DNA from: Acidobacteriota bacterium
GTDB lineage: Bacteria > Acidobacteriota > Terriglobia > Acidiferrales > UBA7541
Assembly (NCBI GenBank): GCA_013289825.1
Contig: JABCZF010000002.1
Location: 124,001-188,000, forward strand
Direction of reading: 5' to 3'
DNA length: 64,000 nt
The notes below the pieces were generated by a model that saw nothing but the letters and a program-made list of their open reading frames with translations, made no database searches and was not told the DNA's origin. Position numbers and translations under genes: made by a program. This document shows, in pieces, positions 1 through 64,000 of the stretch; positions within the stretch are counted from its first letter, which is position 1; the number at the start of each line of letters is the position of its first letter.

Positions 1-74
1 TTGGATTAAGTGTGATAGTCTCGAAACGGAATAGGAATTCCGGCGTTATCTTATTTAGCGCCTAAGGAGCGAGC

Positions 75-773
75 GTGGAACCTCTGATTCAGATGCGAAA
101 CTTGGAGAAAGTTTACGAAGCGGGCGGCAGCAAGTTTTATGTTTTGCGCCGCATCTCACTGGATATTCAACCGGGTGAATTTGTTACCTTCATGGGACCT
201 TCGGGAGCGGGAAAATCCACGCTCCTGAGCATTATCGGGATGCTCGATGGTTCTTGGACGGGCGAATACTACTTTAACGGCGAGCCGGTCCACCGCCTCA
301 ACGTAAAGAAGCGCAACGAGCTTCACAAGGCCAACATCGGCTTCGTCTTCCAGAGCTATCACCTGATCGACAATCTGACCGTGTTTGAAAACCTCGAAAT
401 CCCCCTTTCTTACAAGAATGTGCCACACAAGGAGCGCGTTAGCCTGGTTTGCGATATCCTGGACCGCTTCAACATCGTCGGCAAAAAAGACCTGTTCCCC
501 AACCAGCTTTCCGGCGGGCAACAACAGCTTGTAGGAGTTGCGCGCGCTGTGATTCAAAGCCCCAAGCTGATTCTGGCCGACGAGCCGACCGGCAACCTGC
601 ATTCCGCGCAAGGTGAAGAAATCATGGAGCTTTTCCGGAAGCTGAACGAAGCCGGTACGAGCATCATTCAGGTGACTCACTCGGAGCGAAACGCCGCCTA
701 CAGCCATCGCGTCATTCAGCTCAAAGACGGCTGGGTGGTCAGCGAAACCAGCAATGCCGCGCGGGTGGTCTGA
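75..773 (+). CDS. ABC transporter ATP-binding protein (MacB/LolD-type)
   Basis: Nucleotide-binding subunit expected to power a FtsX/MacB-type permease in the inner membrane. A complete 232-residue ABC domain is visible: Walker A GPSGAGKST at residues 41-49, Q-loop VFQS at 91-94, signature LSGGQQQ at 145-151, Walker B LILADE at 165-170 and H-loop His202. The start is GTG with an AAGGAG ribosome-binding site at 63-68. Odd point: the family normally reads QQQRVAIARA after the signature, whereas here it is QQQLVGVARA, losing the usual arginine. No permease follows; it may lie upstream of the window. The two-component genes downstream are a common neighbour of such exporters, so they may control it (inference). 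Substrate unknown. Confidence 0.9.
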   Translation: MEPLIQMRNLEKVYEAGGSKFYVLRRISLDIQPGEFVTFMGPSGAGKSTLLSIIGMLDGSWTGEYYFNGEPVHRLNVKKRNELHKANIGFVFQSYHLIDNLTVFENLEIPLSYKNVPHKERVSLVCDILDRFNIVGKKDLFPNQLSGGQQQLVGVARAVIQSPKLILADEPTGNLHSAQGEEIMELFRKLNEAGTSIIQVTHSERNAAYSHRVIQLKDGWVVSETSNAARVV

Positions 774-961
774 CCGATGGCCACCGCGGGTCCGGCCTTT
801 TAGGGGACTCCACTGGGCCTACTGGTGAGAACCGATTGCATAGGCTAAGTTATTGATTTTATTGGGTCAAAATGGGGGATAGGTAACTCCTGGCTAGCAC
901 GTGCTTAACCGATGGGTTGGCTACAAGGTTGCACTCCCGTTGCGATGATCTTCCCAAGCGA

Positions 962-2338
962 ATGAAAAACCCTACGATTCATCCCTATCGCGTCCTGGTG
1001 GCCGACGATCAGGCGGATATCCGCGACGCCCTGCGCCTGCTGCTTAAGCGGGAGAACTATGAGACGCAATCCGCAGCCTCGCCGGCGGAAGCGCTCGCGG
1101 CCGTTGAATCGCGTGAGTTCGATGCCGTGCTCATCGATCTGAACTATGCGCGAGACACTACCTCCGGGCAGGAGGGCCTCGATTTGCTGAGCCATATCCA
1201 GGCGGCGGATGCGACGCTGCCGGTCATTGTGATGACCGCCTGGAGCAGCGTGGAAATCGCCGTGGAAGCCATGCGGCGCGGGGCCCGCGATTTCATTCAG
1301 AAGCCCTGGGACAATGCGCGGCTGCTGAGCATCCTGCGCACGCAGATCGATCTTCGCAACGCCTTGCGGCAGGCTTCGCGGCTCGAAGCCGAGAATCGCC
1401 TGCTTCGCGCCGAATCGCGCCCCACGCTTATCGCCGAAGCGGCCGTGATGCAGCCGGTCGTCGACCTGATCGGGCGGGTGGGTCCTTCCGATGCCAGCGT
1501 GCTTATCACCGGCGAGCACGGCACGGGAAAGGAAGTTGTGGCGCAGACATTGCACGCGCTTTCTCAGCGTGCTGCGAAACCGATGGTCACGGTTAACGCG
1601 GGCGGCCTTTCCGAGGGCCTGTTCGAAAGCGAGCTCTTCGGCCATGTGAAAGGCGCCTTCACCGACGCGCGCAACGACCGTGTCGGGCGTTTTGAGCTAG
1701 CCGAGGGCAGCACGCTTTTTCTGGACGAGATCGCCAACGTCCCGCTCAATCTGCAGGCCAAGCTTTTGCGGGTGCTGGAAACCGGCGAACTCGAGCGCGT
1801 CGGCTCTTCTTCGACCCGGCGAGTGAACGTCCGCGTTTTGGCGGCCACCAACGCAGATGTGACTTCCGAGGCGGCCTCTGGTCGTTTCCGCCAGGATCTG
1901 CTTTTTCGCTTGAATACCATCGAAATCCATCTTCCGCCGTTGCGCGAACGCCGCGAGGACATCGCCTTGCTGGCGCACCATTTCCTCCGAGGCTATGCGC
2001 AGCGTTACCGCAAAAGTATTTCGGGCTTCGACCCCGGCGCGACGCAGCTTCTCCTCGATCATCCCTGGCCGGGAAATGTGCGCGAGCTCGATCACGCTGT
2101 CGAGCGTGGAGTCTTGCTCGCGCAAGGACAGCTAGTCCGTTCCGCTGACCTCGGCCTGCGCAGCGGCTCAGCCGGAGGCACGGTACGGCTCGAGGAGATG
2201 AGCCTCGATGAAGTGGAGCGCCACCTCATCCAGCGCACCCTGTCCCGCCATGACGGAAATGTCAGCCAAGCGGCCAAGGCCCTGGGACTCAGCCGCAGCG
2301 CGATGTACCGCCGGCTGCAAAAACACGGCTTGGAATGA
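962..2338 (+). CDS. Sigma-54-dependent response regulator, NtrC family
   Basis: Enhancer-binding activator of sigma-54 RNA polymerase. Order of domains: receiver (acidic pair D15-D16, phospho-acceptor D59), AAA+ ATPase (Walker A around G184-K190, sigma-54 contact loop GAFTDA at 231-236, Walker B LFLDE) and a C-terminal Fis-type helix-turn-helix. The loop differs from the usual GAFTGA in one residue, a variant that also occurs in active members as far as I know. ATG at 962 is chosen because the receiver begins soon after it; an in-frame ATG at 917 would add 15 residues, and neither has a strong ribosome-binding site. It overlaps the kinase start by four bases, so the two are translationally coupled. 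Confidence 0.9.
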   Translation: MKNPTIHPYRVLVADDQADIRDALRLLLKRENYETQSAASPAEALAAVESREFDAVLIDLNYARDTTSGQEGLDLLSHIQAADATLPVIVMTAWSSVEIAVEAMRRGARDFIQKPWDNARLLSILRTQIDLRNALRQASRLEAENRLLRAESRPTLIAEAAVMQPVVDLIGRVGPSDASVLITGEHGTGKEVVAQTLHALSQRAAKPMVTVNAGGLSEGLFESELFGHVKGAFTDARNDRVGRFELAEGSTLFLDEIANVPLNLQAKLLRVLETGELERVGSSSTRRVNVRVLAATNADVTSEAASGRFRQDLLFRLNTIEIHLPPLRERREDIALLAHHFLRGYAQRYRKSISGFDPGATQLLLDHPWPGNVRELDHAVERGVLLAQGQLVRSADLGLRSGSAGGTVRLEEMSLDEVERHLIQRTLSRHDGNVSQAAKALGLSRSAMYRRLQKHGLE

Positions 2339-3672
2339 GACGCCTCACGTACGAACGTCGCATCCAGCTTCTGGCGTTGGCGGCGGGATTACCGGGATCG
2401 TTGATCGCACTGATTCTCCTCTGGAACGGCTCGTATTCCTCGCGGACCGCCTGGACGCTGACATTTTTTATCCTGACTCTCTGGTCGGGCTTCGCGCTCT
2501 CCTTGCGGCATCGCGTGGTCTTCTCCCTGCAAACTCTATCGAATCTCCTCTCCGCAATGCGCGAACAGGACTTTTCCTTCCGCGCGCGAGAAGCGCGCTC
2601 CGATGACGCACTCGGCGAAGTCATGCTGGAAGTGAACGCCCTGAGCGAAACGCTTCGTTCACAGCGACTGGGAGCGCTCGAAGCTACCGGCCTGCTGCGT
2701 GCGGTCATGGAAGAAATCGACGTGGCTATCTTTACCTTCGATAACCACAGGCAGTTGCGCCTCGTCAATCGTGCGGGCGAACGCCTTCTCTCGAGGCCTA
2801 GCGAACGGCTTCTGGGCTTCACTGCAGGGGAGCTTGGCCTGGAGTCGTGTCTCGAAGGCCAAGCAGCGCGCACCATGGAACTAAGTTTTCCTGGAGGGGC
2901 AGGCCGCTGGGGCGTGCGCCGCGGTTCCTTCCGCCAGGGCGGCTTGCCGCATGATCTGATCGTGCTCAGCGATCTGAGCCGCACTCTGCGCGACGAAGAA
3001 CGGCAAGCCTGGCAGCGGCTCATCCGCGTTCTAGGGCACGAACTCAATAATTCTCTGGCACCGATCCAATCCGTGGCCCAGAGTCTTGAAAGCGGTCTGA
3101 TCGGAACCGCGAGCGTGCCAGAGCTGCAGAGTGGCGCTGCGGCGTCTATTCTGGAAGACATGCGCCACGGCCTCGGGATTATCCGCTCTCGCACGGAAGC
3201 GCTCGGGCGTTTTATGGCCGCCTACGCACGACTGGCGCGGCTTCCGCAGCCCGCGCTCGCTCCAGTTAATGTCACAGAGTGGATCACCCGCGTCGCCAGG
3301 CTTGAAACACGCGCCAAAGTGCGCTTGGAGAAAGGTCCTCCGCTGATCATCTCGGCGGACCGAGACCAGCTCGAGCAGCTCTTGATCAACCTCGTTCATA
3401 ATGCCGCCGACGCAGCCCACGAGACCGCTGGCGGCGTAACGCTAACTTGGTCCAGGTACAGTTCTTATCTCGAAGTTCTGGTGCTCGATGAAGGCCCTGG
3501 CATCTCCAACACGGCAAACCTTTTTGTGCCCTTCTTCACAACCAAACAGGGTGGTTCGGGAATTGGTCTGGTCCTCAGCCGCCAGATTGCGGAGGCCCAT
3601 GGCGGCAGCTTGACACTCGAAAATCGCCGCGAAGGTCGGGGCTGTGAAGCCAAATTGCGCCTGCCGATCTGA
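2335..3672 (+). CDS. Sensor histidine kinase, NtrY-like
   Basis: Membrane kinase expected to phosphorylate the NtrC-type regulator, whose stop codon overlaps this start (ATGA). Two hydrophobic segments lie near the N terminus (roughly residues 10-32 and 38-55), then a HAMP-like linker, a PAS-like region around 120-210, the H-box GHELNNSLAP with phospho-acceptor His235, and an HATPase domain with N-box NLVHNAADAA, G1 box DEGPGI and G2 box GSGIGL. There is almost no periplasmic loop between the membrane segments, so the signal is probably sensed in the membrane or cytoplasm (inference). The stimulus cannot be read from the sequence. Confidence 0.88.
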   Translation: MRRLTYERRIQLLALAAGLPGSLIALILLWNGSYSSRTAWTLTFFILTLWSGFALSLRHRVVFSLQTLSNLLSAMREQDFSFRAREARSDDALGEVMLEVNALSETLRSQRLGALEATGLLRAVMEEIDVAIFTFDNHRQLRLVNRAGERLLSRPSERLLGFTAGELGLESCLEGQAARTMELSFPGGAGRWGVRRGSFRQGGLPHDLIVLSDLSRTLRDEERQAWQRLIRVLGHELNNSLAPIQSVAQSLESGLIGTASVPELQSGAAASILEDMRHGLGIIRSRTEALGRFMAAYARLARLPQPALAPVNVTEWITRVARLETRAKVRLEKGPPLIISADRDQLEQLLINLVHNAADAAHETAGGVTLTWSRYSSYLEVLVLDEGPGISNTANLFVPFFTTKQGGSGIGLVLSRQIAEAHGGSLTLENRREGRGCEAKLRLPI

Positions 3673-3862
3673 ATGTCGTTCTACGGCCGCCGAATTCGGA
3701 GATTCCGCGGGTCGCGCGCGAGCGCCACATGGATGAAACCACGCGCGCTGGTCAGATCAGAAAGCACACGCTTTAGGGAAACAGTTCGCTTTGCCCGGGA
3801 GAGCCCGCTCCAATTTCGCGCTGTATGCGCATCTCGACGCAGCGCATCCCCAACCATAGTTC

Positions 3863-4582
3863 CTAACTTTTCCGGGAAGCAGCCTTGGCGGGAGCGGCCT
3901 TGGGCGAGGCGAACCGGTATCCGACCCAGGGCTCGGTTAAAATATATTTCGGATGCGCCGGGTCATTCTCAATTTTCTTGCGCAACTGATTGATCACCAC
4001 GCGCAGGCTTTCCGTTTCTTCTCCATACTCCGGCCCCCACACCGCCTGCAGCAGCCTGCGGTGCGTCAGCGGCTTTCCCAAATTGCCCACTAAATGCTTC
4101 AGAACATCGAACTCTTTTGGCGTGAGATGCACGTCGCGGCCGCGCACGACCACCTGCCGGCTTTCGAAATCAATGGTCAAGTCTTTCGCACTGAATGTGG
4201 GAATGGCATCCCCGGGGGCGTACCGCCGGAGCGCGGCCCGGATGCGCGCGAGCAACTCTTCAATTCCAAAAGGTTTGACGACGTAATCATCGGCGCCGGC
4301 GTCAAGTGCGACGACTTTGTCGCGCTCCGCGTTGCGCACGGTCAACATGATAATCGGCGCGTCACACATTTCTCGGATCTCGCGAGCCGCTCGGATCCCG
4401 CCAATTCCCGGCATATTGACGTCGAGCAGAATCAGGTCGGGGCGTTCCTTACGCACGGCGGCGACCGCCTCTTCGCCGGTGGTCGCCTCGCTGATAACGT
4501 AGCCGTGGCTGGAAAGCGTGGTGCGCATGACGCGCCTGATTTGCGGCTCGTCGTCCACCACGAGAATGGCAGCAGCGTTCAT
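3863..4582 (-). CDS. kdpE: OmpR/PhoB-family response regulator, KdpE-like
   Basis: DNA-binding response regulator of 239 residues. The receiver shows DDEP at 10-13, phospho-acceptor D54 in LLDVNMPG, a Thr in IIMLTVR and the Lys of VVKPF. The winged-helix effector covers the C-terminal 100 residues (LTPKEFDVL, RLLQAVWGPEYG, VNQLRKKIE, VGYRF), which matches KdpE closely. The gene starts within the last four bases of the kinase gene (ATGA overlap), so the two are co-translated. It ends tail-to-tail with the NtrY-like gene after a 190-base gap in which I see nothing. No kdpFABC target genes are present in the window, so the regulon is unknown. Confidence 0.88.
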   Translation of the reverse strand: MNAAAILVVDDEPQIRRVMRTTLSSHGYVISEATTGEEAVAAVRKERPDLILLDVNMPGIGGIRAAREIREMCDAPIIMLTVRNAERDKVVALDAGADDYVVKPFGIEELLARIRAALRRYAPGDAIPTFSAKDLTIDFESRQVVVRGRDVHLTPKEFDVLKHLVGNLGKPLTHRRLLQAVWGPEYGEETESLRVVINQLRKKIENDPAHPKYILTEPWVGYRFASPKAAPAKAASRKS

Positions 4583-6039
4583 CGCGCCTCTCCCGTACTG
4601 CGATCGACAGGCAAAGTGAACGAGAAGACCGAACCGTGCCCAAGCTGGCTGGTCACAAAGATCGTCCCTTTGTGTGCCGTAATAATTGCCTTGGCGATCG
4701 GCAAACCCATGCCCGTCCCGCGCACCAGGTAACGTTGGTCCTTGCCACGGTAGAACTTGTCGAAGATCATCCCTTGTTCGAAATCATCGATTCCAGGTCC
4801 CCGATCCGCCACGCTGGTGGTCACCGTGTCTCCCGTAGGCTCCGCAGAAATAGTGATCGGCGCTTCTTTCGGCGAATAAATGTTGGCGTTGTCGATGAGA
4901 TGGACCAGGGCATCCTTGATGCGATTCAAGTCGGCGCGGACCCGCGGAAGTCCCGGACTGAGCTTCACATCGACACTGCGCCCGGCCAGAGCCGCATGGC
5001 ATTGTGCGAGGGCCGCCTCGATGATGTCCCCAATTTGAGTGGGCGCGAGATCCAGTTCAAATTCGCCGGCTTCGAGCCGCGACATCTCCGCCGCTTCTTC
5101 GACCAGGCGGTTGAGCCTGTCGCACTCTTCATTAATGATGGTCAGTAGCTCACGCGTCTGCCCGCGATCGGTATTCTCCGCGGCCAGCAGGCTGGTCGTG
5201 GCCGCCTTGATCGACGTCAGCGGCGTGCGGAAATCATGCGCGATGGAATCCAGCAGCGCGGACTTCAGCCGCTCCCCCTGCCGTTCGGCCTCCGTCTCTC
5301 CAAGTTTTTCGACGGCGCGCGCCCGTTCAATGGCGATGGCCACCAGACTGCCCACCGCATCCAGCGTCTGGCGCGAAAGCCGCGAGCCCGAAATACCCAG
5401 GCTGGCAATCGGACGAACGCCCATGCGCACCGGGATGAAGTACAACCCATCCTGCGATTCGAAGATGCCCTCATCGCGCAGGAACACCGACTTCATTTTT
5501 TCTTCATCCAAATGCGCCGCACCGAATCCGGACCGGTAAAACTTGTCCTTTTGCGGAAGAAACAGCTCCGCGGCTCCGCACTCGAAACTCTCCACGATGT
5601 AGTTGGGGATGGCGTTCATCAGCTGAATGACGTTTCCTTCCCCCAGAAGCTTTTGACTAAACCTATAGAGCCGCTCGATTTCACGCCGGCGTTGATGTGC
5701 TGCATCGGCTTCCTTGCGTATGCGCGCCGAAAGCTGGCTTCCCATGATGGAAGTGACAAGAAAAGCGAGCAGCGCCACCCAATTTTGCGGATCGGCAATC
5801 GTGAATGTGCCTATCGGCGGCAGGAAAAAATAGTTAATCGCGAGCACCGCCACGACCGACATGAAGACCGACACAGCCATCCCCCACACGGCCGAAACTG
5901 CTAGAATAGCCAGCAAAAAGGTAAGCGCGATAGTTGTTTGATTCACGTCGCGCGCGTGGCGAAAGAAAACCGCGATTCCGGCAACGATAGCCAGGGACAC
6001 CGTAAAACCAACGGCCCGGCCGGAGAGCATTCTCTGCAT
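4579..6039 (-). CDS. kdpD: KdpD C-terminal half: DUF4118/GAF/histidine kinase
   Basis: This 486-residue kinase equals the C-terminal half of classical KdpD (about 890 residues). A four-helix DUF4118 membrane domain spans about residues 5-100 and a GAF-like region about 135-240. The H-box SIAHDFRTPLTS carries His268, and the HATPase motifs are LIDNANIYSP, ADRGPGI and GTGMGLPIAKA. The N-terminal KdpD ATPase/USP module is not fused but sits head-to-head 49 bases away as a separate gene. The short gap must hold both start regions. Likely role: potassium or turgor-related sensing with the adjacent KdpE-like regulator, by family knowledge only. Confidence 0.87.
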   Translation of the reverse strand: MQRMLSGRAVGFTVSLAIVAGIAVFFRHARDVNQTTIALTFLLAILAVSAVWGMAVSVFMSVVAVLAINYFFLPPIGTFTIADPQNWVALLAFLVTSIMGSQLSARIRKEADAAHQRRREIERLYRFSQKLLGEGNVIQLMNAIPNYIVESFECGAAELFLPQKDKFYRSGFGAAHLDEEKMKSVFLRDEGIFESQDGLYFIPVRMGVRPIASLGISGSRLSRQTLDAVGSLVAIAIERARAVEKLGETEAERQGERLKSALLDSIAHDFRTPLTSIKAATTSLLAAENTDRGQTRELLTIINEECDRLNRLVEEAAEMSRLEAGEFELDLAPTQIGDIIEAALAQCHAALAGRSVDVKLSPGLPRVRADLNRIKDALVHLIDNANIYSPKEAPITISAEPTGDTVTTSVADRGPGIDDFEQGMIFDKFYRGKDQRYLVRGTGMGLPIAKAIITAHKGTIFVTSQLGHGSVFSFTLPVDRSTGEAR

Positions 6040-6088
6040 CCTGGTATTCTAACGCATGCGTCCGGATTGAAACGGAGAAGGTAACGCC

Positions 6089-7216
6089 TTGCCCAAGAAG
6101 CCCGAGGACTGGCTCGAAATCGCGTCGCCGCCGCAGAAAGCGCGCGGGATATTTAAGCTATTCCTGGGCTACGCTCCGGGCGTCGGCAAGACCTATAGCA
6201 TGCTGAGTGAAGCGCTCCGCCGCAGAAGCCGCGGCGAAGACGTGGTCATCGGTGTCGTGGAGACGCACGGCCGCCAGGGCATCGAAGAGCTGGCCTCGCA
6301 AATCGAATCCGTCCCGCGCAAGAAAATCGAATACAAGGGTACGGTCTTCGAAGAAATGGATGTGGATGCGATTCTCGGGAGGAAACCCGAAGTAGTCCTG
6401 GTGGACGAACTCGCTCACACCAATATTCCCGGCAGCAAGCATCGCAAGCGCTACGAGGATATTCAAGACCTGCTGGCAGCGAAGATCGACGTGGTCTCCA
6501 CTCTGAACATTCAGCACATCGAAAGCATCGCGCCCGTGGTGCGTTCGATCACGGGAATTACCGTGCGGGAAACCGTTCCGGATTGGGTCCCGCTGACGGC
6601 CGCGGAAACCGTGATGGTCGACTTAACGCCCGAAGCGCTCCACAACCGCATGAAGCGCGGCGACGTTTACAGCACGGAAAAGGTGGAACGCTCTCTAAAA
6701 AACTTTTTTCGCCGCGGCAATTTGATCGCACTTCGTGAACTCGCGCTGCGCCAGGTCGCCGAGCAGGTGGACCGCAGCCTGGAAACCTACATGGAGGACG
6801 AGGACATCCGCAAAAACTGGGGCGTCCGCGAACGCATGGCGATTTGCATCTCTGGGAATCCCGCAGGCCAGTATCTCGTCGCTCGCGGCGCCCGCATGGC
6901 CCGCCGCATGGACGCGGAACTCTACGTCGTGCATGTCGACCGGGAACTAGGACCGAAAGAGGCCAGCACCAGTGCACTCGCCGCTAATCTGCGCTTCGCC
7001 GAAAGCCTGGGTGCAAAAGTGGTTCGCTTGAAGGGTCCGAGCGTCGCCGACAGCGTCGCAGAGTTCGTCCGTACCAAGCATATTACGCAGGTGATCTTCG
7101 GGCGGGCGCCCATTCACGATTGGCGCAAGTACCTGTACCTCTCGGCGGTGCACCGCTTCCTGCGCGAGTCTCCCCCGGTAGACGTTCACATCGTCACGCA
7201 AGAGTCCGAAGACTAG
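6089..7216 (+). CDS. kdpD: KdpD N-terminal half: KdpD sensor domain plus USP domain
   Basis: A soluble 375-residue protein corresponding to the N-terminal cytoplasmic part of KdpD. The KdpD domain has the P-loop GYAPGVGKT at residues 27-35 and a Walker B-like LVDELAHTN. A universal-stress-protein domain follows from about residue 248 (RMAICISGNP, RMARRMDAELYVVHV). There is no membrane segment or kinase core. The start is TTG at 6089 with GGAGAAGG at 6074-6081; no in-frame ATG fits better. It is transcribed away from the kinase half, so the two products must assemble in trans or act separately. In intact KdpD this region binds ATP and modulates phosphatase activity (family knowledge). Confidence 0.85.
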   Translation: MPKKPEDWLEIASPPQKARGIFKLFLGYAPGVGKTYSMLSEALRRRSRGEDVVIGVVETHGRQGIEELASQIESVPRKKIEYKGTVFEEMDVDAILGRKPEVVLVDELAHTNIPGSKHRKRYEDIQDLLAAKIDVVSTLNIQHIESIAPVVRSITGITVRETVPDWVPLTAAETVMVDLTPEALHNRMKRGDVYSTEKVERSLKNFFRRGNLIALRELALRQVAEQVDRSLETYMEDEDIRKNWGVRERMAICISGNPAGQYLVARGARMARRMDAELYVVHVDRELGPKEASTSALAANLRFAESLGAKVVRLKGPSVADSVAEFVRTKHITQVIFGRAPIHDWRKYLYLSAVHRFLRESPPVDVHIVTQESED

Positions 7217-7222
7217 TGATTT

Positions 7223-7861
7223 CTACGGCGCGACGGCCCTTTCCAGCGTGCCGCTCAGTTCCAGTAGAATCTCTACCGCGGGATCAGCCTTCAGCAGAAA
7301 TGTGTTCGGACTCTTCAATCCCCATTGAAGATAGGGCACGCTGAATCTTGCCGAACCCTTCCAACTCTTCCCGTTCAGTTCTGCTTCAACGGGCACGGTC
7401 AGTTCATGCCCGGAGCCATGCAGAAGAAACGTTCCGCGCACCTCGAGGTGCGACGAGCCTTCGGCCAAAACCCTCCCCTCGATTCGGTTAGGCCGAAAAA
7501 TCACTTCGCTGTAGCGCCCGCTTTCGAGAATCTCGCGGTGCATTTTCTTGTCCCGAGACTCGTTGCCGCTCTCTCCACTCGTGGCATCGGCGACAAATTC
7601 TCCGCTGGCAGTGCCGCTGGCTGGATCGAATTTCACGGAGCCGCGCTTCAAGAGAAATGTTCCATGAACGGTATGCAGCGTACTTCCAAGCGTCCATTGC
7701 AACTTGCTCTGCCGGGCATCGAGCTGGAGAGTTACTTCGCCGGGACTTGTCTCGACTGCGGGCGGCGGTGTCTCGGCCCAGGCACACGCCGTAATCGAAG
7801 CCAAGAACAACCAAATCCACGCACGCCGAACGGCACCGCTGGCATACCGTCTTCGCTTCAT
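7223..7861 (-). CDS. Secreted YceI-like protein
   Basis: Exported protein of the YceI/lipocalin-like family. Residues 1 to about 30 form a signal peptide (basic MKRRR start, then a hydrophobic stretch ending ACAWA). The remainder shows YceI features: LQLDARQSKLQWTLGST, a VHGTF strand, an FVADATSG segment, NRDKKMHREILES-like text around the DKKMHREIL motif, and closing beta-strands. YceI proteins bind long isoprenoid or amphiphilic ligands in the periplasm (family knowledge). ATG at 7861 is preferred over ATG at 7873 because GGAG lies six bases before it. It follows the FAD oxidoreductase by a few bases on the same strand, so both are probably one transcript. Confidence 0.82.
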   Translation of the reverse strand: MKRRRYASGAVRRAWIWLFLASITACAWAETPPPAVETSPGEVTLQLDARQSKLQWTLGSTLHTVHGTFLLKRGSVKFDPASGTASGEFVADATSGESGNESRDKKMHREILESGRYSEVIFRPNRIEGRVLAEGSSHLEVRGTFLLHGSGHELTVPVEAELNGKSWKGSARFSVPYLQWGLKSPNTFLLKADPAVEILLELSGTLERAVAP

Positions 7862-7878
7862 GCGCATCTCCATCGGAA

Positions 7879-8985
7879 TTACGCTGCCAGAAATCTCCAG
7901 CCGAAAACCGCGCCGGCGGTGGCAAGTTCGAGCGGCCGAGACTCACCCAGGTGATAGCCCAGCATGCGTTCGAATAGTTGCGGGGCTCGTTCGAGTGCCC
8001 GCATGGAACGCCGCCGAAGCCCACTTCGGCGGTCCAGCAAAAGCAGTAGGTTCCCCATAAGCCGCGGCCGCCGGAACAAACGCCGATGCGCTTTCTGATA
8101 GCCTTCCATATCGTTGGCTCGAAGAGCACCTGCAAGCGCGGTTGCTTGCCTAAAACTGAGAGCCAGCCCTTCCCCGGTAATGGCATCCACACTGCCGGAG
8201 GCGTCTCCGATTAGCGCCACATTCCCCTGGCACACGCTCTTTAGGTGGAACATGCTGGTCGCCGCTCCGCGTGCGGAACTCGCGTGCGGTGCGCCGTCCA
8301 ACCGTCTAAGCAATTCCGGAAATCTCCTTAGAGTTTCGTCAAACCGGACATTCGCATCATTCGAGATCAGCACCACACAGATCTCCAGTGAGCCCACGGG
8401 CGTAACATAAGCCTGCGCCTGCTCCGCCCAATGAATCTCCGTGAAATCGCTCCAGGGCTTTAATCGATAATGCAGCCGAAAGGCAAATCGAGTTCTCTCG
8501 ACGACGTACCTCTCCAAGCCGCTCCAGCGCCTTACCCGTGAATGGCTCCCATCGGCGCCAATGACCCATCTCGCCTGTATTTTATTCCCGCCGGCCACGA
8601 CTCCTTCTTCGTGGAGTCCCGTCACGGGAGTGTTCCACAGCAAAGTAACTCCCAAATCTCGCGCCCGCTCCATCATTCTTTGGTGCAACATTTCGCGCCG
8701 CACACCGAGCCCAGGAGCGTCAGGAAAACGGGCGCTCACCGACGAACGCTCATCTTCGAATCGAATGCCTCGAAGCGCCGAGCCATCCATTTCGCGCAGT
8801 GCCACGCCGAGTCCCTCGAGCGCTGCTAGTGCATCCGGCAAGAGCCCTTCTCCGCATGCTTTGGTGATGGGTGGTTTCGCGCCGTCCGCAAGGATCACCC
8901 GAAGACCCCGCTGGCGTGCGGCAATCGCGGCGGCCAGCCCGGCGGGCCCTCCGCCGACTATAAACACGTCTGTCACCTGCCCCAT
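7879..8985 (-). CDS. FAD-dependent oxidoreductase (geranylgeranyl-reductase/halogenase-like)
   Basis: Flavoprotein monooxygenase-fold enzyme of 368 residues. The N-terminal dinucleotide-binding motif GGGPAGLAAAI and the second FAD motif GDASGSVDAITGEGLALS are clear, with WVIGADGSHSRVRR between them. This pattern fits the geranylgeranyl reductase, FixC and tryptophan-halogenase superfamily. The exact substrate cannot be read; no polyketide or isoprenoid genes lie alongside. A link to the downstream YceI-like protein, which belongs to a lipid/isoprenoid-binding family, is possible but inferred only from co-orientation. Confidence 0.8.
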   Translation of the reverse strand: MGQVTDVFIVGGGPAGLAAAIAARQRGLRVILADGAKPPITKACGEGLLPDALAALEGLGVALREMDGSALRGIRFEDERSSVSARFPDAPGLGVRREMLHQRMMERARDLGVTLLWNTPVTGLHEEGVVAGGNKIQARWVIGADGSHSRVRRWSGLERYVVERTRFAFRLHYRLKPWSDFTEIHWAEQAQAYVTPVGSLEICVVLISNDANVRFDETLRRFPELLRRLDGAPHASSARGAATSMFHLKSVCQGNVALIGDASGSVDAITGEGLALSFRQATALAGALRANDMEGYQKAHRRLFRRPRLMGNLLLLLDRRSGLRRRSMRALERAPQLFERMLGYHLGESRPLELATAGAVFGWRFLAA

Positions 8986-9160
8986 CTATCCCCCGCCCTC
9001 TCCGAGCGATCTGGCGTCTCTCGCTAAGCTCAGGAGATTAGATGTTGCAAGCGGACGGAAGATTGCCTGGCAGGTTCTTAAAACACGCTCATGGTCAGGC
9101 GGGTAAAGTCGCTACATAAGTTGTACTTATTTGCTGAAACAAAACTATTAATTTGACTGA

Positions 9161-9190
9161 TTGACTTCCCTGCCTCCATCCTGTTATCTT
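9161..9190 (+). promoter_or_regulatory. Candidate promoter of the ilv leader
   Basis: TTGACT (9161-9166) and TATCTT (9185-9190) are separated by 18 bases and resemble a housekeeping -35/-10 pair with five and four matches. A second TTGACT occurs at 9153. Initiation about seven bases downstream would leave only a very short 5' leader before the leader-peptide ATG at 9205. Predicted by eye only. Confidence 0.4.
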
Positions 9191-9204
9191 CATGGCGGCT
9201 TAGT

Positions 9205-9324
9205 ATGGATCCTGTCGCCATCTCGAACGCGCGGCCTGTCCCTCGGGAATTTCTGAGGGGCACTGGAACGAGCGTGGTCGTACGAATTACCCCTGTCATC
9301 GTACGGGGAGTAACATATAGATGA
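9205..9324 (+). CDS. ilv operon leader peptide (Val/Ile-rich)
   Basis: A 39-codon open frame starting ATG at 9205 and ending TGA at 9322-9324. Its second half reads TSVVVRITPVIVRGV, so seven of fifteen codons in that run are Val and two are Ile. This is the arrangement expected of a leader peptide whose translation senses charged Val- and Ile-tRNA. Its stop codon lies directly at the start of the antiterminator strand, and a Rho-independent terminator follows 34 bases later. No good Shine-Dalgarno sequence precedes the ATG, which fits a near-leaderless transcript from the candidate promoter at 9161-9190. The opposite-strand frame covering this stretch is a shadow. Confidence 0.75.
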   Translation: MDPVAISNARPVPREFLRGTGTSVVVRITPVIVRGVTYR

Positions 9325-9397
9325 TGGTCGCCTAGGACAGCATCACCGGAGAGTTTCGGGGCCATCATCAAAACCAAGATGATGGCCCCAATTTTTT
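9293..9397 (+). promoter_or_regulatory. ilv transcription attenuator with competing hairpins
   Basis: Three mutually exclusive pairings can be drawn. Strand 1, CTGTCATC (9293-9300), lies inside the leader's Val/Ile codons and can pair with strand 2, GATGATGG (9320-9327), using two wobble pairs. Strand 2 is perfectly complementary over eight bases to CCATCATC (9362-9369), strand 3. Strand 3 is also the left arm of the terminator, strand 4 being 9378-9389. Stalling on Val/Ile codons would free strand 2 to sequester strand 3 and prevent termination. The layout is that of proteobacterial ilv/his/trp attenuators (established mechanism); its use here is inferred. Confidence 0.72.
9358..9397 (+). 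terminator. Rho-independent terminator of the ilv attenuator
   Basis: Perfect 12-base-pair stem GGGGCCATCATC (9358-9369) with GATGATGGCCCC (9378-9389), an eight-base A/C loop, then AA followed by six T residues (9392-9397). It lies between the leader peptide and ilvD. Confidence 0.88.
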
Positions 9398-9449
9398 GGA
9401 ACTGTAGCGCCAGGGAAGGTCCCCAATAGCCAGGGAGGAGAACGTACCT

Positions 9450-11207
9450 GTGACTGGATCTCTACTGAAGCCTCGTAGCAGCGCACTTACCGACGGCCCA
9501 CATCGTGCCGGAGCCCGCTCCATGTTGCGCGCTTGCGGTCTTGGGGATGACGATTTTAGGAAGCCCCTCGTCGGCGTGGCCAATACTTGGATCGAAATCG
9601 GCCCCTGCAACTATCACCTTCGCGAACTTGCTGTACACGTCAAGGATGGCATTCGTGCCGCCGGCGGCACTCCTCTCGAATTCAACACCGTTTCCATCTC
9701 TGATGGCATCACCATGGGCACGGAGGGCATGCGTGCGTCGCTCATCAGCCGCGAGGTCATTACCGATTCCATCGAACTCGTCACTCGCGGCAATCTCTTC
9801 GACGCTCTTATCGTTTTAGTCGGATGTGACAAGACCATCCCCGCCGGCATCATGGCTCTGGCGCGTTTGAATATTCCCGGCCTGGTTCTCTACGGCGGCT
9901 CGATCGCGCCCGGAAAATTTGAAGGTCATGCGGTCACGATTCAGGACGTTTACGAAGCCATCGGCAGCCATTCGCATGGTGGAATGTCCGACGCCCGTTT
10001 CAAAGCACTGGAAGACTCCGCATGTCCGGGAGCGGGCGCTTGCGGCGGGCAGTTCACCGCCAATACCATGGCCCTCGTCTCGGAATTCCTCGGCATCGCT
10101 CCAATGGGTCTCTCGAGCGTTCCCGCTACGGATGCGGGCAAGGCCCATGCCGGCCACCGCGCAGGCGAACTGGTTATGGATCTTCTTCGCGGCGACGTCA
10201 CCCCGTCGAAAATCATCACCAAGGCGGCCATCGAAAACGCCATCGCCGGAGTCGCCGCCACCGGCGGCTCGACAAACTCCGTCTTGCATCTGCTGGCGAT
10301 CGCCAACGAAGCGCACATTCCGCTTACGATCGACGACTTCGACGGCATCAGCCGACGCGTTCCCATTATTGCCGACCTAAAACCCGGCGGACGTTTCGTG
10401 GCCACCGATCTCTACGCCGCCGGGGGCACTGCGCTGGTTGCCAAACGGCTTCTTGACGCGGAATTCCTTCGCGGCGACGCCCTTACGGTCACTGGGCGCA
10501 CGCTCGCCGAAGAAGCCGCTGCGGCCAGAGAGACTCCTCGACAGGAAGTCGTGCGAAAAATCGACGCGCCTCTGAAACCGACAGGCGGCTTGGTCATTTT
10601 AAAAGGCAATCTCGCGCCCGAGGGCTCGGTCATAAAAGTTGCAGGTCACGACTTTCAAAACTTCCGCGGCCCGGCGCGCGTTTTCGATAACGAAGAAGCC
10701 GCTTTCGCCGCCGTCGAGCGCAACCAAATCCACTCGGGCGATGTCGTGGTAATCCGCTACGAAGGTCCCAAGGGCGGCCCCGGCATGCGCGAAATGCTGG
10801 CGGTCACCGCCGCGCTGGTCGGCCGAGGTCTTGGCGATTCCGTTGCCCTGCTCACCGACGGGCGTTTTTCCGGCGCCACACACGGCTTCATGGTCGGCCA
10901 CGTTGCACCGGAAGCCGCGAACGGCGGCCCCATCGCGGCTATCGCCGATGGCGACACGATTGTCTTCGACATAGCAAGCCGCAAACTCGACGTTGAGCTG
11001 ACCGACGCCGAAATCGAAGAGCGCCTGGCCTCCTGGAAGCCTCCGGCTCCGCGTTTCTCGAGCGGCGTAATGGCCAAATACGCTTTACTGGTTTCCTCTG
11101 CGGCTATCGGCGCGATCACCGCCGTGCCCGCTTCTTTTCTATCACCAACTCGGGCTCAAATACTTGCGTCAAATCCTCGACACGCGCAATCGGGAAGGAC
11201 CCTATGA
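9450..11207 (+). CDS. ilvD: Dihydroxy-acid dehydratase
   Basis: Fe-S enzyme that dehydrates 2,3-dihydroxy-isovalerate and -methylvalerate to the 2-oxo acids of valine and isoleucine synthesis, in the cytoplasm. The three conserved cluster cysteines are visible at C53 (GPCNYH), C126 (GCDKTIPAG) and C198 ([11 protein letters not shown]), and the length of 585 residues is normal. The start is GTG at 9450 behind GGGAGGAG (9433-9440). It is the first structural gene after the attenuator and overlaps ilvB by four bases, so the pair is translationally coupled. Gene order ilvD-B-N-C puts the late dehydratase before the earlier enzymes. Confidence 0.96.
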
Positions 11208-12916
11208 AGCTCACCGGCGCAGAAATTCTCTGCGAATCGCTCACCAAGCTGGGCGTGCAACACATTTTCGGATACCCCGGCGGCGCGATTCTTCCCGTTT
11301 ACGACGCCCTCGGTAAATCCAAGCTCCATCACATTCTCGTGCGCCACGAACAGGGCGCCACGCACATGGCTGACGGATATGCGCGCGCCACGGGTGGCGT
11401 TGGCGTGGCCATGGCAACTTCCGGGCCAGGCGCAACCAACATGGTCACCGGAATCGCCACCGCCATGCTCGATTCCTCTCCCGTTGTGTGCATCACTGGC
11501 CAGGTGAGCAGCAAGCTGCTCGGAACTGACGCCTTTCAAGAAATTGACATCACCGGCATCACCATGCCGATCACCAAGCACAACGTCGTCGTGTCTCGCG
11601 CCGAGGACGTCGCGCGCACCGTCCGCGAAGCCTTCGTCATCGCGAACACCGGACGACCCGGCCCGGTTCTCGTCGATATCACCAAAGACGCGCAACAGGC
11701 TTCTTGTGAATTCGATTGGGAGGCCTGCGCTCCAAGACTTCCCCAGAAACGCCTGCGCAACGATCACAATCAGGCCGAATTCGACCGCGCCCTCGAATTG
11801 CTCAACACCGCAAAGCGCCCGCTCATTCTCGCGGGCCGCGGCATCATGCTTTCCGGCGCGATGCGCGCTTTCGAGCAATTTGTTCGCACCTCGAACATTC
11901 CCGTGGCCATGACCCTGCTCGGCATCGGCTGCTTCCCGGCCTCCGATCCGATGAACCTCGGCATGATGGGTATGCACGGCGAAGCCTGGGTCAATCACGC
12001 CATTCAAGAATCCGATCTGCTCATCGCCATCGGCATGCGCTTTGATGACCGTGTCACCGGCGACCTGCGCACTTACGCGAAGGGCGCACGCAAGATTCAC
12101 ATCGAAATCGACCGCGCGGAGATCAACAAGAACGTCAAAGTGGACGCGGCTCTGGTCGGGGATGCTCGCCAGACGCTCGAAAAGCTCATCCCCCACACCG
12201 CCAACCCGGACCGCGGCCCGTGGCTTGCTCATATCAAGGAGCTAAAGGGTGATTCCGCCGTGCGCGACATCCAAAGCCTTCCCGACAACGGCCATCTTTA
12301 CGCCGCTCACGTCATCAACGACCTCTGGAAAGAAACGCGCGGCGAAGCCATCGTCGTCACCGACGTCGGCCAGCACCAGATGTGGGAAGCGCAGTATTAC
12401 CACCACAACCAGCCCCGCACGCTCATTACTTCGGGCGGCCTGGGCACCATGGGTTTTGCCCTGCCCGCGGCCATCGGCGCAAAATTCGCAAAGCCGGAAT
12501 CCGAGGTGTGGGTGGTCGCGGGCGATGGCGGTTTTCAGATGACCATGTGCGAGCTCGCCACCATCGTGCAGGAAAAAATCAACATCAAGATCGCCATTAT
12601 CAATAACGGTTTTCTCGGCATGGTCCGCCAGTGGCAGGAATTTTTCTACGACAAGCGTTACGTCGCGACACCCCTGGTAGCGCCCGATTTCGCCGCCCTC
12701 GCGAATGCCTTCGGCATCCGCGGCGAGCGCATCACAGCCCGCGGAGACGTGCTTCCGACAATTCGCTCCGCGCGCGAATCCAAGGAAACCGTGCTCATCG
12801 ATTTCCGCGTCGAGCAGGAAGACTCCGTCTATCCCATGGTTCCTGCGGGCGCTTCTCTCCACGAAATGATTCGCCGCCCCAATAACCCGCTGGTCGAAAC
12901 GGCATCGGAGCCCTAG
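11204..12916 (+). CDS. ilvB: Acetolactate synthase, large catalytic subunit
   Basis: ThDP/FAD enzyme that condenses pyruvate with pyruvate or 2-oxobutyrate, the first common step of Val/Leu/Ile synthesis. The N-terminal domain has the catalytic Glu in [16 protein letters not shown]. The central FAD domain follows, and the C-terminal ThDP-binding motif is [16 protein letters not shown] with IINN. Length (570 residues) is typical. The ATG overlaps the ilvD stop (ATGA). The regulatory subunit gene follows within 25 bases, as expected for a biosynthetic, feedback-regulated enzyme and not a catabolic AlsS. Confidence 0.96.
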
Positions 12917-12939
12917 AGGCCTTGGGCAAGGAGGACACC

Positions 12940-13470
12940 ATGCAAACACTGGTCGCATACGTCGAAAACAAACCGGGCGTGCTCAACCGCGTCTCCTCGC
13001 TCGCTCGACGGCTGGCCATCAACATCGATTCCCTCACGGTCGGTCCGACGGATAATCCGCAAGTCGCGCGCATGACCATCGTCGCCCACACCGACGAAAA
13101 AGGCGGCCATCGTCTGGAAGCCAGCCTGGAAAAACTGGTCGACGTTCTGCTGGCGGAAAACATCTCCGAACGCTCCTTGCTCGAGCGCGATTTGGCACTG
13201 ATCAAAGTCCTCGCGGACCAGCAATCCCGTCCGCACCTCATGGAGCTGATCAAAGTTTTCCGCGCCCGCGTGGTAGATGTCGCTCCGGAATCGCTGATCA
13301 TCGAGGTCTCCGGCACCGTAGATAAAATCGACGGCCTCCTCGAAGTCCTCCGCCCTTTCGGCGTTCTGGAAATGGCGCGCAGCGGCCGCATAAGCATGAC
13401 TCGTGGCGGAGACCTGCTTCGTCCGCCAGGCGCCGCGATGGCTTCCGTCGAACCGGCCAACGTGACGTAA
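12940..13470 (+). CDS. ilvN: Acetolactate synthase, small regulatory subunit
   Basis: Regulatory partner of IlvB that confers valine feedback inhibition (family knowledge). The 176-residue product begins [19 protein letters not shown], a classic ACT domain, followed by [20 protein letters not shown] and the C-terminal ALS_ss_C region. ATG at 12940 is chosen because AAGGAGG lies just upstream at 12928-12934; a TTG at 12922 would add only six residues. The length is that of the long IlvH-type subunit. Confidence 0.93.
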
Positions 13471-13597
13471 TGGCAAGGGAGCGATTCCCGCCTGGCTCTG
13501 GCCGTCGAGCTGTACCCAAACATCGGGCGGAAGGTTTCGAGTAAGAGTCTTTCAAAAACTGCAATTCCCGGCCGCAAACCGGCCCCAAGAGGACAAA

Positions 13598-14635
13598 ATG
13601 GCAAATCTCTACTACGACGACTCCGCAGATCTCGCTCTGATCCAATCCAAAAAAGTCGCCATCATCGGCTACGGCTCGCAAGGCCACGCCCATTCTCTAA
13701 ATCTCCGTGACAGCGGGGTAAGCGTCCGCGTTGGCCTCCCGGAAGGCAGCGCCTCCCGCGCCAAAGCTGAAAAAGAAGGCCTCACGGTCAACACCCCCGC
13801 CCAAGCCGCCGCATGGGCCGACGTCATCATGATTCTTGCGCCCGACACGAAGCAGCCGAAACTCTATCGCGAGCAGATCGAGCCGCATCTCCTAAAAGGC
13901 AAGACGCTCATGTTCGCCCACGGCTTCAACATCCGTTTCGGCACCATCAAGCCGCCCGCAAGCGTTGACGTGTCCATGATCGCGCCCAAGGCCCCCGGCC
14001 ATCGCGTCCGCGAAGTCTTCACCGAAGGCGGCGGCACGCCAGCTCTTATCGCCGTCGAACAAGACCCGAGCGGCAGCGCCAAGGCTCTCGCGCTCTCTTA
14101 CGGCAAAGGTCTCGGGTGCACCCGCGCCGGCGTTCTGGAAACCACCTTCACCGAAGAAACCGAAACCGATCTGTTCGGAGAACAAGCCGTCCTCTGCGGC
14201 GGCGTCAGCGAACTCATCAAAGCTGGCTTTGACACGCTGGTGGCCGCAGGCTATCAACCGGAAGTGGCCTATTTCGAATGCATGCACGAACTCAAACTCA
14301 TCGTTGATCTTATCTACCGCGGCGGCCTCAGCTACATGCGCTATTCCGTCAGCGACACAGCCGAACAAGGCGACTACACCGCCGGCCCGCGCATCATCAC
14401 GCAAAAAACCCGCGAAGAAATGCGCCAAATCCTGGCGGAAATCCGCGACGGCAGCTTTGCCAAAAAGTGGATTGCGGAAAATGAAGCGGGCTGCCCGAAC
14501 TTCCTCGCGACGCGCAAGCGCGAGCAAAGCCATCCCGTCGAACAGCTCGGTCCCAAGCTTCGCGCCATGATGCCCTTTCTCCAGCCGGTTATCGCTCCTG
14601 GCCTTGAAGAAAAGGCCGCGGCCTCAAAAAAATGA
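13598..14635 (+). CDS. ilvC: Ketol-acid reductoisomerase
   Basis: NADPH- and Mg-dependent isomeroreductase acting on acetolactate or acetohydroxybutyrate. The N-terminal Rossmann motif is [17 protein letters not shown], and the C-terminal knotted domain shows [11 protein letters not shown] and [17 protein letters not shown]. At 345 residues it is a short class I enzyme. The ribosome-binding site AAGAGG lies just before the ATG. The 127-base gap after ilvN carries a small hairpin (GGCCG 13570-13574 with CGGCC 13580-13584) directly upstream of that site, which could modulate initiation (inference). It closes the ilv operon. Confidence 0.96.
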
Positions 14636-14778
14636 CGCAGAAATTTGACCTGTCGCCGGGCCGCTAACTCTTGGTGCGCCAGCCGGACTCTCGCACGTTG
14701 CCCAGGTTGGGGCTTCACAGGCAGCCATGCGCCGCTGGTATGCTTGCTCTTCTTTGTTTCCGCCTGGTCACCTCGATT

Positions 14779-14795
14779 AACTACGCTGTGTAGTT
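14779..14795 (+). promoter_or_regulatory. Palindromic operator candidate upstream of rpiR-type gene
   Basis: AACTACGCTGTGTAGTT is an inverted repeat with perfect six-base arms and a five-base centre. It overlaps a TTGACA hexamer (14794-14799) that could be the -35 element of the RpiR-family gene starting at 14832. The -10 region is unconvincing. Possible autoregulatory site. Confidence 0.4.
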
Positions 14796-14831
14796 GACAA
14801 CGCCGCAGGTTTTAGGCAATTCTCTGGCGCC

Positions 14832-15701
14832 ATGAAACGACCTTCGGTTCCTCTGCAAGCCTCGGTTCCCTCTCTCGCCGAGCGCATCGAACTCCTCAGT
14901 GCCAAGCGCCAGGAGATCATCCGCCCCATTCTCGAGCATCCGCGCGACTACGTTCTCTTAAGCGTGCGCGCCATGGCCAAACGCCTTCGCACCGACCCCG
15001 CCACAGTCGTTCGCATCGTCCGCGGCCTCGGTTTTGCCAGCTATCGTGACTTTCAACGCCATCTCCACGACCTGTCCATCGCCTTCGCCACTTCTCTCGA
15101 CACCATGCAATCCGCGGGCCGCGTCACCAGCATGCCCGCCTACGTCCGCGAGGCCCTGGAGCAAGACCTCAAGAATCTCCACGGCCTCAAGAACAGCCTC
15201 GATGCCCCACGCCTGGTCTCCCTGGCCAAACGCTTCTATGACGCCCGCCGCATCGTGCTCCTTGCCGGCGATCTAGCCGCTTTTCTCGCCGATTATCTCG
15301 AGTATCAAATCACGCTGCTCGGCCTGCCAGTCTTCACCGCCACGTCCGCCGGCCGCATCGCTCACCTGGTCCGCACCGTCAACCAGCGCGACCTGGTCCT
15401 GGCCATCAGCTTCCGCCGCGGCCTCCGCCAAACCGTCGAAGGCGTGCATCTGGCCCACGCGCGCAGCGCCTATTGCGTGGGCATCGCGGACACCTACGTC
15501 TCCCCCCTGGCCCGCGAATGCGACGAAGTGTTCCTCGCCAGCGTCGAATCCACCTCCTTCGGCGCTTCCTACGCCGCCCCCGTCGCCCTCGTCAACGCCA
15601 TCCTCGCCGCCTGCGGCCAGTACCGCCGTCCGCAGACCCTGGCCATCCTCAAAGAGATAGCTGAAGAGCAGCGCAAAGGCTTCCGCTGGTACACGGTTTG
15701 A
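14832..15701 (+). CDS. RpiR/MurR-family transcriptional regulator (HTH + SIS)
   Basis: Sugar-phosphate-type repressor of 289 residues. The N-terminal HTH_6 domain occupies about residues 15-90 (LLSVRAMAKRLRTDPATVVR, then LGFASYRDFQRHL). A SIS sugar-isomerase domain follows from about 130 to 265 (IVLLAGDLAAFLADYL, DLVLAISFRRGLRQTV). In this family the SIS domain binds phosphorylated sugars; MurR, for example, senses N-acetylmuramate 6-phosphate (family knowledge). It stands between the ilv operon and the murein-peptidase genes, all on the same strand, and may regulate the latter (inference). A palindrome lies just upstream. Confidence 0.85.
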   Translation: MKRPSVPLQASVPSLAERIELLSAKRQEIIRPILEHPRDYVLLSVRAMAKRLRTDPATVVRIVRGLGFASYRDFQRHLHDLSIAFATSLDTMQSAGRVTSMPAYVREALEQDLKNLHGLKNSLDAPRLVSLAKRFYDARRIVLLAGDLAAFLADYLEYQITLLGLPVFTATSAGRIAHLVRTVNQRDLVLAISFRRGLRQTVEGVHLAHARSAYCVGIADTYVSPLARECDEVFLASVESTSFGASYAAPVALVNAILAACGQYRRPQTLAILKEIAEEQRKGFRWYTV

Positions 15702-15874
15702 CGTCAAGCCCAATAACGCAACAAACGTTTCTAGATCCGAGCGCTCGATCTGTCCAATTCCAACTCACCATCTCTTCTCTTCGAATCCGACCTTCGCCGG
15801 TCTTTCCGAAAAGACTCTGATCTGGCAACATCTGTATCTCGCCTAGAACGGCGTTCTCGGTTATCATGTCGTCG

Positions 15875-15886
15875 AGTCATATGACT
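15875..15886. promoter_or_regulatory. Short perfect palindrome upstream of the VanX-type gene
   Basis: AGTCATATGACT is a perfect 12-base palindrome 54 bases before the VanX-type start codon, in a 238-base gap that is otherwise featureless. It could be an operator; no second copy was noticed. Confidence 0.25.
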
Positions 15887-15939
15887 TCGTCTTTGGTTTC
15901 TTGATGCTTCTGCCCAACCATGAGGAGTTTTCGCCGTTC

Positions 15940-17040
15940 ATGCGTCACCCTGCTCCGAAGCAGTCCAGACGGCCCGTCGGGCTTCCGGTTTTTCGAGCTA
16001 TCGCATTGTCCATCTTTTGTTCGCTCCCCCATCTCGCCGCGCAAACCGCTTCTACTCTCGAACCTGGTCCCAAGCCGCACGACATTCCCGCGCGCTGGAA
16101 GCCCTGGATCGGCGAATACGGCGGCTCCCCTTCGTCCGTAGGGGCGCTCACCGTCTATGTGGTCTCTGAGAAAAACGGCTACATCGAAATCTTGGATCGG
16201 AGCAACCGGCCTGATGGCGTGCACTACGAGAATGCGGAAAAATTTCCTGCAGAAGGATCCTCGCCCTCGGCGCACGGATTGCGTAGCGGCCGGTCCGGCG
16301 AGCGAGAGCTGGTTTCGGGCGATGTCGTAGACGGCAAAATAACGCCGGACTTCGGTGCCCGCGCCCAAGTCGCGATCGCTCCTGTCCATCCGGTCAAAGA
16401 ACTCGAGAAGCAAGCTCTAGCGGCCTCCCCGCCGCAGGAAAACAGGCCATTCCGGAGGCCCGAACTCGTCGAACTGACGACGCTCGACGCGGCCATGCGT
16501 CTCGACATCCGCTACGCCACTACAAACGATTTTCTCGGGACCCCCGTCTACACCCAAGCTCGCGCTTTTCTCCAACGCCCCGCCGCGGAGGCTCTGGTCC
16601 GAGCCCTCGCTAAACTCCAGCCCCTCGGCTACGGCTTGCTCATCCATGACGCCTATCGCCCCTGGTACGTCACCAAAATCTTCTGGGACGCCACTCCCCC
16701 CGAAGGAAAAATCTTCGTCGCCGATCCCGCCGAAGGCTCGCGGCACAATCGCGGCTGCGCCGTTGATCTCACGCTCTACGATCTCCGCACCGGCAAGCCC
16801 ATCGAAATGCCCGGCACTTATGACGAAATGTCTCCGCGCTCCTTCCCCGACTATCCGGGCGGCACTTCTCTCGAGCGCTGGCATCGCGACCTGCTTCGCC
16901 GCGCCATGGAATCCGAGGGTTTCACCGTCTACGAGCACGAATGGTGGCACTTCGATTACAAAGACTGGCGCGAATACCCAATTTTGAACATTAAGTTTGA
17001 AGAATTGCATTCCGGCCAAGGACTCCCGAGCGTCCCATAG
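15940..17040 (+). CDS. Exported D-alanyl-D-alanine dipeptidase (VanX/DdpX family)
   Basis: Zinc dipeptidase of the M15D family. The signature SRHNRGCAVD at residues 267-276 supplies His269 and Asp276, and EWWH at 334-337 supplies the catalytic Glu334 and the His337 ligand. The family hydrolyses D-Ala-D-Ala released from or destined for peptidoglycan. ATG at 15940 has GAGGAG upstream (15922-15927) and opens a signal peptide (basic start, hydrophobic stretch, LAAQTA), so the enzyme is exported, unlike cytoplasmic VanX of vancomycin resistance. Residues 30 to about 150 form an extra beta-rich region absent from minimal VanX. The DacB fusion starts 40 bases downstream. Confidence 0.9.
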   Translation: MRHPAPKQSRRPVGLPVFRAIALSIFCSLPHLAAQTASTLEPGPKPHDIPARWKPWIGEYGGSPSSVGALTVYVVSEKNGYIEILDRSNRPDGVHYENAEKFPAEGSSPSAHGLRSGRSGERELVSGDVVDGKITPDFGARAQVAIAPVHPVKELEKQALAASPPQENRPFRRPELVELTTLDAAMRLDIRYATTNDFLGTPVYTQARAFLQRPAAEALVRALAKLQPLGYGLLIHDAYRPWYVTKIFWDATPPEGKIFVADPAEGSRHNRGCAVDLTLYDLRTGKPIEMPGTYDEMSPRSFPDYPGGTSLERWHRDLLRRAMESEGFTVYEHEWWHFDYKDWREYPILNIKFEELHSGQGLPSVP

Positions 17041-17080
17041 CGGGCACAGGTCCTGGCCGATTTTTCGGGAGGGTATTACC

Positions 17081-20335
<3,255 letters not shown>

Positions 20336-20534
20336 TGATCGAACTCTTCCAGATTTGAGGGAATACCTTCGACTCCGAAACGCTCTCGAGGGCCAGACTT
20401 ATCCGCCCGCGGCAGCTAGAAGATCGCGAATGTTTTTAGTCTAGCAGTGCTGCCGAATCGGTAGGAAGCCTATCAGGCAAAAACACTCGGCGCACAAGCT
20501 GCCCCGCGCCGATCTCTACTCACTACCCACTCGC

Positions 20535-20924
20535 TCAACCCAAAGACGTCTTGCCCATCTCCGCCACCCGCCGCTCATAGGTCATCTCTGCCCAACCATG
20601 CCGCCCGTAATACCGCAGGACAATCTTATGCCCCGGCACAATCTTCGCGCGGGCCTTGGTCAACGAATCCGACAGGGTCACCCACTGCCCATCCACCAGG
20701 TAGCTACCTTCCCAACCGCGCAACTCGAAACGTCCATCATTCTTAAGGATCAAGGGCGCCGCCGTGCAAGGCTTGACCTTGCCCCGCACTTTCGCCTGCG
20801 TGCACTGGTAACTCCCAGAAACATCCACATCCTCCTGCGCTTTGGCGGAAGGATTTAGCGCGAAACATAAGGCCGAGAAGGCCACCAATCGCAAGAAGCT
20901 CTGTGCCACCCGTTCGAGTCCCAT
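20535..20924 (-). CDS. Small secreted protein of unknown function
   Basis: A 130-residue product with a signal peptide: basic start, FLRLVAFSALCFALNPSAKAQ, cleavage probably after AKA. The mature part begins VSGSYQCTQAKVRGKVKPC and continues with alternating beta-strand text (LILKNDGRFELRGWEGSYLV, KIVLRYYGR), suggesting a small lipocalin-like or beta-sandwich fold with one possible disulfide. ATG at 20924 is chosen for the signal peptide and a GGAG four bases before it; the frame runs open to 21032. It lies convergent to the DacB fusion across a 199-base gap in which I see nothing. No function is assigned. Confidence 0.7.
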   Translation of the reverse strand: MGLERVAQSFLRLVAFSALCFALNPSAKAQEDVDVSGSYQCTQAKVRGKVKPCTAAPLILKNDGRFELRGWEGSYLVDGQWVTLSDSLTKARAKIVPGHKIVLRYYGRHGWAEMTYERRVAEMGKTSLG

Positions 20925-21159
20925 GGGTCTCCGTCGCCGAGGAGGGTAGCTGCGGGGCTCCGTCCCTGACCATTGGTACAGGTGCAACTCACCAGCCAAG
21001 CCTCGACCTTCTAATCCACTCATAACAAACAATTTAGAAACTACCGGACCTGTACTTCAGGGCTCCCTGGGAAGATTCCTTCCCATTATTCACAGTAGAA
21101 AGGACTTGCTTCGAAACCAGGAGCCACCGCCGGGGAAACTGCCGTACGGCTCAATTTAT

Positions 21160-22884
21160 TCACGGAGCCGGCAACTCCACCACCGCCTGCCCATCCTTCC
21201 GCGGGTCCGACGCTCCGTAGTTCACTCCTGTCGCAAAATCCCGCAAAACCACTTGCCCGCCCCCCACCCTGCTCGAAAAAGTCCCCAGAACCTTGATCTG
21301 GTGTCCCTTGGCCGCCAATTCGTCTCGTACTTTTCCGTTGAAGCGGTTCTCCATTTCCACATCGCAGCCGGTAAACGTATATTTCGTGAACCGCGGCGCC
21401 TCCACCGCAGCCTGAATGTTCATCTTAAAATCAGCAATATTCGCCATGAACTGCGCATGCGCCTGCGCCTGATTCCACCCTCCCATAATCCCAAAGGCCA
21501 TGCGCGTATCCCCCTTCTCGGCAAACCCCGGAATAATCGTATGCCGCGGCCGCTTGTGTCCCGCCAGCGCATTGGGCGACGAAGGATCAAGGGTGAACAA
21601 TCCGCCACGATTGTGCATCACAAATCCCGCCCTGGCCGGAACCATCCCCGATCCGAACGCCGCGTAATTGCTCTGGATCAAGGACACCATGTTCCCGTCG
21701 CGGTCCACCACACTCAAGTACGTGGTATCGCTACCGCCGGCCATCTCTCCCGCTGCGATTTCGCAGGCCGCCTTGTCCGGATCAATCAATTTGGCCCGCT
21801 CCACGGCCCACGGTTTCGAAACCAGCGTGGCCACCGGAATCTTCTGTCCCCGCGGATCAGCCAAATACCTCGCCACATCCGCGTAAGCCAATTTCTTAGC
21901 CTCGATCATGGTGTGCAGCGCCTTCGTCGAACCAAACCCGGTATCTTTCTGCCCCAACGGAAACGTCTCCATGATGTTCAACATCTCGAGTACCCCAATT
22001 CCCTGCCCGTTCGGCGGCATCTCGTAAACCGTCCAATCGCGATACGTCGTCGAAATCGGTTCCACCCATTCGCTCGCATACTCCGCCAAATCCTGCGCTG
22101 TCATCGTCCCGTTGTGCCGCTTTTCAGCCTCCAGAATCTTCGTCGAAATCTCCCCCTTATAAAAGGCGTCCCTCCCCCGCTCCGCAATCTGCCCGAGCGA
22201 CGTCGCCAAGTCCGGGTTCCGAAACACCTCACCAACTTTCGGCGCCCGATCCCCCGGCAAATAAAGACTGGTCGCGGCATCGTCCGTCCGCAAAAGGTCC
22301 GTTTCCAAACTCCAATAGCCGGCATCCCATTCCGGCACAGGAAAACCGTCTTGCGCCGTTCGAATGGCCGCCGCCAAATCCTCCTTCAATTTCTTCCGCC
22401 CAAACTTGTCCGCCAACTTCTGCCAACCATCCACCACACCCGGCACGGTGATCGAATGCACCCCCGTCTGCGGCATATCCCGCAAGCCCAGCTTATGCAA
22501 AAAGTCGATCGTCAACCCGCGCGGCGCCCAACCGCTAGCGTTCAATCCATAGAGTTTGTTCGCCTTGGCGTCATACACAATCACAAACAGATCCCCGCCG
22601 ATCCCATTCATCATCGGCTCAACCACACCCATCATCGCGTTCATGGCAATCGCCGCGTCCACCGCGTTCCCGCCGCTCTCCAAAATCCTCACGCCCGCCT
22701 GCGATGCCAGCGGCGACTCCGACGCCGCAATCCCGTTTCGCGAAATCACCATCGACCGCGTCTGCCCGCGGTCCTGCCCTTCAGCACCCGCCGTCAGCAT
22801 CAACGTGGCCCCGGCAATCAACAAAAATCGAGCGGCGTTCAAGTGCCCAACGCAAGCGGACTGCTTCTGGTCAGCTCTCATCAT
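21160..22884 (-). CDS. ggt: Gamma-glutamyltransferase (glutathione hydrolase family)
   Basis: Periplasmic Ntn-hydrolase that cleaves gamma-glutamyl bonds of glutathione and other gamma-glutamyl peptides. It is made as a precursor and self-cleaves before a threonine; here the new N terminus would be T387 of DTTYLSVVDRDGN. Other family text is GGNAVDAAIAMNAM, NGIGGDLFVIVYD and PPNGQGI. A signal peptide is present (LLIAGATLMLTAGAEGQ). ATG at 22884 follows GGAGGAG at a normal distance; a GTG at 22902 is the longer alternative. The conserved TTH reads TTY. In this locus it could attack D-Glu-gamma-linked stem peptides, which is inference. Confidence 0.93.
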   Translation of the reverse strand: MMRADQKQSACVGHLNAARFLLIAGATLMLTAGAEGQDRGQTRSMVISRNGIAASESPLASQAGVRILESGGNAVDAAIAMNAMMGVVEPMMNGIGGDLFVIVYDAKANKLYGLNASGWAPRGLTIDFLHKLGLRDMPQTGVHSITVPGVVDGWQKLADKFGRKKLKEDLAAAIRTAQDGFPVPEWDAGYWSLETDLLRTDDAATSLYLPGDRAPKVGEVFRNPDLATSLGQIAERGRDAFYKGEISTKILEAEKRHNGTMTAQDLAEYASEWVEPISTTYRDWTVYEMPPNGQGIGVLEMLNIMETFPLGQKDTGFGSTKALHTMIEAKKLAYADVARYLADPRGQKIPVATLVSKPWAVERAKLIDPDKAACEIAAGEMAGGSDTTYLSVVDRDGNMVSLIQSNYAAFGSGMVPARAGFVMHNRGGLFTLDPSSPNALAGHKRPRHTIIPGFAEKGDTRMAFGIMGGWNQAQAHAQFMANIADFKMNIQAAVEAPRFTKYTFTGCDVEMENRFNGKVRDELAAKGHQIKVLGTFSSRVGGGQVVLRDFATGVNYGASDPRKDGQAVVELPAP

Positions 22885-23000
22885 TCGCTCCAACTCCTCC
22901 ACTGAACTCCGAGTGCGCCACGCATCTTACGTTAGTTTCGCTCCTTGCCGTTACTCGGAAAGTTCCAGCTATATCTCCACATCTCTGGCATCTCCGCCAA

Positions 23001-23038
23001 AATGAAAAACCTCCTCGTGCCGGGCGGCTCGAGGAGGT
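23001..23038 (-). terminator. Rho-independent terminator of the 23087-24757 gene
   Basis: Perfect nine-base stem between 23009-23017 and 23030-23038 (ACCTCCTCG with CGAGGAGGT). On the minus strand the stem is followed by TTTTTCATTTT (23008 downward), a good U-tract. It lies 49 bases after the stop of the minus-strand gene. Confidence 0.75.
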
Positions 23039-23086
23039 CTTCGCTCTTGTGGGCCTTCTTGGTTTTAGAAGGGATGGTCTCTATCG

Positions 23087-24757
23087 TTAGTCGTCACTCT
23101 TCGGTGCAAACGCTATTCCGCGGAACACCTCTCCCGCACGCGCCGAACGCACCGTCCGAAAAATTCCGAGTCGGCCACCCGTAGGCGCCGTGGTTCGGGA
23201 GATTACGTCGGTTACCTTCACCAGCTTGTTCGGATCCGCGCCCGTGTCTCCATTGGCGCTGATCGTGGAAGTGATGGCCCAAATGGTCACGGTGCCGTCG
23301 CCATTTACCCGTCCTGCGATATTCCGGCACCCGCCCGTCGCCGGTTCAATCGAAGTTGGATAGTGGTCCACGCTATATTGCACACCGATGTTCAGGCCAT
23401 TCTGCAGTACGTACAGCATGGTCCAGACGCCGTTCTCGAGCACCCATTTCTGGAGACCCGCGGTCGCCTGTGACTGCGCATCGGCGACGTTGCCATTCAC
23501 CGGCGGCGTCACCAACGTGCCATCGCCCTCATCGCAGACATACAGCGTGTTCTCATTGGCAAAAAACATCCCGAATGGAAAATTCGTGCCCGTGCTTGCT
23601 TCCGTGTTTGGAAAGCCGGGTAGAATCGTAAGCGGTACCTGTGCCAACTCCGCTGCCGTGCCTGTTGGCAAGGTCCCCTGGGTTCCCTCTTGGAACACCG
23701 AGTTGATTCCGTTGCCTCCACTGCCTTTGCTGACGTACACCGTGTTGTTAAAAATGGTTATGCCGCGGAAATTTGTGTCTTTGCCCTGCTTGTCGCCGGA
23801 TAGGAACTCCAACCTCCCAATCATGCCGATGTTCGGGGGCAGAGGCGGTGTCACGCCAGGAATCCGGAGTTCCGCGCCCGTCGCATTAATCAGTTCGAAT
23901 CCCGGCACCGTAAGGGCCAGTGGCTTCTTCGGGATATTCCCGCTGTTGTCGTTACCCGCCATGTAGTAGACGCCGTTGCTGCCCTTGATCGCGGCACGCC
24001 CGTTGTCCCCGCTGTACGCATTTCCATCGGTGATAGTGAGGTGGCCGTGCGCATTCACTTCCGCCACCGCTCGATAGTAAGCTGTGGGGATATTCGGCGT
24101 ACTCTGCAAGTTCGAGGTAACCGGATTCGTCGGATCGCATATCCCCGGGGTATTGGAAGCGGAAACGTCAATCAGATTTGGCGCCGTCGGAGAAACGTCA
24201 TTGCCGCCGCATCCTACCCCGCCGTGATAGCCCATAAATGTCAGTGACTTGCCGTCCACAGAGCGGTTCAGCGCCAGCTCCGACTTCGAGCTGAAGCTCG
24301 TCACCATCCGATCGCTTGGGATCGGCAACGTGCCCAGCACCCAGCCCTCCTCAGTAATGTTCTCCAGAAAAATCGGTGAAGTGATTCCAAAGCTGCCGTC
24401 AGTGCTGGAGTTATTCCAGACGTTGTGGGAGTCCTGATCGTTGGGAAATTCGCCGTTATCGCTGGCCAACCCGCACGGAACGGCCACGCCCAACGTCCCT
24501 CCCGCGATTAATGGCACTTGGACCGTCAATCCGGTTGCACCACCCATGCATCCCGGTGGCAAAGCCTCTCCTACGATCACCGTCGAAGCACTTCCCGCGT
24601 ACACACTTTTGCTCAGCACCAAACTATCCTCTGCAAATCGGAACTGCCGCGAACGATCGTCGCCATCGCCAGCCGCCATTTTGTTGACAAACATTCCTCC
24701 CGCCAGCCCAAACGCTGTCGCCACTGCCAAAAATGCCAAAGTACGCCGTTTATTCAC
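23087..24757 (-). CDS. Large secreted protein of unknown function, beta-rich
   Basis: A 556-residue exported protein. The start is GTG at 24757 with GGAGGG eight bases upstream; it opens KRRTLAFLAVATAFGLAGG, a signal peptide or anchor. The mature part is rich in Gly, Asn, Thr and short strands with recurring phrases such as NTLYVCDEGDGTLVTPP, NNTVYVSKGSGGNGI and TVTIWAITST, which resemble beta-propeller blades of NHL or phytase-like proteins. I cannot assign a family. The C terminus RGIAFAPKSD is also a propeller-like strand. A terminator follows. The open frame extends upstream to 24931, but that part has no coding character. Confidence 0.75.
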   Translation of the reverse strand: MNKRRTLAFLAVATAFGLAGGMFVNKMAAGDGDDRSRQFRFAEDSLVLSKSVYAGSASTVIVGEALPPGCMGGATGLTVQVPLIAGGTLGVAVPCGLASDNGEFPNDQDSHNVWNNSSTDGSFGITSPIFLENITEEGWVLGTLPIPSDRMVTSFSSKSELALNRSVDGKSLTFMGYHGGVGCGGNDVSPTAPNLIDVSASNTPGICDPTNPVTSNLQSTPNIPTAYYRAVAEVNAHGHLTITDGNAYSGDNGRAAIKGSNGVYYMAGNDNSGNIPKKPLALTVPGFELINATGAELRIPGVTPPLPPNIGMIGRLEFLSGDKQGKDTNFRGITIFNNTVYVSKGSGGNGINSVFQEGTQGTLPTGTAAELAQVPLTILPGFPNTEASTGTNFPFGMFFANENTLYVCDEGDGTLVTPPVNGNVADAQSQATAGLQKWVLENGVWTMLYVLQNGLNIGVQYSVDHYPTSIEPATGGCRNIAGRVNGDGTVTIWAITSTISANGDTGADPNKLVKVTDVISRTTAPTGGRLGIFRTVRSARAGEVFRGIAFAPKSDD

Positions 24758-25136
24758 TTGTATAGCCCTCCAAGGCGCACGAATCCTCCCACATCGAAAC
24801 AACTGCGGCTTTGCTCCCCTGTTAAGAATCCGTGAACCCTGTGTTTCAAGACCGGGCGTATCTATCCTCTTCCCTCGACCACCACCTCGTCTTGGCGCGC
24901 CATCGTTCCCTGCGGCATAGTGCCTCATCACCCGCGTCCGCTTCTTTTCGGAGGCTTTCCACGGCGGCAGCCATGGGCGGATATTTCGGTCGGGAAAACC
25001 GCGAAAGAGGAGCCACGCACAGGAATCATCTCGCTTTTTTCCTTTTCTGCTGGTCTCCGCGCCTCGGCTCCTCGCTCAAGATTTAGCACCCGATAGGCAG
25101 ACTGGAAAAGCCTGGAATCGACGTCTAGGTCCCGAT
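24758..25136. other. Intergenic region with remnant of a 5' coding end
   Basis: No complete gene is seen. Between about 25035 and 25136 the frame of the next gene stays open and reads like the end of a signal peptide (FFPFLLVSAPRLLAQD), while the plausible N terminus starting ATG at 24973 lies in another frame. A run of six T at 25035-25040 is where the two would join if one base were restored. The rest holds nothing recognisable. Confidence 0.4.
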
Positions 25137-25466
25137 GTGCCGAGGTATGGTTTAGAATTCTCAGGAAAATATAATTTCGGACTCGTCAGCTTGGGGCAGT
25201 ACATCCAGTTCATGCCCGACGGCACCTTTTTCGATCACGGAGTCCTCGATCAGAGGCTCGTGCCCAATCCTTACTTTGAACATCCGCGAACGCCGCGCGG
25301 CACTTATACCATCCAAAGTCAGACCATCATTTTCACCTTTGCTGACAGTCGCCGCGGCGTGCGCACTTTCTACGCTCCCAAAGCACAGCAACAACCGAGG
25401 CTCTGCAATTTCATGGGCCTCGGCTGGCACATCCTCTACGAAGACCACTACCAAAACGAGCCCTGA
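25137..25466 (+). CDS. Small protein of unknown function, possibly 5'-frameshifted
   Basis: The 109-residue frame from GTG at 25137 has convincing protein character: GKYNFGLVSLGQYIQFMPDG, then PYFEHPRTPRGTYTIQSQ, IIFTFADSRRGVRTFYAP and GLGWHILYEDHYQNEP. Alternating beta-strands and DG turns suggest a small lipocalin-like barrel. I do not recognise a family. The frame is open upstream to about 25035 with no good start or ribosome-binding site, and there it looks like a secretory signal, so the true gene may be longer and broken by a one-base deletion in a T-run. Intact translation from 25137 is possible but would lack a signal peptide. Confidence 0.5.
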   Translation: MPRYGLEFSGKYNFGLVSLGQYIQFMPDGTFFDHGVLDQRLVPNPYFEHPRTPRGTYTIQSQTIIFTFADSRRGVRTFYAPKAQQQPRLCNFMGLGWHILYEDHYQNEP

Positions 25467-25819
25467 CCGTCCAACCTTCCAGCATCCCGCTAGCGGCGAG
25501 GCTCGAAACGAAAAGGTGGCAGAGGCACCGCCCCGCGAACCGTACGTCGGCCTGTTTTTTCTTCCGACAACCCCATCGCCTCGCGCCAGGATAGAATTGA
25601 AATCGTCGTCTGTATATATTCCCGGGTTAATTCCTCCACCAGTTAAAAAACACGTGCGTTCCTTGCGCCGCGGGAGCACGGTTCCCGAACTGGAGCCTGG
25701 CTCCCGCGTCCCACACCGGCGCAACCGGGCGGGATCGAGACGAGCCGTCAGCCCCACGACGCGACGGCCTTCGCCGATTCGGTTTCAAGATTTTACTTTG
25801 ACTTTCAACCCCGGCTGGC
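25467..25819. other. 353-base intergenic gap, no gene seen
   Basis: Reading both strands gives only short frames without coding character. No hairpin with a U-tract, tRNA-like fold or repeat was noticed. It separates the small protein above from the convergent toxin gene. Confidence 0.5.
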
Positions 25820-26113
25820 CTACGCCTGCACGCGCTTATCTTCCTGCGCGCCATGCCAAATTGTACTGATAATCACCCGCTGCCCGCGTACTCGATAAAG
25901 TATCGAGTAGGGCGTGCCGCCGATAACCAGCTCGCGAATTCCAGGCTCCGCCCCGACTCGACCCAGGTGCGGGTGCATCCTCAAAGTCTCAACCACCGCG
26001 ACAATTCTTGTCGCCAAATGTCTTGCAGCTTCGGGTTTGTCCAGCGCCACGAAGGCATGAATTTCCCGTAGTCTTGGCCGCGCTAACGGCGACCAAACGA
26101 TCTCTACCGGCAC
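25820..26113 (-). CDS. ParE/RelE-family toxin
   Basis: A 97-residue type II toxin of the ParE/RelE fold: VEIVWSPLARPRLREIHAFV at the N terminus, AARHLATRIVAVVETLRMHP in the helical part, LGRVGAEPGIRELVIGGTPY and ILYRVRGQRVIISTIWHG at the C-terminal sheet. The RELVIG...YSILYRV pattern is the core of ParE. ParE toxins poison DNA gyrase while RelE toxins cut mRNA; the sequence alone does not decide, though the text is closer to ParE. The start is GTG at 26113, overlapping the antitoxin stop by ten bases, so the toxin is translationally coupled to its antitoxin. Confidence 0.85.
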   Translation of the reverse strand: MPVEIVWSPLARPRLREIHAFVALDKPEAARHLATRIVAVVETLRMHPHLGRVGAEPGIRELVIGGTPYSILYRVRGQRVIISTIWHGAQEDKRVQA

Positions 26114-26415
26114 AGCGCCTCGTCATCGTGGTCTTTCCCGCAAATGCATTTCGGTGGCGGCAATTCATGCTCTGTGCCCCAGGAAAGCAGCCACGCCTTC
26201 ATGTCCTCTTGCTTTACGTAGTGCCCGGATTTTACCTGCCGATCCGCCTGCCGCGTTTCGGCCAGCATACTCTCCTGATCGGCAACATAGGCTTCGACTG
26301 CATCAGAGATCAGAAAGTTGGAGCTGCGTCCTGAAGCCTTGGCGAGCTTCGCCAGCCGCTTCTTGATCTCCGGCTTTAACCTTATACTAAGAGTCGCGCT
26401 TCGTGTGTTCACCAT
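26104..26415 (-). CDS. Ribbon-helix-helix antitoxin
   Basis: DNA-binding antitoxin for the ParE-like toxin. Residues 1-50 carry the RHH fold: TRSATLSIRLKPEIKKRLAK followed by ASGRSSNFLISDAVEAYV. A linker helix (DQESMLAETRQADRQVKSGH) would wrap the toxin. The C terminus is unusual for this family: PPPKCICGKDHDDEALC has three cysteines and a His-Asp-Asp stretch that could bind a metal. ATG at 26415 is chosen; GTG at 26421 is an alternative. The pair is presumably autoregulated by the RHH domain binding its own promoter (family knowledge). Confidence 0.82.
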   Translation of the reverse strand: MVNTRSATLSIRLKPEIKKRLAKLAKASGRSSNFLISDAVEAYVADQESMLAETRQADRQVKSGHYVKQEDMKAWLLSWGTEHELPPPKCICGKDHDDEALCR

Positions 26416-27034
26416 AAGCACATGCTACCACGCCGTCCGACCGGCATCTATAACCGCGGCGCGTGGCGCTCGCGGCGCCTTTACATGGGCCTTCGCACTT
26501 CTTCGTACTTTTCCTCCTCGCTTTAATAAACTATACAGTAATTTTTAGTACTAAGGCACAATCGCTAATACCCTGCTATCACTTCCTATGTTTGGCTGAC
26601 GCCAGCCTCTCTCGCACCCCGATCCTCTAGTCTCCTCTCTGCCAGTTCCTTCTTTCCCTAATCTCGCGGCGCTCTGTGTCTCTGCCTTTAGCCCTCTCTT
26701 CTCTTTCCCTGGTCTATAGCTCGTCGCTCGCCAGTAAGTCCAATGGAATCCGGACTTCGCAAAATGCGCCCATAACTCGTGCAGAATCAGCACTTACGAA
26801 AAAAAGGGGATTGTTAACCAGAAGTCCGACGAAGGAATCTCTGTCCCGAACCCGTTTTCTGCGTCCCGAATGGTCCGGCGGGACGCCCAGCGGGAGCGAG
26901 GGACCTCTCCGCCCGTTCAACGAACTGTCTCCGCCTAACTACTACTCACTACCCACCACTCCCTCCTCCTTGTACACTGTACCCCGCCTTTGTCACCGGC
27001 TTCATCCGACCGCTGCGGAGCAAAGCGCCGCCCC
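26416..27034. other. 619-base intergenic region before glgB
   Basis: Divergent upstream region of the antitoxin and glgB genes. It is AT-richer than its surroundings around 26520-26580, where promoters for either gene could sit, but no convincing -35/-10 pair or operator palindrome was found. Open frames here (for example 26551-26793 on the minus strand) have low-complexity Ser/Arg-rich translations and no ribosome-binding site, so they are not called. Confidence 0.45.
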
Positions 27035-29302
27035 ATGCCTGAAGAAAAAAAGCCAGCGCCCGCTCCGCTTGCCAGCGCTGCTGCGCCAGCAAAGGACGCG
27101 CATCTCGAAGCTCAGATCGATGCTCTGCTCGCCGGCCGCCACGCCGATCCATTCGCTCTGCTCGGACCGCATCCCGCCGGCCACGGCTGGGCCATTCGCT
27201 TCTTCCGCCCCGGTGCCGCAGACGCCAGCGTGGTCCTCCAAGGTGTGTCCGAGCCCATCCCCGCCCGCGGGCTGCGCCGCGAAGGATTTTTTGAAGCCGC
27301 GCTCCCGGATTCATTGCAAACCGCGCCAGCTCCCACCTCGTATCGCATTCGGTATCGCACGGCATACGGCGAAACTGTGGAAACTTTCGACACCTACGCC
27401 TTTCCCTACCTTCTCAGCGAGTTTGATCTCCATCTCATGGGCGAAGGCCGCCACTACGACACCTACGAGAAACTCGGCGCACATCTCAAAACGCTCGAAA
27501 GTGTGCGCGGCGTGCACTTCGCCGTCTGGGCGCCCAGCGCCCGCCGCGTGAGCGTCGTCGGCGATTTCAACCGCTGGGATGGCCGCGTCAATCCCATGCG
27601 CGCCCGCGGCTCTTCCGGCATTTGGGAACTCTTCGTCCCCGAACTCGCCGAAGGCGCCATCTACAAATACGAAATCATTGGCGCCGCAGGCGCGATACTC
27701 CCCCTTAAAGCCGATCCCTACGCCTTTCGCGCCGAGCTGCGCCCCAATACCGGCTCCGTCGTCGTCAATCTAGACATCTATCAGTGGACCGACACCGACT
27801 GGATCAACCAGCGCTCGCAAAAAAACTGGCTCGAATCGCCGATCTCGGTGTACGAAGTCCACCTCGGTTCCTGGCGTCGCGTCCCCGAAGACCACGACCG
27901 CTGGCTCACCTATCGCGAGCTTGGCGATCAGCTCATTCCCTACGTCAAGGATCTGGGCTACACCCACATCGAGCTGCTTCCCATCATGGAACACCCGTTC
28001 GACGGTTCCTGGGGCTACCAGACGATTGGCTACTTCGCCGCCACCAGCCGCTACGGCACTCCCGCTGCGTTCATGGAGTTTATCGACCGCTGCCATCACG
28101 CCGGCATCGGCGTTTTTCTGGACTGGACTCCCGCGCATTTCCCACGTGACACCTTCGGCCTCGCACAGTTCGACGGCACGCACCTCTACGAACACGCCGA
28201 CCCCCGCCAGGGCACCCATCCCGATTGGGGCACGCTGGTCTACAACTACGGCCGCAACGAAGTCCAGAACTACCTCATCTCCAACGCTTTATTCTGGCTC
28301 GATAAATATCACATCGATGGCCTTCGCGTGGACGCCGTGGCTTCCATGCTGTACCTCGATTACTCTCGCAAAGCAGGTGAGTGGATCCCCAACGAGTTCG
28401 GCGGCCGCGAAAATCTTCACGCCATCACCTTCCTGAGGCGCATGAACGAAGTGGCGTACGCGCGCTTCCCCGGCATTCTCACCATCGCCGAAGAATCCAC
28501 TTCCTGGCCCAGCGTAACGCGGCCCACGTATTTGGGCGGCCTGGGCTTCAGTCTCAAATGGAACATGGGCTGGATGAACGACACGCTGAAATATTTTTCC
28601 GCGAATCCGGTTCACCGCAAATACGAACACAACAAGCTGACCTTCTCGATGCTCTACGCCTTCTCCGAGAATTTCATGCTTCCCTTCTCCCACGACGAAG
28701 TGGTCCACGGCAAGAATTCTCTTTTGCACAAAATGCCCGGCGACTTGTGGCAGCAATTTGCCAACCTGCGTCTCCTACTCGCCTATCAGTGCGCCCACCC
28801 CGGAAAAAAACTCCTGTTCATGGGCCAGGAACTCGCGCAGCGCAGCGAATGGAGCGAAGCCCACAGCCTGGACTGGCACCTCATGCAATACGATTCGCAC
28901 AAGGGCGTGCAGAGCCTGGTACGCGATCTAAACAAGTTGCTGACCTCGGAGCCGGCGCTCCACGAAGTCGATTTCAACTGGCAAGGTTTCGAGTGGATGG
29001 ACGCGAACGACGCCGACAATAGCGTCTTCGCCTTTGCCCGCCACGGCAAAAAACCCAAGGATCTGCTAATCGTAATTCTCAATGCCACGCCGGTAGTCCG
29101 GGAAGGCTACCGTATCGGCGTTCCCCAATCAGGGTTTTACTCTGAAATCCTCAATACCGACGCGGCCAGCTACGGCGGCTCCAACGTAGGCAATCTAGGA
29201 GGCCAACAGGCCTCGAATCAACCGTCCCAAGGCCGAGCAAACTCACTCTGCCTCACGCTCCCGCCCCTAGCCGCCATCATCCTGAAATGGCAAGCGAGTT
29301 AG
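27035..29302 (+). CDS. glgB: 1,4-alpha-glucan branching enzyme
   Basis: Cytoplasmic GH13 enzyme that makes alpha-1,6 branches in glycogen. Domain order: an N-terminal GlgB module (DPFALLGPHPAGHGWAIRFF), the CBM48 module (HFAVWAPSARRVSVVGDFNRW) and the catalytic barrel with DAYGLR-equivalent IDGLRVDAVASMLYLDY (nucleophile D433), TIAEEST (acid E486) and FSHDEVVHGK, then the C-terminal beta domain. At 755 residues it is the long type. ATG at 27035 is preferred; an in-frame start at 26990 would add 15 basic residues. It is monocistronic here, with no other glg genes in the window. Confidence 0.95.
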   Translation: MPEEKKPAPAPLASAAAPAKDAHLEAQIDALLAGRHADPFALLGPHPAGHGWAIRFFRPGAADASVVLQGVSEPIPARGLRREGFFEAALPDSLQTAPAPTSYRIRYRTAYGETVETFDTYAFPYLLSEFDLHLMGEGRHYDTYEKLGAHLKTLESVRGVHFAVWAPSARRVSVVGDFNRWDGRVNPMRARGSSGIWELFVPELAEGAIYKYEIIGAAGAILPLKADPYAFRAELRPNTGSVVVNLDIYQWTDTDWINQRSQKNWLESPISVYEVHLGSWRRVPEDHDRWLTYRELGDQLIPYVKDLGYTHIELLPIMEHPFDGSWGYQTIGYFAATSRYGTPAAFMEFIDRCHHAGIGVFLDWTPAHFPRDTFGLAQFDGTHLYEHADPRQGTHPDWGTLVYNYGRNEVQNYLISNALFWLDKYHIDGLRVDAVASMLYLDYSRKAGEWIPNEFGGRENLHAITFLRRMNEVAYARFPGILTIAEESTSWPSVTRPTYLGGLGFSLKWNMGWMNDTLKYFSANPVHRKYEHNKLTFSMLYAFSENFMLPFSHDEVVHGKNSLLHKMPGDLWQQFANLRLLLAYQCAHPGKKLLFMGQELAQRSEWSEAHSLDWHLMQYDSHKGVQSLVRDLNKLLTSEPALHEVDFNWQGFEWMDANDADNSVFAFARHGKKPKDLLIVILNATPVVREGYRIGVPQSGFYSEILNTDAASYGGSNVGNLGGQQASNQPSQGRANSLCLTLPPLAAIILKWQAS

Positions 29303-29451
29303 CAACCATTTACTCACGGAATGCTCGCCCAGCAAGGCCGGTCTTGAGCAACGCGGCAGCCTGAGCGGTTTCTGACAAGATCAAGAATCAGGAAACTTTT
29401 CTCCGCCGCCTCTCGTATCTCTGTCCAAATGCCTAAAGGAGGCATCCCGCT

Positions 29452-30069
29452 ATGACTAGCCGCGCCCGGCATCTCTTCCCCGTAATAGCCTTCCTGGCGG
29501 CCGCTTTCCTGTACGCCCCACTCGGCGTTCAAGCACAAACAAGTTCAACCCCGTCAGGCACATCCGCAAACGGAGAGCGCTGGCTGCATGTACGCGTCAT
29601 TAGCACCAATTCCCGAGGGGAGACCGTGCGCGTCAATGTCCCCCTGGAGCTGGCGGAGAAGGTTCTTCCAGCCATCGACCACGACCGCCTCCACAAGGGC
29701 AAAGTACGCATCGGCTGTATGGATTGTGATGGCGTAGACGTTCGGACGATTTTTGAAGCGGTTCGCAATTCCAAAGACGGCGAATTCGTGACCGTCCAGA
29801 GCAACGATGCCGACGTCAGCGTCACAAAGAAGGATGGACAGCTGCTCGTTCACGTACACGACAAGAACAAACCGAAGCATTCGCAAGTCGAGGTCAAGGT
29901 TCCCATGAAGGTTGTCGAAGCGCTGCTCAGAGGCTCCAAAGACGAGTTGGACATCGCCGCCGGGCTGCATGCGCTCGCAGGGCAAGGCGACGTGGAACTG
30001 GTGTCGGTGAAGGATGACGATAACACCATTCGCGTCTGGCTGGATTCCAAGAACGTCACGACCGACTAA
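29452..30069 (+). CDS. Secreted protein of unknown function, first of a paralogous pair
   Basis: A 205-residue protein behind a strong AAAGGAGG site. The signal peptide ends near GVQAQTSS. The mature part begins WLHVRVISTNSRGETVRVNV and contains two repeats of a pattern, VxVPLELAEKVLPAI and VKVPMKVVEALL, around a middle section (EFVTVQSNDADVSVTKKDGQ). The next gene repeats the same order of motifs. No known domain is recognised; the alternating-strand text and paired V-x-V-x-hydrophobic-P turns suggest a small beta/alpha domain that may oligomerise. It probably forms an operon with the following gene, 72 bases away. Confidence 0.78.
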   Translation: MTSRARHLFPVIAFLAAAFLYAPLGVQAQTSSTPSGTSANGERWLHVRVISTNSRGETVRVNVPLELAEKVLPAIDHDRLHKGKVRIGCMDCDGVDVRTIFEAVRNSKDGEFVTVQSNDADVSVTKKDGQLLVHVHDKNKPKHSQVEVKVPMKVVEALLRGSKDELDIAAGLHALAGQGDVELVSVKDDDNTIRVWLDSKNVTTD

Positions 30070-30141
30070 GCAGACGATTAGGGAGTTCGAGGCTCTGGGA
30101 CGTCTCGCGCAGCAAGCGGGAGACCAGAAAGGATCAGTAAC

Positions 30142-30579
30142 ATGGTACTGCTAGCGAAAATCGCTCTGGGTTTTGGGGCCACCGTGGTACTGGCGGGGGC
30201 TTATACCTTTCGCGAAGGTCTGCTCCGTGTCGATGTCGACGAAACCCGCGGCAGAGAACAGCATGTGCATGTCTGGCTGCCTGCAGCAGTGATTCCCATA
30301 GCCATGCACTTCGTTCCCCGGAGACAGATGCTCCGAGCCGGAGAACAATCAGCAAAGTTCATGCCGCTGGTGCGCGCGGTGGCCAAGGAACTGCAAAAAT
30401 ATCCCGAAGCTGATCTCGTGGAGGTGCGCGACGGGCTGCAATACGTTCACGTCCGCACGCACAACGGCAATTTGCTGATTGATGCCGAGGAGCCAGGTCA
30501 AACGGTGCATGTATCCTGCCCGCTGGCCACCATTGACGATGTTTCCAGGGAACTGGCCGCCCTCGCTCCCGCATCCTGA
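30142..30579 (+). CDS. Protein of unknown function, second of a paralogous pair
   Basis: A 145-residue protein with an N-terminal hydrophobic segment (LAKIALGFGATVVLAGAYTF) acting as signal anchor, preceded by GAAAGGA. The rest follows the same motif order as the preceding gene: HVHVWLPAAVIPIAMHFVP, then a charged helix, DLVEVRDGLQYVHVRTHNGN, and VHVSCPLATIDDVSRELAAL. This mirrors VRVNVPLELAEKVLPAI, FVTVQSNDADVSVTKKDGQ and VEVKVPMKVVEALL of its neighbour. A duplicated gene pair is therefore likely, one copy exported and one membrane-anchored. Function unknown. It ends 20 bases from the convergent permease gene. Confidence 0.75.
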   Translation: MVLLAKIALGFGATVVLAGAYTFREGLLRVDVDETRGREQHVHVWLPAAVIPIAMHFVPRRQMLRAGEQSAKFMPLVRAVAKELQKYPEADLVEVRDGLQYVHVRTHNGNLLIDAEEPGQTVHVSCPLATIDDVSRELAALAPAS

Positions 30580-30599
30580 GTTGTCTTGGGAAGGACAGT

Positions 30600-31718
30600 T
30601 TATTCGTAGGCCAGCGCCACAACCGGATCGTAACTTGCTGCGCGCAGAGCCGGATACATAGCACCGATGGCCGCGCCAGCTAGAGCCAGCAAAGCCGCGG
30701 AAAGAACCCATCGCGGCGTGATCAAAATCATCAGACTTGGGTTGGTCTCCTTCAGCACGGCTTGAAACGCAAACGTCAGGACAATTCCTAGAGCGCATCC
30801 CAAAATCGTGAGGAGCAGGGTTTCTCCGAGAAGCATGCGCATAATTCCCATCCTGGACAGACCCAAGGCTTTGAGAATTCCGATCTCGCGCGTTCGTTCC
30901 ATGACCATGGTGTGCATATTGAGAAGCACGACGAGAAAGCTAATGACAATGCCGAGGCCCACCATGGTGCGCGTAAACGGTCGCAATTGAGGAAGATTGG
31001 AAGAGCTCATCAGGGTCACGTATTCGCTCATGGAGCGCACGCGGTCCTGAGGGGTGAGATTAACAATCTGCGCGCGAGTGCCTTCGGTGTCGCCTTTACT
31101 GCGAACGTAAAACATGGAGACGCGTTTCTCTGCGCCGGCGATGCCCTGCGCGGTTTTCAAGGGGATAAAATAGCGGGCGCCTTTGCCGTGCGCGACGATT
31201 CCGCAGATGGTAAACGAATGATTCAAAAGGGTGATCTGTTGTCCCAACTTCAGGTGCTTGGTTTGCGCGATGATGTCATCGGCGAGGGCTTCATCGGAGG
31301 ATTCAAACGGACGTCCCGAGCGGAATAAAAATCCGCGACTGAGGGCATTGAAGCGTTTGTAGTCGATGCCATAGACAAGAGTCAAGTTCTTTGGTTCTGC
31401 GAGGATAAGCGTGGGAGCAACTTCATCAACGCCGGGCAGGGCGGCGATTTTATCGGCGAGAGATTCCTGCATGACGGCGCTGGAGAAGGCAAAGAAGATA
31501 GAAGAGTTGGGAGGCTGCACGAGAATATCGGCGCCGACACCCTCCACGCGCTTTCCCCACTCGGAAATAATTCCCGAAGTGAAACCGACAATCAGCAGAA
31601 CCAAAATGACCTGGATGGCGATAGCGATCACGCTGAGAAAGCTGCGCAGCCGGCGGGAGACGATATTGCCCCACAGCATTTGCAATAGCGAGAAAGTTCC
31701 GTCAAATGTTTCATTCAT
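30600..31718 (-). CDS. ABC transporter permease (MacB/FtsX/DevC type)
   Basis: Inner-membrane permease of 372 residues with the MacB topology: one N-terminal helix (SFLSVIAIAIQVILVLLIVG), a large periplasmic MacB_PCD-like domain, and three C-terminal helices (MVGLGIVISFLVVLLNMHTM, TLLLTILGCALGIVLTFAF, AALLALAGAAIGAMYPA). The cytoplasmic coupling segment reads RTREIGILKALGLSR, which is diagnostic for FtsX-domain permeases. No ATPase gene lies next to it. The ATPase at 75-773 is of the right type, but 30 kb away; pairing them would be speculation. Confidence 0.88.
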   Translation of the reverse strand: MNETFDGTFSLLQMLWGNIVSRRLRSFLSVIAIAIQVILVLLIVGFTSGIISEWGKRVEGVGADILVQPPNSSIFFAFSSAVMQESLADKIAALPGVDEVAPTLILAEPKNLTLVYGIDYKRFNALSRGFLFRSGRPFESSDEALADDIIAQTKHLKLGQQITLLNHSFTICGIVAHGKGARYFIPLKTAQGIAGAEKRVSMFYVRSKGDTEGTRAQIVNLTPQDRVRSMSEYVTLMSSSNLPQLRPFTRTMVGLGIVISFLVVLLNMHTMVMERTREIGILKALGLSRMGIMRMLLGETLLLTILGCALGIVLTFAFQAVLKETNPSLMILITPRWVLSAALLALAGAAIGAMYPALRAASYDPVVALAYE

Positions 31719-32081
31719 CAGGAGATCCGATGAGCCACTGTAACATCGCGGAACGGACCGGTCAAAATCAGGGAAGTTGCATAGGGCAATCGTTGTGCCG
31801 AACTCGACGGAAAATATTTCTGCAAGATTAAGTTTTCAACACAAGTGTTGATAAGTGTGTGGAAAATCGTGTCGCACTATCAGCTAACTTCACTTGCTGC
31901 AACGTACTGCCCGGTTTGCACAATTCTGGTGCACTTGATTTTTCCGACGGCCAGCGTCTAGCGCGACCCTCGGGCGAGCACGATGCGCAAAGCATGTAAA
32001 ATCAGATCGCTGCGAGCATGGATCGCGGAAAATTTTGCGGCGGACGAGTGTTTAGTCGCAATTTTTATTCTTCGAAGCAAA
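31719..32081. other. 363-base AT-richer intergenic region
   Basis: No gene is seen. It lies upstream of the permease and downstream of the small secreted protein, both on the minus strand. It contains the DnaA-box-like cluster at 31833-31866, which is listed separately, and several A/T runs. Confidence 0.5.
31833..31866. promoter_or_regulatory. Cluster of DnaA-box-like 9-mers with nested dyads
   Basis: Within 34 bases: TTTTCAACA on the plus strand (31833-31841), TTATCAACA on the minus strand (31846-31854) and TTTTCCACA on the minus strand (31858-31866). The last fits the broad DnaA-box consensus TTWTNCACA exactly; the others differ by one base. The same bases form the dyad TCAACAC-AA-GTGTTGA (31836-31851). 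It may be a DnaA-binding site, or simply an operator for the permease gene; the sequence alone does not decide. Confidence 0.4.
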
Positions 32082-32498
32082 TCAATACCACTTCGGCGGT
32101 CTCTCGAGGCGCACTTTGATGACTTGGTGAGGATCAGTGATGTCGTACCAGCGTCCGTAGGTCTTCCAACCTTCCGCAATAATCTGAATGAGCGCGCGTC
32201 CGAGAGGAGCTTCAGCGACATGAGCCACGCCTTCGCGGTTGGTTTTGACGTTGAGTTCGAGTTTTTTATCCTTCCTGATGACATGCTCCTCGACGTATTT
32301 GACATAGACGCTTGCGTTTTCAACGGGAACAGCCTTTTCGCCGCCGGTGACTTCTATCCTTAACCGGTTTGGCTCCGTAGATTGCGCCGGCGCTTTCGGC
32401 AGAGGTGCAGGCGAATCCTGGGCGGCGACGATGGAGGCCGCGGCTGCACATAGAAGCGTGAAGAAAAGAGACAGCACATTGGGCCGAGAGAATTCCAT
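32082..32498 (-). CDS. Small secreted protein with carboxypeptidase-regulatory-like fold
   Basis: A 138-residue protein with a clear signal peptide (LSLFFTLLCAAAASIVAAQD). The mature part is RLRIEVTGGEKAVPVENASV, then KLELNVKTNREGVAHVAEAP and ALIQIIAEGWKTYGRWYDIT. This is the plan of an Ig-like carboxypeptidase-regulatory or transthyretin-like domain (value, linker, NxxG turn, final strands). Such domains are frequent in secreted acidobacterial proteins. Function unknown. No ribosome-binding site is obvious, and the start is set by the signal peptide. Confidence 0.75.
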   Translation of the reverse strand: MEFSRPNVLSLFFTLLCAAAASIVAAQDSPAPLPKAPAQSTEPNRLRIEVTGGEKAVPVENASVYVKYVEEHVIRKDKKLELNVKTNREGVAHVAEAPLGRALIQIIAEGWKTYGRWYDITDPHQVIKVRLERPPKWY

Positions 32499-32831
32499 GT
32501 TCCGGTGGACTCCATCCTCCGAAATACGCTATGCGTCAAGTTACTCCGCTCCGGACTAAGATGCAAATGCGAGTCGGGATGCTGCTTGGCGTAGCGCCGC
32601 CGGAGACGGACCGATGTACTCCAGGCTACAAGTCCATGCCGCGGATTTGACTCGCTGGATTTGCTCCTGTAACTTCGGAAGAATCTGCCATCGAGGAGCT
32701 CCAAGCCGCAAGCGCAGCGCGGGGCCCCTAGTCCCGTAACTTCCATAGTTGAGGGGAACTGCAGCGGAAATCGAACGCTGCCAGAGGCTAGGAGTACGGG
32801 AAAAGAGTTCGCCAAATAAGAGGAGATCACC
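32499..32831. other. 333-base divergent intergenic region
   Basis: Upstream of both the small secreted protein and the transsulfuration gene. I searched for a SAM riboswitch because a sulfur-amino-acid gene follows, and found none of the conserved SAM-I or SAM-II core. An AAGAGGAG ribosome-binding site ends the region. No gene is seen. Confidence 0.5.
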
Positions 32832-33971
32832 ATGGGATTTGCCACGAACGCCATTCACGTCGGGCAGGAGCCAGATCCCGCCACGGGAGCGATCGTTGCG
32901 CCGATCTATCAGACCTCCACGTACGTATACGAGGAGTTGGGCAAGAATAAGGGCTACGACTACGCGCGGACGAACCATCCGAACCGCAAGGCACTGGAAA
33001 GAACCGTCGCAAAACTGGAGGGCGGGCACAGCGCATACGTTTTCACCTCGGGAATGGCGGCCATCGACGCGGTGTTTCGGCTTTATCGGCCCGGCGACCA
33101 CGTGGTGCTGTCGGAAGCGGTGTATGGGGGCGTGTACCGGCTGTCGACGCAGCTTTTAGTGCACTTTGGGCTGGAATTCAGTTTTGTCGATACCTCTATT
33201 CCGGCCTGTGTGCTGGCGGCGCTGCGGCCGAATACCAAACTCATTTACATCGAGACGCCGACCAATCCGACGATGCGCGTCACCGATATCGGCGCCATCG
33301 CGAAATTGGCGAATGAACGCAACGTCACGCTGGCGGTCGACAATACTTTTCTGAGTCCTTATTTGCAGCGGCCCATCGAGCTGGGCGCGCAGATCGTCGT
33401 GCACTCGATGACCAAGTATCTGAACGGGCACAGCGATTCGACGGGCGGTGCGGTGGTGCTGACGCGGCCAGCGGATGCGGAGAAAATTTATTTTATTCAG
33501 AGGTCGGCGGGTGCGGGGCTGGCGCCGATGGATTGCTTTCTGATTTCGCGGGGGTTGAAAACCCTGGCTATTCGCATGCTGCAACACAACGCCAACGGAA
33601 TCACCGTGGCGCGGCATTTGGACGCGCATCCCAAGGTTCGCAAAACGCATTACCCGGGGTTGCCGACGCATCCACAGCATGAGATTGCACGGCGGCAGCA
33701 GAAAGGGCCGGGGGCGATGATCGCCATTGATTTGGGTTCGCTCGAGGCCGCGCGGCGATTTTTGAATCAGTTGAAACTCTGTTCGCTGGCGGAGAGTTTG
33801 GGTGGGGTGGAAACGCTCATTTCCTTGCCGGCGCTGATGACCCACGCTTCGATGCCCAAGGAAGTGCAAGAGCGGATTGGGATAACCGAAGGGTTGGTTA
33901 GGATTTCGGTGGGGATCGAAGATGTGGAAGATATTATGGCGGACTTGGATCAGGCTTTGTTGTACGTGTAG
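32832..33971 (+). CDS. PLP-dependent transsulfuration enzyme (cystathionine gamma-synthase/lyase family)
   Basis: Cys/Met-metabolism PLP enzyme of 379 residues. Family motifs: FATNAIHVGQEPDPATGAIV, PIYQTSTYVY, YARTNHPNRKALE, SGMAAIDAV, and the PLP lysine in VHSMTKYLNGHSDSTGGAVV followed by GLAPMDCFLISRGLKTL. The family includes cystathionine gamma-synthase, cystathionine gamma-lyase and homocysteine synthases, and motif reading cannot separate them. SLGGVETLISLPALMTHASM is shared by synthase and lyase. AAGAGGAG lies before the ATG. It appears to be transcribed alone, with no met or cys genes alongside. Confidence 0.9.
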   Translation: MGFATNAIHVGQEPDPATGAIVAPIYQTSTYVYEELGKNKGYDYARTNHPNRKALERTVAKLEGGHSAYVFTSGMAAIDAVFRLYRPGDHVVLSEAVYGGVYRLSTQLLVHFGLEFSFVDTSIPACVLAALRPNTKLIYIETPTNPTMRVTDIGAIAKLANERNVTLAVDNTFLSPYLQRPIELGAQIVVHSMTKYLNGHSDSTGGAVVLTRPADAEKIYFIQRSAGAGLAPMDCFLISRGLKTLAIRMLQHNANGITVARHLDAHPKVRKTHYPGLPTHPQHEIARRQQKGPGAMIAIDLGSLEAARRFLNQLKLCSLAESLGGVETLISLPALMTHASMPKEVQERIGITEGLVRISVGIEDVEDIMADLDQALLYV

Positions 33972-34196
33972 CGGCTCAGCGGCACGGCGTGCTGGGCCCC
34001 GACGGCAGGCTTCTGGTAGCTCGGTTCTAAGGACCGTCACGTTGCGCTTCGAAAAAGAGTCGGCGACGAGACTTGCCAGACCGTGGTTCGGGCGCCCTCC
34101 GAGATCCCCCAGAGGCACGCTCGCCGTGATCCTCAAGCAGTCCGGACTGGCACGCGCCGAATTTCTTGGGCCTTGGTCGCGGCACCCTTCTCCGGG

Positions 34197-34523
34197 CTAG
34201 GTATTCTCGTCGAGCCAATCAAGGTAGGCTTCAGAAGCGGCGACGATGGATAGAGCGATGAATTCGGGGACCTCATAGCTGTGCAGGCGTTTCACTTCCC
34301 TTTCAAGGCCACCTAGCTTTCTTGCCGTGGTCTTGATCAGCAGCAAGAGCTCGCGGGCTCTTGCGATTTTGCCCTTCCAACGATAGTGGGATTCGATGGG
34401 GCTGCGGAGAATATTGACGCAGGCAGCCAGGCGTTTTTCGACAACGCTACGGGCGATGAGTTTTGCCTGGATGGGACTAGCGCAGGTGACTAGGACGAGT
34501 CGATAGTTATCGCTGGGCTTCAT
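34197..34523 (-). CDS. cutA: CutA1-type divalent-cation tolerance protein
   Basis: A 108-residue trimeric, PII-like protein: LVLVTCASPIQAKLIARSVV, then EKRLAACVNIL, ESHYRWKGKI, ARELLLLIKTT and LHSYEVPEFIALSIVAAS. These match CutA1 end to end. The family is linked to copper/divalent-cation tolerance, but its biochemical role is unsettled. ATG at 34523 follows GGAGAG; the frame extends far upstream only because it overlaps the phosphomutase gene on the other strand. The two start codons are divergent, 67 bases apart, and may share a promoter region. Confidence 0.93.
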   Translation of the reverse strand: MKPSDNYRLVLVTCASPIQAKLIARSVVEKRLAACVNILRSPIESHYRWKGKIARARELLLLIKTTARKLGGLEREVKRLHSYEVPEFIALSIVAASEAYLDWLDENT

Positions 34524-34590
34524 GCAGTTCTCTCCGGAAATACTTTTCTGTGCTTTCGTCTTCGGGAAACAGGGAATAGAATACGACGGT

Positions 34591-36036
34591 ATGAGCGCTT
34601 CTCCCATGATGAACGCAAGTCCCATCAAGTTCGGCACGTCCGGATGGCGCGGGTTGATTGCCGACGATTTTACGTTCGCAAACGTGCGGCTGGCGGTGAC
34701 GGCCATCGCCGAGCATGTGAATAGCAAGACCAAGAACGCCACGATTCTGGTTGCTTACGATACGCGATTTTACTCGGAGGAGTTTTCGCAGCTGGCGGTC
34801 GCGATTTTGCAGGAACACAAGATTCGAACACTGCTTTGCGAAACGTTTACGCCAACCCCGGCGGTTGCTTTTGAAATTCAGCGGTCGAAGCTTGATGGCG
34901 CGATCAACTTTACGGCCAGCCATAATCCTGCGCAATATCATGGGTTGAAATTTTCTTCCGCGGATGCCGGGCCGGCGCTGCCGGAAGTGACGAAAGATAT
35001 TGAGGCCCGCGTAGCGAGAATTATCGCTAAAGAGGGCGCGTATCCTACGTCACCGGCTGTTCCATCGGGCGGGGTGACGACCGAGAAGGTCAATCTTCGC
35101 GAGCCTTATTTGAAGCGCCTGGAAGAATTGGTGCGGTTTGATGCGCTGCGCAACGCGAAAGTCTCCTTTGTGACGGACGCGCTGCACGGTTGCGGGGCGG
35201 GATACTTGGATCGGGCGCTGGCCGAACACGGCGTTGGGGTGGAAGCCCTGCGGACGAATCGCGATTGTTTGTTTGATGGGACGGGTCCGGACGTTAGCGA
35301 AGAAAATCTTGCGCCGCTCGGTAAGGCCGTAGTGGATTCGGGGGCGGCGGCGGGGTTGGCGACCGATGGCGATGCGGACCGCTTTGGAATGATCGATCGC
35401 GACGGGACTTGGATTCAGCCGAATCATATTCTGGCGCTGGTCTACGACTACCTGGTGGAGACGCGCGGATGGAAGATGGCGGCGGCGCGCAGCGTGGCGA
35501 CGTCGCAGTTCATTGACGCGGCGGCGAAGGCCCATGGGCAGAAAACGTATCAGACGCCGGTGGGCTTCAAATACATCGGCCAACTGATTCGCGAGGACAA
35601 GATTGCCCTGGGCGGAGAAGAGAGCGCCGGGCTAACGGTTCGCGGCCATGTTCCGGAGAAGGATGGAATCCTGGCGTGTCTTTTGGTTGCCGAGATGATT
35701 GCGGCGCGCGGGACTTCGCTGGGCGAGCAGATCCGGCAGCTGTTTAAGAAAGTGGGAAGAGAGTTCTGGCCGGTGCGTGAGAATCTGCACTTGAGCGACG
35801 AACAAAAGGCGAAGACCGTGAAGAAGGTGGCGGTGGACGCTCGGACACTTCTTGGAAGGAAAGTTGTATCGATGGACCGGACGGACGGTGCAAAATTCAG
35901 TTTTGAGGACGGCTCGTGGATGCTTTTGCGGCTGTCCGGGACGGAGCCGCTTTTGCGCTTGTATGTGGAGGCCAATAGCGCGGCTGCTTCAGCGAAGCTG
36001 ACTGGCGAGGCTAGGAAGTGGGTATTGGAAAGTTGA
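34591..36036 (+). CDS. Phosphoglucomutase/phosphomannomutase family protein
   Basis: Alpha-D-phosphohexomutase of about 481 residues with all four family motifs: FGTSGWRG near the N terminus, the phosphoserine loop FTASHNPAQYHG, the Mg-binding DGDADRFGMID and the sugar-binding GGEESAGL, plus a C-terminal phosphate-binding LRLSGTEPLLRLYVE. It interconverts hexose 1- and 6-phosphates; Glc versus Man versus GlcN cannot be decided, although the GGEESAG loop points to Glc/Man and not GlmM. ATG at 34591 is chosen, with an alternative pair of ATGs at 34606/34609. The FtsB-like gene overlaps its 3' end. Confidence 0.92.
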   Translation: MSASPMMNASPIKFGTSGWRGLIADDFTFANVRLAVTAIAEHVNSKTKNATILVAYDTRFYSEEFSQLAVAILQEHKIRTLLCETFTPTPAVAFEIQRSKLDGAINFTASHNPAQYHGLKFSSADAGPALPEVTKDIEARVARIIAKEGAYPTSPAVPSGGVTTEKVNLREPYLKRLEELVRFDALRNAKVSFVTDALHGCGAGYLDRALAEHGVGVEALRTNRDCLFDGTGPDVSEENLAPLGKAVVDSGAAAGLATDGDADRFGMIDRDGTWIQPNHILALVYDYLVETRGWKMAAARSVATSQFIDAAAKAHGQKTYQTPVGFKYIGQLIREDKIALGGEESAGLTVRGHVPEKDGILACLLVAEMIAARGTSLGEQIRQLFKKVGREFWPVRENLHLSDEQKAKTVKKVAVDARTLLGRKVVSMDRTDGAKFSFEDGSWMLLRLSGTEPLLRLYVEANSAAASAKLTGEARKWVLES

Positions 36037-36392
36037 AGAAGAAACGGGAGAACGTGCCGGCCGAAGAGAAGATGCGGTCGCTCGTGCGGCAGTACGGGCG
36101 CGGGCTTTTGGGTTTGCTGGTGTTGGTGATGATTGTGCATGATGTTTTTGGAACGCATGGGTTCCTGGCGATGCGCCGGACGCAGGTCGAGATCAGGAAA
36201 GTGAAGGCCAATCTCGAGGCGTTGAGTAAAGAAAATGCGGCGCTGGCGCAGGAAGTGAAGGATCTCAATAGCGATCCGCGATTGATCGAGAAAATTGCGC
36301 GGGACGATCTGGGTCTGGCGCGGCCGGGCGAGATCATCATCAGGATTCCGCAGGGGCAGACGTTCGAGCAGAGTCCTGTTCTAAAACGCTAG
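36018..36392 (+). CDS. FtsB/DivIC-family septum formation initiator
   Basis: A 124-residue bitopic membrane protein: short basic cytoplasmic end, one transmembrane helix (LLGLLVLVMIVHDVFG), a coiled coil (VEIRKVKANLEALSKENAAL, EVKDLNSDPRLIEKIARDDL) and GLARPGEIIIRIPQ. The pattern DPRLIEKIARDDLGLARPGE is typical of FtsB/DivIC, which links FtsL and FtsQ at the division site. The start is GTG at 36018, inside the last codons of the phosphomutase gene; TTG at 36033 is possible. Coupling to a sugar phosphomutase makes sense if the latter feeds envelope precursors (inference). Confidence 0.85.
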   Translation: MGIGKLKKKRENVPAEEKMRSLVRQYGRGLLGLLVLVMIVHDVFGTHGFLAMRRTQVEIRKVKANLEALSKENAALAQEVKDLNSDPRLIEKIARDDLGLARPGEIIIRIPQGQTFEQSPVLKR

Positions 36393-36458
36393 GCCCTGGT
36401 TTGGTTCCGTCTTAATTCCCTGCTGGCTTAATTCCCTGCTTCATTCCTTACGGAAAAT

Positions 36459-37604
36459 TTATTTTAACTCTGGCGAGAGCCTAGCCGCCGGCCTTGGCGC
36501 TTTCGCTTGGCGATTCTTCCAGTTTGTGCGCACCAGCGAAAGCAGCAGCATGGCTAGAAAGATGATCGCGAGACCGGCACTGGCTGCGCGGACAGTCGAT
36601 TGGTGCTTGGGGAGGATGGAGAGCCGCCCGTAGACAAATTCGATGTGGACCCAGTAGACCAGGAGGGAAGTCTTGCCTAATTGGATGATAGGGCTGAAAC
36701 CCAATTGGGCTAGGCCCCAGCGGCACCAGGCGTAAACACAAAATAAAACAATTAGGAGGATGCCACAGCGCATCAGGAAAAAGTTGGGGCTGGTGTGCCA
36801 ATAGTCGTAGCTGGAATAGAGCTCGATGGGGGAGGCGTCCAGCTTAAGGGAAAGAAAACAGGCCAGTATGCCAGTCCCACCTAGGACCACAAAGATCAGG
36901 CCCTCGTAGCATTTGGCGATGTTTGTAAAGAGGAAGAAGCCGACGGCCAGACCTACAAATGCGAACGCCGACCAGGGGAAGACCGGGAAGAGCCAGGGTT
37001 GCGGATTGCCGAAGACGTGCACGCCATTGATGTAGGACTCCAGGGGCCAGGGAAGATGGCGGGGGCGATGGGTGGTCCACAGGAGCGGAGTGGCCAGGGC
37101 TACCGCAGTTGCGGCGAGAAGGCTGGCGAAGATTGCGCGTATTCGAGAGGTTCTCGCGGATTGTGGAAGTGCGGAGGCGCTCGTGGGGCGGCGATCGGCG
37201 CTGAGCCAGCAGAGGACGCCCATCAAGATCATGGAGAGGCCGAGAATGTTTAGGACATCGACGCGGAAGAGATCGGTCCATGGGGACCAGCGGTAGCCGA
37301 GCGCGTATTCCTGGATGCGGAAGAGCAAGCCCAGGGCGAAAATTTCCGCGCCACGGCGGATGGTTGTTTTGGCAATTTCGGCTGGAGTGGCGCCTTTCGC
37401 GCGGAGTCGTTCCGTTACCAGCGCCAAGGAGGTGCCGGAGAGAAAGATGAAGAGCGGGGCGGGGAGCGTGCCGAGGAGTTGTGACCAGACCAGGACGGCG
37501 GACTTGCGTGCTTCGGAGCTGAGCCAAGAGTCGTAACAGTGCGTTTGAAACATTAGCACACAAGCCAGGCCGCGCATCCAGTCGATGTAGGCGAGGCGTC
37601 TCAT
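36459..37604 (-). CDS. Membrane acyltransferase-like protein (DUF1624/HGSNAT or OpgC-like)
   Basis: A 381-residue integral membrane protein with about ten hydrophobic helices. It opens RRLAYIDWMRGLACVLMFQT, where the D-W-x-R-G-x-x motif and a His in MFQTHCYDSW are typical of the DUF1624/HGSNAT and acyltransferase-3 superfamily that move acyl groups across membranes onto sugars. Other landmarks are PLFIFLSGTSLAL, FRVDVLNILGLSMILMG and SLLVYWVHIEFVYGR near the C terminus. Substrate unknown. The first ATG is used and no longer frame is plausible. Confidence 0.82.
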   Translation of the reverse strand: MRRLAYIDWMRGLACVLMFQTHCYDSWLSSEARKSAVLVWSQLLGTLPAPLFIFLSGTSLALVTERLRAKGATPAEIAKTTIRRGAEIFALGLLFRIQEYALGYRWSPWTDLFRVDVLNILGLSMILMGVLCWLSADRRPTSASALPQSARTSRIRAIFASLLAATAVALATPLLWTTHRPRHLPWPLESYINGVHVFGNPQPWLFPVFPWSAFAFVGLAVGFFLFTNIAKCYEGLIFVVLGGTGILACFLSLKLDASPIELYSSYDYWHTSPNFFLMRCGILLIVLFCVYAWCRWGLAQLGFSPIIQLGKTSLLVYWVHIEFVYGRLSILPKHQSTVRAASAGLAIIFLAMLLLSLVRTNWKNRQAKAPRPAARLSPELK

Positions 37605-37736
37605 GATTCGCGCGGCGCGGGGTGAACGTTAGCTTCATAGCGGCGCGCGTTGTTTGGCTGAAGCCTCTGTGGTATTTGGGATGCCATGGGTGTGCGCTAC
37701 AATCTTCTCTTTCTTTTTGAATGTTGAGCAGCTAAT

Positions 37737-38720
37737 TTGCCAGCGACTCGCCAAATCGGTGTGCTACCCGTGCTCGGCTGGTGGGCCGGGCTGTGCCTTA
37801 CCGGAGCGCTGTACGCCGCCTGGCAAGGTTATGGCGGCCGCGACTTTGCGGCCACCTTGACGGTATTTGCGTTCTTCTTACTGGTGATGCTGCTTTTTGC
37901 TGCGCGCGGCGTTGCAGACGCGCTTCGGGCGCGCTTCGGTCCTGGCGGAGGCCTGGCATTGGGCGCCTCCGCGTTCCTTGCATACCTGATTTACGGGCTG
38001 GGGACAAATACTTTTACGCTCGCGCGGGCTGGGGCGGCGGGATGTTTTGTTTTTGTGCCGATGGCGCTGGCTACCTCGGCGGAGCGGAAACCGGGCGGAA
38101 CTTGGCAGGATTTCTTGACCCTTGCGGGCATTTGGGTGGCGGTAAAGTTTGGCCCCTCGCGGTGGCTGTGGCCCTATCCGAGCGGGCGGCTTGCTTATGT
38201 GTTCACCGTGCTGCTGGCTTTGCAGGCAGCGCTGGCTGTGTTCGTTATGCTGCGACGCGTGGATGGGATCGGGTATTCGATTGGCTGGGGACGGCATTGG
38301 GGATTCTTCGTTGTGGGCAGCTTTCTCGGGTTCGGCTGTATCGCTATTCCGCTGGGGACGGCCATGCATTTCCTGGCGTTCGCGCCGCAGTGGCATGCCT
38401 GGGGTTCTCTGCTGTTCACCTCGCTGGGGATTTTCTTTTTTACGGCTTGGCCGGAAGAGTTTCTATTTCGGGGCTTGCTGCAGAATATGCTGGCGCGGTC
38501 GTCGAAGAACGATTGGGCGGGGTGGTGGACGGCGTCAGTGGTGTTCGGATTTTCGCATATTAGCAACCTCGGATTTCCGAATTGGCGGTACGTCATCCTG
38601 GCATCGATCGCAGGGATTTTTTACGGGTGGACTTGGAAGCAGACGGGGTCGATATTTGCCTCAGCGATTGTGCATGCGCTGGTGGATGTGGCATGGCACT
38701 TCTTGTTCCGGACCGGATGA
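37737..38720 (+). CDS. CPBP-family intramembrane metalloprotease
   Basis: A 327-residue membrane protein with roughly eight helices. The CPBP (Abi, type II CAAX protease) motifs are all present: EEFLFRGLLQNML at about residue 240, FGFSHISNL with the second His, and the terminal IVHALVDVAWHF. Such proteases process prenylated or bacteriocin-like substrates in some bacteria, and most members have no known substrate. The start is TTG at 37737 with only a weak GAGCAG upstream; no ATG is available before the first helix. Its last 100 bases overlap the convergent zinc-ribbon gene. Confidence 0.85.
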   Translation: MPATRQIGVLPVLGWWAGLCLTGALYAAWQGYGGRDFAATLTVFAFFLLVMLLFAARGVADALRARFGPGGGLALGASAFLAYLIYGLGTNTFTLARAGAAGCFVFVPMALATSAERKPGGTWQDFLTLAGIWVAVKFGPSRWLWPYPSGRLAYVFTVLLALQAALAVFVMLRRVDGIGYSIGWGRHWGFFVVGSFLGFGCIAIPLGTAMHFLAFAPQWHAWGSLLFTSLGIFFFTAWPEEFLFRGLLQNMLARSSKNDWAGWWTASVVFGFSHISNLGFPNWRYVILASIAGIFYGWTWKQTGSIFASAIVHALVDVAWHFLFRTG

Positions 38721-38959
38721 GCGTACGGAAGGGCCGGGGACGCACAAAGCCCAAGTAAGTAGACCAAGGAGCTAGCGGAAGCCTGATAGCAGCGCTGGAA
38801 GCCCCAGAAGCGGGAGTCGCAGTCGTCGCAGCGATAGGGCCAAACGAACGCCAAGCGGAACCAGATGCGCTCGACGAAACCTGTTCTTCTGGATCTCCGC
38901 ACCGAGCTGCTCTCGCAGACGGGACACTCCGAGACTATTTTGGCAAACGTGAGATGCAT
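38621..38959 (-). CDS. Small zinc-ribbon protein
   Basis: A 112-residue protein with two cysteine knuckles: CPVCESSSVRRSRRTG near residue 12 and YRCDDCDSRFWGFQRC about 30 residues later, joined by FVERIWFRLAFVWP. The CPxC...CxxC spacing and the basic RRSRR patch indicate a rubredoxin-like zinc ribbon that may bind nucleic acid or protein. The C-terminal 33 codons run antisense into the end of the CPBP protease gene; they are hydrophobic and of poorer quality, so stop-codon loss in one of the genes is possible. Function unknown. Confidence 0.62.
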   Translation of the reverse strand: MHLTFAKIVSECPVCESSSVRRSRRTGFVERIWFRLAFVWPYRCDDCDSRFWGFQRCYQASASSLVYLLGLCASPALPYAHPVRNKKCHATSTSACTIAEANIDPVCFQVHP

Positions 38960-39053
38960 AGGAATCGACTATCCTCTGTTTCTCTAAGTATGAGGAAGGT
39001 GCGGCCATTCACCGCCCATGGCGCGGTGCCGCTGTGTGCTGGTGATATCCTGA

Positions 39054-39083
39054 CCGTACGGACAGCTATGTCTGCGTGTACGG
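39054..39083. promoter_or_regulatory. Inverted repeat upstream of the DinB-like gene
   Basis: CCGTAC (39054-39059) and GTACGG (39078-39083) flank a further partial dyad (CAG...CTG) in a 239-base gap. It may be an operator or a processed hairpin. There is no U-tract, so it is not a terminator. Confidence 0.3.
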
Positions 39084-39198
39084 TACGAGAAAGGTACTGG
39101 GGGAGTCGGGGGTGCGCGATGAAACCCTAGGCCAATCTCGGCATCCAAGGGAGCACGGGACGGGGTCAGTCCTGATGGTTACGAGAAAGGCGGCAAAG

Positions 39199-39726
39199 AT
39201 GAAAGAGATGACTGCGGAAAACGCGACGTTTTTGCTCCATGGAGTGTACCTTCCGGCGGTGAAGAATGAGAGTCAACTGACCAAGAAAGTGATCGAGGCG
39301 GTGCCCGCCGATAAGGCCGAGTACCGGCCCGACTCGGTATCGAAGAGCGCCATGGAATTGGTGAGACACATCGCGGCCGCGGATATCCGGTTTCTGGACA
39401 CGGTGATTACTGGACAGTTCGCGACCGGAGCAGTTCTTCCTCCGGAGTTGAAGGCGCCGGCGGAGATTGCGGCCTGGTATTCCGAAAATTACGCCCAGAG
39501 GCTCGAAGCCCTGTCGAAATTGACCAGCGAACAGTTGCTGAAGGTGGTGGATTTTCGCGGGATGTTCCAGCGTCCGGCCGTGATGTTTTTGATGATTGGA
39601 GTGCACCACACCATTCATCATCGCGGACAACTGAGCTCCTACTTACGATGTATGGGAGCGAAGGTGCCTTCGATTTACGGCGAGAGCTACGACGCCGAAC
39701 AGGCCAGAAAAGCGGCGCAAGCCTAG
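39199..39726 (+). CDS. DinB-family protein
   Basis: A 175-residue four-helix-bundle protein of the DinB/YfiT superfamily. Metal-site histidines fit the family: one in VRHIAAADIRFLD and a cluster in GVHHTIHHRGQLSSYLRCMG, the HxxxHRGQL-type signature. These proteins are nickel- or zinc-binding and include thiol transferases (bacillithiol, mycothiol), but most have unknown substrates. ATG at 39199 is preferred because AAGG lies eight bases upstream; ATG at 39175 is an alternative. It is transcribed alone. Confidence 0.85.
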   Translation: MKEMTAENATFLLHGVYLPAVKNESQLTKKVIEAVPADKAEYRPDSVSKSAMELVRHIAAADIRFLDTVITGQFATGAVLPPELKAPAEIAAWYSENYAQRLEALSKLTSEQLLKVVDFRGMFQRPAVMFLMIGVHHTIHHRGQLSSYLRCMGAKVPSIYGESYDAEQARKAAQA

Positions 39727-39914
39727 CTGCTTCGACGATCTGACTAAAATCTCTGGAAGTCCATTCGAACCAATCGCAACTTGGGCGCGCTTCCGGTGTT
39801 TTATGAATAGCTGACATCGAGCGCCCCGCAAATCCCCGGGGGACTCGACACGCATCGCTAGATGGTCGGCATCAGAGCGCGATCGGACGCTCGGATCCTT
39901 GGGAGGATTGCGAA

Positions 39915-40178
39915 ATGTTGCGAATAAAGGGATATCTCGGGCCGCTGATGCTGGGCGCTGCAATGCTTGCGCCGCTTTTGACCAGCGGATGTGCGGCGCG
40001 AGTGCGGTATTACGACGACTATCATTCGGATTACCATCGCTGGGGTGATGGTGAAGCGCGGGCGTACCGCGTTTGGCTGGGAGAGAGGCATTACGAATAC
40101 CGCGAGTTCAACCGGTTGAGCCGCGATGAACAGCGCGAGTATTGGCGCTGGCGGCACGAGCACCCGGACAGGCACTAA
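39915..40178 (+). CDS. Small lipoprotein
   Basis: An 87-residue protein with GGGAGG before the ATG. A hydrophobic signal ends in the lipobox LTSGC, so Cys26 or thereabouts would be lipidated. The mature part is very rich in Tyr, Arg, Asp, His and Trp (YYDDYHSDYHRWGD, REYWRWRHEHPDRH), a composition seen in small surface lipoproteins of unknown role. No family is recognised. Confidence 0.75.
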   Translation: MLRIKGYLGPLMLGAAMLAPLLTSGCAARVRYYDDYHSDYHRWGDGEARAYRVWLGERHYEYREFNRLSRDEQREYWRWRHEHPDRH

Positions 40179-40251
40179 TCTCGCTCAACCAAAGTCTGGG
40201 ATAACCTGATTGCGGCCGACCAGAGCCAGTTCCTCCAGAAAACGCATTCGG

Positions 40252-40273
40252 GAGGCAGATTCGAGTCTGCCTC
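40252..40273 (+). terminator. Possible weak terminator hairpin
   Basis: GAGGCAGA (40252-40259) pairs perfectly with TCTGCCTC (40266-40273) around a six-base loop, followed by TCGTTTC, which is a poor U-tract. It lies 74 bases after the small lipoprotein gene and could end its transcript. Confidence 0.4.
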
Positions 40274-40425
40274 TCGTTTCATTCGAGAATTGCCCGGATC
40301 GCCTGGCCCCTCGAGAACTGACCTTCCGACCGAAGCGCGGTGTGCGAATCGCCAGGTTGTTCAGGTTGTTGTTGTTCGCGGGGGCTCGCCTAAGTTAGCC
40401 TCGAAGGCAGTTGCTGGAGGTCCCC

Positions 40426-40977
40426 ATGAAACGCTTTGTGCTTCTAACGATTGTTCTGCTTTTCGGTTCCTCGATCGGTTTTGCGCAGCAGGATTCCGCG
40501 GACTCACCGGCCACCAAGGAGGATATCCAGAGATACCTCGAAGTCGCGCAGTCGCGGGAAATGATGTCGAAGATGATGGATGCGATGATGAAGCCCATGC
40601 ATCAGATGATCCACGAACAGTATGAGAAGGATAAGGACAAGCTTCCCGCTGACTTTGAGGCGCGCTCGAATAAGGTGATTGACGATTACTTGAAGAAATT
40701 TCCATGGGACGAAATAGTTCAGGCCATGGTGCCGGTGTACCAGAAACATCTCACCAAAGGCGACGTCGATCATCTAGTAGCATTTTATGCGAGTCCCACC
40801 GGACAAAAATTCCTGCGGGAGATGCCGGCCATCACCTCAGAGGCCATGCAAGTCATGATGCCGCTGATGCGGCAGAGAATGGATGCGATGACGCGGGAGA
40901 TTCAGCAACAAATCGCTGAGATGAGCAAACAACCGGAAGCTAAGCCCGGGCAGCACCCACCAAGTCCCAAAAACTGA
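40426..40977 (+). CDS. Secreted DUF2059-type protein
   Basis: A 183-residue protein with GGAGG before the ATG and a signal peptide (FVLLTIVLLFGSSIGFAQQ). The mature part is helical and methionine-rich: SREMMSKMMDAMMKPMHQMI, then KGDVDHLVAFYASPTGQKFL and EAMQVMMPLMRQRMDAMTRE. The VxFYxSPTGQKFL segment is the core of DUF2059, a periplasmic domain of unknown function. The Met-rich helices may bind metal such as copper (inference). It ends one base before the convergent thiG stop. Confidence 0.8.
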   Translation: MKRFVLLTIVLLFGSSIGFAQQDSADSPATKEDIQRYLEVAQSREMMSKMMDAMMKPMHQMIHEQYEKDKDKLPADFEARSNKVIDDYLKKFPWDEIVQAMVPVYQKHLTKGDVDHLVAFYASPTGQKFLREMPAITSEAMQVMMPLMRQRMDAMTREIQQQIAEMSKQPEAKPGQHPPSPKN

Positions 40978-40978
40978 A

Positions 40979-41755
40979 TCAGCGGACCACGCCGCTCTGC
41001 GGGCTGGAAGCGGAGGCGTAGAGACGCTTGGGCATGCGGCCGGCGAGCCAGGCTTTGCGGCCTGCGGAAACGGCTTCGCGCATCGCTTCGGCCATGAGCA
41101 CGGCGTCGGCGGCTTCGGCGACGGCGGTGTTCATGAGGACGCCGTCGGCGCCCAATTCCATGGCCACCGCAGCATCCGAAGCCGTGCCTACACCCGCATC
41201 CACAATCATGGGGACTTCCGTGATGCGTTCGCGGAGGATGCGCAGGTTGGCGGGGTTCTGAATGCCGAGTCCGGAGCCAATCGGCGCAGCCAGGGGCATG
41301 ACGGCGGCGGCGCCGGCATCGATGAGTTTGCGGGCAGCGATCAGGTCGTCATTGGTGTACGGGAGGACCACGAAGCCTTCTTTTACGAGCACGCGCGTGG
41401 CTTCAATGAGCTGCTCCGTGTCGGGGAAAAGAGTTTGCTGGTCGCCGATGACTTCCAGCTTGACCCAATTGGAGAGGCCGACTTCGCGGGCGAGCCGGGC
41501 GGTGCGAATGGCTTCGTCGGCGGAGTAACAAGCGGCCGTATTGGGCAAGATGAAGATTTTTTTGCGATCAATGTAGTCAAGAAGCGATTCTTTGGAGCGG
41601 TCAGCCAGATTCACCCGGCGGACGGCGACGGTCACCATGTCCGCGCCTGACGCGGCGTGGGCGCGAGCCATTTCCGGGAAGCTGCGGTACTTGCCGGTGC
41701 CGACGATCAAACGGGATTTGAAGGCGCGGCCGGCTATGATCAGATCATCGGACAT
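40979..41755 (-). CDS. thiG: Thiazole synthase
   Basis: TIM-barrel enzyme that builds the thiazole phosphate of thiamin from deoxyxylulose 5-phosphate, dehydroglycine or glyoxyl imine, and ThiS-thiocarboxylate. Family text: [20 protein letters not shown], the Schiff-base Lys in [42 protein letters not shown] and [10 protein letters not shown]. It starts RLIVGTGKY-wise as expected, at 258 residues. No thiS, thiF, thiH/thiO or TPP riboswitch is found beside it, so it is detached from other thiamin genes in this window. Confidence 0.94.
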
Positions 41756-42079
41756 TAGATAGCCTCAGGAGAGATCTTAGCGCTCCGCGGGCCTCGGGAC
41801 AAATCAGAAGAGCATCCTAGCGTGCGGCCGCGAGATGCGGAACAAGAGCCACAAAAACTACAAGAGTTCCCTAGCGCTCGGAGGGAATTAGGCACTGGGA
41901 GTGTGTTGGCCAAGCATGGACTTTCCAGTATAAATTTTCGATACTGATAGCGCGGCGCGGCGGCATGGGGTCCTCTTGCTGGTAACAGTTCACGATTCCC
42001 TTCGTCCAAAGTTGCTGAGGTAGTGTGTTTAGAGGTCAGAAATTCCAAATTGCGTCGGTCGGAAATCCCTGGGGGGGAA
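41756..42079. other. 324-base divergent intergenic region
   Basis: Divergent upstream region of thiG and the M16 peptidase gene. It holds an inverted repeat CAGTAT (41926-41931) / ATACTG (41941-41946) around an AT-rich centre, possibly an operator. No TPP-riboswitch core (the CTGAGA element) was seen. No gene is seen. Confidence 0.45.
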
Positions 42080-44809
42080 ATGCGAATTAGAACGGCGGTT
42101 GTGGTCTTGGTTGCTGCGCTTTTCGTGCCGGGAGCACGTGCGCAGAGCAAGGACATCGATATTCCGTTTCAGACATTTGTGCTGGCCAACGGCTTGACGG
42201 TCATTGTGCATGAGGATCATAAGGCGCCGATTGTGGCCATTAACACCTGGTACCACGTTGGCTCGAAAAACGAAAAGCCGGGCAAGACGGGATTCGCGCA
42301 CCTTTTCGAACACTTGATGTTCAGCGGCAGCGAACACTCGTCGGGGCGCTACATCGACGCGATGGAAAAAATCGGCGCGACGGATTTGAATGGCACCACG
42401 AACAATGACCGCACGAATTATTTTGAGAACGTTCCGACTTCGGCGCTGGACTACACGCTGTGGATGGAGTCCGACCGCATGGGATTCCTGCTGGGCTCGC
42501 TTGATCAGAAGACCCTCGATCTGCAGCGCGGCGTGGTGCAGAACGAAAAGCGGCAGGGCGAGAACCAGCCGTACGCCGTCTCGCGGCAATTGATTACGCA
42601 AAACACCTTTCCCGCGGGGCATCCCTATTCGTGGACGGTGATTGGAGACATGGCCGATCTAAACGCCGCCTCGATGGATGACGTGAAGGATTGGTTCCGG
42701 ACCTACTATGGACCCTCGAACGTGACCCTCGTACTTGCAGGAGACATTGACGCGAAAACCGCGCAAGAGAAAGTCGAAAAGTACTTCGGGAACATTCCGC
42801 CGGGGCCGCCTGTGGCGCATCAGGAGGTCTGGGTTGCCAAAATGAGTGGCACGCACCGGCAAATCGTAGAGGACCGCGTGCCTCAGGCGCGGATTTACAA
42901 GGTGTGGAATATTCCGCAATACGGCAGCGCGGACGCCGATTATCTCGATATGGTGAGCGACGTTTTGACCTTGGGGAAGACTTCGCGCTTCTACAAGCGC
43001 TTGGTGTACGACGATCAGATCGCGACCGACGCGCGCGCGCTCTTGGATTTGAACGAAATCGCGGGGCAATTCCGTGTGCAGGCTACCGCGCGGCCCGACC
43101 AGGACCTCGCCCAAGTGGAAAAGGCCTTGGATGAAGAACTCGCGCGGTTCCTCAAAGACGGACCGACGGAGGAGGAGCTTCGGCGCGTAAGAGCGCAGCA
43201 TGAAGCGAGCTTTGTTCGAGGAATCGAGCGCATCGGCGGATTCGGTGGAAAATCAGACCGGCTGGCGCAGAGCCAGGTTTTCCGGGGAAGCCCCGAGGCC
43301 TACAAGATTTCTCTCCAGAGAGTCGCGACAGCCACGGCGGAGGACTTGAAAGCGGCCGCGAATCGCTGGCTATCCGATGGCGTGTATGTGCTCGAAGTAC
43401 GGCCCTTCCCGGCGTTCAAAGAAACAGCTACCGGAGCGGATCGTTCCAAGGCTCCGGAAATCGGCACGCCGCCCGAGTTGAAGCTGCCCAAGCTGCAGCA
43501 CGCGACGCTTTCGAACGGGTTGAAGGTGATTCTCGCCGAGCGGCACGAAGTTCCTCTGGTGGATTTCTGGCTGAATGTGGATGCGGGCTATGCCGCGGAT
43601 CAGTTGGCTTCGCCTGGAACGGCAGGCATAACCATGGCGCTACTCACGGGCGGGACCAAAACGCGCACGGCGCTCGAAATCAGCGATGAACAGGAGCTCC
43701 TCGGAGCGCGACTGGGAGCCGGCTCAAATCTCGACCTTTCCTTCGTCGAACTCTCCGCTCTCAAATCGAAGCTTGACCCTTCGCTCGATCTATTCGCCGA
43801 TGTTATTCTGAACCCCGTTTTTCCCGCGGCGGACTTCAAGCGGCAACAGCAGCAGACGCTTGCCGGGATTCAGCGCGAAAAAAATACGCCGGTGCCCATG
43901 GCGTTGCGCGTTTTGCCTGGCCTCATGTATGGCGCGGGGCATGCTTATGGCAACCCGCTGACGGGTTCCGGAACAACGGCGAGCGTCGGAAAATTGACCA
44001 GGGAGGATCTCGTCAGATTTCACGCCCAGTGGTTCAAACCAAACCACGCGACGCTGGTGATCGCGGGCGACGCCACGCTCGCCGAAGTCACACCCAAACT
44101 CGAAAAACTGTTTGCGAATTGGAAGCCGGGACAAGTTCCGGAGAAAAACATCAAGACTGTCGAGCTTCCGGCAAAATCTGTCGTATACCTCATCGACAAG
44201 CCGGGCGCACAGCAGTCCATCATCATCGCCGGAGGCATTGCTCCACCGCAGGCCAATCCGAAGGAGATTGCCATCGAGGCGGCCAACGATGGGCTGGGCG
44301 GAATGTTTGGCTCCAGGCTGAACCTGAACTTGCGCGAGGACAAACACTGGTCCTATGGCGCAACGAGCTTTCTCTGGGGTGCGCGCGCGCAGCGGCCGTT
44401 CTTTGCGCTAGCGCCGGTCGAGACCGACAAGACCAAAGAGTCCCTTGCGGAAATGAACAAAGAATTCCGTGGAATTCTGGCGGACCACCCGGTCACGGCG
44501 GAGGAGCTTTCAAAAATTCAGGCAAGCGAGACGTTAAGTCTTCCTGGCTCGCGCGAAACGACGAATGCCGTCGGTCAATCGATCAATGATCTGGTGCAGT
44601 TCGGGTTGCCGGAAGACTATTACGAGACCTACGCGGGCAAGGTACGAGCGTTAAAAACCAGCGACGTCGAAGAAGGCGCAAAAGCCATGGTGCACCCGGA
44701 TCATTTGATCTGGGTGATTGTCGGCGATCGCGCGAAAATCGAGGCCGGGATTCGAGAGCTGGGACTCGGAGAGATTCACCTCCTCGACGCCGACGGAGAG
44801 CCGATCTAG
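42080..44809 (+). CDS. Secreted double-domain M16 (insulinase-like) metallopeptidase
   Basis: A 909-residue exported zinc peptidase built of two M16 halves. A signal peptide (VVLVAALFVPGARAQ) follows ATG at 42080, which has a G-rich ribosome-binding site. The first half carries the inverted zinc motif H74-L-F-E-H78 and the downstream acidic ligand region. The second half starts TLSNGLKVILAERHEVPLVD but has GITMALL where HxxEH would be, so it is catalytically inactive and presumably forms the other half of the clam shell, as in PqqL-type proteins (family knowledge). Substrates are likely peptides in the periplasm. Confidence 0.92.
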   Translation: MRIRTAVVVLVAALFVPGARAQSKDIDIPFQTFVLANGLTVIVHEDHKAPIVAINTWYHVGSKNEKPGKTGFAHLFEHLMFSGSEHSSGRYIDAMEKIGATDLNGTTNNDRTNYFENVPTSALDYTLWMESDRMGFLLGSLDQKTLDLQRGVVQNEKRQGENQPYAVSRQLITQNTFPAGHPYSWTVIGDMADLNAASMDDVKDWFRTYYGPSNVTLVLAGDIDAKTAQEKVEKYFGNIPPGPPVAHQEVWVAKMSGTHRQIVEDRVPQARIYKVWNIPQYGSADADYLDMVSDVLTLGKTSRFYKRLVYDDQIATDARALLDLNEIAGQFRVQATARPDQDLAQVEKALDEELARFLKDGPTEEELRRVRAQHEASFVRGIERIGGFGGKSDRLAQSQVFRGSPEAYKISLQRVATATAEDLKAAANRWLSDGVYVLEVRPFPAFKETATGADRSKAPEIGTPPELKLPKLQHATLSNGLKVILAERHEVPLVDFWLNVDAGYAADQLASPGTAGITMALLTGGTKTRTALEISDEQELLGARLGAGSNLDLSFVELSALKSKLDPSLDLFADVILNPVFPAADFKRQQQQTLAGIQREKNTPVPMALRVLPGLMYGAGHAYGNPLTGSGTTASVGKLTREDLVRFHAQWFKPNHATLVIAGDATLAEVTPKLEKLFANWKPGQVPEKNIKTVELPAKSVVYLIDKPGAQQSIIIAGGIAPPQANPKEIAIEAANDGLGGMFGSRLNLNLREDKHWSYGATSFLWGARAQRPFFALAPVETDKTKESLAEMNKEFRGILADHPVTAEELSKIQASETLSLPGSRETTNAVGQSINDLVQFGLPEDYYETYAGKVRALKTSDVEEGAKAMVHPDHLIWVIVGDRAKIEAGIRELGLGEIHLLDADGEPI

Positions 44810-44822
44810 AAGGCCCTCGCTC

Positions 44823-44859
44823 GGGCGGCCGGCAAAAACCGCCCCTGCATTCCGGGCGG
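44823..44859. other. Alternative G/C hairpins between convergent genes
   Basis: GGGCGG (44823-44828), CCGCCC (44839-44844) and GGGCGG (44854-44859) allow two exclusive stems in the gap between the M16 gene and the acyl-CoA ligase gene. There is no U-tract, so a terminator role is unproven. Confidence 0.3.
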
Positions 44860-44887
44860 CGCCGGAAGGTGCTGTAGATAGTTAGGA

Positions 44888-46699
44888 TTAATCCTGCAAA
44901 ATCGGGCGGGGCTCGGAGACGTCGGCATAGAGCCGCTCGATGACCTCGTGAAACTGCTGTTCCACGACCCGGCGGCGAAGCTTCAGCGTAAACGTAAGGG
45001 TGCCGTTATCAAACGTGAAATCTTCCGGCAATAGAGCAAAGCGCTTAATGGTTTCGTATTGCGCGAGGTTCGCGGTCAGGCGCTGCACTTCGCCTTCGAT
45101 GAGCGAGCGCACCAAGGGATGCGCCACCATCTCTTTGTTCGAAGAAAACTTGATTCCCTGCTCGGCGGCTTTGGCTCCGACGATTATAGGATTCGGCACG
45201 ATGAGCGCCGAAATGAATTTTCGTTTGTCGCCTACCACCATGGCATTCAGGATGAATGGGCTGGTCTTTAGGGCGTTTTCAATCGGTTGCGGCGCGACGA
45301 ATTTTCCCGCCGCGGTTTTGATGAGGTCCTTCTTGCGGTCGGTGATGAATAGATAGTTGTCTTTGTCGAGATAGCCGATGTCACCGGTGCTGAACCAGCC
45401 GTCCGCGCTCAGCACTTCTCGCGTGGCTTCCGGGCTTTTGTAGTAACCCTGCATGACGCAAGGGCCCTTGGCCAGGATTTCGCCGTCTTCCGCGATGCGA
45501 AGCTCGACGTTGGGGATGGGCTGGCCGGAGCTGCCCATTCTGTTTTGAGGATAGTTGGTGGTCAGAACCGGGGCAGTTTCCGTCAGGCCGTACCCCTGGT
45601 AAATCGGGACACCCACGGCCCAGAAAAACTCGGCAAGTTCTTTTGCAAGCGGCGCACCTCCGGAAAAAACGAGGCGTAACCTTCCGCCAGTTCCCTCTCG
45701 AATCTTCGAGTACACCAGCTTGTCGGCGAGTCCCCAGGCAAGCTTTACCTGCGAATTGGCGTTCTGTTCGCCGGAGCGCCACAGTGCCGAACGGCTCGCC
45801 ACTTCCATCGCCCAGTCAAATATCTTTCGTCGGTAACCGGTCTGTTTGCTGCCCTGCTCTACCACTCGAGTGTAAATCTTCTCGAACACGCGTGGCACGG
45901 CTGCAAGCAGCGTGGGCTGAATTTCGAGCAGTGCCTCAGCCACTTGCTCGACCGCCGCGACGTACGCAATGGTTACGCCGTGGAAAAGATGGGCGTAGTC
46001 GAGAGTGCGCCCATAAACGTGCGCAAGCGGAAGGAACGAAATAGCAATGTCATCCTTCGATTCGAATCTGACGTTGGCGCAGGAATCCGTGACGTTCGAA
46101 CAAAAGTTGGTGTGCGTGAGCATGACACCCTTGGGCTCCCCGGTGGTGCCTGAGGTGTAAATGATCGAGGCTAGCTGGCCGGGCAGGACCTGCGAGGCAC
46201 GCATTCGGTACGACGCGACATCGGCACCGCCGGCGGCAGCAATCAGTGTTTCGTAGCGGAGGCCATCCCCTGGCAGGTCTGGGCCACCATCGGCAACGAC
46301 GATTTGCTCCAACTCGGGGAGCTGCGCTCGTGCGGCCTCGAGCTTTTGCAGTTGCGCGGCACCGGCGGCGAAAACGAATTTCGCGCCACAATGCTTCAGG
46401 ATGTAGGTGATGCGTTCGGCCGATTCGTTGAAATAGATGGGAACGGTGACGCCTCCCGCGCCCGTGATGGCGAAATCGGCGGTGTGCCACTCCGGGCGGT
46501 TGGCAGCAAAAAGGCCGACGCGGTCTCCCGGCTTTACACCCAGTTCGACAAATGCTGAGGATAGCCCGGCGACGCGCCGCAAGAGTTCCTCGGACGAAAT
46601 CGACTTCCATCCGTCGGCGCTACGGTACATCTGCGCTCGGGGATTCGACAGGGAGTCGACGGCGTTCAGTAATCGGGAGGGAAGTGTGCCGTAGTTCAT
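44888..46699 (-). CDS. AMP-dependent long-chain acyl-CoA synthetase (FadD-like)
   Basis: Adenylating enzyme of 603 residues that activates fatty acids to acyl-CoA. Motif A3 is IIYTSGTTGEPKGVMLTH. Further motifs are YGLTETAPVLTTNYP, GWFSTGDIGYLD and the C-terminal DRKKDLIKTAAGKFVAPQPI with its lysine region. The long form with QGYGLTETAP and VFEKIYTRV belongs to the eukaryote-like long-chain synthetase group (FAA1/FadD15-like). ATG at 46699 follows AGGAGT and is preferred over the upstream frame start at 46744. It appears to be transcribed alone. Confidence 0.93.
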   Translation of the reverse strand: MNYGTLPSRLLNAVDSLSNPRAQMYRSADGWKSISSEELLRRVAGLSSAFVELGVKPGDRVGLFAANRPEWHTADFAITGAGGVTVPIYFNESAERITYILKHCGAKFVFAAGAAQLQKLEAARAQLPELEQIVVADGGPDLPGDGLRYETLIAAAGGADVASYRMRASQVLPGQLASIIYTSGTTGEPKGVMLTHTNFCSNVTDSCANVRFESKDDIAISFLPLAHVYGRTLDYAHLFHGVTIAYVAAVEQVAEALLEIQPTLLAAVPRVFEKIYTRVVEQGSKQTGYRRKIFDWAMEVASRSALWRSGEQNANSQVKLAWGLADKLVYSKIREGTGGRLRLVFSGGAPLAKELAEFFWAVGVPIYQGYGLTETAPVLTTNYPQNRMGSSGQPIPNVELRIAEDGEILAKGPCVMQGYYKSPEATREVLSADGWFSTGDIGYLDKDNYLFITDRKKDLIKTAAGKFVAPQPIENALKTSPFILNAMVVGDKRKFISALIVPNPIIVGAKAAEQGIKFSSNKEMVAHPLVRSLIEGEVQRLTANLAQYETIKRFALLPEDFTFDNGTLTFTLKLRRRVVEQQFHEVIERLYADVSEPRPILQD

Positions 46700-46746
46700 C
46701 TGGACTCCTGACTCTACCCTAGGCCATTTCGGCGCGCAATCCAACT

Positions 46747-47124
46747 CCAGTACTGGTATTGGGTCAGTTTGCTTTTGCTGACAGCAACGTAAGGGCCCTC
46801 ATGCAAATCTGCCCTCCGCGATCCGGGCCGCCTCCATCGGCTTCGTGCCGAGGTCGATCGAACCAGACCCAATAAACTGTATCCTAGCGCGCTCACCTCA
46901 CGCCGGGTCAGCCCTTCATCCCACGGCCCACAGATGGTGGTGACCGCGTCCGGCGGCAGAGAGACGGTGCCAATAGCTCCCTTGGCCCAGAATAAACCAC
47001 CGGCGACTCGCACTCCGTTTCCAGCGGAAAACCTTCTTTTCACGCGCCCACTCCTCAACTCCTGCTCCCATCAAATAGTGCCAGCGACTCCGCAATCGTC
47101 AAACTGACCCGCTATCCAGTACGG
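46747..47124. mobile_element. MITE-like element with 25-base inverted terminal repeats
   Basis: The left end 46747-46771 and the inverted right end 47100-47124 match at about 20 of 25 positions once aligned, including an uninterrupted GGGTCAGTTTG / CAAACTGACCC (46761-46771 and 47100-47110) and a shared GTACTGG-type outer part. The 328 bases between them carry no transposase; a frame on the minus strand (46714-47058) runs through the left repeat and has no recognisable domain. I interpret this as a non-autonomous or decayed transposable element upstream of hutU. Target-site duplications were not obvious. Confidence 0.5.
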
Positions 47125-47197
47125 TAGCAAGCCATGGAGGCGGACCCGTGTGGTACGGAAAGCGGCCCTGCGTTAAGATGAACCGCGGAGTTCCTTC

Positions 47198-48886
47198 ATG
47201 AGCACGACGCTTTCCGGAACCGTAGCCGACAGTTCTTTCTCCAAAGGTCCCTTTCGCGCTGCGCGAGGCACGACGCTTTCCTCGAAAGGGTGGCAGCAGG
47301 AGGCCGCCCTGCGCATGTTGATGAACAATCTGGATCCGGAGGTTGCCGAGAAGCCGGAAGATTTGGTGGTGTATGGCGGTACCGGCAAAGCGGCGCGCAA
47401 CTGGGAATGTTTTCACGCTATTGTGCGGTCGCTCAAAGCGCTCGAGTCCGACGAAACGCTTTTAGTGCAGTCGGGCAAGCCGGTCGCCGTTTTCCGAACG
47501 CACGAATATGCGCCGCGCGTCCTTCTCTGCAATTCCAATTTGACCGGCCACTGGAACAATTGGGAAAGCTTCCACGAGCTCGACCGCGCCGGGCTTATGA
47601 TGTACGGCCAGATGACCGCGGGTAGTTGGATCTATATCGGCACGCAGGGAATTTTGCAGGGGACCTACGAAACATTTGCCGCCGCGGCGCGAAAACATTT
47701 TGGCGGTGACCTGGCGGGCAGACTGGTTGTGACCGGCGGCATGGGCGGCATGGGTGGCGCGCAGCCGCTTGCCGCGACGATGAACGGCGCGGCGTTTCTG
47801 GGCATCGACGTCGACCCGGAACGCATTAAGCGGCGGGTGAAGGGCGGCTACTGCGATATCCTGGTGACGAACCTCGACGAGGCGCTGCGTATCCTGAAAA
47901 ATGCGGTCCGCAAGCGAGAAGCTGCTTCGGTCGGGTTGGTGGGTAACTGCGCCGACCTGATTCCGGAACTGGCGAAACGCGGCGTCGTGCCGGATCTTTT
48001 GACGGACCAGACCAGCGCGCACGACCCTATTGGCGGCTATGTGCCGAATGGCATGTCGCTCGAAGCCGCGCTGGAGCTCCGCAAAACAGATCCGCAGGAG
48101 TATCGGAAGCACGCGCTAGCCGCGATGGCGCAGCATGTCCAGGGCATGCTCGATTTGCAGAAGCTCGGTGCGGTCACGTTTGACTACGGCAACAACATTC
48201 GAACGTTTGCCTTCGAACACGGCGTCAAGAATGCCTACGACTTTCCGGGATTTGTGCCGGCCTACATCCGGCCACTTTTTTGCGAAGGTAAAGGGCCGTT
48301 CCGCTGGGCGGCGCTTTCCGGCGAGGCCTCGGACATCGCCAGGACAGACCAACTTGTTCTCGAAATGTTTCCGCACGACCAGCACCTCACCCGCTGGATC
48401 AAGCTGGCTCAGAAACGCGTGAAGTTTCAGGGACTGCCGTCGCGGATTTGCTGGCTGGGCTATGGGGAACGCGACAAATTCGGCCTGGCGCTGAACGAAC
48501 TGGTCGCGCGCGGAGAAGTGAAAGCACCGGTAGTGATGGGACGCGACCATCTCGATTGCGGCTCGGTCTCCTCCCCATATCGCGAAACGGAATCGATGCT
48601 CGACGGTTCCGATGCGGTTGCTGATTGGCCGCTGCTCAATGCGCTCGTGAACACCGCAAGCGGCGCGTCCTGGGTTTCTATTCACAATGGCGGCGGTGTG
48701 GGGATCGGCTATTCGCAACACGCCGGGCAAGTCACGGTGGCCGACGGCACAAAGGAAATGGCCGCGCGCATCGAACGCGTGTTGACCAATGACCCCGGCA
48801 TGGGCGTGGTGCGCCATGTGGATGCCGGCTACCCTGAGGCCATGGCATTTGCGAAAAAGGCCGGCGTCAAAATCCCCATGTCGTAG
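47198..48886 (+). CDS. hutU: Urocanate hydratase
   Basis: Cytoplasmic NAD-dependent enzyme, second step of histidine degradation (urocanate to imidazolonepropionate). The 562-residue product shows [75 protein letters not shown] (the NAD-binding loop) and [12 protein letters not shown]-like [20 protein letters not shown], all near-invariant in the family. GGAG precedes the ATG. hutH (histidine ammonia-lyase) is not in the window. The NmrA-like gene, hutI and ftcD follow on the same strand. Confidence 0.96.
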
Positions 48887-48943
48887 AGAGTATCTTCCCC
48901 TCTCGGCCCCGCATCGCAAGTGCAGGGATGAACAGGAGGAAAC

Positions 48944-49846
48944 ATGTACGTGGTATTGGGAGCCGCGGGAAATACTGGAAGTGTCGTCGCCAAAGCTCTC
49001 TTGGATGGGAGCCAAAAAGTGCGAGTCGTGGGCCGCAGCAAGGAGCGTCTCGCGAGATTCGAGATTCTCGGCGCGGAAGCTTTTGCGGCCAATCTCATGG
49101 ATTCCGGAGCTCTGACTAGAGCTTTCACCGGCGCGCGTGCCGTCTATTCCCTTTTGCCGCCCGATCATGCCAGCACGGATTACCGAGCTCAACAGGATAA
49201 AGAGACTAACTCGATCTCCAGCGCGCTCGAAGCCGCAGGCGTCACTCATGTCGTAGCCCTCAGCAGTTTTGGCGCCGATAAACCGGCGAAGACCGGCCCC
49301 GTGGCTGGACTCCACGCGATGGAAGAGAGCTTTCGACAAATCCCCAAGCTGAACGCTCTTTACCTGCGGGCCGGATATTTCATGGAAAACACCCTTCCGC
49401 AAGTCGGGATCATTAAGAGCTTTGGAATGATGGCTGGGCCGGTCCGCGCGGATCTCGCACTGCCCATGATCGCCACCAGGGACATTGGCGCGGCAGCAGC
49501 CGACGCCCTGGTCAAACTCGATTTTACCGGCCACCAGACGCGCGAATTGCTGGGGCACAAAGATCTTACGTACTCACAAATGGCCAAGATCATAGGAGCA
49601 GCCATTGGAATACCGGATCTCGCCTATATTCAGCTGCCCACCGAACAGGTCCTTCAAGCGATGACCCAGATGGGCTTCTCCAAGAATATGGCGACGCTGA
49701 TGGGCGAAATGTCGGACGCGTTGAATAGCGGGTACATGCACGCGCTTGAGCCCCGCTCCCAAGCAAACACAACGCCCACGCTCGTCGAGGAATTTGTGCA
49801 CAACGTATTTGTTCCCGCCTATAAAGGGCAAGCCACGAGCGCTTGA
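48944..49846 (+). CDS. NmrA-like NAD(P)-binding protein
   Basis: Atypical short-chain dehydrogenase of 300 residues, with AGGAGG before the ATG. The N-terminal nucleotide motif is VVLGAAGNTGSVVAKALL, followed by VRVVGRSKERL. The family active-site Tyr/Lys pair is not evident; the text LYLRAGYFMENTLPQVGIIK and ATRDIGAAAADAL is typical of NmrA/QorB-type redox sensors or quinone reductases. It sits between hutU and hutI on the same strand with short gaps, so it may be co-transcribed. A direct role in histidine breakdown is not established. Confidence 0.85.
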   Translation: MYVVLGAAGNTGSVVAKALLDGSQKVRVVGRSKERLARFEILGAEAFAANLMDSGALTRAFTGARAVYSLLPPDHASTDYRAQQDKETNSISSALEAAGVTHVVALSSFGADKPAKTGPVAGLHAMEESFRQIPKLNALYLRAGYFMENTLPQVGIIKSFGMMAGPVRADLALPMIATRDIGAAAADALVKLDFTGHQTRELLGHKDLTYSQMAKIIGAAIGIPDLAYIQLPTEQVLQAMTQMGFSKNMATLMGEMSDALNSGYMHALEPRSQANTTPTLVEEFVHNVFVPAYKGQATSA

Positions 49847-49979
49847 AGTGATGGGCCAGACATTTTGTCTCTCCAGTTTTTGCCCGCTTTAGGAAGCCAA
49901 TCGCTCTCTAATGCGCGGAGGTTTGCGCTGCATCTCCGGCTGTGCAGGATGGTCCTGCCTCCGGCATAATACCCGAGAC

Positions 49980-51257
49980 TTGCCGACCTCTTTGCTCATC
50001 ACTGGCGCTTCACAACTCTTGACGCTCGGCGGCTGCGACCCTCGGCGCGGCGCGGCGCTGGCCCACCTCGGAATCATCCAAGACGGAGCCCTGCTGGTCG
50101 GCGACGGTCTGATTCGGGCGCTCGGAACTCGCCGAACGCTTGAGGCCCTTCCGGAAGCGCGGGGGGCAAAGATCTTGGACCTCGGCGGCCGCGTCGCACT
50201 GCCGGGGTTCGTCGATTCGCATACTCACCTGATCCATGCTGCCAGCCGCGCGGAAGAGTATGAGATGAAAATCGCCGGCCGAAGCTACGAAGAGATAGCC
50301 CGCAAGGGCGGCGGCATCCTGAACTCCGTCAAAAAACTGCGCGCCGCCACATCGGAGGCCCTGAAACGGCGCGCGCGCCAGGCGCTCGCGCAATTCGCCG
50401 CTTATGGTACGACAACGATCGAGGCAAAAAGCGGCTACGGCCTGGATGTAGCGAGCGAATTGAAAATTCTGCGGCTCCACAAGGAACTTGCCGCGGATCA
50501 GCCTCTGGACATCGTTTCGACGTTTCTCGGCGCGCATATCGTTCCTCGGGAGTATCGCGAATCGCCTACAGGAGCGAAAAGGTACATCCGGCTGCTCACT
50601 GAAAAACTCATTCCCGAGGTGGCGCAAGCGAAACTCGCGGAGTACTGCGACGTCTTCTGCGACCGAGGGGCCTTTACCAGAGAGCAAGCCAAGCAAATCC
50701 TCGAAGCAGGTAAACGCCACGGCCTAGCGCCGAGGCTGCACGCGGAACAGCTTACGCGCCGAGGCGCCGCGCAACTGGCGGTCGAACTTGGCGCGGCCAG
50801 TTGCGACCATCTAGAGCAAGTCAATTCCAGCGACATCGCGGCGCTAGCCAAGTCCGAGACCGTTGCGACACTTCTGCCGGGCTGCGATTTCCATCTCGGC
50901 CTCGAGCATTACGCCCCAGCCCGCAAGCTGATCGATAGCGGCGCAATCGTTGCGCTGGCGACGGACTACAATCCCGGTACCAGCCCGACCGTAAGCATGC
51001 CCATGATCCTCTCGCTTGCTTGTACGCAACTCCGGATGACTCCTGCCGAAGCCATCACCGCCGCGACTATTAATGCGGCCTATGCCCTTGGCCGCGAGAG
51101 GCACATCGGCTCGCTCGGGGTTGGCAAATTCGCGGACCTCGCCGTCTTCGAAGTGGCCGATTACCGAGAAATTCCTTATTATTTTGGGATGAACACCTGC
51201 TGGTTGACGATAAAGCGGGGTGTCGTGGTCCATGCCGCCAACAAAACCGCACACTGA
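49980..51257 (+). CDS. hutI: Imidazolonepropionase
   Basis: Metal-dependent amidohydrolase, third step of histidine degradation (imidazolonepropionate to formiminoglutamate). The barrel motifs are VDSHTHLIHAASRAEEYEMK with the HxH metal pair, TTIEAKSGYGLD, RLHAEQLT and ATDYNPGTSPTVSMPMILSL. TTG at 49980 (about 425 residues) is preferred because the upstream 23 codons have no coding character; no strong ribosome-binding site is visible for either choice. The 3' end overlaps the start of a small membrane-protein gene. Confidence 0.92.
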   Translation: MPTSLLITGASQLLTLGGCDPRRGAALAHLGIIQDGALLVGDGLIRALGTRRTLEALPEARGAKILDLGGRVALPGFVDSHTHLIHAASRAEEYEMKIAGRSYEEIARKGGGILNSVKKLRAATSEALKRRARQALAQFAAYGTTTIEAKSGYGLDVASELKILRLHKELAADQPLDIVSTFLGAHIVPREYRESPTGAKRYIRLLTEKLIPEVAQAKLAEYCDVFCDRGAFTREQAKQILEAGKRHGLAPRLHAEQLTRRGAAQLAVELGAASCDHLEQVNSSDIAALAKSETVATLLPGCDFHLGLEHYAPARKLIDSGAIVALATDYNPGTSPTVSMPMILSLACTQLRMTPAEAITAATINAAYALGRERHIGSLGVGKFADLAVFEVADYREIPYYFGMNTCWLTIKRGVVVHAANKTAH

Positions 51258-51648
51258 CGCGCACAAGAAACCGCTCAAAAAGATAAAAATCCTGCAAGTA
51301 AAGAGGACGGAGCAGGAGTCTTTGCTGTTGGAGCACTTTTATCCCCTTTTGGGAATCCTCTTTGTCGTCGCCCTGTTCATTCTGACGGCGTTCGGCCTGC
51401 GCTGGGACGAGTCCGCCGTAGTTGGCCTCTGGATCGTGGGCGTTATCTTTTTTTTGCGGCAGCTGGTGCGCTTCCTGAGGGGCGCCCCAGTTCCCAAAAA
51501 GGAAGAGAAAAAGCCATTGGCGTCCTTGCCATCACAGAAGTACACTCCGCCAGCGCTACCCCGAGTGAGCAAAGGTTTCCGTGCAATGCCGCCAGAGGGT
51601 GACAAAAGATATCCTCCGCCGAGCCCCTTTATTAAGCCTCCAAAATAA
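51232..51648 (+). CDS. Small membrane protein of unknown function
   Basis: A 138-residue protein whose ATG at 51232 lies inside the hutI 3' end (26-base overlap). A basic N terminus precedes two transmembrane helices, YPLLGILFVVALFILTAFGL and SAVVGLWIVGVIFFLRQLV. The C-terminal tail is Pro- and Lys-rich (PVPKKEEKKPLAS, KRYPPPSPFIKPP) and probably cytoplasmic. No family is recognised. Its position between hutI and ftcD suggests co-transcription, but a functional link is unknown. Confidence 0.65.
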   Translation: MPPTKPHTDAHKKPLKKIKILQVKRTEQESLLLEHFYPLLGILFVVALFILTAFGLRWDESAVVGLWIVGVIFFLRQLVRFLRGAPVPKKEEKKPLASLPSQKYTPPALPRVSKGFRAMPPEGDKRYPPPSPFIKPPK

Positions 51649-51759
51649 TCCTTCGACAGGCTGTTCGACAGCGGCAGGACCTCTTGCTGCGCGCCATTGG
51701 CTCTCGGGGCACAAAATCTCCTATGATGGTGTGGTGAGAGGCGAGGGACACCTTTAGGG

Positions 51760-53298
51760 ATGAAACGACTGATTGAATGCGTACCGAATTTTTCCGAGGG
51801 ACGAGATCCCGCGAAGGTTGATGCTATCGTCTCCGCAATGAGCACCGTCCCGGGCGTCTATGTCCTCGATCGCGAGATGGACGCCGACCACCATCGCAGC
51901 GTGATCACCCTGGCGGGCGAGCCGGAGGCCGTCTCGGAAGCGGCCCTGCGCGGCATCGGCAAGGCCAAAGAACTCATCGATCTTACGAAACACAGCGGAG
52001 CGCACCCGCGCGTGGGCGCGACCGACGTTGTTCCGTTTATTCCCATCGAAGGTGTAACCATCGAAGATTGCGTCGCTCTGGCCCACCGCACCGGCCACGA
52101 GATTTGGGCGCGCTACAGAATCCCGGTGTTTTTCTACGAAGCTGCAGCGAGGCGAGCTGACCGCGTCAATCTGGAAAATGTGCGTCGCGGCCAGTTTGAA
52201 GGCTTGCGCCAGGAAATGAAGCACAATCACGACCGCCAGCCCGACGTTGGCGAGCCCAAGCTGCACCCTACAGCGGGAGTCACCGTGGTAGGTGCGCGCA
52301 AATTTCTGATTGCCTACAACGTCAATCTCAACACCTCGGATGTCGCCATCGCCAACAAAATCGCGAAAGCCATTCGCTTCTCCTCCGGCGGCCTCCGCTA
52401 CGTCAAATCCATGGGCGTGGAGCTGAAAGCGCGCAACCTCGCGCAAGTCTCCATCAACCTCACCGACTTCGAGCAAACTCCGATGCACCGCGTCTACGAG
52501 ATGGTCAAGCGCGAAGCCGAACGCTATGGCGCGGCACCTGTCGGCAGCGAAATTGTCGGCCTTATCCCCAAGAAAGCAATCGAAATGGCCGCTGATTTTT
52601 TCTTGCAACTGGAAAACTTCTCTCCTGCGCAGGTGTTTGAAAACAAGTTGGCCGATGCCCTTGGCGGAGCCCCGCCGGAAGCCCGCAAGGACGGCAAACT
52701 GGCCAACTTGGCGCGTCCATTTCTGGAAGCCGTGGCCGCGCCGACAGCGACGCCCGGGGGCGGCAGCGTTTCAGCTCTGGCGGGCGCGCTAGCGGCTTCG
52801 CTTGGACAGATGGTTGCGGGACTCTCTCGCAAAAAGAAGTCGCAAGCTGCCTACGCTGACAGGCTCTCGGGAGAACTGGACTCCCTGCGCCGCGTCACGG
52901 ACGAACTCGCGGAAGCCGTCGACCGCGACGCTGCTTCCTACGACGCCGTCATAGCCGCGTTCAAATTGCCGCAAGGCAACGCCGAGGAAGTGCAAAATCG
53001 GGAATCCTCGATGCAAGCCGCTACAAAACGGGCGTCCGACGTTCCTCTTGCAGTGGCCGAGCATACCGTTGCCCTTTTCGAACGCCTGGGACAACTGGAC
53101 GCTATCGCTGCCGCATCCATGAGGTCAGACTTAGAAGTGGCACGCTACATGGCCGCTGCGGGGGCGCGCGGAGCTTTGGCTAACGTCGAGATCAATCTCG
53201 ATGGAATTGCCGATAGCGCCTACATTGCCGAGACGCGCTCAAAAATAGCGTCGCTTCGTGAACGATTGGGGAATGCACCACCCTCGACGACCGCGTAG
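51760..53298 (+). CDS. ftcD: Bifunctional glutamate formiminotransferase / formimino-THF cyclodeaminase
   Basis: Fusion enzyme of 512 residues that moves the formimino group of formiminoglutamate to tetrahydrofolate and then deaminates it to 5,10-methenyl-THF plus ammonia. Residues 1 to about 300 are the formiminotransferase (LIECVPNFSEGRDPAKVDAI, DADHHRSVITLAGEP, SGAHPRVGATDVVPFIPI, GGLRYVKSMGVEL). Residues about 325-510 are the cyclodeaminase (AAPTATPGGGSVSALAGALA, ASLGQMVAGLSRKKK). Fused forms are typical of animals and occur in some bacteria. It links histidine breakdown to the one-carbon pool also fed by the gcv genes downstream. Confidence 0.95.
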   Translation: MKRLIECVPNFSEGRDPAKVDAIVSAMSTVPGVYVLDREMDADHHRSVITLAGEPEAVSEAALRGIGKAKELIDLTKHSGAHPRVGATDVVPFIPIEGVTIEDCVALAHRTGHEIWARYRIPVFFYEAAARRADRVNLENVRRGQFEGLRQEMKHNHDRQPDVGEPKLHPTAGVTVVGARKFLIAYNVNLNTSDVAIANKIAKAIRFSSGGLRYVKSMGVELKARNLAQVSINLTDFEQTPMHRVYEMVKREAERYGAAPVGSEIVGLIPKKAIEMAADFFLQLENFSPAQVFENKLADALGGAPPEARKDGKLANLARPFLEAVAAPTATPGGGSVSALAGALAASLGQMVAGLSRKKKSQAAYADRLSGELDSLRRVTDELAEAVDRDAASYDAVIAAFKLPQGNAEEVQNRESSMQAATKRASDVPLAVAEHTVALFERLGQLDAIAAASMRSDLEVARYMAAAGARGALANVEINLDGIADSAYIAETRSKIASLRERLGNAPPSTTA

Positions 53299-53334
53299 AA
53301 TAGATCTTTACCGGCCTTTGAAAAGGAGCACTAC

Positions 53335-54387
53335 ATGAAACTGACGGCGACTCTAAGCCCCATCCGCATGGCGTCGGCAATTTACAGATTCTTGGCTATT
53401 GGCCTCTTGGCCGTCGTGGCCCTGACGCTGCCCAAGCCGGCCGCGGCCGGCCACCTTGGCGCGGATATTATCGGAATGTTCCCCAAAGACGTCGGTGAAT
53501 TTGGCTACGCCGACTTGAAGAAAGCCCGCACTTTGAAATGGTTTCCGCAATTGCAAGAGCAGGTGCTTCCCGAACGTTTCCGGCAATTCGAAAAATTCCT
53601 CGCTTCCACCGGCAATGACCCGAACAGCCAGGTCGATGAAATCGCCTGGGCTCTCGTTGCCGAGGGGCTGACCGCGAAGACTGAGGGTGTCGGCTCGGAC
53701 GCAGTTCCTAGCGGTGAACAGATGGTGGGCGTTGCCATCGGCAACTTCAACCAGGACTCCACCGCAACCTACTTCAAGAAGCAAAAGCTGCCCACGGCAA
53801 CTATTCACGGATATACCCTTTACGCTTTTGGCACCGGAACCGGCGCCACGGACCTGTTCTTCGTCTTCATCGATGCAAGCACCGCCGCATATGGGCACAA
53901 GAGCATCCTCGAAAAAATGATTGGAGTGCGTTTCGGCGATGAGGACAGTCTCCTGCGCAACGACAAATTTTCCTCGCTAATCAATGAAGCCAACACGGGC
54001 AGCTCCGTGTGGCTGGTCACCAACCCGGCCTACACTCGCCTGGCCATCCAGCAACTCGCTCCGGAGATCTCACAGTTCCCCGAAGCGGCGAAGCTGGTGA
54101 CGCGCATGCAAAACACCATCATCAATATCGAAGCGGGAAGCGACCTCGACGCGAAAGTCCAGGCGATCTGCGGTTCAACCGATGACGCCAACACCATGGG
54201 CCAGCTGCTTCAGGCGGGGTTCCTCTACAAACGTTATCAAGCGCAAAAAGACAATCCGGATCTCGCTCAGTTGCTCGATCAGGTTCGCATCACGCCTGGC
54301 GGCGACCGAGTGACGCTGCACATGTCTCTCAGCGACGATCAAATGTCTTCGCTGATCAAGCACAATACTTTCTCTTTCAAAATGTAG
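53335..54387 (+). CDS. Secreted protein of unknown function (350 residues)
   Basis: Exported protein with AAAGGAG before the ATG and a signal peptide (FLAIGLLAVVALTLPKPAAA, cleavage near AAAG). The mature part starts HLGADIIGMFPKDVGEFGYA, then ARTLKWFPQLQEQVLPERFR, an ATDLFFVFIDASTAAYGHKS segment and a C-terminal ITPGGDRVTLHMSLSDDQMS. The order of strands with VFIDASTAAYGHKSILEKMI recalls secreted DUF3352-like proteins, but I do not claim that. It is followed by a strong hairpin and is probably the last gene of the hut group. Confidence 0.8.
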   Translation: MKLTATLSPIRMASAIYRFLAIGLLAVVALTLPKPAAAGHLGADIIGMFPKDVGEFGYADLKKARTLKWFPQLQEQVLPERFRQFEKFLASTGNDPNSQVDEIAWALVAEGLTAKTEGVGSDAVPSGEQMVGVAIGNFNQDSTATYFKKQKLPTATIHGYTLYAFGTGTGATDLFFVFIDASTAAYGHKSILEKMIGVRFGDEDSLLRNDKFSSLINEANTGSSVWLVTNPAYTRLAIQQLAPEISQFPEAAKLVTRMQNTIINIEAGSDLDAKVQAICGSTDDANTMGQLLQAGFLYKRYQAQKDNPDLAQLLDQVRITPGGDRVTLHMSLSDDQMSSLIKHNTFSFKM

Positions 54388-54411
54388 GAATCTGGATTTC
54401 GTTCGGTCTTG

Positions 54412-54465
54412 CTTCACAAAAACAAAAAGAGCCGGACACGGAAGCGCGCTCGGCTCTTCTGCTTT
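54412..54465. terminator. Bidirectional terminator hairpin
   Basis: AAGAGCCG (54427-54434) pairs perfectly with CGGCTCTT (54451-54458). On the minus strand the stem runs into TTTTTGTTTTTG, an excellent U-tract for the 54477-54914 gene; on the plus strand it is followed by CTGCTTTT, a weaker tract for the 53335-54387 gene. Confidence 0.78.
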
Positions 54466-54476
54466 TCCATAAAGAT

Positions 54477-54914
54477 CTAGGCAATGTGCGGCGCGTGGCC
54501 CAGATACTTCGTCAAGCGCGTAACCGCCAATCCCTCGTGCGCTTCGTACTGAACACGGTCAACTCCGCCTAACCCGCCCGAGCCGAGCTGATTCGCAAAG
54601 CCGGCGACCCGGTCCAGTCCCACCGCCGGCTCCCCGCCGCCTTCGTGAGCCATGGCCACTTCAATGCGATCCGGATAACGCGTAAGCGTCACGGTCAGGT
54701 GCGGATGTTCCCCGGTGAGATGTTCGAAGGCTTCTTCGCAAGCAGCGACGACGGCCTTCTCGAGCTCTCTCACAGGGTCACTTGTCAGACCAGCGGATTC
54801 TGCGAAGCAATGCGCAGCGCCGCCCACAGCGGCTGCCAGCCGCGGGTCGGCGTCAACCTGCAACTGAATGCTCTTGGCTTCAGCGCTCACTGTGGCTGCT
54901 CGCGAGCGAGACAT
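54477..54914 (-). CDS. Degenerate RsbW/SpoIIAB-like (GHKL) protein
   Basis: A 145-residue protein with the outline of an anti-sigma serine kinase: helix PVRELEKAVVAACEEAFEHL, a strand pair VTLTRYPDRIEVAMAHEG, and GSGGLGGVDRVQYEAHEGLA with VTRLTKYL at the end, which fits the G2 box and final strands of the GHKL fold. However, the N-box residue that should be Asn (E-x-x-x-N) reads as ACEEAFEH, so ATP binding or kinase activity may be lost. It overlaps the Cys-rich small gene upstream by 35 bases, indicating coupled translation. No sigma factor or anti-anti-sigma gene is adjacent. Confidence 0.6.
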   Translation of the reverse strand: MSRSRAATVSAEAKSIQLQVDADPRLAAAVGGAAHCFAESAGLTSDPVRELEKAVVAACEEAFEHLTGEHPHLTVTLTRYPDRIEVAMAHEGGGEPAVGLDRVAGFANQLGSGGLGGVDRVQYEAHEGLAVTRLTKYLGHAPHIA

Positions 54915-55062
54915 CGCAAGCTTCCCGGCATTCCGGGCAATAATACAGGCCGTCGGCGCAGAGCTTCACGTTGGTCTGCCCTTTGCAAATCGTGCAATAC
55001 TTCTCACAGTTACATTGACCTTCCGGCTTATCGCATTGAACGCAAACTACAGGAGCCTGCAT
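54880..55062 (-). CDS. Cys-rich small metal-binding protein
   Basis: A 60-residue protein with GGGAGG five bases before the ATG at 55062. It holds ten cysteines in four knuckles: CVQC (7-10), CNC (17-19), CTIC (23-26), a single Cys35, CPEC (42-45) and Cys49. This suggests one or two zinc-ribbon sites. It overlaps the degenerate RsbW-like gene by 35 bases and must be co-translated with it. The function is unknown; a partner or adaptor role for the GHKL protein is a guess from the overlap. Confidence 0.65.
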   Translation of the reverse strand: MQAPVVCVQCDKPEGQCNCEKYCTICKGQTNVKLCADGLYYCPECREACDVSLASSHSER

Positions 55063-55266
55063 AGGAGCCTCCCTCGAAACTGTACCTGACGTTGGCCGAA
55101 GCCAGCAAGCTGGACCATGGGGTAATGCCGCGTTTCCTCCATGACCTGGCCTGTCGCTTCTTGGCGCCAAGATGGTTCGGTCATCTTCGTCCGTGGCGGG
55201 CCTCCACCTCTTCTTTGACGCGTTTCGAGCTGCATGTTAGTATCAGTTTCTTCCCGGGCATACGGA

Positions 55267-56454
55267 ATGGAATCCGTCACGACTCCTTTTATCACCGAAC
55301 TTCAGAAGACGCCGCTTAACGCGGTGCACCGCCGTTTGGGCGCGAAAATGGTCAATTTCGGCGGCTGGGATATGCCCGTCGAGTACCCTGCGAGCGGCGG
55401 CCTGGTGGCAGAGCACAAGGCTGTGCGCACCGGTGTCGGTGTATTCGACGTCAGCCACATGGGAGACATCCGGATTCGCGGTGGTGGCGGCACCGGGAGC
55501 GCTCTCGCCGCGGTCCAGCACATCAGCATGAACGACGCTTCGAAGCTCTCGATCGGCCAGGCGCACTATTCGGCGATGCTCTATCCGGAAGGCACGTTTG
55601 TTGACGACGTAATCGTCCACCGTCTCGGCGAAGACGACTATTTGCTCGTGATTAACGCCGGCACGCGCGAAAAAGACGTCAGCTGGGTTCGCGAAAACAC
55701 GAAGGGTATCGACTGCCTCGTCGAAGACCTCAGCGACGCTTACACCCAACTCGCCATCCAAGGCCCTCGCGCGCTAGAGTTGTTGCAGAAACTTACCGAC
55801 GCAGATCTCGGTATCATCAAAAATTATTGGTTCACGCATGGCACCGTCTCGGGCCTAAAGAGCACGCTCATCGCACGTACCGGCTATACCGGCGAAGACG
55901 GTTTCGAGATCTACGTTCCCTCGGACGCCCGGACGAGCGAGATGGTCTGGAACAAGGTGCTGGAGGCCGGACGCGGGTTCGGTATCCTCCCCTGCGGCCT
56001 GGGCGCGCGCAATACTCTGCGACTCGAAGCCAAGATGGCTCTCTACGGCCACGAAATCAGCGACAAAATAAACGTTTGGGAAGCGGGCTTGGATCGCTAC
56101 TGCAAAATGGAAAAAGGCGACTTCATCGGCCGAGAGGCGTTACTGCGCGCGAAAGCCGCGGGTCAAACGCGTGCGCTGGTGGGCCTCGAGATGGTCGACC
56201 GGGGCATCGCACGCGATGAGTATTGCTGCTCGAACGAAAGCGGCGAAGTGATCGGCGTGGTCACCAGCGGCTCGCCTTCGCCGACGCTCTCTAAAAACAT
56301 CGCGCTCGCTTACGTCCCGCCTGCGATGACCGCTCTCGGCACGCCAATCTACGTGCAGATTCGCGCGCAGAAGTCGAAAGCCCAGGTGGTCCGGACGCCA
56401 TTCTACAAGCGGGCGAAGAAAGCTGCGGCGCCCGAAGCCGCGGCGAAGGTCTGA
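55267..56454 (+). CDS. gcvT: Aminomethyltransferase (glycine cleavage T-protein)
   Basis: T-protein of the glycine cleavage system: it takes the aminomethyl group from lipoyl-H-protein and gives 5,10-methylene-THF plus ammonia. Family text: TPLNAVHRRLGAKMVNFGGW, MPVEYPASGGLVAEHKAVRT, VFDVSHMGDI, RTGYTGEDGFEIYV, GARNTLRLEAKMALYGHE and the folate-binding C-terminal barrel. ATG at 55267 is chosen because the conserved N terminus begins ten residues later; a ribosome-binding site is not evident. It is the first of four gcv genes in order T-H-PA-PB. No glycine riboswitch was found upstream. Confidence 0.96.
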   Translation: MESVTTPFITELQKTPLNAVHRRLGAKMVNFGGWDMPVEYPASGGLVAEHKAVRTGVGVFDVSHMGDIRIRGGGGTGSALAAVQHISMNDASKLSIGQAHYSAMLYPEGTFVDDVIVHRLGEDDYLLVINAGTREKDVSWVRENTKGIDCLVEDLSDAYTQLAIQGPRALELLQKLTDADLGIIKNYWFTHGTVSGLKSTLIARTGYTGEDGFEIYVPSDARTSEMVWNKVLEAGRGFGILPCGLGARNTLRLEAKMALYGHEISDKINVWEAGLDRYCKMEKGDFIGREALLRAKAAGQTRALVGLEMVDRGIARDEYCCSNESGEVIGVVTSGSPSPTLSKNIALAYVPPAMTALGTPIYVQIRAQKSKAQVVRTPFYKRAKKAAAPEAAAKV

Positions 56455-56507
56455 GCAAAGGTAATCAGGTCGGCCCCGGCCTAACCGGGGCGGTGAGGAG
56501 TGGTCCA

Positions 56508-56909
56508 ATGGCATATCCTGCGAATTATCGCTACACAAAGGAACATGAATGGGTGGACCTAAAGGGTGATCTGGCCGCCATCGGAATCACCGACTACGCC
56601 CAGCACGAACTCGGCGACGTGGTCTTTGTCGAGCTTCCAAAAGTTGGCTCGAAGATCGAAGCCGGCAAAACCTTTGGCACCGTCGAATCGGTAAAGGCCG
56701 TGAGCGACATTTACGCTCCCGCTTCGGGAGAAGTCGTCGAGGCCAACGAGGTATTGCACAATACTCCGGAAAAAATTAACACCGATCCGCATGGCGCCGG
56801 CTGGCTCATCAAAGTTCGCCTCGCCAATCCTTCGGAGGTCAGCGGCCTCATGGACACGGCCGCCTACGAAGCCTATATCGCCTCGCAAAGCAAGGAAGCC
56901 TCCGCCTGA
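56508..56909 (+). CDS. gcvH: Glycine cleavage system H protein
   Basis: Lipoyl carrier of 133 residues that shuttles the aminomethyl group between P- and T-proteins. It opens YPANYRYTKEHEWVDLKGDL and carries the lipoylation site GTVESVKAVSDIYAP with the modified lysine at K63. The C-terminal NTDPHGAGWLIKVRLANPSE is standard. GAGGAG precedes the ATG at 56508, and a GTG-type extension to 56493 is unlikely. Its stop shares one base with the gcvPA start (TGATG), so the two are translationally coupled. Confidence 0.97.
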   Translation: MAYPANYRYTKEHEWVDLKGDLAAIGITDYAQHELGDVVFVELPKVGSKIEAGKTFGTVESVKAVSDIYAPASGEVVEANEVLHNTPEKINTDPHGAGWLIKVRLANPSEVSGLMDTAAYEAYIASQSKEASA

Positions 56910-58255
56910 TGCGCTATCTTCCGAAGAGTCCCGCCGAGCGGCAAGACATGCTTGCCGCCATTGGCGCAAAATCCATCGATGATCTGTTTTCGAGCATTCC
57001 GGAGCGTTACCGTCTTCAGGAAGCCCTGAAGTTGCCCGGGCCCCTATCCGAAACAGAAGTCATCGACTTTTTCAAAGCACGCGCGGCCGAGAATTCCGGT
57101 GGTTACACCAGTTTTCTCGGCGCCGGCGTCTACCATCATCTTCGCTCCGTGGTCACTGACGCCATCATCCAGCGTGGAGAATTTCTCACCTCCTACACAC
57201 CCTACCAGGCGGAAATCACCCAGGGCACGCTGCAAGCCATCTTCGAATTTCAAACCCTGATGTGCCAGCTCACCGGCCAGGAAGTCGCCAACGCCTCCAT
57301 GTACGACGGTTCCACGGCCACCACCGAAGCCGTTCTGATGGCCGAGCGCCTCACCGGCCGCACGCGTATCCTCGTGGCGCGTTCCCTACATCCGGAATAT
57401 CGCGACGTCCTCAAGACTTACGCCAAAAATTCTGGTTTGCACGTGGAAGAGATTGCCTACAGCGCGAATGGCACGCTCGATCAGAAAGCGTTCGAATCCG
57501 CGCTCAAAGACGACGTTGCGGCGGTGGTCGTTCAATCCCCAAATTTTTTCGGCGTGATCGAGTCGCTGGCCCCGCTCCGAGACGCCGCGCACTCTTCTGG
57601 CGCGCTCCTGGTAACCGCTATCACCGAAGGTGTTTCGCTCGGCTTATTGACTCCGCCCGCCGAAGCCGACATCGTCGCCATGGAAGCGCAAAGCTTCGGC
57701 CTGGCTCCAAGCTACGGCGGCCCCTTCGCCGGTGTCATTGCGTCGCGCGACAAGTTTGTGCGCCAAATGCCCGGCCGTCTCGCGGGTCAGACCACCGACT
57801 CAGAAGGCCGCCGCGGATTCGTTCTGACGCTAGCCACGCGTGAGCAACACATCCGCCGCGAGAAAGCCACCTCCAACATCTGCACGAATCAAGCTCTCTG
57901 CGCGCTGGCCGCCACCGTCCACCTCACGCTGCTCGGCAAAGAAGGCCTCGGCGAGGTGGCTCGCCAAAATCTCTCGAAAGCCAAATTCGCCCTCGCCGAA
58001 CTAGAAAACATTCCCGGCGTCCGCCGCGCCTTCGACGCCCCGTTCTTCAACGAATTTACAGTCGAGCTCCCGCGCTCCGTCAAAATCGTGAACGCCTATC
58101 TGCAACGTGAAAAAATCATCGGCCCCTTCGTCCTCGGCACGGCCTACCCCGAATTAACCAAGCACGCGCTAGTGTGCGTCACAGAAACTACGCCACGCGC
58201 CGAAATCGAACGCTTCGCCGCAGCCGTTCGCCGCGCCCTGGAGCAACCCGTTTAG
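56909..58255 (+). CDS. gcvPA: Glycine dehydrogenase (decarboxylating) subunit 1
   Basis: N-terminal half of P-protein as a separate 448-residue chain. Family text: RYLPKSPAERQDMLAAIGAK, FLGAGVYHHLRSVVTDAI, RGEFLTSYTPYQAEITQGTL, EFQTLMCQLTGQEVANASMY and SYGGPFAGVIASRDKFVRQM. It lacks the PLP lysine, which lies in subunit 2, and pairs with it to decarboxylate glycine. Split GcvP is found in many non-enteric bacteria. The start ATG overlaps the gcvH stop by one base. A 60-base spacer with a stable hairpin separates it from gcvPB. Confidence 0.96.
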   Translation: MRYLPKSPAERQDMLAAIGAKSIDDLFSSIPERYRLQEALKLPGPLSETEVIDFFKARAAENSGGYTSFLGAGVYHHLRSVVTDAIIQRGEFLTSYTPYQAEITQGTLQAIFEFQTLMCQLTGQEVANASMYDGSTATTEAVLMAERLTGRTRILVARSLHPEYRDVLKTYAKNSGLHVEEIAYSANGTLDQKAFESALKDDVAAVVVQSPNFFGVIESLAPLRDAAHSSGALLVTAITEGVSLGLLTPPAEADIVAMEAQSFGLAPSYGGPFAGVIASRDKFVRQMPGRLAGQTTDSEGRRGFVLTLATREQHIRREKATSNICTNQALCALAATVHLTLLGKEGLGEVARQNLSKAKFALAELENIPGVRRAFDAPFFNEFTVELPRSVKIVNAYLQREKIIGPFVLGTAYPELTKHALVCVTETTPRAEIERFAAAVRRALEQPV

Positions 58256-58268
58256 AGGAACGAATTTC

Positions 58269-58309
58269 TTTCGAGTGCTGCAGCACGCTGCGCCACTCCA
58301 AACTCGAAA
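58269..58309 (+). other. Hairpin between gcvPA and gcvPB
   Basis: TTTCGAGT (58269-58276) is perfectly complementary to ACTCGAAA (58302-58309), and inside lies the perfect palindrome GTGCTGCAGCAC (58275-58286). The right arm ends six bases before the gcvPB ATG and covers the place where its ribosome-binding site should be, so it could influence gcvPB initiation. Confidence 0.5.
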
Positions 58310-58315
58310 TCAAAC

Positions 58316-59827
58316 ATGACTGACAAAATCAAAAAAGCCACACGACACACCAACCAAAACGAAGGCCTGATCTTCGAAAAATCCTCACCCGGCAAGCGCG
58401 CGTTCGAACTCCCCCCGCTGGACGTCCCCGCCGCCGATCCCGCCAAAGCTTTAGGCGCGAGTTACCGCCAGAAAGGCGTAGAAGGTTTCCCCGAAGTCAG
58501 CGAAATCGAAGTCATTCGCCACTTCACTCGCCTCTCCACCTGGAACTACGCCATTGATCTCGGTATGTATCCGCTCGGCTCCTGCACCATGAAATACAAC
58601 CCGCGCGTCAACGAATTTGTCGCCCGCCTCGATGGCCTGGCCACCGAGCATCCCTACCAGTCCCAGGAACTCTCCCAAGGCTGCCTAAAGATTCTGCAAC
58701 TCCTTGAAAAGTGTCTTCTGGAAATCACCGGCATGGACGCAGTCACGCTGCAACCAGCTGCCGGCGCGCAAGGTGAATTGACAGGTCTGCTGCTAATCCG
58801 CGCCTACCACGAGCGAAACGGCAACCCGCGGAAAAAAGTCCTGATTCCCGATTCGGCACACGGCACAAATCCCGCCACCGCGGTCATCGCCGGCTACGAA
58901 GTAGAAAACATCAAGTCGGAATCGCACGGTCAGATCGACGTCGATAAACTGCGCGACCTGGTCACCCCAGACGTGGCCGCGCTGATGATTACCAATCCTT
59001 CGACGCTGGGTATTTTTGAAGAGCGCATTCCGGAAATTGCAGAGATTCTGCACGCCCAAGGCGCGCTCCTGTACATGGACGGCGCCAACATGAACGCGCT
59101 GACCGGCATCACCCGCCCCGGCGATCTGGGTGTCGACGTCATGCACCTAAACCTACACAAGACTTTCTCGACCCCGCACGGTGGGGGTGGTCCCGGAGCC
59201 GGACCGGTGGCGATGAAAAAAATCCTCGAACCCTTCCGTCCCGTGCCAATCCTTGTAGAAAAAGAGGCTGGCCGTCTGGCGCTTGAGCAAATCCGTCCGC
59301 ACTCCATCGGCAGAGTCAAAGCCTTCAGCGGAAACTTCGGCGTGCTCGTCCGCGCACTCGCTTACATCCTCGCGTACGGCCCCGGCGTCCGCCAGGCCAC
59401 AGAAGACGCCGTCCTAAACGCAAATTACATCCGCAAGCACCTCGAAGGCATCTTCGATCTCCCCTATTCTCTGCCCTCCATGCACGAGGTAGTCTTCAGC
59501 GACGCGCTGCAAAAGAAAAATGGCGTCAACACCATGGACATCGCCAAACGGCTCATCGACTACGGCTTCCACCCCTACACCACCGCGTTTCCGCTGATCG
59601 TTCCCGGCGCGCTGATGATCGAGCCAACCGAATCGGAATCCCGCGAAGAGTGCGACCTGTTCATCGACGCTATGCGCTCGATCGCCGAAGAAGCCGCCAC
59701 CAACCCCGAACTCGTCAGGACCGCTCCGCATACCACCCGTGTCCGCCGTCTCGATGAAGTGGGCGCCGCGCGCAAACCCATCCTGCGCTGGAAGCCCCAA
59801 GCCTCCCGCACCGAAGCCGCGGACTAA
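58316..59827 (+). CDS. gcvPB: Glycine dehydrogenase (decarboxylating) subunit 2
   Basis: C-terminal, PLP-binding half of P-protein, 503 residues. The PLP lysine is K282 in HLNLHKTFSTPHGGGGPGAG. Other conserved text is EVIRHFTRLSTWNYAIDLGM, YPLGSCTMKYNPRVNE, LQPAAGAQGELTGLLLIRAY, DSAHGTNPATA and MDGANMNALTGIT. With GcvPA it releases CO2 from glycine and loads the aminomethyl group on GcvH. The start has no clear Shine-Dalgarno sequence and lies behind a hairpin. The product is slightly longer than the usual 480 residues through a C-terminal tail. Confidence 0.96.
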   Translation: MTDKIKKATRHTNQNEGLIFEKSSPGKRAFELPPLDVPAADPAKALGASYRQKGVEGFPEVSEIEVIRHFTRLSTWNYAIDLGMYPLGSCTMKYNPRVNEFVARLDGLATEHPYQSQELSQGCLKILQLLEKCLLEITGMDAVTLQPAAGAQGELTGLLLIRAYHERNGNPRKKVLIPDSAHGTNPATAVIAGYEVENIKSESHGQIDVDKLRDLVTPDVAALMITNPSTLGIFEERIPEIAEILHAQGALLYMDGANMNALTGITRPGDLGVDVMHLNLHKTFSTPHGGGGPGAGPVAMKKILEPFRPVPILVEKEAGRLALEQIRPHSIGRVKAFSGNFGVLVRALAYILAYGPGVRQATEDAVLNANYIRKHLEGIFDLPYSLPSMHEVVFSDALQKKNGVNTMDIAKRLIDYGFHPYTTAFPLIVPGALMIEPTESESREECDLFIDAMRSIAEEAATNPELVRTAPHTTRVRRLDEVGAARKPILRWKPQASRTEAAD

Positions 59828-59965
59828 GCCAACCTTGCTCCGCCGTTTCGTCACGCCCCGCCGCCACATTTTTCTTTTGCGGCACACTTGTTCTTTGATG
59901 AAACTCCGCTCGCCCCTCTCCTGATAGACTATCAGACTGGAGTTAACTCTTCGGCTCGTGCTCGA

Positions 59966-61669
59966 ATGACATCAGCGCTCGATCAATGGCTTCCAAAATC
60001 CGTCCTCTTGCTGCGCGATTACGACCGTCATAAATTCCTCTCCGATCTGATTGCAGGCGTTACCGTAGGGTTGGTCGCTCTGCCCTTGGCGATGGCTTTC
60101 GCCATTGCCTCCGGCGTCTCCCCGCAAGCCGGAATCTACTGCGCCATCGTCACCGGTTTCATCATCTCCGCTCTCGGTGGTTCAAAAACGCAAATCGGCG
60201 GCCCTACCGGCGCCTTCGTAGTGGTCATCTCCGGAATCATCGCCAAGCACGGCATCGACGGCCTCTTCGAATGCACCATGATGGCTGGCGTCCTCCTGGT
60301 CCTTCTTGGTATCACCGGCATGGGCACTGCCGTCAAATATTTCCCCCGCCCGGTGATCATCGGTTTCACAAACGGCATCGCCATCCTCATCGCCAGCACC
60401 CAGATTCGCGATTTCTTCGGCCTCCGCATGGACCACGTCCCCGGCGACTTCTTCCATCGCATAGAAGCCTTCGGCGCTGCCTGGAACACCATTTCCATGC
60501 CCGCGACGGCCCTCGCCATCCTTTCCATCGCCATAATGATTTTCTGTCTCAAGTTTGCCAAGCGCATCCCGGGAGCCATCGTCGTCACCTTCGGCGCAAC
60601 GATCGCCGTCACGCTGTTGGGCATCCCCGTCGAAACGATTGGTACGCGCTTCGGAGGTATTCCCAGCGGCCTTCCCACCTTTGCCATACCGCATTTCAGC
60701 TACGACATCGCGCGCCAACTGCTCTCCCCGGCTTTCACCGTCGCCATGCTCGGCGCCATCGAATCTCTGATGTCCGCAGTGGTCTCCGACCGCATGAGCA
60801 ACGACAAGCACAATCCCAACGTCGAGCTAGTGGCGCAAGGCCTAGCCAATATCGTCTCTCCATTATTTGGCGGTTTGCCGGCCACAGGCGCAATCGCCCG
60901 CACCGCCACCAACGTGCGCTCCGGCGCAAAAACTCCCCTTGCAGGGATTATTCACTCGCTCACGCTCCTGGCCATCGTGCTCTTCGCCGCGCCGCTGGTG
61001 AAAAACGTTCCTCTCGCCGCACTCGCCGCCATTTTGATGATCGTCGCTTACAACATGGGCGAATGGCACGAAATCCCCGAAATTTTGAAACTCTCCGCCG
61101 CCGATATCGCCGTCTGGCTGATTACCCTGACGCTAACCGTGATTGCGGACCTGACCTTTGCCGTCGAAGTCGGCATGGTCCTCGCCGCGCTAATGTTCAT
61201 TCGAAAAGTTTCCCGTACAACAACCGTCGCCCGCGTTACAAAAGACTATGTCGAAGACAGCCGCAAGCACATTCTCCAAGGCAAAGACATTCCGCCTTAC
61301 GCGACGGTCTACCGCATTCACGGGCCATTCCTGTTCGGAGCTACCGACAAATTTGCGGAAATCCTCGCTGAATTAAATTGCCTGCCGCCGATAGTCATCC
61401 TGCGCCTTCGCAACATGACCGCCATCGACGCCACCGGCCTCGGTGCCATCCGCGATCTGGCCGACACGCTGCACGCCTCCGGTCGCTCGCTGTTACTGTG
61501 CGGAGCTCGCGAACAACCCGCCCAGCTCATGCATCAAGCCGAATTCGAGCGCCACGTCGGCACGGAAAACATCTGTGCGAGCATTGCCGATGCAATCGAA
61601 CGTGCCGCCAGTCTCTATAGAACACACCACACTGCCGCGCACGAGGAGTCTGCCGCTAAGGTGGTCTAG
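59966..61669 (+). CDS. SulP-family anion transporter with STAS domain
   Basis: Inner-membrane transporter of about 567 residues. The membrane part opens DLIAGVTVGLVALPLAMAFA, the SulP signature, followed by SGVSPQAGIYCAIVTGFIIS and FIISALGGSKTQIGGPTGAF, with further motifs GATIAVTLLGIP and GLPATGAIARTATNVRSGAK. The C-terminal STAS domain has LRNMTAIDATGLGAIRDLAD. Members move sulfate, bicarbonate or dicarboxylates, and the substrate cannot be read. ATG at 59966 is used; a frame start at 59888 would add 26 residues of no clear type. It may be transcribed with the gcv genes, which release CO2. Confidence 0.9.
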   Translation: MTSALDQWLPKSVLLLRDYDRHKFLSDLIAGVTVGLVALPLAMAFAIASGVSPQAGIYCAIVTGFIISALGGSKTQIGGPTGAFVVVISGIIAKHGIDGLFECTMMAGVLLVLLGITGMGTAVKYFPRPVIIGFTNGIAILIASTQIRDFFGLRMDHVPGDFFHRIEAFGAAWNTISMPATALAILSIAIMIFCLKFAKRIPGAIVVTFGATIAVTLLGIPVETIGTRFGGIPSGLPTFAIPHFSYDIARQLLSPAFTVAMLGAIESLMSAVVSDRMSNDKHNPNVELVAQGLANIVSPLFGGLPATGAIARTATNVRSGAKTPLAGIIHSLTLLAIVLFAAPLVKNVPLAALAAILMIVAYNMGEWHEIPEILKLSAADIAVWLITLTLTVIADLTFAVEVGMVLAALMFIRKVSRTTTVARVTKDYVEDSRKHILQGKDIPPYATVYRIHGPFLFGATDKFAEILAELNCLPPIVILRLRNMTAIDATGLGAIRDLADTLHASGRSLLLCGAREQPAQLMHQAEFERHVGTENICASIADAIERAASLYRTHHTAAHEESAAKVV

Positions 61670-61719
61670 CAACGCGAAAAAGGCCTGCCGTTTGCCGCCA
61701 GCGAGCATCGGTACTCGCC

Positions 61720-61758
61720 CAACAAAAAAAAGCGGGCGCCTCTTCGAGACGCCCGCTT
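61720..61758 (-). terminator. Rho-independent terminator of the 61817-63652 gene
   Basis: Arms 61730-61742 and 61746-61758 form a 13-base stem with one mismatch (AAGCGGGCG with CGCCCGCTT at its base). On the minus strand it is followed by a run of eight T. It lies 59 bases past the stop of the minus-strand gene. Confidence 0.85.
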
Positions 61759-61816
61759 GCGCGTATTTATTGCCGTGTCTTGCCAGCTATTGCGATTCGG
61801 TGCGAACTGGCGCTAA

Positions 61817-63652
61817 TCAATCGTTGCCGCCGAACTGCACAGCGGGAAGAACTGGCGTGCCTTCCATGCGGACGGCATCCAGCTTGTTAGGATCGAGTCC
61901 CAGGATTTCGAGGATTGTGGGAGCCACCTGAGCGGTCTCGACGAAGCTGTGGATCGTACGGGGGCTGATGCCTGGGTTGGAGACGAGCAGCATGACGTTG
62001 GTATCATCCCATGCGTAGCCGCCGTGTTCGGACTGCTTTTTGTCGCCGCCGGTATAAACCACGCCGACGTTTGGAATCACTACGATGTCGGGTGTACGCG
62101 GATCGCCGCCCGCCCTGAGGAAGCAGCAAGGACCGGGAACAGTCGGTACGCCCGGCGGGTTAAAGAGCGTGTTAAGAGACGAGCCATAGTAGATCTGGCC
62201 CAGTCCGATCGCTGTCCCGGCATTCTCCAGAGCCGTTACCGCGGCCGCGGTGGTGCTTGAATCTGCCAACCAGATTTGGGAGATGTCGTCCTCAGCTATT
62301 CCGAGGGCGTTGTTCGGGTCGCTATAAACTGCAGGGAGAAGGTTGGGATTAGGGGGCAGGAGGGCCGCGGAGGGCGGCTCACCGTTGTTGGTCTTCCCAG
62401 GAATCGGGAAGAAGCGATACGGGTCGATCGGCGACTGCCCGTGTTTCGCGGTGATGATGATGGTGGTCGAATCCAGAAGACCTTCGTGCTTGAGCGCAGC
62501 GACCATCTGCCCGATGGCTGCATCCACGAATACGATTTCCTTCATCATCAGGGGTCTGGGCGTACCCTGGGCGTCCTCATAACCACCTGAGTTGCTGTCG
62601 CTTCGCGCCGCGGGCAAGGCTGCGGGACTAATAAGCTTCTCGCCGACGCTGACCGCCTGGAAGTTCATGCCGAGGATCACCGGGACCGGAGCCTTGCTCG
62701 TCCCGAGGTGGTTCTTGCCGTTGATCCAGTTCACCACTGCGTTCACCTTTAACTGGTCGTAGCACTTGATGGCGTCGAAGTCGGTCGTCCAGTCATTCCC
62801 GTCCATTGCGACGTTGGCGCAATTGTAGTTGGTTCCCGCTGTGGTCAGGCCAGCGAGTGGAATCTTATTGGAATTGACTTCCGGGGAATAATAATCATCC
62901 ACATTGCTGGGCTGATTGGTTCCGGTGGGACCCGAAACAAGAGCGTAAACAGCGTGCTTGTCGGACCAGGCTGTGTAGCCGCCTGCGGCGTGGATCACGC
63001 CATAAACGGTGTTCGTGCGAATGAAGTTCCAAGGATATACGGGTTGGCAATTGTTAAACGGATCGCGTATCAGCCTGGCGGAATTTATTGATGTAACGTT
63101 GCCGTCGATGAGGTCTAATGCACTTTTGGCAGGAGCGGGGCGCCCGTTAAGCTGCGTCTGGTCGAATTCGTCGCCCTCTTCATATTCCGTCTCTGTCCCG
63201 GTTGATCCGTCTGAGTTCTTATAGATTTGATTGGGGACACAGGGTTGCAGTGTCATGTCGTCGGCTGTGCCCGGCAGCCCGTTACCGGTAGTCTTTAGAG
63301 GCGGAGCCAGAACGCGATCGTAAGCCACGTCGTAGAACCCGCCTACAGTTCGGGGGCTCCCGCCCGTCACTAGTGCCAGCAGGCCGGGAAAGGAATCGGA
63401 CGGCCTGGAAGTGGTTGTGCGTGTGTAGTTTACGCCGGTCTTGCCGAGTGTCGCCAGAGTTGGGCAAGTGCCGGCAGCCACGCAGTTCTTGAAGTCGACT
63501 GCGTGCATTCCGTCGATACTGATCAGCAGCACATGGCGATTACCGAGGTGGTCATCGGAACGGTGCCCTTCTTGCGCGCCGGCGACCGGAGCAAGCGAGA
63601 TGGCAGAAGCAAGAAGAAACGAGCATGGCTTGGCTAACAACTTAGAAAACAT
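61817..63652 (-). CDS. Secreted alkaline-phosphatase-superfamily protein (type I phosphodiesterase-like)
   Basis: A 611-residue exported hydrolase of the alkaline phosphatase superfamily. ATG at 63652 follows GGAGG and opens a signal peptide (LAKPCSFLLASAISLAPVAG). Metal-site text: HVLLISIDGMHAVDF with Asp, the nucleophile region TTTSRPSDSFPGLLALVTGG, TIIITAKHGQSPIDP and the late EHGGYAWDD. This fits nucleotide pyrophosphatase/phosphodiesterases and related enzymes; the substrate is unknown. Several long insertions relative to small family members lie between residues 130 and 300. The gene is monocistronic with its own terminator. Confidence 0.87.
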   Translation of the reverse strand: MFSKLLAKPCSFLLASAISLAPVAGAQEGHRSDDHLGNRHVLLISIDGMHAVDFKNCVAAGTCPTLATLGKTGVNYTRTTTSRPSDSFPGLLALVTGGSPRTVGGFYDVAYDRVLAPPLKTTGNGLPGTADDMTLQPCVPNQIYKNSDGSTGTETEYEEGDEFDQTQLNGRPAPAKSALDLIDGNVTSINSARLIRDPFNNCQPVYPWNFIRTNTVYGVIHAAGGYTAWSDKHAVYALVSGPTGTNQPSNVDDYYSPEVNSNKIPLAGLTTAGTNYNCANVAMDGNDWTTDFDAIKCYDQLKVNAVVNWINGKNHLGTSKAPVPVILGMNFQAVSVGEKLISPAALPAARSDSNSGGYEDAQGTPRPLMMKEIVFVDAAIGQMVAALKHEGLLDSTTIIITAKHGQSPIDPYRFFPIPGKTNNGEPPSAALLPPNPNLLPAVYSDPNNALGIAEDDISQIWLADSSTTAAAVTALENAGTAIGLGQIYYGSSLNTLFNPPGVPTVPGPCCFLRAGGDPRTPDIVVIPNVGVVYTGGDKKQSEHGGYAWDDTNVMLLVSNPGISPRTIHSFVETAQVAPTILEILGLDPNKLDAVRMEGTPVLPAVQFGGND

Positions 63653-63916
63653 GAGAAATCCTCCAGCGAACTGTGATATAGGCGAGTTGTTGCGATTGTG
63701 TGAGTCCGGCGTTAATTTTCGTACATACAGGAAAAAACTCCTCTCAGACATAGAGCAGGAGCTTTGGGTGCAAACAAAGCGTGAGATTCAAAGTCAAGCG
63801 GCCCCGCATTGAAGAATTCGAGGCCGCTGGTCAATCGCTCAAATTGCTGTGGATAAATTCGGAAGAGTAGTTCTTCTCAGGCAATGCCCCCCGCTGATAT
63901 TCCGAGTAGCGCTTGC
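63653..63916. other. Intergenic region with a single DnaA box and hairpin
   Basis: No gene is seen. A perfect E. coli-type DnaA box (TTATCCACA on the minus strand, 63848-63856) stands alone. GCGGCC (63798-63803) and GGCCGC (63822-63827) can form a stem downstream of the minus-strand partial gene, but the U-tract is poor, so a terminator is doubtful. Confidence 0.4.
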
Positions 63917-64000
63917 TTATTTCGCCAGCCGCACGCTGTCAAGAATCGCGCTGAATGTCTTGTCGTAGTTCTCATAATCCTTCTCGGGCGCCACGCACAC
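63917..64000 (-). CDS. C-terminal fragment of a gene entering from the right
   Basis: The last 27 codons of a minus-strand gene that begins outside the window. The visible end is APEKDYENYDKTFSAILDSV followed by RLAK and a TAA stop at 63917-63919. The closing phrase, with an amphipathic helix after xxPEKDYxxYxKTF, is common at the C terminus of small secreted proteins and serine peptidases, but a 27-residue tail does not allow a family call. The 5' end is truncated by the window edge. Confidence 0.6.
   Translation of the reverse strand: MCVAPEKDYENYDKTFSAILDSVRLAK

Follow-up and report, generated by a model that had tools for sequence, protein, structure and literature searches.

A probable valine/isoleucine attenuator before ilvDBNC in an acidobacterium, and a related scaffold across the phylum

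Is the short open reading frame upstream of the ilv genes of this acidobacterium the leader peptide of an attenuator? We analysed a stretch of 64,000 nucleotides (hereafter, the window) from a genome assembly of 56 contigs. The initial annotation placed an ilvD-ilvB-ilvN-ilvC operon here, and all four genes score above the cut-offs of the corresponding TIGRFAM models (Table 1). A gene for an RpiR-type regulator (HTH_6 and SIS domains) lies 3' of ilvC, at 14832-15701. We looked for further copies of the leader in the same genome; the homologs of leuA, hom, and ilvA are without a similar one.

The leader reads from ATG at 9205 to TGA at 9322-9324 and its 39 codons specify MDPVAISNARPVPREFLRGTGTSVVVRITPVIVRGVTYR (window ORF reading). 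Eight of codons 24-36 are for valine or isoleucine, and the operon behind them is ilvDBNC. Such a density is rare: at least seven valines or isoleucines within 13 residues occur in just 2 of the 556 ATG-started ORFs of 20-60 amino acids in the window, and the leader is one of the two. The annotated 12-base-pair terminator also holds up. Its hairpin (9358-9389) has 12 perfect pairs and an 8-nt loop, six Ts follow at 9392-9397, and the folding energy is -23.8 kcal/mol (z -6.9). Among the strong terminators in the window, only this one (9358-9397) has a Val/Ile-rich ORF 5' of it. The proposed antiterminator joins 9320-9327 (GATGATGG) to 9362-9369 (CCATCATC) by eight perfect pairs, and the region 9318-9372 folds with -20.4 kcal/mol (z -3.4). 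This helix, between segments 2 and 3, and the terminator, between segments 3 and 4, are mutually exclusive, and the leader's TGA lies inside segment 2. Leader, antiterminator, and terminator stand in an order and at a spacing suited to attenuation.

Table 1. Features of the leader and operon, with positions in the window
Feature	Position	Strand	Basis or remark
Promoter region: conserved TATTAATTTGACT block, -35 TTGACT (9161-9166), extended -10 TGtTATCTT	9145..9190	+	pattern scan and genus alignment
5' inverted repeat TGGCGGC (9193-9199) / GTCGCCA (9214-9220) flanking the leader start; candidate hairpin or operator	9193..9220	+	
Leader peptide gene, 39 codons and TGA	9205..9324	+	frame and length kept in about 25/31 genus loci
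Candidate segment 1 (CGCCATC), complementary to segment 2	9216..9222	+	leader codons 4-6; paired in 87.5% of cells
Sensor codons V24 V25 V26 R I28 T P V31 I32 V33 R G V36	9274..9312	+	VVRI(I)PV..RG conserved in the genus
P1 hairpin within the sensor codons (CCCUGU/ACGGGG in the window)	9290..9309	+	covaries; forms in the window fold
Segment 2 (GATGATGGT), 5' arm of the antiterminator, includes the leader stop	9320..9328	+	97.3% paired with segment 3 in 26 relatives
Overlapping tiny ORF ATG ATG GTC GCC TAG; second stop 9333-9335	9321..9335	+	stop kept in 28/31 genus loci
Segment 3 (GGGGCCATCATC)	9358..9369	+	pattern scan, pairing in genus alignment
Intrinsic terminator, segments 3:4 and T run	9358..9397	+	between the leader and the first gene, ilvD
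ilvD, dihydroxy-acid dehydratase	9450..11207	+	TIGR00110 above cut-off
ilvB, acetolactate synthase large subunit	11204..12916	+	TIGR00118 above cut-off
ilvN, acetolactate synthase small subunit	12937..13470	+	TIGR00119 above cut-off
ilvC, ketol-acid reductoisomerase	13598..14635	+	TIGR00465 above cut-off

A Val/Ile-rich ORF followed by a strong terminator might in principle be a chance arrangement without function. The rarity of the combination in the window speaks against this, and comparison with relatives refutes it. We detected IlvD relatives in 66 of the 89 genomes of the family, and we compared the regions upstream of ilvD from 33 genomes that belong to the same genus as the window. Of these, 31 retain both segment 2 and the terminator, which L020 and L026 lack. 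About 25 of these 31 loci have an in-frame Val/Ile-rich leader that ends at segment 2; for L005, L007, L008, and L010, we settled the frame by reading the sequences. The related genomes, which the initial annotation had named as the place to check, mostly retain both the codons and the terminator stem, and we give a chance arrangement virtually no credence. The ATG is usually exactly 39 codons 5' of the stop. VVRI(I)PV..RG is the most conserved part of the leader, and divergence affects most of the other codons. L002 has a TAG stop just 5' of ATGATG, and in L006 the leader extends to a second stop (discussed below). The leader is broken or lost in the other six loci (L009, L015, L023, L024, L025, and L027), which keep the terminator; some of these may be assembly errors. 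A covariance model that runs from segment 2 to the T run (R1) matches 31 of 36 genomes of the genus, only upstream of ilvD and with one copy per genome.

To quantify the conservation of the helices, we used an alignment of 26 leaders from the genus and shuffle tests, which ignore relatedness. The terminator is paired in 95.8% of cells and has 10 double-change cells, and none of 500 shuffles was as high. The antiterminator is paired in 97.3% of cells, and L015 has a compensatory change in it from G-C to A-U. Both helices are therefore supported by conservation and by compensatory changes, as expected for the covarying stems that had been proposed as a check. In contrast, the third pairing of the initial annotation, 9293-9300 with 9320-9327 as segments 1 and 2, does not stand. 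Eight pairs can be drawn (two of them G-U), but the fold computed for 9288-9330 (z -0.6) does not contain them, and in the 26 relatives 79.7% of cells are paired, versus 79.6% in shuffled columns. Two other elements are better supported. P1, the hairpin among the sensor codons, shows strong covariation, with 14 double-change cells and no equally high value in 500 shuffles. For segment 2, most relatives have their best partner, or one close to it, in the CGCCATC block of leader codons 4-6; in the window itself, the match between the two is short and weak. CGCCATC also pairs with TGGCG just 5' of the leader start, within the inverted repeat around that start; this repeat is paired in 86.8% of cells in the 26 relatives, and 1 of 500 shuffles was equally high.

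A pattern scan found a promoter-like TTGACT at 9161 and, after a spacer of 18, TATCTT ending at 9190. Given this promoter, transcription probably starts near 9197, which would leave a 5' UTR of about 8 nt before the ATG of the leader. Because its upstream arm straddles the predicted start, the 5' inverted repeat may not be wholly in the RNA, and it may act in RNA or in DNA. The initial annotation considered the leader to be almost leaderless, which agrees with the predicted 5' UTR, and to be novel in this respect, which does not hold: the leader peptide of Corynebacterium glutamicum ilvBNC reportedly forms without a ribosome binding site (Morbach 2000, as cited in PMC10272879). Farther upstream, the TATTAATTTGACT block (9145-9158 in the window) is also present in L020 and L026, the two loci without the leader. 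A TATTAATTTGACT- or ATTATAAATTTGACT-like block is found upstream of ilvD across genera and classes (L032, L034, and L120-L129), even where there is no leader. It is possibly an activator site or a promoter element.

Sequence and comparison together establish the segments, the position of the stop, the codons, and the competing helices of the ilvDBNC leader. From these we infer stalling, masking, and termination in the cell, as follows. RNA polymerase would start just 5' of 9205, and the near-leaderless ORF would take up a ribosome. A shortage of Val- or Ile-tRNA would stall this ribosome at codons 24-33 (9274-9303). Segment 2 (9320-9328) would then be free to pair with segment 3 (9361-9369), the terminator would not form, and ilvDBNC would be transcribed. 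If valine and isoleucine are plentiful, the ribosome would reach the TGA at 9322-9324 inside segment 2 and would cover that segment, so that segment 3 would pair with segment 4 and transcription would end at the T run. The distances of the stall site and the stop codon are judged from established ribosome footprints. Ribosome-mediated transcription attenuation is by far the best explanation for this leader, and we put its probability at roughly 90%. Of the attenuation logic in the initial annotation, the codons, the antiterminator, and the terminator remain, while the protector pairing as drawn does not.

The region between the leader and the terminator has another conserved feature, which is a second stop codon. 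Across the genus, the leader's TGA overlaps ATG/GTG-ATG-GCN-GCN-stop. In 28 of 31 loci the second stop is present as TAG, TAA, or TGA, and third codon positions vary. The loci without it (L024, L025, and L027) are all among those that have lost the leader. In other acidobacteria, the equivalent site is often ATGATGTAG or ATGAGGTGA; in some loci (for instance L153, L165, L192, and L193), the leader itself is read in the frame of the tiny ORF; and many of the phylum's other BCAA loci have no second stop. L007, L008, and L010 also have a longer ORF in the second frame, which is not kept in relatives and which we disregarded. The second stop may mark a tiny ORF that is coupled to the leader. Either this mini-ORF is translated and coupled, or the site may serve as a stop signal that is frame-proof. 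Translation of the tiny ORF would place ribosomes on ATGATGGTCGCC.

The second stop could also be taken to mean that the leader works mainly in translation: the leader and the overlapping ATGATG..stop ORF would feed ribosomes to the operon or insulate it, and the hairpin would be an ordinary basal terminator. The overlap of the two stops in 28/31 genus loci fits this, as does a published proposal of short leader ORFs with reinitiation that extends to Acidobacteria (PMC4833913). However, about 125 nt separate the leader stop from ilvD, too great a distance for simple coupling, and the nearly invariant antiterminator pairing also speaks against this explanation. We consider this explanation very improbable.

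We also looked beyond the genus. R1 matches 47 of 396 acidobacterial genomes, spread over the phylum. Within the order, it matches one further genome (G067), in which an Ile-rich leader (MRVIPAIGIRIIRISKHPGSG) and the scaffold (L151:230-470) precede a gene that resembles threonine dehydratase, as judged by eye. We built a second covariance model (R2) of the scaffold of segments 2, 3, and 4 from diverse hits, with the sensor codons excluded. R2 matches 62 of 396 acidobacterial genomes, from 33 genera. This is a slight overcount, since several weak matches in group f4, which belongs to the same class (such as L219, L222, L230, L244, and L245), resemble ordinary leaderless terminators. In a control that contains no positive genome, R2 matches none of 46 genomes whose records place them elsewhere, for example in Nitrospira, Chloroflexi, Actinomycetota, or Poribacteria. 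The initial annotation's picture of an isolated case was therefore too small.

Among the acidobacterial scaffold matches, Val/Ile/Leu-rich leaders stand before ilvD, ilvB, ilvN, ilvA, cimA, and pheA-ilvD. Thr-rich leaders, such as MQTHPSAATTIVITTTTCGVPRG in L174, stand before aspartokinase/homoserine dehydrogenase (thrA/hom). A Cys-rich leader is found before siroheme synthase (cysG) in L157 and, in L226, before an operon with genes for a SrpI-like encapsulin and a JAB-domain protein downstream; L242 also has a Cys-rich leader with a JAB-domain gene downstream. The leaders of L226 and L242 hint at cysteine control of encapsulin genes. We counted codons in the last 24 codons of each leader, with the frame set by the stop and not by content. 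The mean count of Val, Ile, and Leu is 9.7 in BCAA loci versus 3.5 in both Thr and Cys loci; the mean count of Thr is 4.75 in Thr loci versus 1.4 in BCAA and 2.25 in Cys loci; and the mean count of Cys is 6.5 in Cys loci versus 0.3 in BCAA and 0.75 in Thr loci. Permuting the labels gives p of about 1e-4 or lower for each of Thr, Cys, and Val/Ile/Leu, which is optimistic because the test takes no account of relatedness and one genus supplies a disproportionate share of the ilvN cases. As read from their sequences, the codons of these leaders match the downstream pathway across Acidobacteriota. The ilvDBNC leader thus uses a scaffold that recurs throughout the phylum with differing sensor codons set into it; this recurrence may stem either from descent from a single element or from convergence on one stop-containing motif.

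This correspondence bears on whether the terminator is real and regulated in some other way, by a protein, a small RNA, or the general rate of translation, with the peptide being incidental. There is a precedent: in the ilvB leader of Streptomyces coelicolor, the candidate codons were changed and regulation was unaltered (PMC1262725), so codons and a terminator do not prove the mechanism. Also, L024, L025, and L027 have no Val/Ile-rich leader and yet retain the terminator. Against this, the identity of the codons tracks the downstream pathway across the phylum, the length and frame of the leader are conserved in the genus, and neither the window nor any of 20 related loci matched a known riboswitch, T-box, or Rfam leader at the gathering score. 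We think that regulation by something other than stalling at Val/Ile codons is improbable.

Some leaders with the scaffold are in other contexts. In family f28, L199, L246, L247, and L248 have Leu-rich leaders, and we found no same-strand gene over roughly the next 2 kb (L199) or 3 kb (L246-L248); nearby ORFs look antisense to ilvC and ilvB. In L156, L164, and L190, Val/Ile/Leu-rich leaders and the scaffold precede genes for LysR-type regulators. In L166 and L202, the scaffold is before genes for the large subunit of glutamate synthase, with no clear sensor codons.

Other ilvD genes have leaders of different sequence. Genus g11 of the same family (L120, L121, L124, and L129) has short Val/Ile-rich peptides, such as MTRQISYPVYVIIGWGPPV (by eye), each followed by a GCCCCGC...GCGGGGC terminator, and R1 gives no match to them. 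Upstream of ilvD in Geothrix paludis (L067), a 42-codon Val/Ile-rich ORF precedes a GGCCCCGC...GCGGGGCC hairpin and a T run. Read by eye, this would be an ilvD attenuator of another sequence.

How does the acidobacterial leader compare to known systems? As in the proteobacterial trp, his, thr, leu, ilvGMEDA, and ilvB attenuators, the sensor codons are in a short ORF, the stop adjoins or sits in the segment to be masked, and an antiterminator competes with an intrinsic terminator. Unlike those attenuators, it has a different sequence and operon and no match to an Rfam leader family; a single motif (GATGATGGC/GCCATCATC/GATGATGGC) recurs as its segments 2, 3, and 4 and is common to leaders for different amino acids; and it has a very short predicted 5' UTR and an overlapping second stop. 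The ilvB leaders of Actinobacteria (the Corynebacterium ilvB-II motif, Mycobacterium, and Streptomyces) similarly combine an Ile/Leu/Val-rich peptide with a terminator before ilv genes. In Actinobacteria, however, the runs of Ile/Val/Leu codons reportedly overlap the terminator hairpin (PMC1262725), and the ilvB leader of Corynebacterium usually has 15-17 codons (PMC10272879), whereas the acidobacterial leader has 39 codons and lies 5' of a separate terminator. The ilvB-OMG and Leptospira ilvB motifs, in which BCAA- and Thr-rich short ORFs precede ilvB, are also proposed attenuators (PMC10272879); these are separate RNA motifs, and the Rfam search did not detect them at the ilvDBNC leader.

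The initial annotation knew of no such attenuator in Acidobacteriota. Likewise, our search of open-access literature turned up no paper about leader peptides for amino acids in Acidobacteria; the 2010 survey by Lopatovskaya and co-workers possibly mentions one. Attenuation is an old mechanism. As far as this search shows, three things are new: the occurrence in this phylum, a scaffold that serves several amino acids, and a second stop that overlaps the first.

A broader proposal is that Acidobacteriota have one scaffold in which the sensor codons (Val/Ile, Thr, Cys, or Leu) are swapped, and that a ribosome fresh from terminating on the leader re-initiates at an AUGAUG...stop ORF of 2-5 codons, which the leader stop overlaps, and so prolongs the cover of segment 2. 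We offer this tentatively, as a minority expectation. If it is true, re-initiation would be a two-step device for parking ribosomes that is undescribed for other attenuators. The wider set of leaders gives a large and diverse soil phylum a coherent group of putative attenuators whose sensed amino acid can be read from the sequence. This may be a way to predict regulation in bacteria that are mostly uncultured, and it would amount to a natural experiment, with a constant RNA scaffold and changing sensor codons.
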